Below, piece by piece: positions 1 to 64,000 of a DNA stretch of 64,000 nt. The DNA is from Mycobacterium cookii (lineage in GTDB: Bacteria; Actinomycetota; Actinomycetes; Mycobacteriales; Mycobacteriaceae). A program made the position numbers and the translations under genes. Location: positions 3,038,001 through 3,102,000 of the forward strand of contig NZ_AP022569.1 in NCBI RefSeq assembly GCF_010727945.1, written 5' to 3'. Each line of letters begins with the position of its first letter. Positions within the stretch are counted from its first letter, which is position 1. The notes under the pieces are model-generated. The model saw only the letters and a program-made list of their open reading frames with translations, was not told where the DNA came from and made no database searches.

Positions 1-222
1 GAAGTGCTGCCCGTGCATACCGTGGTGATGGCAATGGTGGTGCTGGCCGATGTGCGCGATCTTGAAGCCGGCGAAGAAGACAGTCGTGACGATGAACACG
101 ATGCCCGCCACGATCACGACCCAGGCCGCGAATCGGTAGAGCCAGTACGGTTTGACCGCCACGGTCGCCGGCTCTGTGGCAACCGTGGTCGGTGTGGTTG
201 GGGTTTCTGGTGTTTCGCTCAT
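1..222 (-). CDS. Membrane protein with His-rich tail, partial at left edge
   Basis: The frame is open from an ATG at 222 to the window edge (74 codons visible), so the C-terminus is missing. The N-terminus is Thr/Pro-rich (MSETPETPTTPTT). One strong hydrophobic helix follows (residues about 32-53, around AAWVVIVAGIVFIVTTVFFAG). After it comes a His-rich stretch (IGQHHHCHHHGMHGQHF), which could bind metal. I do not recognise the family. A single-pass protein with its tail outside the membrane is an inference from the hydrophobicity only. Confidence 0.6.
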   Translation of the reverse strand, partial: MSETPETPTTPTTVATEPATVAVKPYWLYRFAAWVVIVAGIVFIVTTVFFAGFKIAHIGQHHHCHHHGMHGQHF

Positions 223-664
223 ACCTGAGATGATCCGACCCCCGCAGCTAGATTCCGCTGGGTACAACTTATGAAACGGCTATGAACGGGGCTGCGATCG
301 GCCTGTAGCCGGACCGTCTGAAATAACGATCGCCGATGCCTGGGTCAGCGGCTGGTGATGTGGCAAACAGTTGTGCGAGATCGGTGCTTCGGGACGCTGC
401 TATCAAGGATGGATTCCGCTGATGTACCAGAGAAGACCGTGTTAGTTGTGGAATTCTGCGTGAGTGTCCGCTGATCACGCGGTTCCGCGGCGGCAGATCC
501 TGCTGGCCGAGTCGACGGCCGCTCTATTGAGCGGAGTCGACCAGATCGAGCGGGCCCGAGCGGAACTGAATGCTGACGCGAAGTAGACGGATGACAACGC
601 GAATCCAGCCGGCAATGCCACCGTGCCATCAACCTGGCTGTAGCAGAAGAGAATCGAGTTGACT
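223..664. other. 442-bp stretch without an intact gene
   Basis: No frame here looks like a complete gene. The plus-strand frame ending at the TAG at 584-586 reads DQIERARAELNADAK at its end. This resembles the tail DQIDQARAELKAVST of the broken regulator gene ending at 3513, so the segment may hold the eroded 3' end of a paralogous large regulator. The last 25 bases carry the purine-rich ribosome-binding region of the SDR gene that follows. The rest shows nothing I can name. Confidence 0.3.
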
Positions 665-1519
665 ATGGCTGGGCGGGTCGAAGGCAAGGTCGCGTTCATC
701 ACTGGGGCGGCCCGCGGTCAAGGCCGAGCGCATGCGGTGCGTTTGGCCCAAGAGGGTGCCGACATTATTGCCATCGACATCTGCCAGCCGATCGAGGGAT
801 TCTTGAACCCGCCGGCTACGCCGGAGAACTTGGCCGAGACCGCGGATATGGTGCGAGGCCACAACCGACGCATTGTCACAGCCGAAATCGACGTACGTGA
901 CTACGACGCCGTCAAAGCCGCAGTGGACAGCGGGGTGCAGCAGCTGGGCCGACTGGATGTCATCGTGGCCAATGCCGGTATCAGCAACGCCGGCAGCGAT
1001 GACGGCGACACACTCGACAAAGTCAGCGAAAAAGACTGGCAGGACATCATCGATGTGAACCTGTCGGGCGTGTGGAAGACCGTGAAAGCCGCTGTGCCGC
1101 ACATCTTGGCGGGCGGCCGCGGGGGTTCGATCGTGCTGACGAGCTCGGTCAACGGGTTCAAGGCCTACAGCAATCTCCATCTTGGTCATTACGTGGCCTC
1201 CAAACATGGTGTCGTTGGCCTCATGCGGGCGTTCGCGGTCGAACTCGGCCAGCACATGATCCGCGTCAACTCGGTGCACCCCACGTTCGTGAACACTCCG
1301 ATGGTGTTAAACGAGGGACTGTACAAGCTGGTCCGTCCCGACCTGATGAATCCCGGCCCCGACGATTTGGCCCCGTTCTGCCAGACGTTCCACACGCTGC
1401 CGATCCCATGGGTGGAGGCGCACGACATCAGCAACGCGGTGCTCTTCCTCGCGTCGGACGAATCCCGCTACATCACCGGTGTCACACTGCCGATCGATGC
1501 GGGCAGCTGCCTCAAGTAA
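665..1519 (+). CDS. Mycofactocin-type SDR family oxidoreductase
   Basis: A short-chain dehydrogenase of about 284 residues, the usual size for the family. It has the nucleotide-binding motif [12 protein letters not shown], the NAG motif (VANAGIS), the active-site Ser in SIVLTSSVNG, the catalytic YxxxK as YVASK, and the SDR tail GVTLPIDAG. The [12 protein letters not shown] signature with an insertion after strand 2 is typical of the mycobacterial subfamily that works with mycofactocin as redox partner. The substrate cannot be read from the sequence. The frame extends to a TTG at 659, but the ATG at 665 sits better behind the GAAGAG stretch. It stands alone, convergent with the serine hydrolase gene. 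Confidence 0.85.
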   Translation: MAGRVEGKVAFITGAARGQGRAHAVRLAQEGADIIAIDICQPIEGFLNPPATPENLAETADMVRGHNRRIVTAEIDVRDYDAVKAAVDSGVQQLGRLDVIVANAGISNAGSDDGDTLDKVSEKDWQDIIDVNLSGVWKTVKAAVPHILAGGRGGSIVLTSSVNGFKAYSNLHLGHYVASKHGVVGLMRAFAVELGQHMIRVNSVHPTFVNTPMVLNEGLYKLVRPDLMNPGPDDLAPFCQTFHTLPIPWVEAHDISNAVLFLASDESRYITGVTLPIDAGSCLK

Positions 1520-1573
1520 TTGCGCCTCCAATGCGCCGTAATCTGCGTCGGTTGTTAACTGGGCCTTGGGAGC

Positions 1574-3160
1574 TCATCGGAGGGCGAGGGCTGCCGCCGT
1601 AGCCACATCACCTCGCAAGTACGCGATTGGCGGATCCTCTCGCGGATCGATCGCGCTCGTGAGCAAAACGACGTAGGTATCCGAGCGTGGGTCCATCCAC
1701 AGCGAGGTTCCGGTAAAGCCGGTGTGGCCGAAGCTGCCGATAGGAAAGATCATGCCTCGCGTACCGGAATAGGCGGTGTCGATATCCCAGCCGAAGCCAC
1801 GTAGGTTTTGTCCCCTGATCGCCGGATAGTGCGGGGCGAGTAGCGGATCGTATGTGTTCGGTGTTTTCGCGATGGCTTCTTGGGCGGCGTTGTTGGCTGC
1901 CTCAATTTGCCCAGCGGTATGTCCGGGCTGCTCAGGAGTCGTCATCAACTCCAGCGTTGCCTGCTTCAGCGGAAACTTGCTCGGGCGGCCCGCCAGCCGA
2001 TCAAGCAGCGCCTGCGCATAGATGCTGACGTCGTGCACCGTCGAGAACACACCGGCATGCCCGGCCACCCCACCCATGCGGCGCGTCGACGGGTCAAACA
2101 CAACGCCCCGAAGCAAGAAATCGAAATCGGGATTCTTGCCTGGATCGTTCCTGCTTTCGTCGTCATGTGTCGTCGGTGCGATGCGCGACAACAGACTCGT
2201 GCTCCACGTGCCCGCAGGACAATCCCCTGACATGCCCCCTAGTGGCGCGGGGGCCCAGCCAATCGCAGCTCCCCGCAGCACATGTGGGCCACATGCTTTA
2301 GCCGGGGGAAGATAGCGGGTTTCTTCCATACCAAGCGGCGCAAAGACATTCTGTTGAACGTAAACATCTTCCGGCTCGCCAGTGACTTTCTCGATCAGCG
2401 CGCCAAGCAGAATGAAGTTGATGTCGGCGTAGTTGAAAACCTCGCCGGGCTCCGACTGCAGCGGCATCGTGAGGGCACGGAAAATGCCTTCTCGCTTGTC
2501 GGCTCCGCCCAGTCCCCATGGATCGTCGAGGCGTACGTCTTCCGGTTCGCCTGAAGTGTGCGTCAGCAACATGCGAACCGTCACCATTGCACGTTGTGGA
2601 TCGTTGCCCGTGTTGAAGTCAGGCAAATACGTCTGCACGGGGTCGTCGAATACAACCTTGCCTTGTTCGTAAAGCTGCATGACCGCGGTCGCGGTTGCGA
2701 GCGGCTTCGTCAACGATGCGATGTCGAAAATCGTGTCCTCGGTCATCGGCTCCGCGGGCGCAGGCGATCCATCCAGCCCCGATTCGCCGGCAAGCTTGCG
2801 CAAGCCGTACGCCTGTTGGAAATCGACATTGCCGCCATGGCCGATCGCCACCACGCCACCTGGCACCGTCCGTGCCGCAATCGCATCGTTCATCAGCTTG
2901 GAGACCGTTACGAAATCCGGTGCGGCAGCCGCATTGGGCGCCGGTGGCGCAGGCGGGGGCACCGCTGCGGGCGCCGGCATCGGCGCAGGTACCGCAACTG
3001 GCACCGGCATTGCCTGCGGGCTGTCCTTCAGGGCTGTGCGCGCTGCACCGCCGCACGAGGCGACCGCCGCGAGAGTAAGCGAGACAATTGCAACAGCAAC
3101 TGCCTTTCGCAGCGATGGCCCCGTGCTCGTAGTCCGCCTGCCGTCATGAGCATCGCTCAC
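1574..3160 (-). CDS. Serine hydrolase of the beta-lactamase / class C PBP family, lipoprotein
   Basis: A 528-residue protein from a GTG at 3160. The N-terminus has a basic stretch, a hydrophobic core and a lipobox-like LAAVASC, so it is probably a lipid-anchored exported protein. An Ala/Pro-rich linker of about 40 residues (MPVPVAVPAPMPAPA) follows. The catalytic domain has SxxK as SLTK (in DIASLTKPLA), a YADIN motif at the second conserved position, and HTGFTG as the third motif. These place it among beta-lactamase-like esterases and peptidases rather than proving antibiotic hydrolysis. The gene is monocistronic. The start is uncertain because the codon is GTG. Confidence 0.85.
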   Translation of the reverse strand: MSDAHDGRRTTSTGPSLRKAVAVAIVSLTLAAVASCGGAARTALKDSPQAMPVPVAVPAPMPAPAAVPPPAPPAPNAAAAPDFVTVSKLMNDAIAARTVPGGVVAIGHGGNVDFQQAYGLRKLAGESGLDGSPAPAEPMTEDTIFDIASLTKPLATATAVMQLYEQGKVVFDDPVQTYLPDFNTGNDPQRAMVTVRMLLTHTSGEPEDVRLDDPWGLGGADKREGIFRALTMPLQSEPGEVFNYADINFILLGALIEKVTGEPEDVYVQQNVFAPLGMEETRYLPPAKACGPHVLRGAAIGWAPAPLGGMSGDCPAGTWSTSLLSRIAPTTHDDESRNDPGKNPDFDFLLRGVVFDPSTRRMGGVAGHAGVFSTVHDVSIYAQALLDRLAGRPSKFPLKQATLELMTTPEQPGHTAGQIEAANNAAQEAIAKTPNTYDPLLAPHYPAIRGQNLRGFGWDIDTAYSGTRGMIFPIGSFGHTGFTGTSLWMDPRSDTYVVLLTSAIDPREDPPIAYLRGDVATAAALALR

Positions 3161-3189
3161 GCCAACATCGTGTCACCACTAGCCGGCCA

Positions 3190-3513
3190 GCGTGCGCCAA
3201 TCGGCGGCCGCACAGCTCGCTGTTCGGCACGGATTCTTGCGATGTCCCCCCGACCGTCCTCACCGCGCTGTTGGACCGGCTCGGACGCTACGACCCGGCG
3301 GCGGTCATCGCGGGTTTCGCCGTCGATCCCCTCAGCACGGCGGGCTTTCCCGAGATCACCACGACCATCAGCCACCTGCGTGACGTCCTCGGCGACCCGA
3401 CCTACGAATCGTTGGCCCGCAAGGGGGAGACGATGACCATCGCCGAGATTGTGATGCACGCCTACGACCAAATCGACCAGGCCCGAGCAGAACTCAAGGC
3501 CGTATCGACATAG
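3190..3513 (+). pseudogene. 3' remnant of a large ATPase/cyclase-type regulator
   Basis: An open stretch of about 105 codons without a convincing start or ribosome-binding site. It reads LLDRLGRYDPAAVIAGF, VLGDPTYESLARKGETM and finally YDQIDQARAELKAVST. From memory this matches the C-terminal end of the large mycobacterial AAA-ATPase proteins that are often annotated as adenylate/guanylate cyclase or LuxR regulators. The catalytic and ATPase parts are absent. It is therefore called a decayed 3' end. A search for full-length relatives ending in this tail would confirm or refute the call. Confidence 0.55.
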
Positions 3514-3516
3514 CCG

Positions 3517-4653
3517 CTACGGCTCCGACCAAGGTTTGAACGGGTTGACCGCGAATTGGATCACCCGGTACGGAGCCCGCGCCTGCGGGTCACTGTTGTG
3601 CCACTGGCTGACGAACACCCGCAGCTCGTCCAGCGTCGAACCCGGCGAAATGTAGCCGCCGTACGGCTGGGCCAGTCGGTTGTCGTGCGGCGACGGCAGG
3701 CTTTCGGCGGGTTCGGGCCACTCGTCGTGCTGGACGACCGTGGTGACCGGTGCGCTGCCCAGCGAGGTCGGGTCGTCAGCCACCCGCACTTCCATGTTGC
3801 CGGTGCTGGAATTGAAATACGACAACACCGACTTGCCATCGATCTGGGTGAAGCTGATCTCACCAATCGTGTCGCCCCACAACGGTGTTGGCGTCCTACC
3901 CCAGCCCCCGCCGGGTCCCGACGCCCAGCCTTGCCACCGGGAGCGGTCGCCGAAATTGTGCGGCGCGACCCGGTAGAGCACCGCCGGCTGGCTGCGGTCG
4001 AAGTTGTCGGCGACGATGTAAACCCAGCCGGTCTGCGACTCGGGTGTCGGTATCGGGTCGTAGTAGCCGCTGACCTGCGACTGCTGCCCGTCCGCGTAAC
4101 CGCCGTCGCGAACCGACCCCGGGACGGTCTGCCAAAGACCATGTGTCGGTTCGGCTTTGACCAGACGTGAGCTCTGTGGCACCAGGTCTTTGGTGGTGGT
4201 CACCAGCAAGTAGTTCTGCCGGTTGATCTGTACGACACCGGCCGGTAGCTGCGAATCGCCCGGCGGCGTCGGGTCGGCCAGCAGCGGCTCGGTGACGCCG
4301 GTGACCCCGGTATATTTCACGCCGTCCGGGTCGTCGACCGACGACGTGTCGACCCGTAACGCGATCGGCGAATAGTAGCCACCGAAGCCGACGCCCTGGC
4401 CAGCAAAGCTGTCGCCGCAGACCTGTTCGACCTGGGTCGGAAATTCGATGAACACGCACAGGTCGGTGGCCCCGATGCCGTATTCGCCGGTGGGTGTGCC
4501 GGTTCCGGCGGTCGGGCCGATCCGGATCACCTCGCCGGGCGCCAGCGGTGGCAGCACCGGCTGAGGCATCGGCGCGGGCGGGTCGGCGTGCGCGAACGAG
4601 ACCCCTTGGCAGACAAGCAGGACGGCGATCAGCGACGATCGCGCCAGGTTCAC
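3517..4653 (-). CDS. Exported DUF4185 protein (Rv3707c-like)
   Basis: About 378 residues from a GTG at 4653. An N-terminal signal peptide (LARSSLIAVLLVCQGVSFAHA) is followed by a Pro-rich stretch and a DUF4185 domain. That fold is probably a beta-propeller, with repeated Trp/Gly/Tyr-rich strands such as GFGGYYSPIAL, GWVYIVADNFDR and PYGGYISPGSTLDELRVFVSQW. No catalytic function is established for the family. The frame extends upstream into asd, but the GTG lies just past the asd stop (4661-4663) and gives a clean signal peptide. It is the last gene of the ask-asd operon. A second DUF4185 gene lies at 13171-14361. Confidence 0.85.
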   Translation of the reverse strand: MNLARSSLIAVLLVCQGVSFAHADPPAPMPQPVLPPLAPGEVIRIGPTAGTGTPTGEYGIGATDLCVFIEFPTQVEQVCGDSFAGQGVGFGGYYSPIALRVDTSSVDDPDGVKYTGVTGVTEPLLADPTPPGDSQLPAGVVQINRQNYLLVTTTKDLVPQSSRLVKAEPTHGLWQTVPGSVRDGGYADGQQSQVSGYYDPIPTPESQTGWVYIVADNFDRSQPAVLYRVAPHNFGDRSRWQGWASGPGGGWGRTPTPLWGDTIGEISFTQIDGKSVLSYFNSSTGNMEVRVADDPTSLGSAPVTTVVQHDEWPEPAESLPSPHDNRLAQPYGGYISPGSTLDELRVFVSQWHNSDPQARAPYRVIQFAVNPFKPWSEP

Positions 4654-4660
4654 CCGCGAG

Positions 4661-6963
<2,303 letters not shown>

Positions 6964-7049
6964 TGTTGCTCTTTCAGGTCAGGAGGGTACTGGTGAGTAA
7001 TAGTCGACAAACAGAATACTTGCGCCGGCGTCGGGCGTTCACCGCCGTC

Positions 7050-9686
7050 TTAGTCGCCGCGGCCCCGGCGGATGACCAGCGCCAGTCCCTCGCGATCGGT
7101 GACGTCGAGCTTGATGCAGGCCCGGTAGATGTGGCCTTCCACGGTGCGGGTCGAGACGACCAGCCGGTCCGCGATGTCACGGTTGCTCAGCCCCTGCGAG
7201 ACGAAGCTGGCGATCTCACGCTCGCGGGGGCTCAACGGCAACGGCTGCGACGCCATCTCCAGGGCCGGTGTGTGCACACCGCCGCAGGCCGCCGCGAGCC
7301 GGTCCGCGGTGGCGGCGCAGTCTTGGGCATGGCGGCGATCGTCGGCCGCCCGGAACAACGCCGCTGCTTGGGCGGCCGCGTCCGCGGCCGACAGCAGCGC
7401 CCCAATCGATTCGAATTGCTCTGCAGCCGAACACAATTCATCGGCATCAGACGAAAGCAGGGCGGCCCCGTAGGTGGCCAGCGGCGCGGCCAGCCGCCCG
7501 CCGATGGTGTGCGCGATGTCGACCAGACGCTGCAGCGAGGTGAGGTCGCCGAATCGGGCCGCGTCATGCAGGGCGACCATCTCCACGGCCCGTTGGCCCG
7601 AATCCCGGGCCAGGTCGGCTGCTTCCAGGGCACGCGATATCGCCCCGCTGACGTGGCCTTCTGCGGCGGCGAGCCACGCCTCGACGAGGCGGAACTGCGG
7701 TTCGAACACCGCCACGTGGCGGCCGACCTTGCCGCGCAGTTCGTTGACCGTCTTCGCTGCGGCGTCGACATTGCCCAGTACGCAATGGGATTGCGCCAGC
7801 AGCATCGCGGCCGGGAAGCTCCACGACGCCGCGGACTCCGCCGCCAACGCCGCGACGGTTTCCTCCATCCGGGGCGCGGCCAGATCGAATCGGCCCCGGG
7901 CGACTTCCACGGCGCCCAACAGGATGTTGGACATGCCCCAGGCGAGGTACTGACCGGGCGAGGAGATCTGGCCGATGTGCCCGGAGCGTGCCTCGGCGTC
8001 GTCGAACTCCCCGGCCAGTGTCAACGCGCGAATCTCGCCGAACATCGTGGGGTAGCGCAGCAGGCTGTCGAGCTCGTTCTCGATCTGGCGCCCGCGTTCG
8101 ACGATCGCTGCCGCATCGTCCACCCGGCCGGCCAGCGCCGCCGCCAGCGTCCCGCCGAACACCGCCCAGATGAGCGCCCACGGTGATGCCGTCGCGTCGT
8201 CCAGCACTCGCTGCGACGCGACCGCGGCCTCGTCGAGCAGGTTCTCAAAGGCCCGGGTCGCCGACGCGACCCCCTCGACGACAAGCCGCAGCGCCGGGTG
8301 GCTGACTCGTCGCTGCAGCAGGTGCAGCACTTCGTCAGCCCGTGCGGCGTCGCCCATCGACCAGTGCAGGTTCGCGATTCGCGCCATGCCCCAGCGCACC
8401 AGCTCCAGCTCGTTCATGCTGTCCGGGTCGAACGCGTTCAGGACGTCTTCCGCCTCGGCCGCCCGGCCCTGCCACAGCAGTGACCGCGCCAGCAGTTCGC
8501 TGGCCACCAGCCCGCCGCCGCGCTCCACCGAGGCGCGCGCGAGGCGTTCACCCAGGGTGATGTTCGTCAGTGCGATGGCGTCGTGCGCGGCGGCGGCGAA
8601 CAGCTCGCTGTCGGCGGTCGAGTCGCTGTCCAGGGCCAATTCCGCCAGCCGAATGCGTTGTGCCGGTGCGTGAACCGGCTGCTGATGCATCGCGGAGAAG
8701 AGTTCGCCCTTGAGGCGACGGGTGGCAGCGCGGCCGAGTCCACGCCGAATCACTTCGCCGTAGAGGGGATGGGTGAATCGGACGTCCAGTGTGTGCGAGT
8801 CCTCCACGACGCGGATCAAGCCGCGCCGCTCGACGCCCTCGACGGTGTCGGGCCCGACCAGGGTCGACAGGGTGTCCAGGGACAGCGGTTCCGCGAAGGC
8901 CAGTAGCTGCAGGGTGTGCGCCTCGTCCTCGGGCAGCTGCTCGATACGCGCGTCGAGCAGCGAGGCGAGCTCGGACGTCACCGCGGTGCGCCCGCGCAGC
9001 TGCCAGACACCGCGCACCTGCCGAAGGGTGCCCGCTTCCAGCGCACCCTCGACGAGATGCCGGATGTACAGTGCGTTGCCGCACGATGCCGTCCACATCA
9101 AATCGCCGGACAGGCCCTCCAGCCGACCGCCGAGCGCCTCCTCGACGAGGGCCAGGCACTGCGTCTTGCTGAACGGTGTCAGCCTCAGCCGTTTGAGGTA
9201 CCCGTCCTTCCACAACGATGTGATCGCATCGGGAACGGTTTCCCCGTCGCGGACCGCCGCCACGATTCGCACGGATCCTTCCAGCGCCAGCTGGTGCACC
9301 AGCGTCGCCGAGAGGTGGTCGAGCAGGTGCGCGTCGTCGACGCCGATGATCGAATGCTCGGCGCTGCGGATTGTTTCGCGCGCAGCGGCCAACCCGGCGA
9401 TCGGATCCCGCGACGCCGCCGGGCCGACCAGATGCGCGAAGACGCCCAACGGAATCGACCGGGCCGACTCGGTCCCCGCCACCCAGTGCACCGGCGTCGG
9501 CAGCGACTGGGTGACCGCCCGCGCCAAGGTGGTCTTGCCCACCCCGGCGTCCCCGAACAGCACGATTCCGGCGAAGTCCTGCGTCCCGGCCAGAGCCGAG
9601 CGAATAGTGCCGAATTCGTCTTCCCGGCGCACGATCGGCCAGGACCGAGTGTCCACGACCAGCGATGATACCGCTATTCCGGACAT
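7050..9686 (-). CDS. LAL-type LuxR family ATPase regulator
   Basis: A large regulator of about 880-900 residues. Near the N-terminus is an AAA/STAND-type ATPase with Walker A GDAGVGKTTLAR and Walker B IIGVDDAHLL. A long helical-repeat middle region follows. The C-terminal LuxR helix-turn-helix is LSPREREIASFVSQGLSNRD and onward. Members bind DNA as NTP-dependent activators. The start is unclear: ATG 9686 lies in the loop of a perfect inverted repeat (9670-9704), GTG 9656 lies just downstream of it, and upstream in-frame codons also exist. It lies downstream of the C1 peptidase gene on the same strand and is the obvious candidate regulator of the neighbouring peptidase block. Confidence 0.88.
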   Translation of the reverse strand: MSGIAVSSLVVDTRSWPIVRREDEFGTIRSALAGTQDFAGIVLFGDAGVGKTTLARAVTQSLPTPVHWVAGTESARSIPLGVFAHLVGPAASRDPIAGLAAARETIRSAEHSIIGVDDAHLLDHLSATLVHQLALEGSVRIVAAVRDGETVPDAITSLWKDGYLKRLRLTPFSKTQCLALVEEALGGRLEGLSGDLMWTASCGNALYIRHLVEGALEAGTLRQVRGVWQLRGRTAVTSELASLLDARIEQLPEDEAHTLQLLAFAEPLSLDTLSTLVGPDTVEGVERRGLIRVVEDSHTLDVRFTHPLYGEVIRRGLGRAATRRLKGELFSAMHQQPVHAPAQRIRLAELALDSDSTADSELFAAAAHDAIALTNITLGERLARASVERGGGLVASELLARSLLWQGRAAEAEDVLNAFDPDSMNELELVRWGMARIANLHWSMGDAARADEVLHLLQRRVSHPALRLVVEGVASATRAFENLLDEAAVASQRVLDDATASPWALIWAVFGGTLAAALAGRVDDAAAIVERGRQIENELDSLLRYPTMFGEIRALTLAGEFDDAEARSGHIGQISSPGQYLAWGMSNILLGAVEVARGRFDLAAPRMEETVAALAAESAASWSFPAAMLLAQSHCVLGNVDAAAKTVNELRGKVGRHVAVFEPQFRLVEAWLAAAEGHVSGAISRALEAADLARDSGQRAVEMVALHDAARFGDLTSLQRLVDIAHTIGGRLAAPLATYGAALLSSDADELCSAAEQFESIGALLSAADAAAQAAALFRAADDRRHAQDCAATADRLAAACGGVHTPALEMASQPLPLSPREREIASFVSQGLSNRDIADRLVVSTRTVEGHIYRACIKLDVTDREGLALVIRRGRGD

Positions 9687-9704
9687 CGAGTCCGGAATAG
9701 CGGT
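9670..9704. promoter_or_regulatory. Perfect 14-bp inverted repeat between C1 peptidase and luxR-type gene
   Basis: Arms 9670-9683 (ACCGCTATTCCGGA) and 9691-9704 are exact reverse complements around a 7-base loop. The repeat lies 35 bases past the stop of the C1 peptidase gene and overlaps the possible starts of the LuxR-type gene. There is no T-run on either side. It could be a terminator of the I-shaped type seen in mycobacteria, an operator, or a hairpin masking the translation start. Confidence 0.6.
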
Positions 9705-9738
9705 CCTCGTCACAAGCGGTGCGCCGCAGGGTCGCCGG

Positions 9739-10578
9739 TCACGACGACACCGCCTGGATCGCCCAGAAGTCACTGGCCAAGTGCGCGTGGCTGATCGGTG
9801 AGCTGTCGGCGCTCGCCTTGGACCCGGTCAGGTACTGGTAGGGCATGTAGAAGTAGCCGTGGTCACCCCACGACTGGCCCCACGAGTTGCGAACGATGAC
9901 GTGGCGCTCGGGATCCGAATAGCCGACGGCAAGGACTGCGTGGCCGCCGACAACGGACTCACCCGCCTTGGGCAGCGGCATCACGCCGGTGCGCGCGACG
10001 GCCTGGGATTCGAAACTCTCGTACACGGTGAAACCGAACACGACCGACAGATTCGACGCGATCGCGTCTTTGAGGTCGCCCAGCGATTGGATCGACTCGT
10101 ATTGAACCGCTTTATCTTTCGTCGCGGCGACGTAGCAGCGCCGCGGCGGCTTCACCGCGAACATCCCGGTGTCGTAGGGCCACAGGGTCTCCGGGCACAC
10201 CCCTTCGGTGTTCACGACCTTGATGCCGTCCCTGATGACCGCGCCCGAGTCGCTGGACACCGTGCCTTCCAGCGCACGTTCGTTGTAGTAGACGAACAAC
10301 CGAGACGGCACGAAATCGGGCAACCCCTGACGGTCCCGCTCGTACTCCATCGCGCCGGCGATCGCGTTACCGGTGCATGAGCCGAGCTGGCCCTGGTCGT
10401 AGACCGGCGGCATCGACGGCCGCAGGTCGTGCTCGGGGGGCAGGCTCGTGAGCCTCGGCGCATACATCCTGTCCCGGGCGTCCGGCAGCTGCGGCCGCCA
10501 GCCATAGCCGCGCACATGGCTCCAATCCTGCTCCTGCTCAACAGTTTTGATGGGACGAGCCTCTCGTAGAACGGTCAT
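9739..10578 (-). CDS. Papain-like C1 family cysteine peptidase
   Basis: A 279-residue protein with the full papain active-site set. The oxyanion Gln and catalytic Cys are in DQGQLGSCTGNA (about Gln62 and Cys68). The catalytic His is in GGHAVLAVGY (about His213), and the Asn in VRNSWGQSWGDHGYFYMPY (about Asn231). No signal peptide or long pro-domain is visible, so it is probably cytosolic or exported by another route. The ATG at 10578 has a strong AGGAGG six bases upstream. Substrate unknown. It is divergent from the G1 peptidase gene across 334 bp that carry a shared sequence element. Confidence 0.88.
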   Translation of the reverse strand: MTVLREARPIKTVEQEQDWSHVRGYGWRPQLPDARDRMYAPRLTSLPPEHDLRPSMPPVYDQGQLGSCTGNAIAGAMEYERDRQGLPDFVPSRLFVYYNERALEGTVSSDSGAVIRDGIKVVNTEGVCPETLWPYDTGMFAVKPPRRCYVAATKDKAVQYESIQSLGDLKDAIASNLSVVFGFTVYESFESQAVARTGVMPLPKAGESVVGGHAVLAVGYSDPERHVIVRNSWGQSWGDHGYFYMPYQYLTGSKASADSSPISHAHLASDFWAIQAVSS

Positions 10579-10634
10579 TGCATCCTCCTATTGTTGTGAT
10601 GATCCATTGACCGTAAAAACATCGGCTACCCAGC

Positions 10635-10655
10635 GGCTTGCGTACCCGACTACCC
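10635..10655 (-). promoter_or_regulatory. 21-bp element, copy C, upstream of C1 peptidase gene
   Basis: Reads GGGTAG, four variable bases, GTACGC, then AAGCC on the minus strand, ending 57 bases before the ATG at 10578. It matches 13 of the 17 fixed positions of the copies at 10733 and 11959. It faces the C1 peptidase gene just as the other copies face theirs. Confidence 0.45.
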
Positions 10656-10732
10656 GACTTCTGGGCCGGTCGGGGACATCGCCACGAGTAGTACGCGGTC
10701 GACAGGTACCGGCGTTTTCCCGGCCCAACAAC

Positions 10733-10753
10733 GAGTAGGGCGCTACGCGTGCC
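10733..10753 (+). promoter_or_regulatory. 21-bp element, copy A, upstream of G1 peptidase gene
   Basis: Reads GAGTAG-N4-CTACGC-GTGCC, with a palindromic core GTAG-N4-CTAC. It ends 160 bases before the ATG at 10913. All 17 fixed positions are identical to copy B at 11959-11979, while the four spacer bases differ, as expected for a protein-binding site. Confidence 0.55.
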
Positions 10754-10912
10754 TTCGTTCGCCGGCCCGAGCAGCGTTGTCCGCACCAAGACGGCCGATG
10801 AGTTAAGGCGACGAAGGAAAGCACCTGGCCACCGGACGCGGCGGTCCGCCAACCCGGCGGTCGTCGACCAAAGATGCTGTAGCAGAACACGAAACAGGAT
10901 AGGAGTATCGAA

Positions 10913-11836
10913 ATGGCAACCATCAATCTGGACAAGAAGGTCAAGATCAAGACCTTCAGCCCTGCGCCCGAACTCGACCCGCTTACCGCCTCGGCGAAAA
11001 GCCTGGCGCAAGCCGGACTACCGCCCCGACCCACCGACCCGCATCTACTGGAGCGCTACACGCGTTTCTTCACACAGACGAAAGACAAGTTCCACTACAT
11101 CGAGCCCACATTCCGGGTGGATCCGACCAAGTCGACACACCCCAACAGGGCGGCAAAGAACGGCGCCGGCACCGAAACGTCCGGCAATTGGTCGGGCGGC
11201 ATCGTGTATGCGCCGAGTGGCCAGTCGTTCAAATGGATCGAGGGCGACTGGGTGGTGCCCAACGTGTACCCCACGGCGCAGAACGAATGGCAATACTGCG
11301 TGAACTGGATCGGCATCGACGGCGATGGTTCGGGCGACGTATGTCAGGCCGGCATGGCCTGCGCCGTCTACCAGAGCGGCAGTTCGATCACGCGAACCAT
11401 TTATCCGTGGCACGAGTGGTACCCGTCGAGCTGGGTTGAGATCACGAATCTGCCGATCAACCCGGGCGATCTGGTCTCCGTGCTGATCTGCACCGCCCAG
11501 GGCGCCGGATCCACCACCGCGACGGTCTATTTCGGCAACCACAGTAGTGGCGCCTCGACGTCCTACCAGATCACGGCTCCGTCGGGGACGACCCTCGCGG
11601 GGAACAGCGCGGAGTGGGTTGTCGAGACGCCCACGGTGAACGGCTCGGTCACTTCGATGCCGGACTACGGCGAGGTCTTCTTCTCGGTCTGCGAAGCAAG
11701 CCTGACGAATGGCTCGTTGGTCAACGGTGGCACTGGCAACAACATCAACCTGGTACAGAACGGCAAGACGCTGTCAACGGGTGCACTGATAACGCCCACG
11801 GTCGTCGAATGCCAATACGCGGGCTCGGCTCCCTGA
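10913..11836 (+). CDS. G1 (eqolisin-like) glutamic peptidase
   Basis: A 307-residue protein. An N-terminal segment of about 85 residues, possibly a pro-region, precedes a beta-sandwich domain of the scytalidoglutamic peptidase (A4/G1) family. It shows NWSGGIV, WIGIDGDGSGDVCQAG with the family's catalytic Gln (about Gln145), PWHEWYPSSW, and AEWVVETP carrying the catalytic Glu. No signal peptide is visible, although known family members are secreted acid peptidases. AGGAG lies upstream of the ATG at 10913. A strong hairpin follows the gene. Assigned by motifs; activity is untested. Confidence 0.82.
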   Translation: MATINLDKKVKIKTFSPAPELDPLTASAKSLAQAGLPPRPTDPHLLERYTRFFTQTKDKFHYIEPTFRVDPTKSTHPNRAAKNGAGTETSGNWSGGIVYAPSGQSFKWIEGDWVVPNVYPTAQNEWQYCVNWIGIDGDGSGDVCQAGMACAVYQSGSSITRTIYPWHEWYPSSWVEITNLPINPGDLVSVLICTAQGAGSTTATVYFGNHSSGASTSYQITAPSGTTLAGNSAEWVVETPTVNGSVTSMPDYGEVFFSVCEASLTNGSLVNGGTGNNINLVQNGKTLSTGALITPTVVECQYAGSAP

Positions 11837-11854
11837 CCCGCCGACCCTCAAGGA

Positions 11855-11881
11855 TCACGCCGCCGAAACCCGGCGGCGTGA
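11855..11881 (+). terminator. Hairpin after the G1 peptidase gene
   Basis: Perfect 11-bp stem (TCACGCCGCCG at 11855-11865 pairing with 11871-11881) with a five-base loop, 19 bases past the stop codon. No T-run follows, as is common in mycobacteria. It probably ends the G1 peptidase transcript before the next promoter. Confidence 0.65.
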
Positions 11882-11958
11882 CTCCTGGCCCGGGCACCGC
11901 ACGCACCCCTCACGCCAGCGCCGCTACTTGCCGAACCCCAAATGCCGGAGCCGAGTTT

Positions 11959-11979
11959 GAGTAGCGCTCTACGCGTGCC
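11959..11979 (+). promoter_or_regulatory. 21-bp element, copy B, upstream of phosphorylase-like gene
   Basis: GAGTAG-N4-CTACGC-GTGCC, identical to copy A outside the spacer, ending 89 bases before the ATG at 12068. It lies between the terminator of the G1 peptidase gene and the next operon, where a promoter is needed. Confidence 0.55.
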
Positions 11980-12067
11980 CCGGCGCACATCGAACGGGGA
12001 CGCTCAGCCTCGGACAGCACAACGTAAACCCCGACTTCGGGACACCGACCTAGAAAGAAGTACCGAC

Positions 12068-13141
12068 ATGTCGAGCGCCACACACCACAACACGGCCGCT
12101 GCAGACGGCCCACCCGGAAGCGCCACCTTGGGCAGAACGTTCCCGGTCAACGACTACGCACTGGAGCGGATCATCTACCGCGCGCCACATGAGGCGCTGG
12201 CACCGATTCCGTGGCCAGACGGACTCGCTCCGCACGGCGTCGCCTACGACCGCCCAGCCGATCAGCCGTTGCCCCTTGCGGATGTCGTCGTCGTGACGTG
12301 GACGGTGGCCGAGGGTCAGGCCTTGGCCGACGTGCTGACGCCTGGGATTCCGAGCATGTCCTGGAAGCCCTACGCTCACCACTGGAGTGCTTATGAACCG
12401 CAGTTGACCGGTCGCTCGCCGGCTCGGCAGGCCGGCTGCCTGGGCTACGTCGCGACGACCAAGATCGGCAACGTCAATGTGTTGTTGATCAAGTCGGAGC
12501 TACACCTTGCCACCGACGGGATTTCGGCGCCGATCGTGGCGTTCTGGCAGCAGATCGTCGCCGAGGCACGGCCACACCTGGTTATCACCACCGGAACCGC
12601 CGGCGGCATCGGCGCCGCCACCCAGCTCGGCGATGTCTTCGTCGTCACCAATGCCAAGTTCAACTGCGCCAGGGATTTCAAATCCAAGCCGTGGGCTCAG
12701 CAGCTCTTCACTGGAGCCGCAATCCACGCCGACGGCCATGCGTCGAGCTTCGGTGCGCTGACGGCACCGAACGCCGGGCACTTGCGGCCGGTGGCCTCCC
12801 GTCCCCCGGTGCTGAGCTTCGGCGCAGCGGCCGGCGGCGTGGAAACCGTCGACTATTTCGGCTTCGCCGACACCGCCGACTCCTTCGGCATCGTGCGCAA
12901 CTACCCCGACGCCCGGACCGAGGAGATGGACGACGCCACCCTGCCGCTCGCCCTGTCGCAGCTGCCCAGCCCGCCACTCTGGTGCTCGATCCGCAACGCC
13001 AGCGACCCGCAGGTGTCGTCGGACCTCGGCGACCTCGATGCCCAACGGCGCTGGGCCAACCAGATTTACAAGCGATACGGCTACTGGACCTCGATCGGGT
13101 CGGCGATCGGCACCTGGGCGGTCATCGCCAACGTAAGCTGA
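12068..13141 (+). CDS. Nucleoside phosphorylase-like protein
   Basis: About 357 residues from the ATG at 12068, which has AGAAAGAAG upstream. The central part resembles the PNP/UDP phosphorylase fold: a strand then glycine-rich loop (HLVITTGTAGGIGAATQLGD), followed by VFVVTNAKF and a later EEMDDATLPLAL region where these enzymes bind the nucleoside. An N-terminal extension of about 70 residues is not typical. Substrate unknown. PNP-like domains also occur as effectors or ligand sensors in bacterial conflict systems, so an enzyme role in salvage should not be assumed. The next gene starts 29 bases later, so they form an operon. Confidence 0.6.
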   Translation: MSSATHHNTAAADGPPGSATLGRTFPVNDYALERIIYRAPHEALAPIPWPDGLAPHGVAYDRPADQPLPLADVVVVTWTVAEGQALADVLTPGIPSMSWKPYAHHWSAYEPQLTGRSPARQAGCLGYVATTKIGNVNVLLIKSELHLATDGISAPIVAFWQQIVAEARPHLVITTGTAGGIGAATQLGDVFVVTNAKFNCARDFKSKPWAQQLFTGAAIHADGHASSFGALTAPNAGHLRPVASRPPVLSFGAAAGGVETVDYFGFADTADSFGIVRNYPDARTEEMDDATLPLALSQLPSPPLWCSIRNASDPQVSSDLGDLDAQRRWANQIYKRYGYWTSIGSAIGTWAVIANVS

Positions 13142-13170
13142 GCCGGAACGACGAGTCTGCGAGGCACCCC

Positions 13171-14361
13171 ATGAGCCAGGTACGACAGCGGCGCGAAAAG
13201 ACCTCCACCGCAAAGAAATCCGTCGCGGCCAAGAAGACCACGAAACGCGCGGCGGCGATACCGGCAGCGCCCGTCCAGGGCTATCTCGGTGACATCACCG
13301 GCCCGGGCATCACCGACTCGTGGGGGGTCACCGGCACCGACCTCGGCGTCAGCGCCGTCGCACCGAACGGCAAGCTGGTGTCGGTGTTCGGAGACACCTT
13401 CTCCGGCGACAGCGTCGGTCAGGGTGACTGGCGCGCCCCGGTCGCGCTGATCGGGACCGGGGACGCGAATACCAAGATCCAGTACGCGGCCGCGGCCGGC
13501 GAAGACGCCGATTATGCGCAGCAGTTGTGGGCCTATGTCCATGACAGCCCACCCTGGAACCGCGGTGGGATCAGCACCGTCATTCCCTCCGACCTGTTGG
13601 TCATCGGGCAGACGATGTACCTGCACGCCATCGTCAACCGCGGCTTCGGCAATGTCATCTGGACCGGCATCTGGGCCTCGACCGACAACGGCGCCACGTG
13701 GCAGGAGATGGGCGCCCGGGCCACCTTCCCCGCGTCGCTGCACAACGGTTACGCGCAGCTGTGGTCGTGGGACTACAACCCCGACGACGGTTGGGTCTAC
13801 GTCGTCTCCACCGGGTTTCAGCGCGACAAGGGCATCATTCTTCGACGGGTGCGCCCCGACGACATCGGTGACATGTCGAAGTACTCGGGCTGGGGTTGGG
13901 CCGACAACCAGTGGGCTTGGGACAACGCGCCGACCCCGATCACGCCGCCCGCCGAGACCTGGGGCGAGCTGACCCTGCGCCGATTGGACTGCGGCACATG
14001 GATATTGGGCGGCTTCCTGTCGTCGCAGTACGCGCTGAGTTACCGCACGATCGACAGCCCGACGGCCAACCTCTACGAGGCTGAGCTGCAGACCCCGTTG
14101 GTCGGGTCGACCTGGGACGCCCAAGACCTGGCGAACAACCAGGTTGCGCAGCTCTACGGCGGCTATGTGCTGCCCGGGTCGACGCTGGATGCTCCCGGCG
14201 GTGTCGGGCTGATCGTGTCGCAGTGGGATACCGCAACCGGCTGGCCGTACCGGGCGATGCAGTTCAAGGTGACGCTGACCGACACGACCAAGGTCGCAGC
14301 GGTCCAGCGCCCCGCTGCCCGCGCCCGTCCACGCAAACGCCCGCAGCGACGGGGCGTCTGA
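13171..14361 (+). CDS. DUF4185 protein with cationic tails
   Basis: 396 residues from the ATG at 13171, 29 bases after the previous stop. The N-terminus is Lys-rich (KTSTAKKSVAAKKTTKRAA) and the C-terminus Arg/Pro-rich (PAARARPRKRPQRRGV). Between them is a DUF4185 domain with repeated beta strands and aromatic-glycine motifs: LVSVFGDTFSGDS, GWVYVVSTGFQR, YGGYVLPGSTLDAPGGVGLI. Unlike the copy at 3517-4653 it has no signal peptide. The basic tails suggest contact with nucleic acid or another acidic polymer, which is an inference. No enzymatic role is known. Confidence 0.78.
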   Translation: MSQVRQRREKTSTAKKSVAAKKTTKRAAAIPAAPVQGYLGDITGPGITDSWGVTGTDLGVSAVAPNGKLVSVFGDTFSGDSVGQGDWRAPVALIGTGDANTKIQYAAAAGEDADYAQQLWAYVHDSPPWNRGGISTVIPSDLLVIGQTMYLHAIVNRGFGNVIWTGIWASTDNGATWQEMGARATFPASLHNGYAQLWSWDYNPDDGWVYVVSTGFQRDKGIILRRVRPDDIGDMSKYSGWGWADNQWAWDNAPTPITPPAETWGELTLRRLDCGTWILGGFLSSQYALSYRTIDSPTANLYEAELQTPLVGSTWDAQDLANNQVAQLYGGYVLPGSTLDAPGGVGLIVSQWDTATGWPYRAMQFKVTLTDTTKVAAVQRPAARARPRKRPQRRGV

Positions 14362-14407
14362 TATCCAATAGTGGCCCGCGGATGCGCTCTGCAGAGAGGT
14401 GGTCACG

Positions 14408-14797
14408 ATGGCCAGCAGCAATGAGGTGTTGTGGGGCGACGAGCCCGACGAGCACGATTACCCGGCGGCGGCCGACTATCTCGCCCTGCTCGCCACCGCC
14501 GAGCAGATCAGCGAGATCGTGGCGGCGCTCAAGCAAGCCCCAATCGTGCGCAAGAAGGCCAAGGACCTGCTGCGGGCGTCGTGCCTGCAGCTGTTGCCGG
14601 TAGACAACCCGCACGTGAGCCGAGACCTGAAGAAGATCAAGAAGGGTCAGCGCCTGTCGCCCATCCTGGCCGTCCGCGGCGACCTCAACACCGGGGTGGC
14701 GATGCAGATCGCCGACGGCTACCACCGGGTCTGCGCGAGCTACTGGACCGACGAGAACACCGACATACCCGTGCGGATCGTCCCGGCCACCAAGTAG
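14408..14797 (+). CDS. Small ParB/sulfiredoxin-like protein
   Basis: 129 residues from the ATG at 14408, with GAGAGG upstream. The N-terminal half is helical and acidic. The C-terminal half has KKIKKGQRLSPILAV followed by MQIADGYHRVCASYW, which matches the DGxHR loop of the ParB/Srx nucleotide-binding fold. It lacks the DNA-binding domain of chromosomal ParB and is too short to be one. Function unknown. It is probably the last gene of the phosphorylase-DUF4185 unit (46-bp gap) and is followed by a hairpin. Confidence 0.65.
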   Translation: MASSNEVLWGDEPDEHDYPAAADYLALLATAEQISEIVAALKQAPIVRKKAKDLLRASCLQLLPVDNPHVSRDLKKIKKGQRLSPILAVRGDLNTGVAMQIADGYHRVCASYWTDENTDIPVRIVPATK

Positions 14798-14804
14798 CGA
14801 GCAG

Positions 14805-14821
14805 GGGTTTTGGGCAAACCC
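14805..14821 (+). terminator. Short hairpin after the ParB-like gene
   Basis: GGGTTT at 14805-14810 pairs with AAACCC at 14816-14821 around a five-base loop, directly after the stop codon and just before the leuA promoter. A modest 6-bp stem; it is a plausible end of the accessory block. Confidence 0.4.
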
Positions 14822-14831
14822 GCGGGCGGGG

Positions 14832-14837
14832 TACAGT
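14832..14837 (+). promoter_or_regulatory. -10 element of the leuA leader transcript
   Basis: TACAGT lies seven bases before a GTG (14845) that begins a leucine-rich leader peptide. This spacing puts the transcription start at or next to the GTG, so the leader would be translated from a leaderless transcript, a frequent arrangement in mycobacteria. Confidence 0.5.
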
Positions 14838-14844
14838 ACACAGC

Positions 14845-14886
14845 GTGCAGCGGGTGCTCCTTCTCGGACGCCGCGACAGGGCCTGA
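14845..14886 (+). CDS. leuL: leuA leader peptide
   Basis: A 13-codon reading frame GTG to TGA, translating to MQRVLLLGRRDRA, with three consecutive leucine codons (CTC CTT CTC, 14857-14865). It sits upstream of leuA and just before a stem-loop whose first arm overlaps its last codons. Leucine shortage should stall the ribosome on the Leu codons and change the RNA folding. Leader-peptide control of leuA is documented in several actinobacteria. The call rests on the codon run plus the hairpin. Confidence 0.7.
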   Translation: MQRVLLLGRRDRA

Positions 14887-14909
14887 TCCAGACCGGCTTC
14901 CTGTCGCGG
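14871..14909 (+). promoter_or_regulatory. Attenuator stem of leuA
   Basis: CCGCGACAGG (14871-14880) is an exact inverted repeat of 14900-14909, around a 19-base loop. The first arm overlaps the end of the leader peptide, so a ribosome stalled on the Leu codons would block it. Further pairing with the region just before the leuA start (14930-14965) probably decides leuA expression. Confidence 0.6.
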
Positions 14910-14955
14910 GTGTTCGCGATGCGCCGGTCTAAGCCTCTAATGGGCGCCCTTCTGA

Positions 14956-16803
<1,848 letters not shown>

Positions 16804-16807
16804 GGCG

Positions 16808-17341
16808 TCAGGCCTCGACCTTGGCCAGCACCATGCCAGCCAGGGTCTGGGCCTGAGCGCAGTTGTCGGCGCTGACGATCAGATAGATCCAGCCCTTGAG
16901 CACGTCGAGGGTTGCTGGCGGCGCGACGAAGCAGAAGGCCCGATCGCCCAGGCCGGAGACGTCCTGAACCTTGCCGGCGGTCTGCTTGTTGGCGAGGAAT
17001 CCCTTGGACTGCGCGTTGAGGCACTGCCCGTCGGCGGGCTTGCCCTCGACGCAGTACAGGTTGTTCCAGTACAGCTTGAAGGTGACGTCGTTGCCCGCGG
17101 TCGGTATCGCGGCGCACTGCGCTTCGCTGGGCGATTGGCTGCCCTCCGGCGCGGGAAACGCCCGGCCTACCACGCGACTGATTTCGGATCCGCTGAGCAG
17201 ACCGCAGAAGTTCTCCGGGACGTGCACGCCCGCTGTTTTCGATGCCGTACCGACGTTGCCGGGCGAACCGCAGGCCGCCAACGCGGCAACCACCGCTGCC
17301 AGCGCAGCCCACGTCCGCCGACGGCTTCGTGTGATCGGCAT
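16808..17341 (-). CDS. Putative lipoprotein, DUF3558-like
   Basis: 177 residues from an ATG at 17341. The signal sequence has twin arginines (RSRRRTWAALAAVVAAL) and ends in a lipobox LAAC, so it should be lipid-anchored on the outer face of the membrane. The mature part has cysteines in pairs (FCGLLSG, QCAAIP, YCVEG, QCLNA, FCFV, NCAQ), suggesting disulfides. The pattern resembles the DUF3558 group of mycobacterial lipoproteins, but I hold this loosely. A longer frame upstream runs antisense to the dehalogenase gene and is not used. Function unknown. Confidence 0.7.
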   Translation of the reverse strand: MPITRSRRRTWAALAAVVAALAACGSPGNVGTASKTAGVHVPENFCGLLSGSEISRVVGRAFPAPEGSQSPSEAQCAAIPTAGNDVTFKLYWNNLYCVEGKPADGQCLNAQSKGFLANKQTAGKVQDVSGLGDRAFCFVAPPATLDVLKGWIYLIVSADNCAQAQTLAGMVLAKVEA

Positions 17342-17355
17342 AGAGCTGACGACTC

Positions 17356-18228
17356 CTAGTGCTGGTTGTGCCACGCGGCGATGGCGTCGGCGAATTCGGT
17401 TGGAGCGTCTGACTGTAGGTAGTGGCCCGCCCCGGACAGTACGACGGTGTGGTGCCGGGGCAGCAGCGCCTCCCAACGCCGTCGTTCGTTGTCGCGGAAC
17501 GCGATGTCCGCGTCCCCCCACACGATCAGGGTAGGCAGGTCTGCGAGCGTCGGCAGCCCGTGCTCGAGGTCGGCCAGAAAAGCCTGCGCCGCGAGGATGT
17601 CTTTGGGAAAGATCGCGCTCGGCATCCGCCGCTGCGGCGTCGGCAAGGCCTGCCGGTAATGGTCCATCTCCGCTGCAGTCGGCCGGCGGCGCCGATGCCC
17701 GGCCGGAATCATGGCGTTGACGAAGAAATTGAACCGCCTGATCAGCAGGCGCCCGATCGGACCGCCCATGAACCGGGAGAACATCTCGAAGTGAAGATCG
17801 CCGTTGACCGGCCACGCCCAGGTGTTACCCACCACCAGCGCCGAGAAACGCTCACGGCGCGCGACGGCAGCGGTCAGGCCGATGGGCCCGCCCCAGTCCT
17901 GGACGACCAAGGTGACATCGCGCAGGTCCAGACGGTCCACGAATTCGCCCACCACCCGGGCGTGGTCGGCGGGATGGAATCGGTAGCCGGGGGCCGGGCT
18001 CGACAGCCCGAACCCCGGATAGTCCAGCGCGATGCACCGAAACGTCGCCGACAGCTGCGAGATGACGTCGCGGTAGACGAACGACCAGGTCGGATTCCCG
18101 TGCAGCATGAGCAGAATGGGGCCGCGACCTTCGTCGACGTAGTGCACGGTGTTGCCGTCGATTTCGAGGAATCGGCTGGTGAACGGAAACAGGGTGTCGT
18201 CAACCCATGCCGGCCGCATACCTGCCAT
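17356..18228 (-). CDS. Haloalkane dehalogenase-like alpha/beta hydrolase
   Basis: About 290 residues. HGNPTWSF supplies the oxyanion loop with the halide-binding Asn. The nucleophile Asp sits in VVQDWGGPIGL with the adjacent Trp, and the C-terminal catalytic His is in GAGHYLQSD. Asp nucleophile plus HGNPTW is the pattern of haloalkane dehalogenases of the DhaA/LinB type. The substrate is unknown and some relatives act on epoxides or esters. The ATG at 18228 overlaps the end of the 56-bp repeat array; ATG 18219 (MRPAW) is an alternative. A second dehalogenase of a different type lies at 49042-49947. Confidence 0.75.
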   Translation of the reverse strand: MAGMRPAWVDDTLFPFTSRFLEIDGNTVHYVDEGRGPILLMLHGNPTWSFVYRDVISQLSATFRCIALDYPGFGLSSPAPGYRFHPADHARVVGEFVDRLDLRDVTLVVQDWGGPIGLTAAVARRERFSALVVGNTWAWPVNGDLHFEMFSRFMGGPIGRLLIRRFNFFVNAMIPAGHRRRRPTAAEMDHYRQALPTPQRRMPSAIFPKDILAAQAFLADLEHGLPTLADLPTLIVWGDADIAFRDNERRRWEALLPRHHTVVLSGAGHYLQSDAPTEFADAIAAWHNQH

Positions 18229-18446
18229 CAAAACCGCCTGGTGACGATGCGCGCCGCGCAGCGGCGGGAGGAGGAGTCGGGCATCAAAACCGCCCGATGA
18301 CGATGCGCGCCGCGCAGCGGCGGGAGGAGGAGTCGGGCATCAAAACCGCCCGATGACGATGCGCGCCGCTGCGCGGAGGAGGAGTCGGGCATCAAAACCG
18401 CCCGATGACGATGCGCGCCGCGCAGCGGCGGGAGGAGGAGTCGGGC
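18227..18446. repeat. Tandem array of a 56-bp repeat, four copies
   Basis: Copies begin at 18227, 18283, 18339 and 18391. Three are 56 bp and the third is 52 bp with a changed GC-rich core. A partial fifth copy starts at 18447 and contains the dnaQ stop codon, so the array looks grown from the 3' end of dnaQ toward the dehalogenase start. Each unit contains the run GGCGGGAGGAGGAGTCGGGC and a GC-rich self-complementary core. A diverged single copy is found at 32884-32930. This behaves like a mycobacterial VNTR locus. Confidence 0.9.
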
Positions 18447-18447
18447 A

Positions 18448-19428
18448 TCAAAACAGCGCGAACTGCTCGCCCGCATGTGCTTCGCCGACACCGGCGCGGC
18501 CCGCGACCGCGCCGACGCAGTCCATGAACTTCGCGTCGGACACCAGCGGTACCCCGAGCTCGTGGGCCAGATAGCCCTTGCCGCGGGCCGGCCGGCGTTC
18601 ATTGCAGATCACCAGCGAGGTGTCCAAGTCGACGGCTTCGGCGTAGGCCAGGCCGGTGTGCAGGATCCGCTCGACCAGCTCCTCGTGGGTTCGCTGAACC
18701 TCGGCGGCCAGCGCGACCCGCATGCCCTGAATCAGCGGCCCACCGCTGACATAGGGGCCAGGGTTCGGATACGGGCACGGCATCCGGGACGCCAGCACCT
18801 TCAACGGCCGAAGCTCGTCATGGGTGACCCGGCCGCTGGGCCAGCGCCGCCGGGTGACGGGCCGCACCGGCAGCCACACATCGCGTTCGCGGGCCCGCCG
18901 CAGCGAGGCCGCGAGCACGTCGGTCAGCACCACGGCGTCGTCAAACGCATCGTGCGCCCGTCGCTGGGTCACCCCCCAGTGCGCGGCCAGCGTCTCCAGT
19001 CGCAGGTTGTCGGTGCCCAGCTCCAGCCGACGGGCCAGCTCGACCGTGCACATGACGCTGTCGATCGGCAGCTCGACGTCGGCCAGCTCGGCCTCCGCGG
19101 TCAGGAAGCCGTAGTCGAAGGCGACGTTGTGCGCGACCAGCGTTCGTCCGCGCACCAGCTCCACGACATCGCCGACGATGTCGCTGAACTGCGGCTGGTC
19201 TTCGAGCATCTCTGCGGTCAAGCCGTGGATGTGGGTCGGCCCGGGATCCACACCCGGATTGAGCAGGCTGACCACGGATTGCTCGACCCGCCCGTCGGCG
19301 TCGAGGGCGAGCACGGCGAGGCTGATCACGCGGGCGTCGCCGGGCTTGAAGCCGGAGGTCTCGACGTCGATGACGGCCCAGCCGGCTCCGGGCTCGGTCA
19401 CCGGCCTGCCCCAGGACGTCGTGAACAT
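18448..19428 (-). CDS. dnaQ: DNA polymerase III epsilon-like exonuclease with BRCT domain
   Basis: 326 residues, orthologous in position to Rv3711c. The N-terminal DEDDh-type 3'-5' exonuclease has Exo I WAVIDVETSG, a second motif with LVAHNVAFDYGFL and the third around HDAFDDAVVL. A C-terminal region (from about residue 240) fits a BRCT-like domain (LVICNERRPARGKGYLAHEL). It could proofread or act in repair; mycobacterial proofreading in replication is mainly done by the PHP domain of DnaE1. The stop codon lies inside the 56-bp repeat. Confidence 0.9.
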   Translation of the reverse strand: MFTTSWGRPVTEPGAGWAVIDVETSGFKPGDARVISLAVLALDADGRVEQSVVSLLNPGVDPGPTHIHGLTAEMLEDQPQFSDIVGDVVELVRGRTLVAHNVAFDYGFLTAEAELADVELPIDSVMCTVELARRLELGTDNLRLETLAAHWGVTQRRAHDAFDDAVVLTDVLAASLRRARERDVWLPVRPVTRRRWPSGRVTHDELRPLKVLASRMPCPYPNPGPYVSGGPLIQGMRVALAAEVQRTHEELVERILHTGLAYAEAVDLDTSLVICNERRPARGKGYLAHELGVPLVSDAKFMDCVGAVAGRAGVGEAHAGEQFALF

Positions 19429-19500
19429 GAATGGAGGATTTCACGCCGAGCCGACATCATCGGGTCGCTCGGCTTCGTGTCGCGCGGTTAACCTCTCCGA

Positions 19501-20730
19501 GTGATCACCGCCCGCGGACGCCTCGCTCTTGCCGCCGGAGCCGGCGCGCGATGGGCGTCCCGGGTGACCGGTCGGGGGGCCGGCGCCATGATCGGCGGCC
19601 TGGTCGCGATGACCCTGGACTCCTCGATCCTGCGCCAACTCGGCACCGGCCGACGATCGGTCATCGTGACCGGCACCAACGGTAAATCGACGACCACCCG
19701 GATGACCGCCGCCGCCCTGCGGACCATCGGCGCCGTCGCCACCAACGCCGAAGGCGCCAACATGGACGCCGGCCTGGTGGCCGCGCTGGCCGCCGACCGT
19801 ACCGCCGGGCTCGCGGCGCTCGAGGTCGACGAGATGCACGTGCCGCATGTCTTAGATGCCGTCGAGGCCGCAGTCGTCGTGTTGCTCAACCTGTCCCGTG
19901 ACCAACTGGACCGGGTCGGCGAGATCAACGTGATCGAGCGCCGGCTGCGGGCCGGCCTGGCCGCACATCCGCAGGCCGTCGTCGTCGCCAACTGCGACGA
20001 CGTGTTGATGACCTCGGCCGCGTACGACCACACAAGAGTGGTTTGGGTGGCCGCGGGCGGCAGCTGGGCGGCCGACTCGGTCAGTTGCCCGCGCAGTGGT
20101 GAGGTGATCGTCCGCGACCAAGGCCACTGGTATTCGACCGGCGCCGACTTCAAACGCCCCAGCCCGCAGTGGTGGTTCGACGACGAAAACCTTTACGGCC
20201 CAGACGGATTGGCGCTGCCGATGCGACTGGCGCTGCCCGGCACGGTGAACCGGGGCAACGCCGCCCAGGCGGTGGCGGCCGCCGTCACGCTCGGCGCCGA
20301 TCCGGTGGCCGCGGTGGCCGCCGTCTCCGGTGTCGACGAGGTGGCCGGCCGCTATCGCACCATCCAGGTCGGCTCGCACAACGTGCGCATGTTGTTGGCG
20401 AAGAACCCGGCCGGCTGGCAGGAAGCGTTGTCGATGGTGGACAAGGACGCCGCCGGGGTGGTGATCGCGGTTAACGGTCAGGTGCCCGACGGCGAAGACC
20501 TGTCCTGGCTGTGGGATGTGCGCTTCGAGCACTTCGAGAACACGGCCGTGGTCGCAGCCGGCGAACGCGGCACCGACCTGGCCGTCCGGCTGGGCTACGC
20601 CGACGTCAAGCACACCCTGGTGCACGACACCGTGGCGGCCATCGCGACGTGTCCCCCCGGGCCCGTCGAGGTGGTGGCCAACTACACGGCGTTCCTGCAG
20701 TTGCAGCGCAGATTGGCCCGTCATGACTGA
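19501..20730 (+). CDS. murT: Lipid II isoglutaminyl synthase, subunit MurT
   Basis: 409 residues from a GTG at 19501. It has a Mur-ligase central domain with ATP loop VTGTNGKSTTTRM and a C-terminal DUF1727 domain. With GatD it amidates the D-glutamate of peptidoglycan stem peptides, an essential step in many Gram-positive bacteria and mycobacteria. The region equivalent to the Cys4 zinc ribbon of other MurT proteins is reduced (only SCPRSGEV remains). The stop overlaps the gatD start, giving a translationally coupled pair. Confidence 0.93.
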   Translation: MITARGRLALAAGAGARWASRVTGRGAGAMIGGLVAMTLDSSILRQLGTGRRSVIVTGTNGKSTTTRMTAAALRTIGAVATNAEGANMDAGLVAALAADRTAGLAALEVDEMHVPHVLDAVEAAVVVLLNLSRDQLDRVGEINVIERRLRAGLAAHPQAVVVANCDDVLMTSAAYDHTRVVWVAAGGSWAADSVSCPRSGEVIVRDQGHWYSTGADFKRPSPQWWFDDENLYGPDGLALPMRLALPGTVNRGNAAQAVAAAVTLGADPVAAVAAVSGVDEVAGRYRTIQVGSHNVRMLLAKNPAGWQEALSMVDKDAAGVVIAVNGQVPDGEDLSWLWDVRFEHFENTAVVAAGERGTDLAVRLGYADVKHTLVHDTVAAIATCPPGPVEVVANYTAFLQLQRRLARHD

Positions 20731-21427
20731 TTCGACGGTTCGGATCGGCCTGGTGCTGCCCGACGTGATGGGCACCTACGGCGACGGCGGCAACGCGGCG
20801 GTGCTGCGACAACGGCTGCGTCTGCGCGGCATCACCGCCGAGATCGTCGAGATCACGCTGGCCGACCCGGTGCCCGACAGCCTCGACCTGTACACGCTGG
20901 GCGGAGCCGAGGACTACGCGCAGCGGCTGGCCACCAAGCACCTGATCCAGTACCCGGGACTGCAGCGAGCTGCCGCGCGCGGCGCGCCGGTGCTGGCGAT
21001 CTGCGCGGCCATCCAGGTGCTCGGCCACTGGTACGAGACCTCGGCGGGCGAACGGGTCGAAGGCGTGGGCCTGCTGGATCTGACCACCGCACCGCAGCCG
21101 GCGCGCACCATCGGCGAACTGGTCAGCGCACCGCTGCTGAGCGGGCTGACCGCGCCGTTGACCGGTTTCGAAAACCACCGCGGCGGAACGGTTCTCGGCG
21201 ATGCCGCGGCGCCGCTGGGCGCGGTGAAGAAGGGCGCGGGCAACCGGTTGGGCGATGGCATCGACGGCGCGGTGCAGGGCAGTGTGTTCGCCACCTACAT
21301 GCACGGTCCATGCTTGGCCCGCAACCCCGAGTTCGCCGATCTGCTGCTGGGCAAGGTGGTCGGTGCGTTGACGCCGCTGGAGTTACCGGAAGTGGAACTG
21401 CTTCGCCGCGAACGGCTTCGAGCCTAA
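20723..21427 (+). CDS. gatD: Lipid II isoglutaminyl synthase, glutaminase subunit GatD
   Basis: 234 residues from the ATG at 20723, which overlaps the last codons of murT. It is a class I glutamine amidotransferase-like domain with nucleophile Cys94 in LAICAAIQVLG and the His in YMHGPCLARNPEF. It supplies ammonia to MurT for amidation of lipid II. The gene is convergent with recR and followed by a hairpin. Confidence 0.94.
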   Translation: MTDSTVRIGLVLPDVMGTYGDGGNAAVLRQRLRLRGITAEIVEITLADPVPDSLDLYTLGGAEDYAQRLATKHLIQYPGLQRAAARGAPVLAICAAIQVLGHWYETSAGERVEGVGLLDLTTAPQPARTIGELVSAPLLSGLTAPLTGFENHRGGTVLGDAAAPLGAVKKGAGNRLGDGIDGAVQGSVFATYMHGPCLARNPEFADLLLGKVVGALTPLELPEVELLRRERLRA

Positions 21428-21506
21428 GGGTCAGTCACATCAGCCTCGTGGGTCACTTGACCTCGGGATGATGCGCTTTTCATTTCGAGCGCGCATGCGA
21501 AATCTC

Positions 21507-21527
21507 CCGGCGAGGTGATATCGCCGG
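21507..21527. terminator. Hairpin between gatD and recR
   Basis: CCGGCGA (21507-21513) pairs exactly with 21521-21527 around a seven-base loop, in the gap between two convergent genes. It can serve as a terminator from both sides. No clear T-run. Confidence 0.45.
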
Positions 21528-21588
21528 TGGTGCTCACTTAAAACATCGCCTATTGGGTCAGGCTCGGTGCTGGAGTTGCCCGTGTGAC

Positions 21589-22200
21589 TCACACCATGGC
21601 GCGGCGGCCGGTCAGCGCACGTCCCAGCGTCAGCTCGTCGGCGAACTCCAGGTCACCGCCCATCGGCAGCCCGGACGCAATCCGGCTCACGGTCAGGCCG
21701 GGAATGTCACGCAGCATCCGCACCAGATAGGTCGCCGTCGCCTCACCCTCGGTGTTGGGATCGGTCGCGATGATCACCTCGGTGATGTCGACGCCGTCCA
21801 CCTGCTCGCCGATCCGGGTCAGCAACTCGCGGATGCGCAACTGCTCCGGACCGACGCCGGACAGCGGGTCCAACGCCCCACCCAGGACGTGGTAGCGGCC
21901 GCGGAATTCACGGGTGCGCTCGACGGCCTGGACGTCCTTGGGCTCCTCGACGACGCACACCAGCGAACCGTCACGGCGGGGATCGGCGCAGATGCGACAG
22001 CGCTCGTCGTCGGAGACGTTGCCGCAGACCGCGCAGAACCGCACGCCGTTGCGGACCTTGGCCAGCACCGCCGTGAGCCGGTCGATGTCCGGCGGTTCGA
22101 CAGACAGCAGATGGAAGGCGATGCGCTGCGCGCTCTTCGGCCCGATACCCGGCAATTTGCCGAGCTCGTCGATCAGATCCTGGACCGGTCCTTCGAACAT
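21589..22200 (-). CDS. recR: Recombination protein RecR
   Basis: 203 residues, the exact length of the M. tuberculosis protein. An N-terminal helix-hairpin-helix ([19 protein letters not shown]) is followed by a C4 zinc finger ([16 protein letters not shown]) and a Toprim domain. It acts with RecO in loading RecA at gaps. It starts 10 bases after the stop of the YbaB-family gene, the conserved order in bacteria. Confidence 0.97.
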
Positions 22201-22210
22201 CGCTGGTCGA

Positions 22211-22534
22211 TCACATACCCAGCGAGCCCATGCCGCCGGCCAGCGGACCCAGCTGCTCCTGCGCCATGGTGGTGACCTGCTTGGAGGCGTCGGCCAGCGC
22301 GCCGACGATCAGATCCTGCAGGGTCTCAACGTCTTCGGGGTCGACGACCTTGGGATCGATGTTCACCGACACCACCTCACCGCTGCCTTTCACGGTCACC
22401 TTCACCAGACCGCCACCGGCCGCGCCGTGCACCTCGGTGTTGATGAGTCGCTGCTGGGCAGCCATCAGTTGTGCCTGCATCTGCTGCGCCTGGGCAAGCA
22501 GCGCCGACATGTCGGGCTGGCCTCCGGGTTGCAT
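22211..22534 (-). CDS. YbaB/EbfC family nucleoid-associated protein
   Basis: 107 residues from the ATG at 22534 ([18 protein letters not shown]). Coiled-coil helices flank a small beta sheet with [21 protein letters not shown], the YbaB fold that binds DNA as a dimer. The M. tuberculosis counterpart (Rv3716c) has a long Pro/Gly/Met tail, which is missing here; this protein ends at [12 protein letters not shown]. Upstream in-frame codons are less likely. Operon with recR. Confidence 0.93.
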
Positions 22535-22632
22535 GACGGTCCCCTTGCGTCTTGGTCTCGACTTGGTGTCGCCTGCGCTGTGCGGGCGGTTCGAAGTTCC
22601 CAGCGTAGACGCCACCGGGCTAACGTGGCGGC

Positions 22633-23406
22633 GTGCGCACACCTCATCGCCTGCGTGTCGGGACCGCCGCCGCGTTGGCGGCCGTCGGCGTCCTCACTGT
22701 CGGCAACGTCGCGCCGACCACTCCGATCGCGAAGGCCGTCCCGGGCAACATCGCCGGGATGATCGTGTTCCTCGATCCCGGTCACAACGGTGCCAACGAC
22801 GCGTCGATCAGCCGTCAGGTGCCCACCGGTCGCGGCGGCACCAAGGACTGCCAGGCCAGCGGCACCACCACCAACGACGGCTACCCGGAGCACACCTTCA
22901 CCTGGGACACCACGCTGCGCATCCGTGCCGCGCTCAACGCGCTGGGCGCGCGGACGGCCATGTCCCGCGGCAACGACAACGCGATCGGCCCATGCGTCGA
23001 CGAGCGCGCCGCGATGGCCAACGCCCTGCACCCCAACGCCGTCGTCAGCATCCACGCCGACGGCGGGCCGGCGGGCGGCCGGGGCTTCCACGTCAACTAC
23101 TCAGCGCCGCCGCTCAATGCCGCGCAATCCGGCCCCTCGGTGCAGTTCGCCCGTGTCATGCGCGACCAGATGCAGGCTTCGGGCATCCCGCCGGCCAGCT
23201 ACATCGGCCAGGACGGCCTGTACGGGCGCTCGGACCTCGCCGGTTTGAACCTGGCGCAGTATCCGTCCGTGCTGGTCGAGTGCGGAAACATGAAGAACGC
23301 GACCGACGCGGCGCTGATGGAAAGCCCGCAGGGCCGTCAGCAATACGCCGACGCGGTGGTCAAGGGCATCTCCGCGTTCCTGGGCGGCCAGCCCGCCGCG
23401 GGCTAG
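22633..23406 (+). CDS. N-acetylmuramoyl-L-alanine amidase, Rv3717-like
   Basis: 257 residues from a GTG at 22633 with a signal peptide ([18 protein letters not shown]). Amidase_3 zinc enzyme: ligands in [17 protein letters not shown] and VSIHADGG, and a catalytic Glu near the C-terminus in [10 protein letters not shown]. It cleaves peptidoglycan between N-acetylmuramic acid and the stem peptide outside the cell. Divergent from the YbaB-family gene. Its stop codon interlocks with that of the next gene at a CTAG. Confidence 0.93.
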
Positions 23407-23843
23407 TCTTCGATTTCCTTTTTAAGGTTCTCCAGCACCTCGGCCTGAATCTTCTTCAGTCCCAACGGCGCGAACGTCTTCTCGAAGAATCCCTTCACGC
23501 CGCCGGCACCTGTCCACGTAGTGGTCAGGGTGACGCTGGATCCCGCCGGTCCGGCGGGCGCCACCGTCCAGTTGTTCACCATGCTCGAGTTGGCGTCCTT
23601 CTCGATCACGGCGTGGCCGGCGACGTCGACGTCGGCCTGCACATCGCGCACGCGGGACTTGGTGGCTTGCAGCTTCCAGCGGGCGACGGTTCCCTGCCCC
23701 TGGCCGCCCTGGAGCACCTGGTAGTCGCGGTAGTGCGACGACAGGATCTTGGGCCGCACATTCCGGTAGTCACCGACGGCGGACAGCACGGTTGCTGGCT
23801 CAGCGTTGATCAGGATCGTGCTGGCTGCACTGACGTGTCCCAT
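23403..23843 (-). CDS. SRPBCC (START-like) family protein, Rv3718c-like
   Basis: 146 residues from the ATG at 23843, with AGAGGAG about 12 bases upstream. A helix-grip fold with ASTILINAEPATVLSAVGDYRNVRPKILSSHY at its N-terminus and a long C-terminal helix (GFFEKTFAPLGLKKIQAEVL). Such proteins bind a hydrophobic ligand; none is known here. Convergent with the amidase gene through the CTAG stop overlap. Confidence 0.88.
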   Translation of the reverse strand: MGHVSAASTILINAEPATVLSAVGDYRNVRPKILSSHYRDYQVLQGGQGQGTVARWKLQATKSRVRDVQADVDVAGHAVIEKDANSSMVNNWTVAPAGPAGSSVTLTTTWTGAGGVKGFFEKTFAPLGLKKIQAEVLENLKKEIED

Positions 23844-23895
23844 TAGGCGAAGCTCCTCTACGCGGGCGATTATCGGCAACCAGCGTATCGCCCGC

Positions 23896-25389
23896 CTATG
23901 CGCTGCGGCGGATCAGCTCGGTATCGACGTCCTGCAACCGGGACGATGCCGCCCGCTTACCCAGGCTCAGCCGAAATCCTCTGGGCTTCAGTGTGATTGA
24001 TTCGGAGATCCGCAACCGGTAGTCCTTCTCTGGTGTCAGGTCGTAGCGGTGCAGGATCATCCCCAGCGCCAACACTGCCTCGTGCAGGGCGAACTGGCGA
24101 CCGATGCAGGCCCGCTGCCCGGTCCCGAACGGCTTGTAGGCATGCGCGCGGTTCTTGGCCCGACCGGGCGCGAACCGGTCGGGATCGAAGCGCTCCGGGT
24201 CAGCCCAGACCTGCGGGTCGCGCTGGACCAGGGGCAGTACCACCAAGACCCACTGGCCTTTCCTGATCCGGTACCGACCGCCCAGCACGGTGTCTTTGCG
24301 GGCGACCCGCAGATAGCCGGGAGCCGTCGGCCACAGTCGTAACGACTCGTCGAGTACCGCCCGCACATAGCGCAGCTTTGCGATGTCGGCGTAGGCCGGT
24401 TCGGGGTTGTCGGCGTCACCCCATACCGCATCGACTTCCGCTTTGGCCCGCGCCAGTACGTCCGGGTTCTGGGTGAGGTAATGCAGCGCGAAAGCCATTG
24501 CACCCGAGGTGGTCTCGTGGCCGGCGACGATAAAAGTGATGACCTGCTGGCGAATGTTGTCGGGATCCAGTCGGTGTCCGGTCTTGGGATGCGTGGCATT
24601 GAGCATCAGGTCGAGAAGGTCGTTGGCCCCGGTTCGGGCGCCGTCCTGGCGTGCGCGGATGACGTCATCGACGATGCGCGTCATCACGGCTCCGGACCGC
24701 AGCAGCAGTGGACGGACCAGCCGTGCCAGCGGTGGGACCGTCGACCAGTTGGCGTATTGCAACGTCCGGTTCATCGCGGAGACGAAGGGATGCGGCATGC
24801 GGCGGTCGAACGAACCGAACCGGTAGCCGAACCCGGCACGCCCGATGGTTTCCAACGCGAGCCGAGTGGTGTCGTCGGTGACATTCACCGTCCGCCCGCT
24901 GTCGGCCGCGCCGTCCCAGCGGTCCAGCAGTTCGCGGATAACGGTGAGCATGACGGAGTGATAGCCCTGCATCGCCTCGCGGGTGAACCCCGGCATGAGG
25001 ATGTCGTGCGCCAGGCGCCAGTTGGGATGGTCGGTCTCGACGGTGATCAAGCCGTCTCCGATGATCGGGCGCAGCGGCGCGAGATGATGACCGACGTATT
25101 TGCCGAAGCGGGTTTCGTCGTGCACTTCGGTGACCAGATCGATCCCGCTCACCGCGATCATCTCGGTTCCGAAGATCTTCCGGACCGAGATCGGGCCCAG
25201 TTTCCGGGTCTGTGTCAGCGACGACTGGAACGGGGTGCGGGGGTTCAAACCGAGGACATCACCCAGGAAAGGTAGTCGACGGGGTGGATGCGGGAGATCC
25301 GAGCTCTCGAAGTATCTGCGGCTATCCAGCACAATTGCGTTCCGTAGGCCCACCGATGATTCGGGTGCCCACATACCCGAAATGGTCAT
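23896..25389 (-). CDS. Cytochrome P450, CYP102-like heme domain without reductase
   Basis: 497 residues with the I-helix AGHETTSGAMAF, the ExxR motif ESLRLWP, and the heme loop FGTGQRACIGRQ. The N-terminal half (HDETRFGKYVGHHL, GDGLITVETDHPNWRLAHDI, MPGFTREAMQGYHSVM) resembles P450 BM3-type fatty acid hydroxylases, but no flavodoxin/reductase domain follows. An external redox partner is therefore needed. In M. tuberculosis this position holds other genes, so the P450 is an accessory insertion. The upstream region has a long inverted repeat. Confidence 0.9.
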   Translation of the reverse strand: MTISGMWAPESSVGLRNAIVLDSRRYFESSDLPHPPRRLPFLGDVLGLNPRTPFQSSLTQTRKLGPISVRKIFGTEMIAVSGIDLVTEVHDETRFGKYVGHHLAPLRPIIGDGLITVETDHPNWRLAHDILMPGFTREAMQGYHSVMLTVIRELLDRWDGAADSGRTVNVTDDTTRLALETIGRAGFGYRFGSFDRRMPHPFVSAMNRTLQYANWSTVPPLARLVRPLLLRSGAVMTRIVDDVIRARQDGARTGANDLLDLMLNATHPKTGHRLDPDNIRQQVITFIVAGHETTSGAMAFALHYLTQNPDVLARAKAEVDAVWGDADNPEPAYADIAKLRYVRAVLDESLRLWPTAPGYLRVARKDTVLGGRYRIRKGQWVLVVLPLVQRDPQVWADPERFDPDRFAPGRAKNRAHAYKPFGTGQRACIGRQFALHEAVLALGMILHRYDLTPEKDYRLRISESITLKPRGFRLSLGKRAASSRLQDVDTELIRRSA

Positions 25390-25407
25390 AACACGAGCTT
25401 CACATAC

Positions 25408-25463
25408 TTTTTGACTGTATTAGTAGGTCCATGGCTACTTGTGGTCTATCTGACAGTCAAAAA
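25408..25463. promoter_or_regulatory. Inverted repeat upstream of the P450 gene
   Basis: TTTTTGACTGT (25408-25418) is the exact reverse complement of 25453-25463, with 34 bases between. Inside lies a smaller inverted pair AGTAG/CTACT. The AT-rich arms lie 19 bases upstream of the P450 start, in a promoter position. Two half-sites or two full sites of a repressor are possible. Confidence 0.5.
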
Positions 25464-25530
25464 TAAGGAATTTCAGCCATTACGTCTGGCTTGCCAGACG
25501 TATGGTCTGACGATCTCGACGCGAGCTTGG

Positions 25531-27366
25531 TCAGCCGTTGTCGATGCGGCGCGCGCCCAACTCGCTCTGCAGTAGCTCCAACGCGGCCTCTTCGGGGTCG
25601 CGGCGGGGGGCCGACGGGTCGTCGTGGCCGGCCTCGGCGAGCATGCTCTCCTCCTCGGCCCGCTGCGCGGACTCCGCGTCGGCAGGTGCCTCCTCCGGCG
25701 CAGGTGGCGGCGGAACCACCCTGCGGGCCGGACGCTCGACCGGGCGCGACGGCGCAATCGGTGCCTCGGGCACTGGGCTCGGGTCGCCTGCCTCACACCG
25801 CACCCGCCAGTCGACACCGAGCGCATCCTTGAGCGCCTCGGCGATGACGTCCGCGTTGCGCTGTTCCGACAACCGCTTGGCCAGCGGCGCCGACTCGTGA
25901 ACCAGCACCAAGGTGTTGCCTTCGACCGCGCGGACCGTGGCACCGGCCAGCATCACCTCGGTGGTTCTGCTGCGTTGGCGCACCTTGTCGCGCACCGTCG
26001 GCCACAGGGTGCGGACCGCGGCCGCATTCGGTTCGGCCGAGCCAGCGGTCGGGGCCTCGTCGGCCGGTCTGGGCTCGGCGGGGAGCTCCGGTGACGGCTC
26101 GGGGACCGGCACCGGTGTAGGTGCGGGCGCGGCCACGTCGGCGGGCGGCGCCGCGGGCTCCGAACGCCGTGCCGGCGCCGGCCGCTCTGGCATCTCGGCG
26201 TTCGGAATGGACATGTCCAGCCGGGTTTCTATCCGCTCGACACGTTGCAGCAGAGCCGATTCGGCATCGCTGGCCGACGGCAGCAGTAACCGCGCGCAGA
26301 TCACCTCGAGCAGCAGACGCGGCGCTGTTGCGCCGCGCATCTCGGTCAGTCCGGCGTGCACGACTTCGGCGTAGCGGGTCAGCGTGGCGCGGCCGATCCG
26401 GGCCGCTTGCTCACGCATCCGCTCCAGGACGTCTTCGGGCGCGTCGACCACACCACGGGAGGTGGCATCCGGAACTGCTTGCAGCACAAGCAGATCGCGG
26501 AACCGCTCGAGCAGATCGGTGGCGAATCGCCGGGGATCGTGACCGGCGTCGATCACCGATTCCACCGCCCCGAACAACGCCGCCGCATCCGCGGCGCCCA
26601 GCGCGTCGACAGCCTCGTCGATCAGGGCCACGTCGGTGGCACCCAGCAAGCCGAGGGCGCGTTGGTAATGCACCCTGTTGCCGTCGGCGCCCGCGAGCAG
26701 CTGATCGAGCACCGACAACGTGTCACGTGGCGAACCACCACCGGCCCGGATCACCAGCGGGTAGACGGCGTCGTCGACGACCACGTCCTCCTGGGCGCAG
26801 ATCCGTTCGATCAATCCGCGCATGGTCCGCGGCGGCAGCAGCCGAAACGGGTAATGGTGCGTGCGCGAGCGGATCGTCGGCAGCACCTTCTCCGGCTCAG
26901 TCGTGGCGAACACGAAGATGAGGTGCTCGGGTGGCTCCTCGACGATTTTGAGCAGCGCATTGAATCCCGCCGTGGTGACCATGTGCGCCTCGTCGACGAT
27001 GAACACCCGGTAGCGCGACTGAGCCGGCGCGTAGAACGCGCGGTCGCGCAATTCACGGGTGTCGTCCACACCGCCATGGCTGGCCGCGTCGAGTTCGACG
27101 ACGTCGATGCTGCCGGGCCCGTTGGGCGCCAAGCCGACGCAGGAGTCGCACACCCCGCAGGGCGTGGCCGTCGGCCCCTGCTCGCAGTTCAACGAGCGGG
27201 CCAGAATACGCGCCGACGATGTCTTGCCGCAGCCCCGCGGACCGGAGAACAGGTACGCATGGTTGATTCGGCCCGCCGTCAGGGCGGTGGACAGTGGCTC
27301 GGTGACGTGTTCCTGTCCCACCACTTCGGCGAAGGTCGCAGGGCGGTACTTGCGGTAGAGAGCCAC
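25531..27366 (-). CDS. dnaX: DNA polymerase III subunits gamma/tau
   Basis: About 611 residues from GTG 27366 (VALYRKYRPATFAEVVGQEHV). The clamp-loader ATPase has Walker A SGPRGCGKTSSARI, a zinc-binding set of cysteines (NCEQGPTATPCGVCDSCVG) and Walker B VFIVDEAHM. A Pro/Glu-rich linker (about residues 390-455) and a C-terminal domain follow. The annotated M. tuberculosis gene is named dnaZX. A TTG three codons upstream is possible. Essential replication gene. Confidence 0.96.
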   Translation of the reverse strand: MALYRKYRPATFAEVVGQEHVTEPLSTALTAGRINHAYLFSGPRGCGKTSSARILARSLNCEQGPTATPCGVCDSCVGLAPNGPGSIDVVELDAASHGGVDDTRELRDRAFYAPAQSRYRVFIVDEAHMVTTAGFNALLKIVEEPPEHLIFVFATTEPEKVLPTIRSRTHHYPFRLLPPRTMRGLIERICAQEDVVVDDAVYPLVIRAGGGSPRDTLSVLDQLLAGADGNRVHYQRALGLLGATDVALIDEAVDALGAADAAALFGAVESVIDAGHDPRRFATDLLERFRDLLVLQAVPDATSRGVVDAPEDVLERMREQAARIGRATLTRYAEVVHAGLTEMRGATAPRLLLEVICARLLLPSASDAESALLQRVERIETRLDMSIPNAEMPERPAPARRSEPAAPPADVAAPAPTPVPVPEPSPELPAEPRPADEAPTAGSAEPNAAAVRTLWPTVRDKVRQRSRTTEVMLAGATVRAVEGNTLVLVHESAPLAKRLSEQRNADVIAEALKDALGVDWRVRCEAGDPSPVPEAPIAPSRPVERPARRVVPPPPAPEEAPADAESAQRAEEESMLAEAGHDDPSAPRRDPEEAALELLQSELGARRIDNG

Positions 27367-27456
27367 GGCTGCCAAGGCTACCCAGCCCGACCGACGATGC
27401 GAACCCGCGAGGGTTCGTTGAGGAGGCGGGCAATCGGCCCAGTCGCCGACGCCGGC

Positions 27457-28863
<1,407 letters not shown>

Positions 28864-28937
28864 ACCGAGAGTCTAGTACCCGAGGTGACGCTGATCGCTC
28901 GACCGTCGCCAACTGGGGCTCGGCTACCATTACCGAC

Positions 28938-29023
28938 GGAGGATTCGCCTAGTGGCCTATGGCGCTCGCCTGGAACGCGGGTTGGGTTAATAGCCCTCGC
29001 GGGTTCAAATCCCGCATCCTCCG
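28938..29023 (+). tRNA. tRNA-Ser(GGA)
   Basis: 86 bases with acceptor stem GGAGGAT/ATCCTCC, discriminator G and no encoded CCA. The anticodon loop CTGGAAC gives anticodon GGA. A long variable arm and the T-loop GGTTCAAATCC mark it as class II serine tRNA. Confidence 0.97.
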
Positions 29024-29098
29024 CGCAAAGTCCGGGGGATGACCAGGCTCTATTGATAGGGTCTGGTCGCTTCCGGATCACGAAGCTCGAGGAGGAGC

Positions 29099-29923
29099 AT
29101 GGGACGCAGAGTCGCCACACTCTGGCACGCGGCGTTGTCGCTTGCCGCCGGCGTCCTCTACTTCTTCTTCGTGCTGCCACGCTGGCCCGAGCTGATGGGC
29201 GACACCTCGCATGCGGTCGGTACCGCGGCCCGGATTGCGGCGGGCGTGCTGATCGCCCTGGCCGCCCTGCCGGTGGTGTTCACCCTGCTGCGATCGCGTA
29301 AGCCGGAATTTGGTACACCGGCGCTGGCTTTGACGCTGCTTACCGCGTCGGTCGTGGCCCACGTATTGGCAGGTGTGCTGATTGTCGGCACCGCGATCAG
29401 CGAGATCTGGTTGAGCCTGGACAACGTCGGGCAGTGGCTATTCGGCATCTACGGCGCAGCGGCCGCGATCGCGGTGCTGGGCATCTTCGGGTTCTACCTG
29501 TCCTCGGTCGCCGAGCTGCCGCCCCCGCCGCCAAAGCCGATCAAGCCGAAGAAGGACAAGAAGGAACGGCGTCGCCGCAAGAAGGACAGCGAAGCCGAAG
29601 CCGCCGACGAGATCGCCGCAGCGGACGACGAAGAAACCGAAGCCGCTGACGGGGACGCCGAGACAGCCGACGACAGCCCCGAAGTGGAGTCGACGGCAGT
29701 GGAGCCCGAGCCGACCGCTGACGAGGTCCCGGCTACCGAAGCTGCCGACGCTGCCGAAGCCGATGCCGCTACCGCTACCGATGCCGATGCCGATGCCGAT
29801 GCCGATGAGACCGACGACGACACCGAATCGTCCAGCGGTCTGCGCAACCGGCGCCCGACCGGCAAGGGGTCAGGGACCCACCGGCGACGGCGTTCTCGCC
29901 GCGGTGTCGCGGTCGAAGACTGA
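29099..29923 (+). CDS. lucA: LucA-like membrane protein
   Basis: 274 residues. Four hydrophobic helices in the first 145 residues (for example AALSLAAGVLYFFFVLP and AAAAIAVLGIFGFYLSSVA) are followed by a Pro/Lys segment (PPPPPKPIKPKKDKKERRRRKK) and a long acidic Ala/Asp/Glu tail ending in a basic cluster. This is the counterpart of Rv3723/LucA, which coordinates fatty acid and cholesterol uptake by stabilising Mce transporters. The tail includes an in-frame GATGCC hexamer run (29780-29803) coding Asp-Ala repeats. The 3' end overlaps the convergent hydrolase gene by 54 bp. Confidence 0.9.
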   Translation: MGRRVATLWHAALSLAAGVLYFFFVLPRWPELMGDTSHAVGTAARIAAGVLIALAALPVVFTLLRSRKPEFGTPALALTLLTASVVAHVLAGVLIVGTAISEIWLSLDNVGQWLFGIYGAAAAIAVLGIFGFYLSSVAELPPPPPKPIKPKKDKKERRRRKKDSEAEAADEIAAADDEETEAADGDAETADDSPEVESTAVEPEPTADEVPATEAADAAEADAATATDADADADADETDDDTESSSGLRNRRPTGKGSGTHRRRRSRRGVAVED

Positions 29924-31084
29924 TTCGGTCACATCCAGCCACGACTCGATGAGTCGGCTGACCGCTCCGATGTTGCCGAGCTGACAGTGGTTGCTCGCCT
30001 GCTCTGCCGCGGTGAAAACCCGGGTAGTCACCGAGCGCGCGTTGACCAAAGCGTCCGCCTGGCGCCGCAGCTGCCTCAGCGGCACATAGTGGTCGTCGGC
30101 GCCGGCCAGTAACAGCACGTCGCCGCGCACGCGCCCGGAGATCTTCCGAGTGCTCATCGCAACCGTCGACTGCAGAAAGTCGTACGGCGTCGCCGTGCCG
30201 GTCACGTGCATGCCCTGCTGCAATCCCCACTCCGATACCGGCCTACGGGCAGCCGCGCGGCCGGCGATCGCGTTGACGATGCGGCGTGCCCGCACGGCGA
30301 GCAACGCGCGCAACGGAATTCGGACACCGCGACCGATCTGCCGGGCAATCACCTCGAATTCGTCGTCGAGAATGTCGAACGCCACGGCACGGCCGATCCG
30401 CGGCTCGAATGCGGCCGCGCGGATCACCAGGCCGCCACCCAATGAGATCCCCACGGCAGCAACATCTTCCAGCCGATAGTGGTCGAGAACAGCGGCCACC
30501 GGCCGCTCCCATTCCGGGATCATCGTGAGGCCGTAGTCCTCGAGTGGGGTCCCCTGTCCCGGGCCCTCGAACACGACGATTCGCCGGCCCGCATCGACCA
30601 GGCTGGCGATCATCGGAAAGAACTCTTCGACGTAGCTGTCGAATCCACCGAACATCACCACCGTGGAACCGGTTTGATGCTCCGGCCGAAGGTCATAGGC
30701 AGGCATGCAGCCCGATCCGAAGGGGATGAGTTCGGGCGTGACATCGTAGGCGGTCCGTATGGCATCAAGGAATCGGGCACGGGTTGCCGGGCGACGCGAA
30801 TCGGTTGCCAACATGAAGAATTCGGCCGCTCGGTCGTAGTAGGCGGCCGCGATGAGACGGTCAGCTGCACGCGCCCGATCCGCCATTGCCAGGAAGCCGT
30901 CGATCAATTCCGGGTAGGCGTGGGCGCGGGCGGCCAACTCGGCCACCTCGTCGATCGCCGACGGGCCGATCCACTGCACCCAGCGGTTGCACTGGAAGTT
31001 GATGCTGACGTCGGCGTGGAAGCGATGATAACCGACCGGCGGCGTGGCGCCGGTGCAGTCGATACGGGGTGCGGACGCGTCCAT
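29870..31084 (-). CDS. Alpha/beta hydrolase (FrsA/acylaminoacyl-peptidase-like)
   Basis: 404 residues. An N-terminal helical region (to about residue 140) is followed by a hydrolase domain with FEGPGQG, the nucleophile in VGISLGGGLVI, an acid around LLLAGADDHYVP and the His in NHCQLGN. The arrangement fits the family of C-C and C-N bond hydrolases related to FrsA. Substrate unknown. It is divergent from a TetR gene with two operator-like palindromes between them, so it is probably repressed by that regulator. Confidence 0.85.
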   Translation of the reverse strand: MDASAPRIDCTGATPPVGYHRFHADVSINFQCNRWVQWIGPSAIDEVAELAARAHAYPELIDGFLAMADRARAADRLIAAAYYDRAAEFFMLATDSRRPATRARFLDAIRTAYDVTPELIPFGSGCMPAYDLRPEHQTGSTVVMFGGFDSYVEEFFPMIASLVDAGRRIVVFEGPGQGTPLEDYGLTMIPEWERPVAAVLDHYRLEDVAAVGISLGGGLVIRAAAFEPRIGRAVAFDILDDEFEVIARQIGRGVRIPLRALLAVRARRIVNAIAGRAAARRPVSEWGLQQGMHVTGTATPYDFLQSTVAMSTRKISGRVRGDVLLLAGADDHYVPLRQLRRQADALVNARSVTTRVFTAAEQASNHCQLGNIGAVSRLIESWLDVTESVFDRDTAARTPSPVGP

Positions 31085-31094
31085 CGCGGGCTCC

Positions 31095-31116
31095 TATCGC
31101 AAGTTGTCTTGCAATA
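31095..31116. promoter_or_regulatory. TetR-type operator O1
   Basis: TATCGCAA-N6-TTGCAATA, an 8-bp inverted repeat (one mismatch between arms) 11 bases upstream of the hydrolase start. It shares its sequence with O2 at 31137-31158. Confidence 0.7.
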
Positions 31117-31136
31117 GCATGCACCCGGCCACCGCG

Positions 31137-31158
31137 TATTGCAAGTGAAGTTGCGATA
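31137..31158. promoter_or_regulatory. TetR-type operator O2
   Basis: TATTGCAA-N6-TTGCGATA, ending 11 bases before the GTG of the TetR gene. Centres of O1 and O2 are 42 bp apart, about four helical turns, so two dimers would sit on the same face. Confidence 0.7.
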
Positions 31159-31169
31159 GTCTTGACGGC

Positions 31170-31754
31170 GTGACCTCCGGCGTATCGCACCGGCGCGGCG
31201 AACATGTCCGCCAGACCGTCTTAGCTTCAGCGCTAGAAGAGTTGGCCGCCAACGGATTTCACGGTGCCACCATCGCCGGGGTCGCCGGCCGGTCCGGGGT
31301 GCACGAGACGACGATCTACCGGCGATGGCTGACCCGGGAGAACCTGTTCGTGGCGGCCCTTCTCGAGGGCAGCGCCGACGCGATCCCCGCTCCCGACACC
31401 GGCTCGACCCGGGGCGATCTGCTCGCGATCGTCCGTGAAGTCCTCGGCTACGTCGGCTCGCCCACCGGTACGGCACTGTTGCGCGCGGCTCTATTGCCGG
31501 CCGACGACACGTATGCCGATGCGCGCAAGGAGTTTTGGACGCAACGACTCGACGCTTTGTCGCCGGTGGTCCAGCGCGGCGTCGAGCGAGGCGACCTGCG
31601 AGCCGACACCGACGCCCGGGTGCTGCTGGAGATGCTGATCGCGCCCATCCACGGCCGGCTGCTGCTCACCGGCGAACCCGTCGACGACGACCTCGCCGAA
31701 CGGCTGGTCGAGTTGGCGCTCAACGGCGCCGCCGCGCCGCCCGGCCAGCGCTGA
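31170..31754 (+). CDS. TetR family repressor
   Basis: 194 residues from a GTG at 31170. The N-terminal helix-turn-helix is FHGATIAGVAGRSGVHETTIYRRW. The C-terminal ligand domain resembles the common actinobacterial type with GTALLRAALLPADD and EMLIAPIHGRLLLTGEPVDD. It is divergent from the hydrolase gene and probably binds the two palindromes in the 85-bp gap, controlling both genes. The ligand is unknown. Confidence 0.9.
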   Translation: MTSGVSHRRGEHVRQTVLASALEELAANGFHGATIAGVAGRSGVHETTIYRRWLTRENLFVAALLEGSADAIPAPDTGSTRGDLLAIVREVLGYVGSPTGTALLRAALLPADDTYADARKEFWTQRLDALSPVVQRGVERGDLRADTDARVLLEMLIAPIHGRLLLTGEPVDDDLAERLVELALNGAAAPPGQR

Positions 31755-31796
31755 GAATCCCGTTTCCGGTTTGGCGAATCCCGTTTCCAGTTCGGC
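31755..31796 (+). repeat. Two tandem 21-bp direct repeats before the reductase-like gene
   Basis: GAATCCCGTTTCCGGTTTGG and a near copy beginning GAATCCCGTTTCCAGTTCGG start at 31755 and 31776, exactly 21 bp (two helical turns) apart. They end ten bases before a TATGCT -10-like hexamer, so they may be activator or repressor sites. Confidence 0.5.
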
Positions 31797-31818
31797 CGGG
31801 CTTCCCTATGCTGAGCGG

Positions 31819-32874
31819 GTGCCCAACACATATCGAGTGGTCCAATGGAACACCGGAAACGTCGGCAAGAGCAGCCTGAAGTCGATCGTGACGAACCCGC
31901 AACTCGAGTTGGTCGGGTGCTACGCCTGGTCGCCGGAGAAGGTCGGTCGTGACGCCGGCGAACTGGTCGGCATCGCGCCGATCGGAGTCGCCGCGACCAA
32001 CGACGTGGACGCCCTGCTCGCGTTGAAGCCCGACTGCGTGGTCTACAACCCGATGTGGCTCGACGTCGACGAGTTGGTCCGCATCCTGTCGGCGGGTGTC
32101 AACGTGGTCACCACGGCGTCGTTCATCACCGGAGGCAACCTCGGCGACGGCCGCGACCGGATCGTCGAGGCCTGCGAAAAGGGCGGCTCGACGATGTTCG
32201 GCTCGGGCGTCAGTCCGGGCTTCGCCGAACTGCTGGCCATCGTCTCGGCGATGGTGTGCAACCGCGTCGACAAAGTCACCGTCAACGAAGCCGCCGACAC
32301 CACCTTCTACGACTCACCGGAGACCGAGAAGCCGGTGGGCTTCGGCCAGCCGATCGACCACCCGGACCTGCAGGCGATGGCCGCCAAGGGCACCGCCATC
32401 TTCGGCGAGGCGGTGCGGCTGGTGGCAGACGCGCTCGGCGTCGAACTCGACGACGTGCGATGCGAGGCCGAATTCGCCCAGACCACAGTGGATCTGGAGA
32501 TGGCATCGTGGACCATCCCCGCTGGATGCGTCGCCGGCGTTTACATCAGCTGGCAGGGCATCGTCGGCGATCGGACCGTGATCGACCTCAACGTGCGGTG
32601 GCGCAAAGGGCAGACGCTCGACCCGGACTGGAAGATCGACGGCGACGGCTGGGTGATTCAGATCGACGGACAGCCCACCGTCACCACCAAGGTCGGCTTC
32701 CTGCCGCCGCCGTATTTCGAAGCCACCACCATCGAAGAGTTCATGGATCTCGGCCACATCATGACGTCGCTGCCGACGCTGCACGCGATTCCGGCAGTCG
32801 TCGCCGCAGCGCCGGGAATCGCGACCTACACCGATCTGCCGCTGACGTTGCCGCGCGGCGTGGTGTCGATCTAG
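31819..32874 (+). CDS. Dihydrodipicolinate reductase-like NAD(P) oxidoreductase
   Basis: About 351 residues from GTG 31819, six bases after a TATGCT -10-like hexamer, so the message may be leaderless; a longer frame begins at 31771. The N-terminal Rossmann motif is VVQWNTGNVGKSSL. The rest resembles proteins annotated as dihydrodipicolinate reductase N-terminal or NAD(P)H-dependent amine dehydrogenase. True DapB motifs are absent, so a role in lysine synthesis is unlikely. Many mycobacteria hold several copies near lipid-catabolism genes. Substrate unknown. Confidence 0.75.
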   Translation: MPNTYRVVQWNTGNVGKSSLKSIVTNPQLELVGCYAWSPEKVGRDAGELVGIAPIGVAATNDVDALLALKPDCVVYNPMWLDVDELVRILSAGVNVVTTASFITGGNLGDGRDRIVEACEKGGSTMFGSGVSPGFAELLAIVSAMVCNRVDKVTVNEAADTTFYDSPETEKPVGFGQPIDHPDLQAMAAKGTAIFGEAVRLVADALGVELDDVRCEAEFAQTTVDLEMASWTIPAGCVAGVYISWQGIVGDRTVIDLNVRWRKGQTLDPDWKIDGDGWVIQIDGQPTVTTKVGFLPPPYFEATTIEEFMDLGHIMTSLPTLHAIPAVVAAAPGIATYTDLPLTLPRGVVSI

Positions 32875-32883
32875 GTTCGACTG

Positions 32884-32930
32884 CCCGACTCCTCCTCCCG
32901 CCGCACCGCGGCGGGCATCGTCGTCGACCT
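32884..32930. repeat. Dispersed copy of the 56-bp repeat with hairpin
   Basis: Contains GCCCGACTCCTCCTCCCGCC, found in every unit of the array at 18227-18446 (other strand). Here the core forms a perfect stem CCCGCCGC-ACC-GCGGCGGG. It lies between two convergent genes and may act as a bidirectional terminator. Confidence 0.65.
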
Positions 32931-33276
32931 AGCGCGCCGGGATGTTCTGCAGCTTGCCCTGAAGGTCCGGGCAGTACTGGGCGATGGCGCTACCCAGGAA
33001 CTGGTACGTCTGCACCTGAGTCGTGCCCCGGGGCAGGTTGTTGGAGAGGAAATGCGCAGCCGCGGCGGCGTCGGGGTCGACTCCCACTCCCAGTCGGTGA
33101 CAGACGATCTTGGCCAAGTACGGGTTGTAGTCGTGCGGCCCGTAAATACCGAAGTGTCCGATCTGGTTGTCGAAGTCGGTGTCCGGGTCAGCGAACGCCG
33201 GCGCAGACATGCCGATCACGGCGGCGACAGCGGCGAGCGCAAAGCCCGCGGACCGCAGTACGTTCATGGCCTTCAT
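32929..33276 (-). CDS. Secreted DUF732 protein
   Basis: 115 residues from the ATG at 33276 (MKAMNVLRSAGFALAAVAAV), with a signal peptide cleaved about at AFA-DPD. The mature part has two cysteines (IVCHRLGVG and QYCPDLQG) and the DUF732 pattern GTTQVQTYQFLGSAIAQYCP. Small secreted family of unknown function, common in mycobacteria. Divergent from mmpS across about 210 bp. Confidence 0.85.
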   Translation of the reverse strand: MKAMNVLRSAGFALAAVAAVIGMSAPAFADPDTDFDNQIGHFGIYGPHDYNPYLAKIVCHRLGVGVDPDAAAAAHFLSNNLPRGTTQVQTYQFLGSAIAQYCPDLQGKLQNIPAR

Positions 33277-33413
33277 GCGGCGAATCGTACCGCTGTAGGT
33301 TTCGCGTCCGCTCATCGTCACCGATCCTCCTCGCCTCGCTGAGCCACCAGTGCGAGCTCGCGCTACGGTCGTAACAACCTCCGCGCCCGGTTTCTTCTGG
33401 TCGCCTATTCAGA

Positions 33414-33447
33414 TTAGAGTAGCTAAGGTTACCCATAGGCTAATTAG
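33414..33447. promoter_or_regulatory. AT-rich iron-box-like sequence upstream of mmpS
   Basis: A cluster of TTAG, CTAA, AGGTTA and GGCTAA words, the half-site words of IdeR iron boxes (consensus TTAGGTTAGSCTAACCTAA). The best ungapped alignment, starting at 33424, matches 8 of 10 positions in the left half and poorly in the right. Binding is a hypothesis. It sits 41-74 bases upstream of the mmpS start. Confidence 0.3.
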
Positions 33448-33487
33448 TTGAGCCCCCTTCGCCCCTGGTTAAGGAATTGAAGCACCG

Positions 33488-34036
33488 ATGACGACCACCG
33501 AGCCGAGGACCGAGCCGTTGAAGACCCAGGGTTCCGCAGGCACTGAGGGCAAAATGGTGGCCCCTCAGCCGGCGAAACGGAAGAGTTTGCTGAGCCGGTT
33601 CTGGCTGATTTTGGTCATCGCAGCCGTGGTCGCGATCTCCGGATCTGTCGTGTACCGACTGCATGGCGTCTTCGGTGTGCACAGCGGCTCGTTCGGCGGC
33701 GGCATGGGGGCCGGGGTGCTCGACGAGTTCAACGCCAAGACGATCACCCTGCAGGTCTGGGGCTCACCCGGCAGCACGGCAACCATCAATTACCTCGACG
33801 AAAACTCCCATCCGCAGCAGGCTCTCAACGTGCCCTTGCCCTGGAGCACAGTATTGAGCTCGACGAAGCCCGGTATCCCGGCAAATCTGGTGGCGCAAGG
33901 AGACGGCAGTTGGATCGCCTGCCAGTTCGTGGTGAACAAACACGACGGAAGCGGTGACGTCATCAAGGCTCCGAATCGCTCGCCCGCTAACGAAAACGTC
34001 AACGCGTTCGTCTACTGCCTGGACAAGTCCGCATGA
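33488..34036 (+). CDS. MmpS family transport accessory protein
   Basis: 182 residues. A cytoplasmic Pro/Thr-rich N-terminus and one transmembrane helix ([19 protein letters not shown]) are followed by a periplasmic beta-rich domain ([32 protein letters not shown]) typical of MmpS4/MmpS5. It works as accessory protein of the MmpL pump encoded next, whose ATG overlaps this stop by four bases. Confidence 0.92.
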
Positions 34037-36966
34037 GCGAGCCCACCCAAGCGGCGCCACCACCTGTATCGCAGCCGCTGATACCGCCCTTCCTGCCGCG
34101 GATGATCCACAAGCTTGCGCTGCCGATCGTCCTGGTGTGGCTGGGAATTGTTTTCGTCACCAACACCGTGGCGCCTCAACTCGAGGTCGTTTCCAAGAAC
34201 CACGCGGTGTCGCAAAGCCCCAGAGACGCCGCGTCGTTCCAGTCGATGATGAAAGTCGGATCGACGTTCAAGGAATTCAACTCCGACGCCTCGGCGATGA
34301 TCTTGCTGGAAGGCGACAAGCCGCTCGGCGCTGAGGCGCACCGTTACTACGACGAAATCGTCAAGCGGGTCGAGGCCGACACGAAGCACGTCCAGCACGT
34401 CCAGGACTTCTGGAGTGATCCGCTCACCGCCGCGGGCTCCCAGAGCCACGACCAGAAAGCGGCCTACGTCCAGGTCTATCTTGCCGGCAACATGGGTGGC
34501 AGCCTTGCCACCGAATCCTCCGCGGCCGTCCGGAAAATCGTGGATTCGGTGCCCGCGCCGCCCGGAATCAAGGCTTATGTCACGGGGGCCGGTCCGCTGA
34601 TCGCCGATCAGTCCCATGCCGGCGAGAAAGGCGTCGCGAAAGTCACGTTGGTGACCATTTTGGTGATCATCGTGATGCTGCTGTTCGTCTACCGCTCGAT
34701 CAGCACCGTGATGATCATGCTGTTCATGGTGTTCGTCGAGTTGCTCGCCGCCCGAGGTGTCGTCGCGACCCTCGGTAACTACGGGATCATGGGCCTGTCC
34801 ACCTTCGCCAACAACATGTTGGTGCTGTTGGCGATCGCCGCCGGCACCGACTACGCGATCTTCATCATGGGTCGATATCACGAGGCCCGCAGCCTGGGTG
34901 AAGACAGGGAGCAAGCCTTTTACACCATGTTCCACGGCACCGCGCATGTCGTGCTGGGTTCGGGCCTGACCATCGCCGGCGCGATGTACTGCCTGAGCTT
35001 CTGCCGGTTGCCGTACTTCCAGACCATGGGTGTGCCCTGCGCGGTCGGCATGCTCGTCGCGGTCTTCGCGGCGTTGACCCTCGGACCGGCGGTGCTGACG
35101 GTCGCCACATTCTTCAAGCTGCTCGACCCGAAGCGGGTATTGCAGACCAGGGGCTGGCGCCGGATCGGCACCGCCGTCGTCCGCTGGCCTGCCCCCATCC
35201 TGGCGGTGACGATCGGCGTCGCCCTCGTGGGTCTGCTTGCTCTGCCCGGCTACAAGACGGACTACGACACCCGCCACTTCCTGCCGCCGGAGACCCCTGC
35301 CAACGTCGGCTACGCCGCCGCCGATCGGCACTTCGACCAGGCCCGGCTGAACCCCGAGTTGCTGATGATCGAGACCGATCACGACCTGCGCAATCCGGCC
35401 GACTTCATCGTGCTGGACAAGGTCGCCAAAGCGGTCTTCCACATTCCCGGTATCGGCCGCGTGCAGACGATCACCAGGCCGCTGGGCACACCACTCGACC
35501 ACAGCACCCTCGGCTTCCAGATGGGCGCTCAGGCCGCGGGCCGGATTCAAACCCAGCACTACCAAGAAGAGCAGGCGAAGAACCTGCTGAAGCAAGCCGA
35601 CGAGCTCCACAAGACGATGGCCACCCTGCATGAGCAGATGGAAACCACCCAAGAGCTCAGCAACACCACCCACGAAACCACCAAGCTCACCAAAGAAACC
35701 GTCAAGATCACCGAGGAATTGCGCGACAACATCGCCAACTTCGACGACTTCTTCCGGCCCATCCGCAGCTACTTCTACTGGGAGAAGCACTGCTTCGACA
35801 TCCCGGCGTGCTGGACGCTGCGATCGATCTTCAACGCGCTCGACGGCATCGACCAGGTGGCCGAGAACATCGAGAATCTGAGTGCGAATCTGGACAAGCT
35901 GGACCAGATTCAGCCGAGGCTGGTGGCGCTGATACCGCCTCAGATCGAGAGCCAGCAGCACAACCTCGACACCATCATGTCGAACTACGCGACCACGAAG
36001 GGTCTCAACGACCAGGCGAAGGCGCAGTCCGACAACGCCACAGCCCAGGGCGATGCCTTCGACAAGGCCAAGAACGACGACACGTTCTACCTGCCGCCAG
36101 AGGCATTCAAGAGCCCGGACTTCGCGCGAGGTCTCAAGCAGTTCATCTCGCCCGACGGCCACGCCGTGCGGCTGATCATCTCGCACGAAGGCGACCCGGC
36201 GACCCCCGAAGGCGTCTCCCATATCGGGCCGATCAAGCAGGCCGTGCACGAGGCGATCAAGGGAACCCCGTGGGAAGGCGCCAAGGTTTACCTCGGCGGC
36301 ACCGCCGCGACGTACCTGGACATGCACAACGGCTCGAACATCGACCTGTTGATCGCCGGAATCGCTGCCGCCACTTTGATTTTCGTGATCATGCTGGTGA
36401 TCACCCGGAGCGTGGTCGCGGCCTTCGTGATCGTCGGTACGGTGCTGCTCTCGCTCGGCGCATCGTTCGGCATGTCCGTGCTGCTATGGCAGTACATCCT
36501 CGGTGTCAAACTGCACTGGATGGTGCTGGCGATGGCGGTCATCCTGCTGTTGGCGGTCGGGTCGGACTACAACCTGCTGTTGATATCCCGGTTCAAAGAA
36601 GAGATCCACGCCGGCCTCAAGACGGGCACCATCCGCGCCGTGGCCGGCTCGGGTTCGGTGGTGACCTCGGCCGGGTTGGTGTTCGCCGCCACGATGGCAA
36701 CGTTCGCCTTCAGTCCCCTCAAGGTCATGGCCCAGGTGGGAACCACGATCGCACTGGGTCTGTTGTTCGACACCCTGATCGTCCGGTCGTTCATGACACC
36801 GTCACTGGCGACGCTGCTCGGACGCTGGTTCTGGTGGCCGCAACACGTGCGCCCGCGCCCGGCCAGCGTCATGCTCCGGCCGTACGGCTCGCGTCCTGCG
36901 GTGCGCGAGCTGCTCCACCGCGACGTTCAAGATGAAACCGAGGCCGGAGTAGTCGAGACGGTCTAG
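34033..36966 (+). CDS. MmpL family RND transporter (MmpL4/MmpL5 type)
   Basis: 977 residues, the usual size, with 12 predicted membrane helices in two halves. Proton-relay Asp-Tyr pairs are in [17 protein letters not shown] and [17 protein letters not shown]. Between the halves is the long coiled-coil periplasmic insert (about residues 515-685, from [18 protein letters not shown] to [11 protein letters not shown]) and [15 protein letters not shown], which define the MmpL4/5 subgroup. In M. tuberculosis these export siderophores and drugs. The cargo here is unproven. Confidence 0.93.
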
Positions 36967-37001
36967 TTACCTTGCGCGGCAAGCTGTTACCGTAGCCGTC
37001 C

Positions 37002-37805
37002 ATGGGATCTTTGGATGGACGGGTCGCGTTGATCACCGGTGCGGCTCGCGGGCAGGGTCGTGCGCACGCGCTCGCGCTGGCCGCCGAGGGAGCCGACATC
37101 GTCGCGGCGGATGCGCCCGGTCCGATGAAGGATCTGACCTATCCGCTAGGCACCGAAAGCGATCTGGCCGAGACGGCCGCGCTGGTGGAAAAGCTCGGCC
37201 GCCGCTGCACTCCGATCGCCGTCGACGTGCGCGACCCGGCTCAGGTCGGCGCCGCAGTCAAGCAGACGGTCAAGGACTACGGCAGCCTCGACATCGTGTT
37301 GGCCAACGCCGGCGTCGTCAGCACCGGGCCGTTGGAAGATGTCAGCGACGTCGTCTGGCAGCAACTCGTCGACACCAACCTGACCGGCGCGTTCAACACC
37401 CTGCGCGCGGCCATTCCGGTGATGCGGCGACAGCGTTTCGGGCGGATCGTGGTGACGTCGTCGATGGGCGGGCGGATGGGCATCCCGGAGCTCTCGGCCT
37501 ACAACGCCACCAAGTGGGGTGTGATCGGGCTGGCGAAATCCGCCGCGCTGGAGGTCGCCAGGGACGGCATCACGATCAACGTCATCTGTCCGACGACCAC
37601 CCAGACGCCGATGGTCCAGCCCGAAGGCGGTGACGACATTCCCGACGAACTGGTGCGCCGCATGATGAAGGCCAACCCGATACCGCAGCCGTGGATTCAG
37701 CCCGAGGACGTCAGCCGCGGAATCGTCTATCTGGTCACCGATCCCGGGGTGATCTCCGGCAGCGTGCTCGAGATCGGGTTGGGCGGCAGCGCCCGCATTC
37801 ACTAG
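37002..37805 (+). CDS. Mycofactocin-type SDR oxidoreductase
   Basis: 267 residues with [28 protein letters not shown], catalytic YNATK and the tail [14 protein letters not shown]. It starts 36 bases after mmpL, so it may be co-transcribed with that pump. Its stop codon interlocks at CTAG with the convergent second mmpL. Similar in type to the SDR at 665-1519 but clearly a different gene. Substrate unknown. Confidence 0.87.
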
Positions 37806-40744
37806 GCCTTGGGCAACGGCGCGGTGTTAGCGTCGCGCTCGTCGCCCAGCAGCTCGCGCACCGCGGGGCGTGACCCGTACGGCTGGAGCATGGTGCTCGC
37901 CGGCCGGGGCCGCACCTGGATCGGCCACCAGAACCACCGGCCCAGCAACGCGGCGATCGACGGTGTCATGAACGACCGCACGATCAACGTGTCGAACATC
38001 AGGCCCAGGCCGATGGTCGTGCCCACCTGCCCGATGATCCGCAGATCGCTGACCACCATCGAGGCCATCGTGAACGCGAACACCAGACCCGCGGACGTGA
38101 CCACCTTGCCGGTGCCGCCCATGGCGCGGATGATGCCGGTCCGCAGCCCGGCGTGGATCTCCTCTTTGAACCGGGACACCAGCAGCAGGTTGTAGTCCGA
38201 ACCGACGGCCAGCAGCACGATCACCGACATGGCCAGCACCATCCAGTGCAGTTTGATGCCGAGAAGGTACTGCCATACCAGCACGGACATGCCGAAAGAC
38301 GCACCCAACGAGATCGCCACCGTGCCCACGATGACCCCGGCAGCGACGAGGCTGCGGGTGATGATCAGCATGATGATGAAAATCAAACAGAGCGAACCGA
38401 TTCCGGCGATCCACAGGTCGTACTTCGAGCCGTCCTTCCAGTCCTTGAAGGTGGCGGCGGTGCCGGCGAGGTAGATCTTGGAGTTTTCCAGCGGCGTGCC
38501 CTTGAGCGATTCCTCCGCGGCCTGCTGGATCGAGTCGACCCGCGCGATGCCTTCGGGTGTCGCCGGATCGCCGCGGTGCGAAATGATCAACCGCACAGAC
38601 TTGCCGTCCGGCGAGAAGAAGTTGTTCAGCGCGCGCTTGAAGTCCTTGTTCTGGAACACTTCTGGCGGCAGATAGAACGAGTCGTCGTTCTTCGCCTGGT
38701 CAAAAGCCTTGCCCATGGCGTTGCCGTTGCTGCTCATGTCGTCCATCTGATTGAAGATCCCGGACATGGTGCTGTGCATGGTCAGCATCATCGTCCGCAT
38801 GGACTCCATGCTGTCGATCATCGGCGGGAACTCCGCGATCAGCTGCGGCATCAGCGCATCGAGCTGACTGAAATCGCTTGTCAGGACCCGGAATTTCTCA
38901 CTGATCTCGTCAACACCATCGATGGCGTCGAATGCCGATCGCAAAGCGAAACATACCGGGATGTCGTAACAATGCTTTTCCCAATAGAAGTAGCTGCGAA
39001 TGGGCCGAAAGAAGTCCTCGAAATTCGCGATGTCGTCGCGCAATTCTTCGGTGACGGCCTGCATTTCCTTTGTCTCGCCGATCATCTTGTGGGTGATGTT
39101 GTTGAGCTCGACCATATGGCCGTACATGCGCCGCATCCGATTCATGGTGTCTTCGAGCTCGTCGGCCTGCTTGAGCATGTCGTCCATCCGGGCTTTCTGG
39201 AATTTCATCGTCTGTACCTGCCCGGCGTTCTGCATGCTGAGCTGGAACGGAATCGAGGTGTGCTCCATCGCCGTGCCTTCGGGCCGCGTGATGGCTTGCA
39301 CGCGCGAGATTCCCGGCACCCGGAAAATGCCCTTGGCCAGTTTGTCCAACACCAAGAAGTCCGCCGGATCGCGCAGATCGTGGTCGGCTTCGATCATCAT
39401 GACCTCGGGCATCAGCCGGGCCTGGGAGAAGTGCCGCTCGGCGGCGTCGTATCCCTGGTTGGCGGCGATGTTGTGCGGGATGTAAAGCCGATCGTTGTAG
39501 CTGGTCCGGTATCCCGGCAGCGTCAGCAGGCCGATCAAGGCAACCCCGCATGCGGCGGCAAGGATGGGCAGCGGCCAGCGAACGATGGCGGTGCCGACGC
39601 GGCGCCAGCCCTGAGTCCGCATCCGGCGCTTGGGGTCGAAGAATCCGAAGCGGCCGCCGACGACGATCACCGCCGGCGTCAGCGTCAGCGCGACAGCGAC
39701 CGCGACGATCATGCCCACGGCGCATGGCACGCCGATGGTTTGGAAGTACGGCATCCGGCAAAAGCTCAGGCAGGCAGTGGCGCCCGCGATCGTCAGCCCG
39801 GACGCAAGCACGACGTGCGCCACCCCGCGATACGTCGTGAAGAACGCTGTCTCCCGATCGTCGCCGAGCTGACGCTGCTCCTGATAGCGGCCGAAGAAGA
39901 AGATGCCGTAATCGGTCCCCGCCGCAATTCCCAGGGATACCAATAGATTAACGGCGAACGTGGATAACCCGATCACGTGGTAGTACCCGAGAAACGAGAC
40001 GATCCCCCTGGCCGCAGTCAATTCGACGAACACCATGATCAGCAGCACCACGACCGTGAACACCGACCGGTAGACCAGCAGCAGCATGGTGAAGATGACC
40101 AGCATCGTCACCACAGTGATTTTGACGATGCTGGTGTTCCCGCTGTGGTGCATGTCGGTGACCAGCGCGGCTGGTCCGGTGACGTACGTCGTCACACCCT
40201 TGGGCGCGGGCGTGCGGTTCACGATGTCGCGGACCGCTTTCATCGATGCGTCCGCCAGCGTGGTGCCCTGGTTTCCGGCGAGGTTGATCTGGGTGTAGAC
40301 GGCTTTTCCGTCGGGACTCTGTGCGCCCGGCGCCGTGATCGGATCGCCCCAGAAATCCTGGATATGCTGGATGTGCGTCGGATCGGCCCGGAGCTGCTTG
40401 ATCACGTTGTTGTAGTAGATGTGGGCGTCGTCGCCGAGCTTCTGGTCACTTTCCAGGACGAGCATCGCGAAGCTGTCGGAGTCAGATTCCTTGAAGTTCT
40501 GACCCATCCGCTGCATCGCCACCACCGACGGCGCCTCGCTGGGGCTCAGCGATACCTGACGTTGCTCAGCGACCTGCTCCAACGGCGGAACAGCGACGCT
40601 GACCAGGAAGACGATCGCAATCCAGATCAGGATCACGGCGACCGCGAACCGACGGATCGTGCGTGGCACGAACGGCGGCTTCGCGTGTTCGGTGCTCGAC
40701 TGCTCGCTGATGGTGCGCCCCCGAGACCGCAGCTCGCTGATCAT
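37802..40744 (-). CDS. Second MmpL family RND transporter (MmpL4 type)
   Basis: 980 residues with proton-relay motifs in [15 protein letters not shown] and [17 protein letters not shown], and the MmpL4/5 coiled-coil insert ([18 protein letters not shown] to [18 protein letters not shown]). By eye it is closer to M. tuberculosis MmpL4 than the pump at 34033, sharing [16 protein letters not shown] and HTSIPFQ. Both pumps end in a similar [12 protein letters not shown] tail, pointing to common ancestry. Probably exports siderophore or a lipid-like molecule. Confidence 0.93.
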
Positions 40745-41187
40745 GCGCCTTTGAGAACGCAGTAGGTGAAGGCGTTCACCTCATTCGAGATCTTCTCGGC
40801 CTTCACCACGTCGTCGACGATGATGCGGCAACCGATGCTATTGCTATTTCCTTGAGCAACAAGGTTTCCCATGACTGCTGCCGCTTTTGTCGTCAGCTTG
40901 ATCGACCACGGGAGCTTCGCCCCGTCGACGCGCTGCGGATCGGCATTCACGTCGAAGTAGCTGATGTCGGCAACCGTGCCGGGCGGGCCGAATACTTCGT
41001 AGGTCAGGCGCTTGGGATTGAACGGCTTGCTGTCGTCGGTCGCGCTGTCGGAGTAGGACGGCCGCTTCTCAGAGCCGAAGATGCCGTGGATCCGCCACAC
41101 GGTGAACCCGCCGAGGGCGACCACTATCGCAATCACGAGCGGTATCCACGCCCGCTCCAGCACCCTGAAAATCGAAATCCCCTTCAC
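40741..41187 (-). CDS. Second MmpS family protein
   Basis: 148 residues from GTG 41187 ([18 protein letters not shown]), one helix ([18 protein letters not shown]) and the MmpS domain ([31 protein letters not shown]). The stop overlaps the mmpL start by four bases, so they form one operon. An in-frame GTG at 41214 is a possible earlier start. Confidence 0.9.
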
Positions 41188-41487
41188 CCGTTGCCGTGGT
41201 CGGCGACATCGCACCTACTCGAAGACACTTACCTACCGATCGGCGAATCACGCTACCCGTCGGCACTCCGGACGCTGTGTGACAGTCACCTCGACTGGGC
41301 GACGGCGGTGAGAAACCGCCGAACGCATACGAGTCAACCATGCACACGCCCCGCGTTGTCGGCTCCCTTCCGGCGGCGCCCTCCCCGCTGAACGCAGGAA
41401 TTAATTTAACGCACTTGATGTGCGTAAACGGACGGTACCGGGTTCGACGGCGGCCCGCAATCAGTTCGTCTGCGTTATCCTCGCGCG
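41188..41487. other. Divergent intergenic region of mmpS and a TetR gene
   Basis: 300 bp that must carry promoters in both directions. The most regular feature is the inverted repeat at 41406-41428, listed separately. No open frame here looks real. Confidence 0.5.
41406..41428. promoter_or_regulatory. Operator-like inverted repeat ahead of the TetR gene
   Basis: TTAACGCAC and GTGCGTAAA flank a TTGAT spacer; the arms match at eight of nine positions (TTWACGCAC). It lies 60 bases before the TetR start in a shared regulatory region, so autoregulation and control of the divergent mmpS-mmpL operon are both possible. Confidence 0.5.
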
Positions 41488-42159
41488 GTGCCGCAGCTCA
41501 CATTCCAGCGCGCCCGCACCGAAGACAAGAAGCGCCAGCGCGCAGCGGCGCTGGTCGAGGCCGCGCGGTCGCTGGCAACGGAGTCCGGTGTCGCCTCGGT
41601 GACGTTGACCGACGTGTCCCGGCACGCCGGGGTGCACTACTCGGCGGTGCGCCGCTACTTCACCTCGCTCGAAGAGGTGCTGCTGCACCTGGCCGCCGAG
41701 GGCTGGACGCGCTTCTCGGACAATGTGTGCGCAAGCCTGCGCGAGCCCGGCCCAAAGTCACCGGCGCGAGTCGCCGAGGCACTGGCCCAGGGCCTGGCGG
41801 CCGACCCGCTGTTCTGCGATCTGCTCGCGAATCTGCACGTTCACCTCGAGCAGGAAGTCGAGCTCGAGCGAGTGCTCGGGTTCAAACAGGTCAGCACAGC
41901 TGCCGTGCTGGCGCTCACCGAAGCCATCGAGAACGCGCTGCCGGGGCTGGGTCGCGCGGGCGCCTTCGACGTCCTTCTTGCCGCCTATTCACTCGCCGCG
42001 CCGCTGTGGCAGATGGCCAACCCGCCGAAGAAGCTCGCCGAAGCCTACGCGGAGCGAACAGACGTCCCGCCGGACTGGAACATCGACTTCACCGCCGCGA
42101 TGACGCGGCTGCTCACCGCCACGTGTGTTGGTCTACTGAGTCAGAACGCCGGGAGCTAG
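41488..42159 (+). CDS. TetR family regulator
   Basis: 223 residues from GTG 41488. The helix-turn-helix is [21 protein letters not shown] with a preceding basic stretch ([17 protein letters not shown]). Divergent from mmpS-mmpL and convergent with the Rv0455c-like gene, so it is the likely local regulator of the transporter. The stop codons of this gene and the next interlock at CTAG. Confidence 0.9.
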
Positions 42160-42659
42160 GACCAGTTCCACACGGACATGTCGCCGCGCGGGTAGTTCTG
42201 GCAGTTCTCGGTTTCCTTGGCGACGACGCCCTTGTTGTTGAAAAAGATCTTCATGTGGTTGGGCCAGGCCAGATTCAGGGGATTGATCTGGGGAGCATAG
42301 AAGTTCGCGGAATAAGCCCGGCGGTCCGCTGGCGACAGCCCGTAGAACCAGTGCACCTTGTTTTGGACGTCCTGCGCGACGTTCTGGTGATTGTTGTAGT
42401 CGATCATGTAGCGCTGGTAGTACACCGGTTCGAAGTCCCGCGCGGCAGCGAGAATCTGCTCGGCGTCGCAGGTCGTCGAGATCATCCGGCGCGGAATCGG
42501 GAAATCATCGGTGGAGTCGTTGGACGAGCAGCCATCGCACGGCGTGAACCCCGGCCCCGGGTCCGCCTTCGCGACCTGCGGGAAAAAGGTTGCGGCAGCA
42601 CCGAGGGCGAGCACCGCAGCGCCGGCGCGGATCACAGGGCTCAGGCGGGAAAGACGCAT
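42156..42659 (-). CDS. Rv0455c-like secreted protein (DUF5078)
   Basis: 167 residues with a signal peptide ([26 protein letters not shown]). The mature part has [35 protein letters not shown] and [19 protein letters not shown], almost word for word the features I know from M. tuberculosis Rv0455c. That periplasmic protein is reported to be needed for siderophore secretion and is encoded near mmpS4-mmpL4. TATAGT lies six bases before the ATG, suggesting a leaderless message. The context strongly supports a role with the adjacent MmpS/MmpL. Confidence 0.88.
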
Positions 42660-42712
42660 GCGGCTACTATAACGCTCTCATAACACGTGCGCACAAGCGC
42701 TGGGAAGCCTGG

Positions 42713-43099
42713 CTAACCAACAGGCTCGATCTCGAGGCCGACGTGTACTTTGTCGATTCCGCCGCGCACGATCGAGTGCACATAGAACCACGGCGCGTGG
42801 TACCAGTACCGCTTCAACACGGCGTTGTAGACGCGTCGGGTCTCCGATTTGGGCAGGATCCTGGCGACGCCTTCGACCTGGTCGCTCTTCTGCTTGCCCA
42901 GCGATCCGCTCTTGGCGATCGTCACCCGCGGGGTGTTCTTGATTCGCTTGGTCTTCCAGGAACCGTCGTCGGTGATCACCAGGAGTTTGCCGTCTTCGGG
43001 CACACCCCAGATCGCCGTCGGCTTGGGCCGACCGTCCTTGGTAAAGGTGGTCAGGAGCAAATACTTGGACCGGATCACGTCCGCAAAGGTGGTTGCCAC
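42713..43099 (-). CDS. PPOX-class F420/FMN-dependent oxidoreductase
   Basis: 128 residues from GTG 43099. Split-barrel flavin or F420-binding fold: KYLLLTTFTKDGRPKPTAIW, LLVITDDGSWKTKRIKNTPRVTIA and the C-terminal YWYHAPWFYVHSIVRGG. The family reduces varied substrates with F420H2 in mycobacteria. A TATAAA hexamer six bases upstream of the GTG suggests a leaderless transcript. Divergent from the PhyH gene. Confidence 0.82.
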   Translation of the reverse strand: MATTFADVIRSKYLLLTTFTKDGRPKPTAIWGVPEDGKLLVITDDGSWKTKRIKNTPRVTIAKSGSLGKQKSDQVEGVARILPKSETRRVYNAVLKRYWYHAPWFYVHSIVRGGIDKVHVGLEIEPVG

Positions 43100-43205
43100 G
43101 CCTTATTTATAACCAAATACTGAACGATCTGCTGAATGCATGACTTCGCTACCGGGTCGGCTTACTGTGTGGTCAAAGCGAAACCCCAGTGCAGACAGAG
43201 CCCAG

Positions 43206-44066
43206 ATGCGAACTGACGACGAGTCCGTCACCACGTTGGAAGACCTTCGCAGCGATCTCGCGCTGCGATACAAGTGGACGCCCAGCGGCGGCAACTCGGT
43301 CGACCCCGCGATCGTCGAGGCCGATATGGCGGCGCTCGACCGCGACGGCTACCTCATCTGGGAGAACCTGCTCACCCCGGATGACTGCGGTCAGATCCGT
43401 GACGTGGTGAAGCCCTGGCTCGGGCACACCGGCCGAAACTCGTTCGAGGGCCGGCGGACCCAGCGCATCTACAGCGTGCTGAGCAGGACACGGGTGTGCG
43501 ACCGGATCGTCGACCATCCCCGGGTGCTGGCCGTCCTGGACCGGTTGCTGATGCCGAACTACCTGCTGTCGGCGTTGCAGGCGATCAACATCCAGCCCGG
43601 CGAGTCCGCGCAGTTGGCCCATCACGACGACGGCTTCTACCCGATTCCGCGGCCCCGCGACCCGCTGGCCGCCGCGACGATCTGGGCGATCGACGACTTC
43701 ACCGCCGACAACGGTGCCACGGTGCTGTATCCGGGCAGCCACCGCTGGGGCAAGCGCCGGCCGGAGCCGAGCGACCAGGCGATGCCCGTCGTCATGCCGG
43801 CCGGGTCGTGCGTGTTCTTCGTCGGCACGCTCTGGCACGGCGGGGGTGCCAACACCACCGCGCAGGACCGTCTCGCCGTCACGGCGCAGTACTGCCAACC
43901 GTGGCTGCGACCGATGGAAGCGTTCACGCTGTCGGTGTCACGCGAGATCGCCCGGACGGTGTCCGGCGACATCCAGCGCATGCTGGGCTACAGCATCCAC
44001 CCGCCGTTCGTCGGCGCGGTCGACGGCCTGCATCCGCTGCGGTTGCTCGAGGATGGCAACATCTAG
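43206..44066 (+). CDS. Phytanoyl-CoA dioxygenase family protein
   Basis: About 286 residues from ATG 43206; an ATG at 43140 would leave only 40 bp to the divergent gene. An Fe(II)/2-oxoglutarate oxygenase double-stranded beta helix: the metal His and Asp lie in AHHDDGFYP, the distal His in WHGGGANTT, and an Arg that can hold 2-oxoglutarate follows (DRLAVTAQY). Substrate unknown; such enzymes hydroxylate lipids or natural products. The cutinase gene starts three bases after the stop. Confidence 0.85.
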   Translation: MRTDDESVTTLEDLRSDLALRYKWTPSGGNSVDPAIVEADMAALDRDGYLIWENLLTPDDCGQIRDVVKPWLGHTGRNSFEGRRTQRIYSVLSRTRVCDRIVDHPRVLAVLDRLLMPNYLLSALQAINIQPGESAQLAHHDDGFYPIPRPRDPLAAATIWAIDDFTADNGATVLYPGSHRWGKRRPEPSDQAMPVVMPAGSCVFFVGTLWHGGGANTTAQDRLAVTAQYCQPWLRPMEAFTLSVSREIARTVSGDIQRMLGYSIHPPFVGAVDGLHPLRLLEDGNI

Positions 44067-44068
44067 CC

Positions 44069-44704
44069 ATGACTAAAAGCTTCGTCGGTCGCGGCATCGC
44101 CAGCGCGCCGCTCCTGGTTGTGACTCTGCTCAGCTTTCCGGTCGGTATGGCCACTGCCGTCGCCGATGGATGCCCGGACGCCGAGGTGGTGTTCGCCCGC
44201 GGCACCGGTGAGCCGGTCGGCCCCGGCGGACCCGGCCAGGCATTCTTCGACGCGCTGACCGCGCAATTGCCCGGCAAGGCGATCAACCTCTACCCGGTCA
44301 ACTACCCGTCGACCACCGACTACGCCAACAGCGCCAAGGCCGGCGCCGCCGACGAGGTCGCTCACGTGCAGAGCACCGTTGCCAGCTGCCCGAACACCAA
44401 AGTGGTGATCGGCGGGTATTCGCAGGGCGCCGGCGTGGCCGACCTGACCAGCCACGAGCTGTCCCCGCAGGTCGCCAATCACGTTGCCGCCGTTGCCCTG
44501 TTCGGAAACCCGCAGAGCAGCTACGCAAAGCAGTTAGGGGACAACCAGATTCCGCCGATCAATCCGAGTTACAGTTCGAAGACCATCGACATCTGCCTAC
44601 CGAATGACAACATCTGCGCCGAGGGCGGCAGCATCATCGCGCATCTGGGCTATGTCCCCGATTCGACCAACCAGGCCGCAACCTTCGTCGCGCAGAAGCT
44701 CTAG
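44069..44704 (+). CDS. Cutinase family esterase
   Basis: 211 residues with a signal peptide (APLLVVTLLSFPVGMATAVA). Catalytic Ser in VIGGYSQGAGVAD, Asp in ICLPNDNICAEG and His in IIAHLGYV, with cysteines for the usual disulfides. Secreted lipase/esterase. Its position relative to polD1 suggests it corresponds to the cut5 locus that is split into cut5a/cut5b in M. tuberculosis (Rv3724A/B), here intact. The stop interlocks with the polD1 stop at CTAG. Confidence 0.9.
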   Translation: MTKSFVGRGIASAPLLVVTLLSFPVGMATAVADGCPDAEVVFARGTGEPVGPGGPGQAFFDALTAQLPGKAINLYPVNYPSTTDYANSAKAGAADEVAHVQSTVASCPNTKVVIGGYSQGAGVADLTSHELSPQVANHVAAVALFGNPQSSYAKQLGDNQIPPINPSYSSKTIDICLPNDNICAEGGSIIAHLGYVPDSTNQAATFVAQKL

Positions 44705-45735
44705 CTCTCCTTCTTGCGATCGGTATCTTTGCTCGGCTGAACACGTTTCGGCTCGCCGGGCATCTTGGGATAGTTGGGCGGATACGGCAGATCGCCCAGC
44801 CCGCGGTCTTCGTCGGCGGCTGCCATCTCCAGCAGCGGTTGGATCGACTGGTGGACTGAGTCGATGTCGGCCCACGGGTCGTCGCCGCTGGCAACCAGAT
44901 CGGGGACCGTCGCGATCGTGTAGTCGTCCGGATTGGCGGTGGCCAGCTCGTCCCAGGTCAGCGGTGTCGAGACAGTCGCGATAGGGGTGCGCCGCGCCGA
45001 GTAGGCCGAGGCGAACGTCCGGTCGCGGGCGTTCTGGTTGAAATCGATGAAGATCCGCTCTCCTCGCTCTTCTTTCCACCACGACGTCGTCACCGCATCC
45101 GGTGCGCGGCGCTCGACCTCGCGGGCCAGCGCGATACCCGCCCGGCGCACCGCGATGAAGTCCCAGTCGGTCTTGATACGCAGGAACACGTGAATGCCGC
45201 GACCGCCGGAGGTCTTCGGATAGCCCACCAACCCGAGTTCGTCGAGTAACGGCCGCAATACGTCGACGGCGACCGACGCCGCTTCGGCGAAGCCGGTACC
45301 CGGCTGCGGATCCAGGTCGACGCGCAACTCGTCGGGGTGTTCTGTGTCCGGGCAGCGGACCTGCCACGGGTGCAGCGTGATGGTGCCCATCTGTGCGGCC
45401 CACACGATCGCGGACGGGTGAGTCACCCGCAGCGCGTCCGCGGTCCGTCCGGACGGAAACGTGATCCGGCAGGTCTCCAGGTAGTCGGGATGGTGCTTCG
45501 GGACGCGTTTCTGGTAGATCTCTTCGCCGTCGACGCCGTCGGGAAAGCGCTGCAGATGGCACGGACGGTCCCGCAGCGAGGCCAGCATCGGACCACTCGC
45601 GACGGTGCGGTAGTAGTCGACGAGGTGACGCTTGGTTCCGCCCTTGGTGCCCAGCTTGGGGAAGTACACCTTGTCGGGATTGGTCAGCCGGACGGCAATC
45701 CCGTCGACGTCGATTTCCTCCGCTGGCGTGGCCAT
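44701..45735 (-). CDS. polD1: LigD-like primase-polymerase (PolD1, Rv3730c-like)
   Basis: 344 residues from ATG 45735 (MATPAEEIDVDGIAVRLTNPD). Archaeo-eukaryotic primase fold with the metal-binding DxD in ELRVDLDPQPGTGF, the GGRGIHVFLRI motif and a third acidic residue in RIFIDFNQNARDRTFASAYS. No ligase or nuclease domain, so it is a stand-alone polymerase of the PolD1/PolD2 type that adds deoxy- or ribonucleotides in repair. Divergent from ligC with 25 bp between starts, the order known in mycobacteria. Confidence 0.92.
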   Translation of the reverse strand: MATPAEEIDVDGIAVRLTNPDKVYFPKLGTKGGTKRHLVDYYRTVASGPMLASLRDRPCHLQRFPDGVDGEEIYQKRVPKHHPDYLETCRITFPSGRTADALRVTHPSAIVWAAQMGTITLHPWQVRCPDTEHPDELRVDLDPQPGTGFAEAASVAVDVLRPLLDELGLVGYPKTSGGRGIHVFLRIKTDWDFIAVRRAGIALAREVERRAPDAVTTSWWKEERGERIFIDFNQNARDRTFASAYSARRTPIATVSTPLTWDELATANPDDYTIATVPDLVASGDDPWADIDSVHQSIQPLLEMAAADEDRGLGDLPYPPNYPKMPGEPKRVQPSKDTDRKKES

Positions 45736-45760
45736 GTATCGATTCCAGCACAATGAGTCC

Positions 45761-46852
45761 ATGGACTTGCCTGTCATGCCGCCGATTTCGCCGATGTTGG
45801 CCAAGTCGGTGAAAGCGATCCCGCCGGACGCGTCGTATGAACCCAAATGGGACGGCTTCCGGTCGATTCTTTTTCGCGACGGCGATCAGGTGGAGGTCGG
45901 TAGCCGCAACGAGAAGCCGATGACCCGCTACTTCCCCGAGTTGGTCGCGGCCGCGCAGGCCGAGCTGCCGAAGCGCTGCGTGATCGACGGCGAGATCGTC
46001 ATCGCCACCGACCATGGATTGGACTTCGAGGCGTTGCAGCAGCGCATCCATCCGGCCGATTCGCGGGTGCGGATGCTCGCCGAGAAGACGCCGGCGTCGT
46101 TCATCGCGTTCGACGTGCTGGCGCTCGGCGACGACGACTTCACCGGCCGGCCGTTCTCCGAGCGTCGCGCGGCATTGGTCGACGCACTCGGCGGCTGCGG
46201 CCCGTCGTTTCACGTCACGCCGGCGACGACCGATCCGGAGACCGCGCGGCGCTGGTTCGACGAGTTCGAGGGCGCCGGGCTCGACGGCGTCATCGCCAAG
46301 CCGCTGACAATCACCTACCAGCCGGACAAACGCATCATGTTCAAGATCAAGCACGAGCGCACCGCGGACTGCGTGGTCGCCGGATACCGCGTACACAAAT
46401 CCGGCGCCGACGCGATCGGCTCGCTGCTGCTCGGGTTGTACAAGGATGACGGCACCCTGGCCTCGGTCGGCGTGATCGGCGCGTTCCCGATGGCCGAACG
46501 CCGGCGACTCTTCACCGAATTACAGCCATTGGTCACCGATTTCGATGACCACCCGTGGAACTGGGCGGCGCATGAGGCCGGTGAGCGGACGCCGCGGAAG
46601 AACGAGTTCTCCCGCTGGAACGCCGGCAAAGACCTGTCGTTCGTGCCGCTGCGGCCGCAGCGCGTGGTCGAGGTGCGCTACGACCACATGGAGGGTGAGC
46701 GGTTCCGGCACACCGCGCAGTTCAACCGTTGGCGGCCCGACCGGGAGCCAGCATCGTGCACGTATGAGCAACTGGAAAGCCCGCTGACATTCAGCCTCGG
46801 CGATATCGTCCCGGGGCTCGGTGATTTTAGGAAGACTGGCGTAAATGAGTGA
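45761..46852 (+). CDS. ligC: ATP-dependent DNA ligase LigC
   Basis: 363 residues from ATG 45761. The nucleotidyltransferase motif I is EPKWDGFR (about Lys29), followed by VIDGEIVI, the FDVLAL motif, and motifs IV-V with EGAGLDGVIAKPL and MFKIKHERTADCVV. A C-terminal OB fold completes the enzyme. It seals nicks in repair, probably with PolD1 and the backup NHEJ/BER machinery. The next gene overlaps its stop by eight bases. Confidence 0.94.
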   Translation: MDLPVMPPISPMLAKSVKAIPPDASYEPKWDGFRSILFRDGDQVEVGSRNEKPMTRYFPELVAAAQAELPKRCVIDGEIVIATDHGLDFEALQQRIHPADSRVRMLAEKTPASFIAFDVLALGDDDFTGRPFSERRAALVDALGGCGPSFHVTPATTDPETARRWFDEFEGAGLDGVIAKPLTITYQPDKRIMFKIKHERTADCVVAGYRVHKSGADAIGSLLLGLYKDDGTLASVGVIGAFPMAERRRLFTELQPLVTDFDDHPWNWAAHEAGERTPRKNEFSRWNAGKDLSFVPLRPQRVVEVRYDHMEGERFRHTAQFNRWRPDREPASCTYEQLESPLTFSLGDIVPGLGDFRKTGVNE

Positions 46853-47273
46853 CGATTTCAACGAACGCAATATCGCCGAGTTCCGGGCGAATCACGGACG
46901 CGTCGGTGGCCAGTTCGAGGGTGCCCCGCTGGTCGTCCTGCACACCGTCGGCGCGAAAAGCGGTGAGCCGCGGACCAACATCATGATGTATCAGGCCGAC
47001 GGCGAGCGGTACTTGATCTTCGCCTCCTACGCCGGTGCCGACAAGAACCCCGCCTGGTACTGGAATCTCAAAGCCAACCCGGACGCCCGCATCGAGGTCG
47101 GCGACGAGATCGTGGACGTGCACGCCACCGAGTTGGAAGGCGCAGAACGCGACCAGAAGTACGCGCTGCAGGCCGAGCGCTACCCCGGTTTCGCCGACTA
47201 CGAAAGCAAAACGTCGCGGACCATCCCGGTTGTCGCGCTCACCCCGACAGGTCCGGCGCAACACCGCAAGTGA
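46845..47273 (+). CDS. Deazaflavin (F420)-dependent reductase, DDN family
   Basis: 142 residues. It has APLVVLHTVGAKSGEPRTNIMM, the split-barrel motif FASYAGADKNPAWYWNLKANPD and RTIPVVALTP, all typical of the DUF385/DDN group of F420H2-dependent quinone reductases and nitroreductases. The ATG overlaps the end of ligC by eight bases, so the genes are co-transcribed. A role in protecting against oxidative stress is known for the family; the specific substrate is not. Confidence 0.9.
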   Translation: MSDDFNERNIAEFRANHGRVGGQFEGAPLVVLHTVGAKSGEPRTNIMMYQADGERYLIFASYAGADKNPAWYWNLKANPDARIEVGDEIVDVHATELEGAERDQKYALQAERYPGFADYESKTSRTIPVVALTPTGPAQHRK

Positions 47274-47276
47274 GCA

Positions 47277-48509
47277 TCACAACGCGACCTCGAGTGTGGC
47301 CAGCCCGCGCAGCGTGACGTTCGGCTTGTAGACCGGCTCACTGTCGAGCCGCGCGTCCGGGAAACGGGCGGTCACCGCCGACAGCGCGATCGCGGCCTCC
47401 AACCGGGCCAGTGGCGCGCCCAGACAATAGTGCGGACCCTTTCCGAAGGCCAAGTGCCGGAACGTTTCTCGGTCGGGATCGAAAACGTCCGGTCGGTCGA
47501 ATTCGCTCGCATCGCGTTGAGCCCCCGCCAGCAGCAACATCATGGTGTCGCCCTTGACGACCTCGGTGTCACCGACTGTCATGTCGTCGGCGGCGATGCG
47601 CACCACCAACTGCACCGGCGGGTCGAAGCGCAGCGTCTCCTCGACGACCGCCGACGCCCGATTCGACTCAGCACCCAGCGCACCCCACTGGCCAGGCTGA
47701 CGCAGCATCGCCAGGATCGCGTTGGCGATCAGGTTGACGGTGGTCTCGTGACCGGCGATCAGCAACAGGTTGCACGTCGAGACGATCTCGCCTTCGGTCA
47801 GCTGATCGCCGGACTCCTCGACGGCGATCAGGCGCGACATCAGATCGTCGCCGGGTTTCAGGCGGCGCTCGGCGATCAGGCCGTGCAGGTAGTCCCGTAG
47901 CCACTGGCCGGCCGCGATGCGCTCATCCATGCCCGCCGCCGGTTCGCCGGTGATCGCGAAGAAGGGGTCCAGCGCCTGTGCCAGCAACGCCGAGGCGCGG
48001 CCGAACTCCGTCTCGTCCGCCAGCGGAACGCCCAGCAGCCGGCAGATCACGGCCACCGGCAGCGGATACGCCAGATCGCTGACGACGTCGAACCGGCCGC
48101 GTTCGGCGATTCGGTCCAGCAATCCGCCAACCAGGTCGGTGATGTGCGGCGCCAACTCGTTGACCACCTTGGGCACGAAGGCCTTGCTGACCAGCCCGCG
48201 CAACCGGGTGTGGTCGGGCGGGTCGAGAAACAGGAATCCCTGCGATCCCATCGGACGCGTCGGCATACCGTCGGCGAACATCCGTTGAGCCGCAGTCGAC
48301 TTGAACCGGTCGACCGATGACGACGGGTGCCGCAACACCTCGTCGCAGTCGCGGAAGCGCGAGAACACCATCAGGTTGGCGTCCGGCATGAGCACCGGGC
48401 CGCGATCCCGGAACTGCGCGTACACGGGATACGGATGGGCCCGGTTGGCCGGGTCCAGCAGTTGCAACAACAGCTCCTGCGGCCCGGCGACGCTCGGCGT
48501 GGCGGTCAT
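47277..48509 (-). CDS. Cytochrome P450
   Basis: 410 residues, the length of stand-alone bacterial class I P450s. I-helix LIAGHETTVNLIAN, ExxR in EETLRFDPPVQLV, heme loop AFGKGPHYCLGAPLARLE. It needs a ferredoxin and reductase encoded elsewhere. Unrelated in detail to the CYP102-like protein at 23896. Substrate unknown. Divergent from the LpqH-family gene. Confidence 0.93.
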   Translation of the reverse strand: MTATPSVAGPQELLLQLLDPANRAHPYPVYAQFRDRGPVLMPDANLMVFSRFRDCDEVLRHPSSSVDRFKSTAAQRMFADGMPTRPMGSQGFLFLDPPDHTRLRGLVSKAFVPKVVNELAPHITDLVGGLLDRIAERGRFDVVSDLAYPLPVAVICRLLGVPLADETEFGRASALLAQALDPFFAITGEPAAGMDERIAAGQWLRDYLHGLIAERRLKPGDDLMSRLIAVEESGDQLTEGEIVSTCNLLLIAGHETTVNLIANAILAMLRQPGQWGALGAESNRASAVVEETLRFDPPVQLVVRIAADDMTVGDTEVVKGDTMMLLLAGAQRDASEFDRPDVFDPDRETFRHLAFGKGPHYCLGAPLARLEAAIALSAVTARFPDARLDSEPVYKPNVTLRGLATLEVAL

Positions 48510-48604
48510 ATTTGCATTGTGCAGGCATCGAAGAAATTGCAGGTAGCTACGTCGGGCCGGAGATCCGACAGCAGCCCCGCCGACCAGGCGTTAGGTTTCG
48601 ATCT

Positions 48605-49036
48605 GTGCGCACCACACTTCCCGTCGTCGCCGCGGCGCTGCTGATGACCGTCGCCGGCTGTTCGGACAAGGCCGCCACGCTGCGGCCCGGGGTGTTGCCG
48701 CCCGGCACCGCGGTACTCAGCGTCGACGGCAAAGACGTCGGCACCACCTACTCGGTGCGTTGCGAGACAATCGACTGGATGACCAGGATCCACACCGGGA
48801 TCGACGGGGCCGGCGTCAACGCGATGCTGTCCAACGCCGACAACCTGACCGCCGAATTCGTCCGCTTGCACGACCTCAACGGCTTCACCGGGTCCTACGA
48901 GCATCGGCTTCAGGGCGAGGCGTCAGTCACGATGACCGGTCCGACCTACCGCATCACCGGGGCGGCGCTCGGGTTCAACAAGTCAGAGCCGACCCGGTTG
49001 CGGGCCGAGACTTTCAGCGTCAAGGTGTCGTGCTGA
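48605..49036 (+). CDS. LpqH (19-kDa antigen) family lipoprotein
   Basis: 143 residues from GTG 48605. The signal peptide ends in the lipobox VAGC (LLMTVAGCSDK). The mature domain has VLSVDGKDVGTTYSVRCET, IHTGIDGAGVNAML and ITGAALGFNKSEP, the pattern of the mycobacterial 19-kDa lipoprotein family. A TAGGTT hexamer seven bases before the GTG would allow a leaderless message. The precise function is unknown; family members are surface antigens. Confidence 0.87.
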   Translation: MRTTLPVVAAALLMTVAGCSDKAATLRPGVLPPGTAVLSVDGKDVGTTYSVRCETIDWMTRIHTGIDGAGVNAMLSNADNLTAEFVRLHDLNGFTGSYEHRLQGEASVTMTGPTYRITGAALGFNKSEPTRLRAETFSVKVSC

Positions 49037-49041
49037 CGGGG

Positions 49042-49947
<906 letters not shown>

Positions 49948-49971
49948 GAGTGTGAAGATACGCCTGTTCGA

Positions 49972-50493
49972 TCACCTTTCGGCCAGATGTACCGCCAATT
50001 GATCGAGGAAGCCCTGCTGACCCTTCAGAAGCTTTCCCCTGGCGCGCGCCAACGGGAACCAGTCCACCCGGTCGACTTCGGGAAAGCTCCGCAGTTGCCC
50101 TGAGCCCCTTGGCCATTCGAGTTCGAAGGTATTGCTGTGCGCATTCGCGACGTCGAGATCACCCTGCACGGCGAACACGGTGACGATCTTGCCGCCCGGT
50201 TGCTTGACCGACCCGAGGTCGACCCGTGGGCCGGGCGGCGGGGCTAGGCCGACCTCCTCGGTGAATTCACGCTGTGCGGCCGCCCACGGGTCATCACTCT
50301 GCGAGTACTCCCCTTTGGGTATCGACCAGGCGCCGTCGTCCTTGCGGGCCCAGAACGGGCCTCCGGGATGCGCGATCAGAACGTCGACCGTGGCGATCGC
50401 AAGCGCGGCGGAGCCGGGCGCAGCGGGTCGCCGCACGAGCCTTGGGCCGTCGCGCACCCGGTACAGCAGCAGGCCCGCGCTGAGCTTGGGCAC
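49972..50493 (-). CDS. NUDIX hydrolase, Rv3733c-like
   Basis: 173 residues from GTG 50493, five bases after the stop of the tgs gene. The Nudix box is GEYSQSDDPWAAAQREFTEE followed by VG, with Asp in place of the first conserved Glu. It begins PKLSAGLLLYR and ends with a helical tail (KLLKGQQGFLDQL). The family hydrolyses nucleoside diphosphates linked to another moiety. Long frames further upstream are antisense and not used. Confidence 0.88.
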   Translation of the reverse strand: MPKLSAGLLLYRVRDGPRLVRRPAAPGSAALAIATVDVLIAHPGGPFWARKDDGAWSIPKGEYSQSDDPWAAAQREFTEEVGLAPPPGPRVDLGSVKQPGGKIVTVFAVQGDLDVANAHSNTFELEWPRGSGQLRSFPEVDRVDWFPLARARGKLLKGQQGFLDQLAVHLAER

Positions 50494-50498
50494 GGGAG

Positions 50499-51887
50499 TC
50501 AGTGCCCTACCGCGCGTTCCAGATCCTTCAGCGAGGTCTCCAGGTGGCCGAGCAGCCGCTGCAGGTGCGGCACGCTGCGCCGGCATCCGACCAGTCCGAA
50601 ATCGAGGTTGCCAGCGTTGTTGACGACGGTCATGTTCAACGCCTGGCCGTCCAGGGCGATCGACAGCGGGTAGTTGCCGTCGAGCCGGGCGCCTTGCAGG
50701 TACATCGGCTCGGTCGGACCGGGCACGTTGGAGATCACGATGTTGAACGGCGGCGGAGCCGTCGAGACGAAGCCCGGGAACGCGGCCAGTCCCAGCGGTG
50801 CGATGAGGAACGCGGACAACGCATACGCTTGCAGCCGAGGCAATTCGGAGAAGATCTGCTTGTTGCCCCGCATCGATTCGTTGATGGTCTCGAGCCGCTC
50901 GACGGGATCGTCGAGGTGGGTCGCCAGGTTGCACAACAGGGCGCCGACCTGGTTGCCACCGCTGTCGGCCTGCTCTGGCGAACGCATACTCACCGGGACC
51001 ATCGCGATCAGCGGGGTGTCAGGCAGCGCGTGCTCATCCAGCAGGTAGTAGCGCAGCGCGCCGGCGCACATCGCGAGTACCACGTCGTTGAAGCTCACGC
51101 CGGCGGCGGCCTTGACCCCTTTGAGCCGGTCCAGCGCCCACGACTGGGCGGCCACTCGTCGCGCGCCGCCGATTGGCACGTTGAGCATGGTGCGCGGCGC
51201 GGCGAACGGCAACGTCAGCTGTTGTTCCAACAGCGCCGCCCTGGCCAGCGACCACGTCGAAGGGCCATATGCCGCAATGGATCCCGCCAGCTGGGTCAGG
51301 CCGGGCCGTTTTGACGGCCCGCTTTCCCGCTTGCGTCGCGGCAAGCTCCAAATCGCTTGCAGCTCAGTGTCATCGGGGTCGGTCGACAGTGTCCGCTGCA
51401 TGAGCCGCAATGCGGACACGCCGTCGATCAGCGAGTGGTGGAACTTGCTGTAGAGGGCGAACCGGCCGTCGTTGAGTCCCTCGACGAAGTGCGCTTCCCA
51501 CAGCGGACGGTGCCGGTCCAGCAGACCACTGTGCCAGCGTGAGGCCAGCTCGAGGAGCTCGCGGACCCGCCCCGGCGTGGGCAGCGCCGAGCGCCGCACG
51601 TGGTAATCCATCTCGACGTCATCGGCGTCGTCGTAGGTCCACGCGACGGTCGGGAGTCCGCCGAACGTCAACGCGGGCCGCTTGCGGAAGGTGGGTTGGA
51701 AGTCGTGATTGGCGACCATGGCGTCGTGGATGTCGCGCACGAAATCCGGGCCCGCGCCCTCCGGCGGCTCGAACAGCTGCAGCCCGCCGACGTGCATGGG
51801 GTGCTCACGCGATTCGGTCATCAGAAACACCGAGTCGAGGGGGCTCATCAATTCCATCAGCTCATTTAAGTCGCGCCATGCGGCCAC
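50499..51887 (-). CDS. tgs2: WS/DGAT triacylglycerol synthase, Tgs2-like
   Basis: 462 residues from GTG 51887, or shorter from ATG 51857 or 51848 (MSPLDSVFL), the latter closer to the usual start of the family. The acyltransferase motif HHxxxDG is present as FHHSLIDGVSAL, and the C-terminal half has NIVISNVPGPTEPMYLQGA. It makes triacylglycerol or wax ester from acyl-CoA. Position next to the NUDIX gene matches Rv3734c (tgs2). Confidence 0.88.
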   Translation of the reverse strand: MAAWRDLNELMELMSPLDSVFLMTESREHPMHVGGLQLFEPPEGAGPDFVRDIHDAMVANHDFQPTFRKRPALTFGGLPTVAWTYDDADDVEMDYHVRRSALPTPGRVRELLELASRWHSGLLDRHRPLWEAHFVEGLNDGRFALYSKFHHSLIDGVSALRLMQRTLSTDPDDTELQAIWSLPRRKRESGPSKRPGLTQLAGSIAAYGPSTWSLARAALLEQQLTLPFAAPRTMLNVPIGGARRVAAQSWALDRLKGVKAAAGVSFNDVVLAMCAGALRYYLLDEHALPDTPLIAMVPVSMRSPEQADSGGNQVGALLCNLATHLDDPVERLETINESMRGNKQIFSELPRLQAYALSAFLIAPLGLAAFPGFVSTAPPPFNIVISNVPGPTEPMYLQGARLDGNYPLSIALDGQALNMTVVNNAGNLDFGLVGCRRSVPHLQRLLGHLETSLKDLERAVGH

Positions 51888-51910
51888 TTTCGCCGAATGC
51901 GCGAATTACC

Positions 51911-52556
51911 TCAGCTGGTGACCAGACCGCCCAGGGTTCCGACGAGTCCGAGCACCGGGTCGAGCAGATCCTGCTGTATGCCAGTGACTTCCAACAGGTT
52001 TTGAATGTCGGCGCCCAGCGGCCCCTCGAGGGCGATGAACGCGGTGAGAGGATTGAAGTCGGTGTTGAGTTGAGCGACGACCTGGTCGTAGGGCACGCCG
52101 ATCGTCTGCTCGGACCACGCCTCGGCCGACGTGAAGATGCGTTCGATTTCGGTGAAATCGGGGAGCTGGGAGGGCGCTCTGCGAGAAACCCTCGACGAGG
52201 TAGGGCTGGTTCTCCGGCTGCTGGCCCATCGCAGCCTGCAAGTCGGCCAGGCCGACCTGCAGCGACGTGCGGGCAGACGATTCGGGCGTGGGGACCAACA
52301 CCGGCGTGTAATCGGCACCGGTCGCGGGGTCGATGTAGTCGGTGATGATCGTGTTCTGCCAGAACTCGCTGGGCGTCGGCACCACCGTGCGGCCCATCAT
52401 CAGCGCGTTGAGCGGGTCGGCCGGGTCGTCTGCCCGCGCGGTCGGCGCCGACGACATCGACAGCAGGGTGATCGATGCGCCGACGTAAAGGGCGCTGAGA
52501 AGTGGGCGAGTAATAATCGGAACACCCTGCGTGACGCGTGTGGAATTGGGCAACAT
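51911..52556 (-). pseudogene. Broken PE-PPE-domain-like hydrolase
   Basis: The first part, from ATG 52556, has a signal peptide (to PTARA-DDPADP) and ALMMGRTVVPTPSEFW, then YLVEGFSQSA, which looks like the nucleophile elbow of the PE-PPE alpha/beta hydrolase domain. Right after it, near 52165, coding sense jumps to another frame (PSQLPDFTEIERIFTSAEAW to VTGIQQDLLDPVLGL), ending at about 51911. The central hydrolase part is missing. A deletion plus frameshift explains this best. Confidence 0.6.
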
Positions 52557-52604
52557 TGCCGATGCCGTGAGCCCCGCACGGCGACTGGTCTTAAGCTCTT
52601 GAAC

Positions 52605-53372
52605 ATGCGCGATCGCGAGACGATCGACTCCGAACTACGGCGCCTGGCCATGGAGCGCCGTCTCATCCGCGAGCACGGCGGCGAGCTGTCCAGCCGACAG
52701 CTCGACGACCTGCTCGACGAGCGCCTGGGGCATCGCCCGGAGCCGCGCGCAGTCACGGCGGTGCAGACACGGCCCAGGGTGCTGGTCGCCGACCGGCGCA
52801 GGACTTACCGTCGTCCCGGTGCGCTGCGTCGCTTCGCTCTTCGCACGGCGATCCCGCTGTCTATTGCCGCGATTGCCACCGTGCTCGTGGTGACGGTCGC
52901 GTTCCATTACCGCCACCGGGTGGCGCAGCCGGCGGAGACGCCGCAATCCGACGTGCAACCCCACATGGCTGCCGCACAACCGCCTGCTCCGCCGGTCAAT
53001 CACCCAGCGCCACAAGACATTGCCGACAAGGCCCTGATCGATGTGCTGCAGCACGAGGGTGTGCCTGCTCCCAGCCACGACTACGTCACGACCCAGGCAC
53101 ACGCGGTCTGCGACTTCCTGGCCCGCGAACCCGACCTCGTGGAGGCCGCGCACTTCGTCCAGCGCTCGACGATCTGGGATGCGGACCAAAGTGCCGAGTT
53201 CGCCTCCGCCGCCGTCGTCACCTACTGTCCGCAGTTCGCGACGGCAGGCTCGGACAAGATGCAGCAGACGCTACAGACGTCACAATCCACGCTGCAAAAG
53301 ATCGAGGGCGACCTGCACGGCATCAACAACGATCTACAAGGAATCCGCGACGGCCTGCACGGCGACAACTGA
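52605..53372 (+). CDS. Membrane-anchored DUF732 protein
   Basis: 255 residues from ATG 52605, with TAAGCT seven bases upstream so the message may be leaderless. The N-terminus has a charged helix (MRDRETIDSELRRLAMERR) that resembles a small binding domain. One transmembrane helix follows (AIPLSIAAIATVLVVTVAF), then a Pro-rich linker and an external DUF732 domain (IDVLQHEGVPAPSHDYV, AHAVCDFLAREPDL, VVTYCPQFA), and a C-terminal coiled coil (TLQTSQSTLQKIEGDLHG). Function unknown. Confidence 0.82.
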   Translation: MRDRETIDSELRRLAMERRLIREHGGELSSRQLDDLLDERLGHRPEPRAVTAVQTRPRVLVADRRRTYRRPGALRRFALRTAIPLSIAAIATVLVVTVAFHYRHRVAQPAETPQSDVQPHMAAAQPPAPPVNHPAPQDIADKALIDVLQHEGVPAPSHDYVTTQAHAVCDFLAREPDLVEAAHFVQRSTIWDADQSAEFASAAVVTYCPQFATAGSDKMQQTLQTSQSTLQKIEGDLHGINNDLQGIRDGLHGDN

Positions 53373-53378
53373 ACGGGC

Positions 53379-53633
53379 TCAGCGAACAACCCGGTAGCGC
53401 AGATGCGCTACACCTGGCGCTTCGAGCACCCGGACGAGTTCCATGATCGTTGCACCCATACCGTCGAGCATCTCGGAGACCACCTGACGATTGACCGGAT
53501 GATCTTTAGCGGCGCCTAGGTGCCACCCGTGCAGCTTCTCGCCACCGACACCCAGCGGATGCTCGTCGCTCTGCGACGGCCCCGCGACGTACCCGTCGGC
53601 GGAGATGGACATCGAAAGATTCGTTCTGCTCAC
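53379..53633 (-). pseudogene. Dihydrofolate reductase-family protein with internal deletion
   Basis: 84 codons. The first 60 (SMSISADGYVAGPSQSDEHP, then GGEKLHGWHL and MLDGMGATIM) match the N-terminus of the RibD C-terminal/DHFR-like family. The last 20 (ELVRVLEAPGVAHLRYRVVR) match its extreme C-terminus. Roughly 100 or more residues between them are missing, with the reading frame preserved. The product cannot form the whole nucleotide-binding domain, so it is treated as a deletion remnant. Confidence 0.65.
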
Positions 53634-53646
53634 CCCGGAACAGACT

Positions 53647-53680
53647 TCAGCGCCCCACGAAACTCATCGCGGGGCGCTGA
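53647..53680 (-). terminator. Hairpin downstream of tRNA-Ser(CGA)
   Basis: TCAGCGCCCC (53647-53656) pairs with 53671-53680, a 10-bp GC-rich stem with a 14-base loop, starting nine bases past the 3' end of the tRNA. Probably ends the tRNA transcript. Confidence 0.6.
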
Positions 53681-53688
53681 CGGTGTGG

Positions 53689-53776
53689 CGGTGGCGGAGG
53701 GATTTGAACCCTCGGACGGGGGTTACCCGTCACACGCTTTCGAGGCGTGCTCCTTAGGCCGCTCGGACACGCCACC
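53689..53776 (-). tRNA. tRNA-Ser(CGA)
   Basis: 88 bases on the minus strand, acceptor stem GGTGGCG/CGCCACC with discriminator G and no encoded CCA. The anticodon loop CTCGAAA gives CGA. A long variable arm confirms the class II serine type. In M. tuberculosis a serine tRNA near this position borders integrase remnants; none is visible here. Confidence 0.97.
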
Positions 53777-53805
53777 GCCGCAGAGCTTACCCAACGGGGG
53801 CCTGG

Positions 53806-54264
53806 CTATCCCAATCGCTGCCGGGCGAAGAACGCCTCCAGCAGCCCGGCGCACTCATCGGCCAGCACCCCGCCGCGCACCTCAGGCCGGTGGTTGAGCC
53901 TGCGGTCGCGGACCACGTCCCACAGCGAACCCACCGCGCCGGTCTTGGGCTCGAAGGCCCCGAACACCAGCCGGTCGACCCGGGCCATCACCAGCGCACC
54001 CGCGCACATTGTGCACGGCTCGACGGTCACCGCCAGCGTCGCTCCGGTCAGCCGCCAGCCGTCGCCGAGCACGCGCGCGGCCGCCCGCATCGCCAGGATC
54101 TCGGCGTGCGCGGTCGGATCCCCGAGTTCCTCACGGGCGTTGGCGGCGCTGGCCAATTCAGTTCCGTCGGCGGCCACCACCACCGCGCCGATCGGCACGT
54201 CGCGCTGACCAGCGGTCCCAGCGACCGCCAGCGCGGCGCGGATCAGGTCTTCGTCGGATCTCAA
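53806..54264 (-). CDS. tadA: tRNA-specific adenosine deaminase
   Basis: 152 residues. Zinc deaminase signature: HAE in DPTAHAEILAMRAA and PCxxC in TVEPCTMCAGALVMARV. TadA converts A34 of tRNA-Arg(ACG) to inosine. The product corresponds to Rv3752c. The gene follows its partner by 13 bases. Confidence 0.93.
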   Translation of the reverse strand: MRSDEDLIRAALAVAGTAGQRDVPIGAVVVAADGTELASAANAREELGDPTAHAEILAMRAAARVLGDGWRLTGATLAVTVEPCTMCAGALVMARVDRLVFGAFEPKTGAVGSLWDVVRDRRLNHRPEVRGGVLADECAGLLEAFFARQRLG

Positions 54265-54277
54265 TTTCCGCTTGCGA

Positions 54278-54790
54278 TCACCGATTGAGCTTGTCGAGCA
54301 CCGCCGACAGCTCGTCGGCGAAGCCCATCTCGCGGGCTATCCGGCCGAGCTGCTCGTCGGCGTAGAGGTCGGTCTCGTCGAGGATGACGCTGAGCACGGC
54401 CTCGGGCAGCCCCACGTCGGACAGCAACCCGAGGTCGCCCTCTTCGAACGGGTCGGCGTCCTCGAGATCCTCGGGGGTGATGTCGGCGTCCAGGTTGTCC
54501 AGCACTTCGGCGGCGATGTCGTAGTCCAGCGCCGCGGTCGCATCGGACAGCAGCAGCCGGGTTCCCGCCGGAGCGGGCCGCACGATCACGAAGAACTCAT
54601 CGTCGATGTCCAGCAGCCCGAAAACGGCCCCGGCGCTGCGTAATTCACGGAGCTCGGTTTCGGCGGCGGTCAAACTCGACAGCGCTTTCGGCGGCATCGC
54701 CGAGCAACGCCACTTTCCCTCTTCGCGCACGACGGCCACACCGAATCCGTCCGTCGTGTCCGCCTGCGCGGAGGCCCGTTGTGCGCTCAT
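54278..54790 (-). CDS. TadA-associated protein (Rv3753c-like)
   Basis: 170 residues from ATG 54790 (MSAQRASAQADTTDGFGVAVV). A compact N-terminal beta-rich part (GFGVAVVREEGKWRC) is followed by an acidic C-terminal helical segment (LDADITPEDLEDADPFEEGD). Found beside tadA across actinobacteria and annotated as tRNA adenosine deaminase-associated; its biochemical role is unknown. Divergent from tyrA. Confidence 0.85.
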   Translation of the reverse strand: MSAQRASAQADTTDGFGVAVVREEGKWRCSAMPPKALSSLTAAETELRELRSAGAVFGLLDIDDEFFVIVRPAPAGTRLLLSDATAALDYDIAAEVLDNLDADITPEDLEDADPFEEGDLGLLSDVGLPEAVLSVILDETDLYADEQLGRIAREMGFADELSAVLDKLNR

Positions 54791-54904
54791 GGCCGACACG
54801 CTAGTCGCGCCGGAGTCCCTTGACCAGCACTGGCCCAGCAAATCGGCGTCGCGTCTAATGCGATAGAACACCGGCTCTTCATGCGGATATGCCAACCTTG
54901 TGGG

Positions 54905-55876
54905 GTGGCTCGTCCTGAATTCAAGACACCGGTGTGCGTACTGGGCCTGGGGTTGATCGGCGGGTCCCTGTTGCGCGCGGCGGTCGCCTCCGGCCGCGAT
55001 GCCTTCGGCTACAACCGGTCAGTCGAGGGAGCGCAGGCCGCGCGTTTCGACGGCTTTGACGCCACCACCGATCTCACCGAGGCACTGACCCGGGCCGCCG
55101 CCCTCGAGGCGTTGATCGTCCTCGCCGTGCCGATGCCGGCGTTGCCCGCCCTGCTCACACATATCGGCCAGACCGCTCCCGAGTGTCCACTGACCGACGT
55201 CACCAGCGTCAAAGGCGCAGTGCTCGACGAAGTCACCGCGGCGGGCCTGCAGACCCGTTTCGTCGGAGGGCACCCGATGACCGGTACCGCGCACTCGGGC
55301 TGGGCAGCCGGAGACGCCCGGCTGTTCGTCGGCGCACCCTGGGTGATCAGCGTGGACGACCACGTCGACCCCACGGTGTGGTCGACGGTGCTGCAACTCG
55401 CCCTGGACTGCGGTTCGGTTGTGGTGCCCGCCAGGTCAGACGAACACGACGCCGCCGCGGCCGCCATCTCGCATCTGCCGCATCTGCTCGCCGAAGCCCT
55501 GGCGGTGACGGCCGCCGAGGTGCCACTGGCGTTCGCCCTGGCTGCCGGGTCATTCCGGGACGGCACCAGAGTCGCCGGCAGTGCGCCGGATCTGGTACGT
55601 GCCATGTGCCAAGCGAACGCCGACCAGCTGCTGCCGCGCGTGGATCGGGCCATCGAGTTGCTCGCCGAAGCACGAGAGTCGTTGGCGAACAACGACTCTG
55701 TTGCTGACCTTGTCGAGAGTGGGCACGCCGCCCGCACCCGCTACGACAGCTTCTCGCGGCCGGAGATCGTCACGGTGTTCGTCGGCGCCGAGAATTGGCG
55801 ACGTGAGCTGGCGGCCGCCGGTCGCGCCGGCGGTGTGATCAGATCCGCTCTGCCAAGGTTGGATACTCCACGATGA
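54905..55876 (+). CDS. tyrA: Prephenate dehydrogenase
   Basis: About 323 residues from GTG 54905; a further frame reaches ATG 54881. Nucleotide-binding loop [14 protein letters not shown]. Catalytic motifs around [17 protein letters not shown] and the helical dimerisation domain ([15 protein letters not shown]) mark the tyrosine-pathway dehydrogenase that decarboxylates prephenate with NAD. Overlaps the convergent Rv3755c-like gene by 38 bp. Confidence 0.93.
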
Positions 55877-56444
55877 ACCCGTAGTCGTCGATCGTCAGAA
55901 TGGTCTCGGAAACCGGTGAGTGCACCTTAATTCCCTCGCCGGCCCCCGCCGCCCGGCTGCTGTAACTCACCGGTGCCGAGGTGATCGATATCTCCGGCAA
56001 ACTGATGTAGATCGTCGGCACCGTGACGGTGTCGGCCCGCTCGTGCAGGCCGAGCCGGCGGATCGGCAGCGCGTTGAAGAATGGGCTGAACACCACGTCG
56101 ACGTCCAGCGCGCCGTCGTAGGCCGCCCGGGAATCGCCTTGGTGGTCGGTGACCAGCCACATGTTCTCGTTGTCGCGGGCGACGACGAGCTGGCGTTCCC
56201 GCTCAGCCGACGTCACGGTCATGCCGAGCCGCTTGGTCGCACCGGTCTCGTCGGTCAGCAGGTCGTAATAGGCCGCGAAGGCCGGATTGCTGTCGGTGTC
56301 GGCGGCCACGATACGACCGTTGGCCTTGATCCGCTTGCCGGACAACTGGACTCGCACCGACTCCATGCGCCTGGCGTCCTGTGAGCGCCAGGTCAGCATC
56401 ACTGACCAGGAACCGCTCGTCGCATCTTTAGGGGCAGGGCTCAC
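55839..56444 (-). CDS. Conserved protein of unknown function (Rv3755c-like)
   Basis: 201 residues, beta-rich with [24 protein letters not shown] and [22 protein letters not shown] at the C-terminus. The position between tyrA and the proXVWZ transporter matches Rv3755c. No function is known and no catalytic motif is visible. It overlaps the tyrA 3' end and starts four bases within the proZ 3' end. Confidence 0.8.
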
Positions 56445-57163
56445 GCGTCTACGTTAGGCGACGGCTCCGCAGATATCGACGTCTGAGGGTGTGGCCTTCG
56501 GCGCAGTCGCCCGGTCCCCGGTGCCGACGCCCACACCGCAAACGCCAGCGCACCGTCGAGGATCAACGCCAGCGCGGCCACCATCAGCGCACCGACCAGC
56601 GCGATGTGAAACTGGCGCACCTTGATGCCGTCGATCAGGTAGCGCCCCAGCCCGCCGAGGCTGGCGTAGGCCGCCACCGTCGCGGTGGCGACTACCTGCA
56701 GCGTCGCGGTCCGCAGCCCGCCCACGATCAGCGGAAGCGCGTTGGGCACCTCGACCCGCAGCAGCACCCGCAACTCGGTCATGCCCATCGAGCGCGCCGC
56801 GTCGACCACTGTCCGGTCGACGGCCGCGATCCCCGCGTACGTTCCGGCCAGCAACGGTGGGATGCCGAGCAGCGTCAGCGCGACGATCGGCGGCAGCAGG
56901 CCGAGCCCCCACAGCAGCACGGCCAGCAGCAGCACGCCCAGCGTCGGCAGTGCGCGCAGAGCGTTGACCAGACTCACCACCACCAGTGTGCCGCGTCCGG
57001 TGTGACCCACAATCAAGCCGACCGGGACCGCGATCAACGCCGAGACCAGGACCGCCGCCGCGGTGTATTCCAGATGTTCCAGGGTCCGGACGCCCAGCCC
57101 GACCGGGCCCGACCAGTTGCTCGCGGTGGTCAGGTAGGTCAGCGCCTGCCCCAGGAAATTCAT
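56441..57163 (-). CDS. proZ: ABC transporter permease ProZ
   Basis: 240 residues, an ABC permease with about six helices, and the EAA loop STVRSTAAIP on the opposite reading is not used; in frame it is VDAARSMGMTELRVLLRVEVP. Second permease of a glycine betaine/carnitine/choline/proline importer. The ATG overlaps the proW stop by four bases. Confidence 0.93.
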   Translation of the reverse strand: MNFLGQALTYLTTASNWSGPVGLGVRTLEHLEYTAAAVLVSALIAVPVGLIVGHTGRGTLVVVSLVNALRALPTLGVLLLAVLLWGLGLLPPIVALTLLGIPPLLAGTYAGIAAVDRTVVDAARSMGMTELRVLLRVEVPNALPLIVGGLRTATLQVVATATVAAYASLGGLGRYLIDGIKVRQFHIALVGALMVAALALILDGALAFAVWASAPGTGRLRRRPHPQTSISAEPSPNVDA

Positions 57164-57843
57164 CGCGAACCTCCGACCACCGGCGCGGTCAGCAACCGGC
57201 GGCCGGGTCGTGACACCCGCGCCCAAGGCGTGGCGCATCGCCCGACCAGCATGAGCGCGACGTCGACGACAACGGCCACCAGGAAGATCGCGATGATCCC
57301 GCCGACGATCTGATCGCTCTTGTTCGCCTGGTAGCCCTCGGTGAACCAGGTGCCCAGACCGCCGATGCCGATTACCGCACCGACCGAGACCATCGAGATG
57401 TTGGTCACCACCACCACCCGCAGCCCGGCGACCAGCACCGGAATCGACAGCGGCAGTTCGACTTTCAGTATCCGGGTGATCGGCCGATAACCGACCGCGC
57501 TGGCGGCGTCGCGCACCTGGGCCGGGACGGCGTCGAGCGCTTCCAGGACAACCCGCACCAGCAGCGCCGAGGTGTACAGCGTCAGCGCAACGACGACATT
57601 GGCCTCGTCGAGAATTCTGGTCGGAATGATCAACGGCAGCACCACGAACAGCGCCAGCGACGGAATGGTGAACACCACGCTGGCGGCCACCGTGGTCAGC
57701 CGACGCAGCGCCGCCACGCGCCATGCCACCACCCCCCACGGCAGCGCGATGGCCAAGCCGGCCAGCACCGGCAGCAGCGACAGCCGCAGGTGGATCACGG
57801 TCAGCGTCCAAGCCGTCGGGAGGTGGGTGAGCAGATAGTGCAC
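57160..57843 (-). CDS. proW: ABC transporter permease ProW
   Basis: 227 residues from GTG 57843. Permease with the EAA-type loop RDAASAVGYRPITRILKVELPL and about five helices (LLPVLAGLAIALPWGVVAW). It pairs with ProZ to form the channel. It starts two bases after the proV stop and overlaps proZ by four. Confidence 0.93.
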   Translation of the reverse strand: MHYLLTHLPTAWTLTVIHLRLSLLPVLAGLAIALPWGVVAWRVAALRRLTTVAASVVFTIPSLALFVVLPLIIPTRILDEANVVVALTLYTSALLVRVVLEALDAVPAQVRDAASAVGYRPITRILKVELPLSIPVLVAGLRVVVVTNISMVSVGAVIGIGGLGTWFTEGYQANKSDQIVGGIIAIFLVAVVVDVALMLVGRCATPWARVSRPGRRLLTAPVVGGSR

Positions 57844-57845
57844 TG

Positions 57846-58940
57846 CTAGTGCCGCCGGTGAGAATCCAAGGCGGCCAACACATCTCCGGCACGCACTCCC
57901 CCGGTGACCTTGCCCTCCTTGTCGACGGCCACGCCCATCGCTGCCGGCGACGACAACGCGGCATCCAGCGCTTGGCTCAGGTTCCCGTTCGGGCGGAACA
58001 GCGCGCCGACCGAGGTGATGCTGTCGGGCAACGGGGCGCCGTCGCGGTGCTGTGCGACCCCGGCCTCATCGATCCAGCCGAGCGGGGTGCCATCGGATTT
58101 CACCACCAGCGCCCAGTCGTCGTGCAGCTGCGCCCCGGCCACCTCGGACGCGGTGAGCCGCGGTAGGTCGTGTACCGGCAGCTGCGTCGCGTCCAGGAAC
58201 TGCAACCAGCGGTAGCCGCGGCCGGCGCCGATCATTCTGGCCACGAAATCGTTTGCCGGATGGGACAGCAACCGCGCAGGCTCCTCGTACTGCTGCAGCG
58301 ACCCGCCCGGACCGAACACAGCGACGCGGTCCGCCAACCGCACCGCCTCGTCGATGTCGTGGGTGACGAAGACGATGGTCTTGCGCAATTCCGCCTGCAG
58401 TCGCAGTATTTCGCGCTGCAGCTCGTGGCGGACGATCGGGTCCACGGCCGAAAACGGCTCGTCCATCAACAGAATCGGCGGGTCGGCGGCCAACGCCCGC
58501 GCCACGCCGACGCGCTGCTGCTCGCCGCCGGACAGCTGTGCGGGATAGCGGGTGGCGAGCTTCGCGCTCAATCCCACCCGTTCCAAGACGGCGTAGGCGG
58601 CCTTGCGAGCCGCGCGCCGCGACATGCCTTTGAGCACCGGCACGGTGGCGACGTTGTCGATCACGCGTTGGTGCGGCATCAGGCCCCCACCCTGGATCAC
58701 GTAGCCGATGCCCAGCCGCAGCCGCACCGGGTCGACGGTCGCGACGTCGGCGCCGTTGACGACGACGTTGCCCGACGTCGGTTCGGCCATCCGGTTGATC
58801 ATCCGCATCGAGGTGGTTTTGCCGCAGCCCGACGGGCCGACGAACACGGTCAGCGTGCCCTGCGGCACTTCCAGGTTCAGCCGGTTGACAGCGATGGTGC
58901 CGTCGTCGTAGACCTTGTGCACGTCGTGAAAGCTGATCAA
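57846..58940 (-). CDS. proV: ABC transporter ATP-binding protein ProV
   Basis: 364 residues from TTG 58940, four bases after the proX stop. Walker A VGPSGCGKTTSM, signature LSGGEQQRVGVARAL, Walker B ILLMDEPFSAVD and H-loop THD. The C-terminal part (from about residue 245) holds CBS-like regulatory domains. Energises uptake of osmoprotectant. Confidence 0.93.
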   Translation of the reverse strand: MISFHDVHKVYDDGTIAVNRLNLEVPQGTLTVFVGPSGCGKTTSMRMINRMAEPTSGNVVVNGADVATVDPVRLRLGIGYVIQGGGLMPHQRVIDNVATVPVLKGMSRRAARKAAYAVLERVGLSAKLATRYPAQLSGGEQQRVGVARALAADPPILLMDEPFSAVDPIVRHELQREILRLQAELRKTIVFVTHDIDEAVRLADRVAVFGPGGSLQQYEEPARLLSHPANDFVARMIGAGRGYRWLQFLDATQLPVHDLPRLTASEVAGAQLHDDWALVVKSDGTPLGWIDEAGVAQHRDGAPLPDSITSVGALFRPNGNLSQALDAALSSPAAMGVAVDKEGKVTGGVRAGDVLAALDSHRRH

Positions 58941-58944
58941 CTTC

Positions 58945-59877
58945 TCAGCCCTTGATCGGGCGGTCGAAGTTGTTGTCGTGCAACCAGTTCCGGGCGGCCT
59001 GGTCAGGATCGATACCGGAGTTCCCGGCCACTGAGGCATTGAGGTCGGCCAGTGCGCGGCTGGTCAACTTGGCCGATACCGCGTCCAGCACATCTTTGAG
59101 ACGATCGGACTTCTTCTGCGAGTTCACCAGCGGGACGATGTTGCCTGCCGGAAAGTTGTGCGCAGGATCTTCGAGGGCGACCAGACGGTGCTGCAGGATC
59201 GCAGGTGACGTGCTGAAGATGTTGGCCGCATTCACCTTTCCCTCGGTGAGAGTGCGCACGGTGACTGCGCCGCCGTCGTCGCTGATGGCGACGAAGTTTC
59301 CGGGTGCGATGTCGAGGCCGTATCGCTGCCGAAGTCCGATCAGACCCTCCGGACGGACTTGGAAATCCGACGGTGCGGCGAAACGCACTTCCGGCGAATG
59401 CGGGGCGAGGTCGCCGATTGCCTTGAGGTTCCATCTGGCAGCGGTGTCAGCGGTGACCGTGACGGTGTCGGTGTTGCAGGCGGGCGATGGCGTCAGGATC
59501 GACAGGTCCCCCGGCAGCCGCCGGAACAGTTCCAACTCGATATCGTCGAGCATGGTGACCGTCGAGTTGGGTTCCAAATAGGACAGCAGGTTGCCGATGT
59601 ACTCGGGCACCAAGTCGATCGAATGATCCTTCAGCGCAGGGATATACGTCTCCCGGCTGCCGATGCCCATCTGCCGCCCCACATTGAAGCCGTTGGCCTG
59701 CAACGCTTGTGCGTAGATCTCGGCGAGAATCTTCGATTCCGGGAACCCTGCCGACCCCACCACGATCGAATTCACGTTGGTCGACACTCCGCCGAGCGGG
59801 TTTGAACTGCCACAGGCTGTCGCGGTCAGGCACAGCACGATCAGCCAGATCGCCGCCCGACGCCACCTCCCGCTCAT
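58945..59877 (-). CDS. proX: Glycine betaine/osmoprotectant binding lipoprotein ProX
   Basis: 310 residues from ATG 59877 (MSGRWRRAAIWLIVLC). Lipobox TATAC. The OpuAC/ProX-like periplasmic domain has VVGSAGFPESKILAEIYAQA, HSIDLVPEYIGNLLSYL and DPAHNFPAGNIVPLV. First gene of the proXVWZ operon (counterpart of Rv3759c-Rv3756c) that imports compatible solutes. A longer frame upstream is less likely. Confidence 0.92.
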   Translation of the reverse strand: MSGRWRRAAIWLIVLCLTATACGSSNPLGGVSTNVNSIVVGSAGFPESKILAEIYAQALQANGFNVGRQMGIGSRETYIPALKDHSIDLVPEYIGNLLSYLEPNSTVTMLDDIELELFRRLPGDLSILTPSPACNTDTVTVTADTAARWNLKAIGDLAPHSPEVRFAAPSDFQVRPEGLIGLRQRYGLDIAPGNFVAISDDGGAVTVRTLTEGKVNAANIFSTSPAILQHRLVALEDPAHNFPAGNIVPLVNSQKKSDRLKDVLDAVSAKLTSRALADLNASVAGNSGIDPDQAARNWLHDNNFDRPIKG

Positions 59878-59954
59878 ACCGACCGACACTAGCGTTGTAC
59901 GCCTTTCCCGGTGGTTGGGTTCACTTCGGCCTGTAAAAGGGTAAAGATGGCAGC

Positions 59955-60296
59955 ATGAGCAGCGATCCGTCGGTCTCACCCGACCAGCCGCCAACCACTC
60001 CGGCTGTCCCCGATACAGCGCCGCCACCCGAATCGGCGGTGAAATTCACCCGGACCGCCGGCCTGTGGTCATTTCTGGCGGCAGGATTCCTGATCCTGAT
60101 CGTTCTGCTGGTCTTCATCACGCAGAACACCGCTTCGGGTGATTTCGCCTTCCTGGGCTGGCACTGGAGCCTGCCTTTGGGGGTCGCCATTCTGCTGGCG
60201 GCCGTATGCGGCGGCCTGATCACCTTTCTCGCCGGCACCGCGCGGATCTACCAGTTGCGGCGTGCGGCGAAGAAGAACCTCGCCGCCGGTCGCTGA
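59955..60296 (+). CDS. LapA-domain membrane protein (Rv3760-like)
   Basis: 113 residues. A Pro/Thr-rich N-terminus precedes two helices (GLWSFLAAGFLILIVLLVFI and SLPLGVAILLAAVCGGLITF) separated by FLGWHWSLPLG, the pattern of the LapA/DUF1049 domain. Ends in a basic segment (RQLRRAAKKNL in part). Function in mycobacteria unknown. Divergent from proX. Confidence 0.85.
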   Translation: MSSDPSVSPDQPPTTPAVPDTAPPPESAVKFTRTAGLWSFLAAGFLILIVLLVFITQNTASGDFAFLGWHWSLPLGVAILLAAVCGGLITFLAGTARIYQLRRAAKKNLAAGR

Positions 60297-60297
60297 G

Positions 60298-61341
60298 TCA
60301 GGCGCGCTGTAGCTCGGTGAGTCCGCGGGCGATCAGCGGCGCGACGGTCTCACCGACCCGATCGGATGCGACTTCAGCTTCAGCGTCGTTCGCGCCACGT
60401 GACATCCGCCTGCGGAAGTCGATGCCCGCGGCGATGATGGCCAGCTTGAAGTAGGCCAGCCCCATGTAGAAGTTCCAGTGCGCCAACGCACTCTCGGAGA
60501 CGACCGAATACTTGTGCGCGAGTTCGTCGGCCACCGGCAACTGCGGCGACGTCCACGCGGCGTGCGCGTTGATGATCAGGTCCAGCGACGGGTCGCGGTA
60601 GACGCACATCAGCGCCGCGTCGCTGAGCGGATCACCTAGCGTCGAGAGCTCCCAGTCGACGACGGCTCGCACCCGGGCCGGATCGTCGGCGTCCAGGATG
60701 GTGTTGTCGATGCGGTAGTCGCCGTGCACGATCGAGCTTCGGCTCTGCTGCGGAATCGACTCCTGCAGCGCCGCACGGAGACGCCCGACGTCGGCGTCGC
60801 GGTCGTCATCGTCGCGTCGTACCAACTCCCACTGCGACCCCCATCGCCGGACCTGGCGTTCCAGGTACCCGTCGGGCTTGCCGAAGTCGGCCAGACCGAC
60901 CGCGGCCGGGTCGACCGCGTGCAGGTCGGCCAGCACCTGGATCAGCCCGTCGACGCAGCCGTCGATGACCTGCTGATCGCCCAGCGCCTCGAGCTCGGCG
61001 CGGGTTCGCACCACCTGCCCGGCAACGTATTCGACCATCTGGAACGGCGCGCCGAGCACCGAGTCGTCATTGCACAGCGTGACGGCACGGGCCACCGGAA
61101 CCGCGGTGTCGCCCAGCGCGGCGACCACGGTGTACTCGCGCGCCATGTCGTGCGCCGACGGCGTCAGGCCGTGCAGCGGCGGCCGGCGCAGCACCCACTT
61201 CGACGAGTCGTCGGCGATCAGGAAGGTCAGGTTGGAGCGGCCGCCGGAGATCAGCTGCGCGGTCAGCTCCCCGTCGCGGCCGATGCCGTGGGAGCGGAGA
61301 TAGCCGTCCAGCTGACCGAGGTCGAGCCCGTCAAGCGTCAC
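60298..61341 (-). CDS. fadE36: Phosphotransferase (APH-fold) family protein, FadE36-like
   Basis: 347 residues with the APH kinase motifs: LISGGRSNLTFLI, catalytic loop IVHGDYRIDNTILD and metal site RAVVDWELSTLGDPLSD. The M. tuberculosis counterpart Rv3761c carries the name fadE36, an acyl-CoA dehydrogenase name, but the fold seen here is a kinase like the N-terminal part of ACAD10/ACAD11. Role probably in phosphorylating a hydroxyacyl-CoA. The start overlaps the stop of the upstream phosphatase gene by four bases. Confidence 0.85.
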   Translation of the reverse strand: MTLDGLDLGQLDGYLRSHGIGRDGELTAQLISGGRSNLTFLIADDSSKWVLRRPPLHGLTPSAHDMAREYTVVAALGDTAVPVARAVTLCNDDSVLGAPFQMVEYVAGQVVRTRAELEALGDQQVIDGCVDGLIQVLADLHAVDPAAVGLADFGKPDGYLERQVRRWGSQWELVRRDDDDRDADVGRLRAALQESIPQQSRSSIVHGDYRIDNTILDADDPARVRAVVDWELSTLGDPLSDAALMCVYRDPSLDLIINAHAAWTSPQLPVADELAHKYSVVSESALAHWNFYMGLAYFKLAIIAAGIDFRRRMSRGANDAEAEVASDRVGETVAPLIARGLTELQRA

Positions 61342-61967
61342 GGGATCTGTCTATCACCGGCCGACCGGCGATTTCTCGGCAGCAGGTCCCATACGTGTTC
61401 GGTGCCGTTGACCGCCACCACGCTGGCCTGACCGGACCGGGAGAACAGCAGCCGGGTCACCGACACGTAGTCGATCGGAAACGACAAGATCCGCCTGGTG
61501 CCGAGGATCTCGTGCAGCACCACGTTGATCACCCCGCCGTGGCTGAACACCGCGACGGTGTCGTCGTGGTCGGCGGTGACGGCGACGTGGTCGACGGCGG
61601 CGCGCACCCGCGCCCGGAACGCGTCCTCGTCGACTGAGCTCGGCAGGTGCCCCTCGGCCATCCGGGCCCACTCCTGCGGATTCTCCGCCCGGATCTGCTC
61701 GATCGGGATGTAGACCGGTAGCTCCCGGTCGTATTCGGCGAAGCGGTCGTCGATCTCGACGGTCAGCCCGCGCGCGGCCGCGACCGGCTCCGCGGTCTGG
61801 ACCGCGCGGCGCTGCGGGCTGCTGATCACCCGGGAGATCGGATATCTGGCCAGCGCGTCCGGTAGCCGCGCGACCTGGGCTCGCCCTTCGTCGGAGAGAA
61901 CAGGGTCGGCCCCTTCGCCGGGTTCGCTGCGGTGCGGCAACGCATGCCGGACCAGGAGCAACTGCAT
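61338..61967 (-). CDS. Histidine phosphatase family protein
   Basis: 209 residues. The RHG-like motif is LLVRHALPHRSEPGEG and the second catalytic His is in VAVFSHGGVINVVLHEI. Belongs to the phosphoglycerate-mutase-like superfamily. Its gene overlaps the APH-type gene by four bases (ATGA), suggesting the two act on related phosphorylated substrates. Substrate unknown. Confidence 0.88.
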   Translation of the reverse strand: MQLLLVRHALPHRSEPGEGADPVLSDEGRAQVARLPDALARYPISRVISSPQRRAVQTAEPVAAARGLTVEIDDRFAEYDRELPVYIPIEQIRAENPQEWARMAEGHLPSSVDEDAFRARVRAAVDHVAVTADHDDTVAVFSHGGVINVVLHEILGTRRILSFPIDYVSVTRLLFSRSGQASVVAVNGTEHVWDLLPRNRRSAGDRQIP

Positions 61968-62010
61968 GGCCCAAGCCTCGCATGCACGCTGACGGCCTTG
62001 CCATCTCGGC

Positions 62011-62027
62011 GGAGAATGCTATTCTCC
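62011..62027. promoter_or_regulatory. 17-bp palindromic operator before the APH-SDR-ACAD operon
   Basis: GGAGAAT-GCT-ATTCTCC, a perfect 7-bp inverted repeat with a three-base spacer. It overlaps a TATTCT -10-like hexamer (62020-62025), so a bound repressor would block the promoter. Confidence 0.6.
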
Positions 62028-62049
62028 CGACAGAGAGTGGGGTGTGCCA

Positions 62050-63075
62050 ATGGCGGCGACTCAGTTGGATCCGGCAGTACTCGGACGTTGGCTCGATGAA
62101 CACGACGCTCCCGGCGACGGCGAGCTACCGGTCCTCGAGCAGTTGTCCGGCGGCTCGCAAAACACTCTCTACCTGATTCACCGCGGCGGCCACCGGATGG
62201 TGTTGCGCATGCCCGGCGCCCGCGCCGACGCGGCCCGCATCGACGGGCTGCTCCGCGAGATCCGACTGGTCCGCGCGTTACGCGGTACCGACGTGCCCCA
62301 TGCCGAGCTGATCGCCGCCAACGACGCCGGCGATCTGCTCGGCATGCCGTTCTACGTGATGCAGGCCATCGACGGCTGGAGTCCGATGGACGGCGGCTGG
62401 GAGGCGCCGTTCGACGACGACCTGACCGCGCGGCGCGGCCTGGCGTTCGAGCTCGTCGAGGGCGCGGCCAAGCTGGGCCGGGTCGACTGGCGCGCGCAGC
62501 GATTGGACGGCTTCGGCCGACCCGACGGGTTTCATGAACGCCAAGTTGACCGGTGGCTGGCCTTCCTGGACAGCTACAAGGTGCGCGACCTGCCCGGGAT
62601 CGACGACGCCGCCGACTGGTTACGCCGCAACAGGCCCGCACACTATCGGCCCGGCATCATGCACGGCGACTACCAGTTCGCCAACGTGATGTTCGCGCAC
62701 GGTGCACCGGCCCGGCTCGCCGCGATCGTCGACTGGGAGATGACCACCGTCGGCGATCCGCTGCTCGATCTGGCTTGGTGTCTGCTGGGCTACGACGGCG
62801 AAAACCCACGCGAGGACGGGTTTTATCTCGACATGAAAGGCATGCCGACCCGCAGCGAACTACTCGAGCGCTACGAGAAAGTCAGCGGCCTCTCCACCGA
62901 GAACATCGACTACTACCTGGTGTTGGCGAACTGGAAACTCGGCATCGTGCTCGAGAAGACCTACGCCGCCGGGGTGCGCAGCGGAAAGGTCGACCCCAAG
63001 ATCCAGGGCGCCTTCGGAGCGATGGTTCCACAGCTGATCGCGACGGCGGCGGGTTTGGCTGGGTCGCTGAAATGA
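62050..63075 (+). CDS. Phosphotransferase (APH-fold, ACAD10/11-like)
   Basis: About 341 residues from ATG 62050 (GTG 62044 is also possible). Kinase motifs LSGGSQNTLYLIHRGG, IMHGDYQFANVMF and AIVDWEMTTVGDPLLDLAW. Related to the protein at 60298 but clearly distinct. In an operon with an SDR and an acyl-CoA dehydrogenase, which together look like a route for degrading a hydroxylated acyl-CoA: phosphorylation, then elimination. The next gene overlaps its stop by four bases. Confidence 0.87.
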   Translation: MAATQLDPAVLGRWLDEHDAPGDGELPVLEQLSGGSQNTLYLIHRGGHRMVLRMPGARADAARIDGLLREIRLVRALRGTDVPHAELIAANDAGDLLGMPFYVMQAIDGWSPMDGGWEAPFDDDLTARRGLAFELVEGAAKLGRVDWRAQRLDGFGRPDGFHERQVDRWLAFLDSYKVRDLPGIDDAADWLRRNRPAHYRPGIMHGDYQFANVMFAHGAPARLAAIVDWEMTTVGDPLLDLAWCLLGYDGENPREDGFYLDMKGMPTRSELLERYEKVSGLSTENIDYYLVLANWKLGIVLEKTYAAGVRSGKVDPKIQGAFGAMVPQLIATAAGLAGSLK

Positions 63076-63836
63076 GTTATGCCGAGCAGCTTTTCGACCT
63101 GACCGGTCACGTCGTGCTGATCACCGGTGGCAGCCGCGGGCTGGGCAAGGAGATGGCGTACGGTGTGGCGCGGTGCGGCGCCGACGTGGTGATCGCCAGC
63201 CGCAAGATGGAGAACTGCGTCGCCATCGCCGAGGACATCGAGCGCGAAACGGGCCGCACGGCAATGCCGTATCAGGTGCACGTCGGCCGATGGGATCAAC
63301 TCGACGGGCTTGTCGACGCGACCTACGAGCGGTTCGGCAAGATCGACACGCTGATCAACAACGCCGGCATGTCGCCGTTATACGACAAACTGACCGACGT
63401 CACCGAGAAGCTGTTCGACGCCGTGGTCAACCTCAACCTCAAAGGCCCATTTCGGTTGTCCGCGTTGGTCGGCGAGCGGATGGTCGCGGCCGGCCGCGGG
63501 TCGATCATCAACGTCAGCACCGCCGGATCGCTGCGGCCGTCGCCCGACATCATTCCGTATGCGTCGTCGAAAGCCGGGCTCAACGCGATGACGGAAGGCT
63601 TTGCGCGAGCTCTCGGGCCGACGGTCCGGGTCAACACGCTGATGGCCGGGCCGTTCCTCACCGACGTCAGCAAGTCGTGGGGTATCGACCAGGCCGCGCA
63701 CAACCCGTTCGGCAGCCTGTCGCTGCAGCGGGCCGGTGACCCCCGTGAAATCGTCGGCGCCGCATTGTTTTTGGCGTCCGACGCGTCCAGCTTCACCACC
63801 GGCTCGATTGTGCGGGCCGACGGTGGGATTCCTTAA
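63072..63836 (+). CDS. SDR family oxidoreductase
   Basis: 254 residues. Glycine-rich loop VVLITGGSRGLGKEMA, NNAGMSP, SIINVSTAG, catalytic YASSK and C-terminal SSFTTGSIVRADGG. A standard classical SDR without the mycofactocin-type signature of the other two in this window. The ATG overlaps the upstream stop by four bases and the acyl-CoA dehydrogenase gene follows after 20 bases. Confidence 0.9.
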   Translation: MSYAEQLFDLTGHVVLITGGSRGLGKEMAYGVARCGADVVIASRKMENCVAIAEDIERETGRTAMPYQVHVGRWDQLDGLVDATYERFGKIDTLINNAGMSPLYDKLTDVTEKLFDAVVNLNLKGPFRLSALVGERMVAAGRGSIINVSTAGSLRPSPDIIPYASSKAGLNAMTEGFARALGPTVRVNTLMAGPFLTDVSKSWGIDQAAHNPFGSLSLQRAGDPREIVGAALFLASDASSFTTGSIVRADGGIP

Positions 63837-63856
63837 TCAAGCAAGGAGTATTCGAT

Positions 63857-64000
63857 ATGGCGTGGGACTTCTCTACCGAACCCGAATTCGAGAAGAAGCT
63901 GCAATGGATCCGCGAGTTCGTCCGCGAAGAGGTCGAGCCGCTGGAGGTATTGTTCCCGGGCTGCGAGTTCCTGCCACTCAACGACGAGCGGCGCAAGATC
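63857..64000 (+). CDS. Acyl-CoA dehydrogenase, partial at right edge
   Basis: 48 codons from ATG 63857 with AAGGAG upstream. MAWDFSTEPEFEKKLQWIRE and FVREEVEPLEVLFPGCEF resemble the N-terminal helices of acyl-CoA dehydrogenases associated with APH-type kinases. The rest lies outside the window. Confidence 0.8.
   Translation, partial: MAWDFSTEPEFEKKLQWIREFVREEVEPLEVLFPGCEFLPLNDERRKI

What the first reader, a model, noticed from the sequence alone, without database searches (positions are those of the whole stretch)
7050..14797. Accessory block pairing a papain-like and a glutamic (G1) peptidase with a LAL regulator, a phosphorylase-like protein, DUF4185 and a ParB/Srx-like protein
Seen directly: six consecutive genes between ask and leuA, which to my knowledge are adjacent in M. 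tuberculosis. Two peptidases of unrelated families, both with complete active-site motifs and neither with a visible signal peptide, are encoded divergently. Next to them are a STAND-type ATPase with a LuxR domain, a nucleoside-phosphorylase fold and a DUF4185 protein with basic tails. Family knowledge: STAND ATPases, peptidases and PNP-like domains recur in regulated bacterial conflict or signalling systems. That this block is one functional unit is inference.
Basis: partly seen in the sequence, partly recalled or inferred. Interest (0 to 1): 0.75.

Follow-up and report, generated by a model that had tools for sequence, protein, structure and literature searches.

The report
Phage-derived enzyme cassette in a mycobacterium
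A small cluster of genes in a mycobacterium, including a protein-cutting enzyme, a nucleoside-splitting-type enzyme and a cell-wall-cutting enzyme, looks in part like late or lysis genes captured from bacterial viruses and kept by the bacterium, although what it is used for is untested.

Summary
The six genes are real, but the unit is smaller and of a different kind than proposed. Against a relative with an empty site, the inserted DNA is about 7020-14393 and holds LAL, C1, G1, PNP-like and DUF4185 genes; the ParB/Srx-like gene lies outside it. In 8 mycobacterial loci C1 is kept in 8, DUF4185 in 7, PNP-like in 5 (plus a remnant), LAL in 2, G1 in 1. C1, PNP-like, DUF4185 and LAL are under purifying selection (G1 could not be tested). 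The PNP-like protein has a nucleosidase fold but reaches no curated family cut-off; its mycobacterial copies nest among phage sequences in a tree. Of 8 viral contigs with the gene, 3 have a papain-like gene directly beside it and 1 has one 1.7 kb away. The DUF4185 protein is 53-58% identical to the arabinan-cutting end of Gordonia phage lysin A, against about 34% to the host's AraH2-type protein. In other phyla PNP-like genes often neighbour peptidases of other families (S8, S53, M4, M6, M12, Nal1-like) with no signal-like N-terminus. A palindrome GTAG-N4-CTAC marks the divergent promoters in 6 of 8 loci. Best reading: a domesticated phage late/lysis cassette under host control. A conflict role is possible but unshown.

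The parts
7020..14393 (.). Extent of the inserted DNA: the flanks 5651-7019 and 14394-16882 align at 91% and 85% to a relative (L101) that has only about 60 bases between them
7050..9773 (-). LAL regulator (AAA_16 plus LuxR HTH); in 2 of 8 loci; overlaps the end of C1
9739..10578 (-). Papain-like C1 peptidase, xylellain type (3ois, E 1.3e-62), no signal-like N-terminus; in 8 of 8 loci
10642..10653 (.). Looser GTAC-N4-CTAC site nearer C1; a like site is in L010
10735..10746 (.). Palindrome GTAG-N4-CTAC in the C1/G1 divergent promoter region (part of the 21-base repeat 10733-10753)
10913..11836 (+). G1 (Pfam Peptidase_A4) glutamic peptidase; only here among the 8 loci
11961..11972 (.). Second GTAG-N4-CTAC palindrome, about 100 bases before the PNP-like start (21-base repeat 11959-11979)
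12068..13141 (+). PNP-like protein (nucleosidase fold); nests among phage sequences in a tree
13171..14361 (+). DUF4185 (GH183) protein of the phage-lysin type, no signal-like N-terminus; D57 and D75 in the motif positions
14399..14797 (+). ParB/Srx-like gene: outside the insertion, resident of the ask-leuA gap; not part of the unit
3517..4689 (-). Host DUF4185 gene of AraH2 position (beside asd) with a signal-like N-terminus, about 34% identical to the block copy; for comparison, not part of the unit

Best explanation
The block is a domesticated cassette built largely of phage late or lysis genes. A PNP-like enzyme of phage ancestry, a GH183 arabinanase of the phage-lysin type and a papain-like peptidase of a kind common in phages came to lie between ask and leuA in an ancestor of one group of mycobacteria. 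They have been kept by selection, with a GTAG-N4-CTAC operator-like palindrome in the divergent promoter region; in this species and one other a LAL regulator gene is added in the C1 operon. Proposed working (inferred): the enzymes are made in the cytoplasm without export signals, so the arabinanase cannot reach its substrate while the cell is intact. When expression is switched on, or when the membrane fails (for example during phage attack), the peptidase digests proteins, the PNP-like enzyme splits a nucleoside or nucleotide, and the arabinanase opens the wall from inside. This would be controlled or altruistic cell breakdown, or a weapon released on lysis. Shown: gene content, insertion, phage kinship of PNP-like and DUF4185, purifying selection, conservation of the palindrome. 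Inferred: the role, the protein that reads the palindrome, the PNP-like substrate, the phage origin of C1.
For: Empty site and 8-locus comparison. PNP-like tree of 41 rows: the 5 mycobacterial rows sit inside successive phage rows, with the forks that add L103 (99/90) and L105 (100/99) well supported. Phage context: PHROGs call minor tail protein, endolysin and integrase in L103, tape measure in L104, major head protein in L106. Papain-like gene directly next to PNP-like in L105, L106 and L243 and 1.7 kb off in L104, of 8 distinct viral contigs. C1 relatives at 30 viral loci, and beside or within endolysin genes in two annotated phages. DUF4185: 35 phage records; all 22 Gordonia ones are labelled lysin A, lysin or endolysin, at 53-58%; PHROG 28089 endolysin, E 2.8e-133; tree apart from AraH2. 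GH183 activity and presence in lysis cassettes of some actinophages: PMC10115798, passages seen. dN/dS 0.04-0.32 over the true pairs of C1, PNP-like, DUF4185 and LAL. Palindrome: 2 strict sites here, strict sites in 6 of 8 loci and, in the stretches read, only in block promoter regions; 31 sites in the 5.3 Mb genome.
Against: No holin gene: a crude scan found one membrane-type ORF (10588-11034, -), with weak coding signal and not conserved in the 7 relatives. No phage seen carries all three genes. The C1 tree is unresolved and mixes bacterial and phage rows, so phage origin of C1 is not shown. Lysin-type GH183 of 59-66% also stands at another locus in 10 of the 22 same-genus genomes, so DUF4185 may have come from a mycobacterium; one search does not fix the direction. 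The outermost rows of the PNP-like clade are bacterial (G148, G176), L024 is a bacterial MAG, and L104 and L106 are long branches. PNP-like has no match in 50,697 annotated phages. PNP-like is broken or absent in 3 of 8 loci while C1 stays. No phage link was found for G1; none was sought for LAL.
Confidence: 0.5

Rival explanations
1. An antiviral or conflict module: the PNP-like protein is a toxic or signal-making nucleosidase switched on by proteolysis, the peptidase is its activator, and LAL or another sensor starts it. The peptidase family can be exchanged, which explains the many peptidase families next to PNP-like.
For: 13 of 77 genes within 1.5 kb of PNP-like are peptidases, in 12 of 27 de-replicated loci; the same models hit 0 of 189 genes beyond 4 kb (the models were built from near-set proteins, so this is biased). 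Pfam on the 77 near genes shows S8, M4, S53, C1 and M13 among the 25 families listed of 104; on 77 randomly drawn far genes no peptidase is among the 25 listed of 109 (84 not shown). PMC7159879 (passages) describes conflict systems with peptidases and with nucleoside phosphorylase domains thought to make second messengers. PNP-family ATP nucleosidase immune effectors are recalled.
Against: No convincing PADLOC match; no constant sensor (LAL in 2 of 8 loci); 15 of the 27 loci have no recognised peptidase within 1.5 kb; Bradyrhizobium copies lie in a stable neighbourhood, not island-like.
Confidence: 0.25
2. A turnover or scavenging set: intracellular peptidase, nucleosidase and arabinanase recycle cell material in stress or stationary phase, with no link to phages beyond gene exchange.
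For: C1, G1 and DUF4185 belong to hydrolase families; host GH183 enzymes are thought to serve wall modification or degradation (PMC10115798, passages); purifying selection.
Against: A wall-arabinan enzyme without an export signal; phage late-region neighbours of PNP-like genes.
Confidence: 0.15
3. Unrelated accessory genes that gathered at one permissive insertion site.
For: G1, LAL and ParB/Srx-like vary independently; PNP-like is broken or absent in 3 of 8 loci.
Against: C1 and DUF4185 stay together in 7 of 8 loci with a palindrome kept between the divergent genes in 6 of 8 loci; PNP-like pairs with papain-like genes of two different lineages in phages and with C1 in an Acidobacteriaceae locus, L044.
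Confidence: 0.1

Closest known systems
Gordonia phage lysin A with C-terminal GH183 (DUF4185) domain, e.g. DalanDe gp55, GMA6
   Same: Same domain, 53-58% identity over 83-85% of the block protein in 22 Gordonia phage records; the GMA6 domain was shown to be an endo-D-arabinanase (PMC10115798, passages)
   Different: In the five phages looked at it is the end of a lysin of about 920-1090 aa followed by a holin or membrane protein gene; here it stands alone and no holin was found
AraH2 (Rv3707c), host GH183 enzyme
   Same: Same Pfam family
   Different: The AraH2-type copy in this window is about 34% identical and has a signal-like N-terminus, the block copy has none; separate branches in the tree
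Xylellain (3ois), papain-like peptidase; the name and its source, Xylella, are recalled
   Same: Closest solved relative, E 1.3e-62, same active-site layout
   Different: Its gene neighbours were not looked up
MTA/SAH nucleosidases and futalosine hydrolase
   Different: The Glu after Met in the EME motif is Gly in 29, Asp in 6, Ser in 1 of 36 rows; extra N-terminal part and insertions
Peptidase and nucleotide conflict systems of PMC7159879
   Same: Peptidases and nucleoside phosphorylase domains occur in one set of systems (passages)
   Different: No such system was recognised here by PADLOC, and the block proteins gave no vWA or MoxR match in Pfam

Membership tests
Papain family C1A | Pfam PF00112 over cut-off and Cys/His/Asn triad | tested here: met
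   57.6 vs 20.7 bits; C68, H213, N231, Q62
Glutamic peptidase G1 (Pfam A4) | PF01828 over cut-off and catalytic Gln/Glu | tested here: met
   125 vs 22.3 bits; Q145 and E234 in the aligned stretch; which residues are catalytic is recalled
GH183 endo-D-arabinanase | PF13810 over cut-off and the two catalytic Asp | tested here: met
   228 vs 39.5 bits; D57 and D75; matched to the paper's residues by motif, not by alignment to its sequence
GH183 endo-D-arabinanase | Activity on arabinogalactan | not testable with these tools
   Needs an enzyme assay
PNP/UDP phosphorylase superfamily | Fold | tested here: met
MTA/SAH nucleosidase | NCBIfam equivalog cut-off and ribose-binding Glu of the EME motif | tested here: not met
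   20.6 vs 73.8 bits; Glu replaced in 36 of 36 rows; the role of that Glu is recalled
Named anti-phage system | PADLOC model match | tested here: not met
   For LAL only hits over HTH or P-loop stretches, for PNP-like one weak PDC-M60C hit, E 0.011; none for the other four
Phage lysis cassette | Endolysin-type domain plus holin in one cluster | tested here: inconclusive
   Lysin-type GH183 present; one membrane-type ORF, 10588-11034 (-), with weak coding signal and no conserved match in 7 relatives; the scan was crude
LAL regulator (LuxR plus AAA) | AAA_16 and C-terminal GerE over cut-off | tested here: met
   32.9 vs 32.6 and 48.2 vs 23.5 bits
ParB/sulfiredoxin fold | Fold or family model | tested here: inconclusive
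   No model match; conserved DGYHR motif only; no structure was predicted

The most novel reading that the evidence does not exclude
An unnamed two-enzyme module, a nucleosidase-fold enzyme paired with an exchangeable cytoplasmic peptidase (C1, S8, S53, M4, M6, M12 or Nal1-like), circulates among phages and at least five bacterial phyla as a late-phase cell-breakdown or conflict weapon; mycobacteria have domesticated one copy together with a phage-lysin-type arabinanase and put it under a dedicated operator.
Probability: 0.3. Interest if true: 0.75.

Novelty: new variant of a known kind. Interest (0 to 1): 0.57.

Why it matters
If right, it links a conserved enzyme family that no curated model covers to phage late genes and to peptidases of many unrelated families, a testable hint at a common mechanism. 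It would also show that some mycobacteria keep a phage-type wall-cutting enzyme inside the cell under control, which bears on how these cells lyse and how they meet phages. The arabinanase part rests on enzymology already in print.

Tried and rejected
Rejected: DUF4185 as a recent copy of the neighbouring AraH2-type gene (about 34% identity; separate branches). ParB/Srx-like as a member of the unit. The local LAL as the only reader of the palindrome (LAL in 2 of 8 loci, strict palindrome in 6 of 8). G1 from phages: no relative in viral contigs; in the phylum 10 of 296 genomes including its own, the others at 26-38%; no neighbour pattern was looked for there. Plasmid carriage of PNP-like: 1 record of 72,556, at 32%.

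Led nowhere or weak: PADLOC; a search for xylellain papers; a search for nucleosidase with papain-like and lysis-cassette terms, whose 10 listed titles show nothing on this pairing. Contractile-injection cargo was considered because a sheath-like gene lies near PNP-like in L047, but was not pursued. Of the 31 genome-wide palindromes two are the block's own; I fetched the surroundings of the other 29, and the script judged 27 of them, 13 inside ORFs and 14 outside by rough gene calls, two being dropped by its edge rule. No regulon is claimed. The C1 bootstrap had not settled (correlation 0.893). The second structure prediction was not used.

Limits of counts: gene calls in fetched loci come from my own crude ORF picker, start codons are uncertain, and the 27 loci were hand-picked to thin out Bradyrhizobium and Myxococcus. 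The near/far peptidase models were built from near-set proteins, and only 25 of 109 far families were visible. The near M13 protein (L039) has a lipoprotein-like stretch by eye just past residue 50 and may be an ordinary exported enzyme.
Full report
What is there. The window lies in a one-contig 5.32 Mb genome; the closest named relative found is Mycobacterium sp. 1245111.1 (L010, PNP-like 86%). Between ask (5698-6963) and leuA (14968-16803) lie the six ORFs. Family scans give LAL (AAA_16 and GerE), C1, G1/A4, a PNP_UDP_1 match just under its cut-off, DUF4185, and nothing for the 132 aa protein. Active-site residues of C1 and G1 are present. None of C1, G1, PNP-like and DUF4185 has a hydrophobic N-terminus by a crude test, while the AraH2-type DUF4185 at 3517-4689 does.

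Extent. Relative G030 (L101) has ask, the ParB/Srx-like gene and leuA with no block. BLAST of the flanks puts the extra DNA at about 7020-14393. In samples of 148 genus genomes, each count including this genome, the ParB/Srx-like family is in 61, PNP-like in 5 (this genome, two at 38-41%, two weak), C1 in 18 (three strong, the other two at 82-85%) and G1 in 2. So the ParB/Srx-like gene is resident, not part of the unit.

Conservation. Eight loci with the block at leuA-ask were compared: window, L010-L013, L048, L096, L097. C1 is in 8, DUF4185 in 7 (not L012), PNP-like intact in 5, a remnant in L048, absent in L096 and L097 (whose genomes also had no PNP-like match); LAL in 2, G1 in 1. Pairwise dN/dS is 0.11-0.25 for C1 (0.04 for one close pair), 0.14-0.32 for PNP-like, 0.14-0.27 for DUF4185 and 0.13 for LAL (one pair); the L012 rows for DUF4185 (0.73-0.92) had matched the AraH2-type gene and were set aside.

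Phage kinship. A viral scan found PNP-like in 5 contigs and a second brought the distinct total to 8: L103, L104, L105, L106, L107, L241, L243, L245. L107 groups with Bradyrhizobium copies in the tree. PHROGs call a minor tail protein, endolysin and integrase in L103, tape measure in L104 and major head protein in L106 (one to three proteins tried per contig); the others were judged by eye. A papain-like gene is directly next to PNP-like in L105 (38% to the window C1), L106 and L243 (those two 75% alike), and 1.7 kb away in L104; L245 has only a weak 87-residue match about 2 kb away. The L104 and L106 proteins are not seen by Pfam at E 0.05, but L106 matches the same PHROG peptidase family as the window C1; L104 is 47% identical to L106. 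In a tree of 41 rows the five mycobacterial rows nest inside L103, L105, then L104, then L106 with L024 (L103 99/90, L105 100/99, the deeper two forks 93/79 and 91/77; L104 and L106 are long branches; the outermost pair, G148 and G176, is bacterial; midpoint root). L024 is an actinomycete MAG whose neighbouring gene matches phage families, one a weak holin match. No match was found in 50,697 annotated phage records and one in 72,556 plasmids.

DUF4185 and C1. The block DUF4185 matches 35 phage records, 30 of them listed; the 22 Gordonia ones (53-58%) and Rhodococcus phage Finch (47.5%) are labelled lysin A, lysin or endolysin, the rest of those listed hydrolase, gp244 or hypothetical; PHROG 28089 endolysin at 2.8e-133. 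In five annotated phages the domain is the end of a large lysin followed by a membrane protein or holin gene. In Rhodococcus phage Tonitrus an amidase, a peptidase and the DUF4185 gene stand in a row. A stand-alone relative (59-66%) is in 10 of the 22 same-genus genomes listed; the five contexts read (L190-L194) are one locus beside a peptide-type transporter (by eye). The tree puts the block copies, these and the best phage lysins together, apart from AraH2-type proteins (100/100; AraH1-type proteins were not in it). GH183 activity, AraH2 and the actinophage lysis cassettes are from PMC10115798 (passages); PMC9671378 (passages) names a GH43 domain in ChisanaKitsune gp56, one of the hits, probably the same stretch. 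C1 relatives are at 30 viral loci and in 30 phage records, the best 51%, most under 35%; the tree is unresolved and mixes phage and bacterial rows. In L104 and L106 the C1 partner is of another lineage than the window's, so PNP-like seems to have changed its papain-like partner (inference).

PNP-like and peptidases elsewhere. The genome scan gave 55 loci. Pfam identified neighbours as S53 (Bradyrhizobium), S8, M4, Nal1/S64-like, astacin-like and M6. In 27 de-replicated loci, 13 of 77 genes within 1.5 kb are peptidases, in 12 loci, against 0 of 189 genes beyond 4 kb with the same, near-seeded models (Fisher p 5e-8, inflated by the seeding). An unseeded Pfam scan of 77 near and 77 randomly drawn far genes agrees as far as its list shows. 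None of the 13 reaches the hydropathy mark in its first 60 residues; the M13 protein has a lipoprotein-like stretch by eye. Against this: 15 of the 27 loci have no recognised peptidase within 1.5 kb, though L052, L056 and L060 have an S8 gene further along the same row.

Operator. A 21-base repeat stands before G1 and before PNP-like. Its core GTAG-N4-CTAC occurs strictly in 6 of 8 block loci and nowhere else in the stretches read, the whole 64 kb window included; L012 and L048 lack it, and similar but mismatched stretches there were noted by eye. The genome has 31 such sites, fewer than the 70 of the reversed control pattern, so the core is not enriched overall. Other sites lie near a second LAL gene (L206) and a second papain-like gene (L208).

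Judgement. Phage ancestry of the mycobacterial PNP-like gene is fairly well supported; a phage-lysin-type DUF4185 is well supported, its direction of transfer is not; C1 is open. A domesticated late/lysis cassette explains these best. The working role is inference. Papers: PMC10115798, PMC7159879 and PMC9671378 by passages; all others only as search listings with the start of abstracts. That the PNP-like/peptidase pairing is not in print rests on the listings alone.

Noticed in passing
L208:2136-2873 (same genome): A second papain-like protein (weakly similar to the block C1 and to the phage ones; no Pfam match at E 0.05) with a GTAG-N4-CTAC palindrome upstream.
   Followed up: partly
L206:86-9787: Two perfect GTAGCGCGCTAC palindromes around a cluster with another LAL regulator and, by eye, an ABC transporter and a P450-like gene.
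   Followed up: partly
L190-L194: Stand-alone lysin-type GH183 gene at one chromosomal locus in five mycobacteria read, in 4 of 5 right after a small, by eye secreted, protein gene.
   Followed up: partly
L099, L100: Mycobacterial loci with a distant C1 gene beside what looks by eye like a chagasin-type inhibitor; L100 also has, by eye, a protealysin-like M4 with an emfourin-like gene.
   Followed up: no
L046, L047: PNP-like with an S8 peptidase and a 940 aa follower protein; in L047 also a tyrosinase and a phage-sheath-like gene.
   Followed up: partly
L059:6015-8153: A hemocyanin-type gene directly before an M4 peptidase gene and PNP-like.
   Followed up: no
L037, L042, L046, L047, L051, L052, L056, L059, L060: A protein family directly follows PNP-like; the 434 aa form has no Pfam match, the 954 aa form carries an amidohydrolase domain.
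   Followed up: partly
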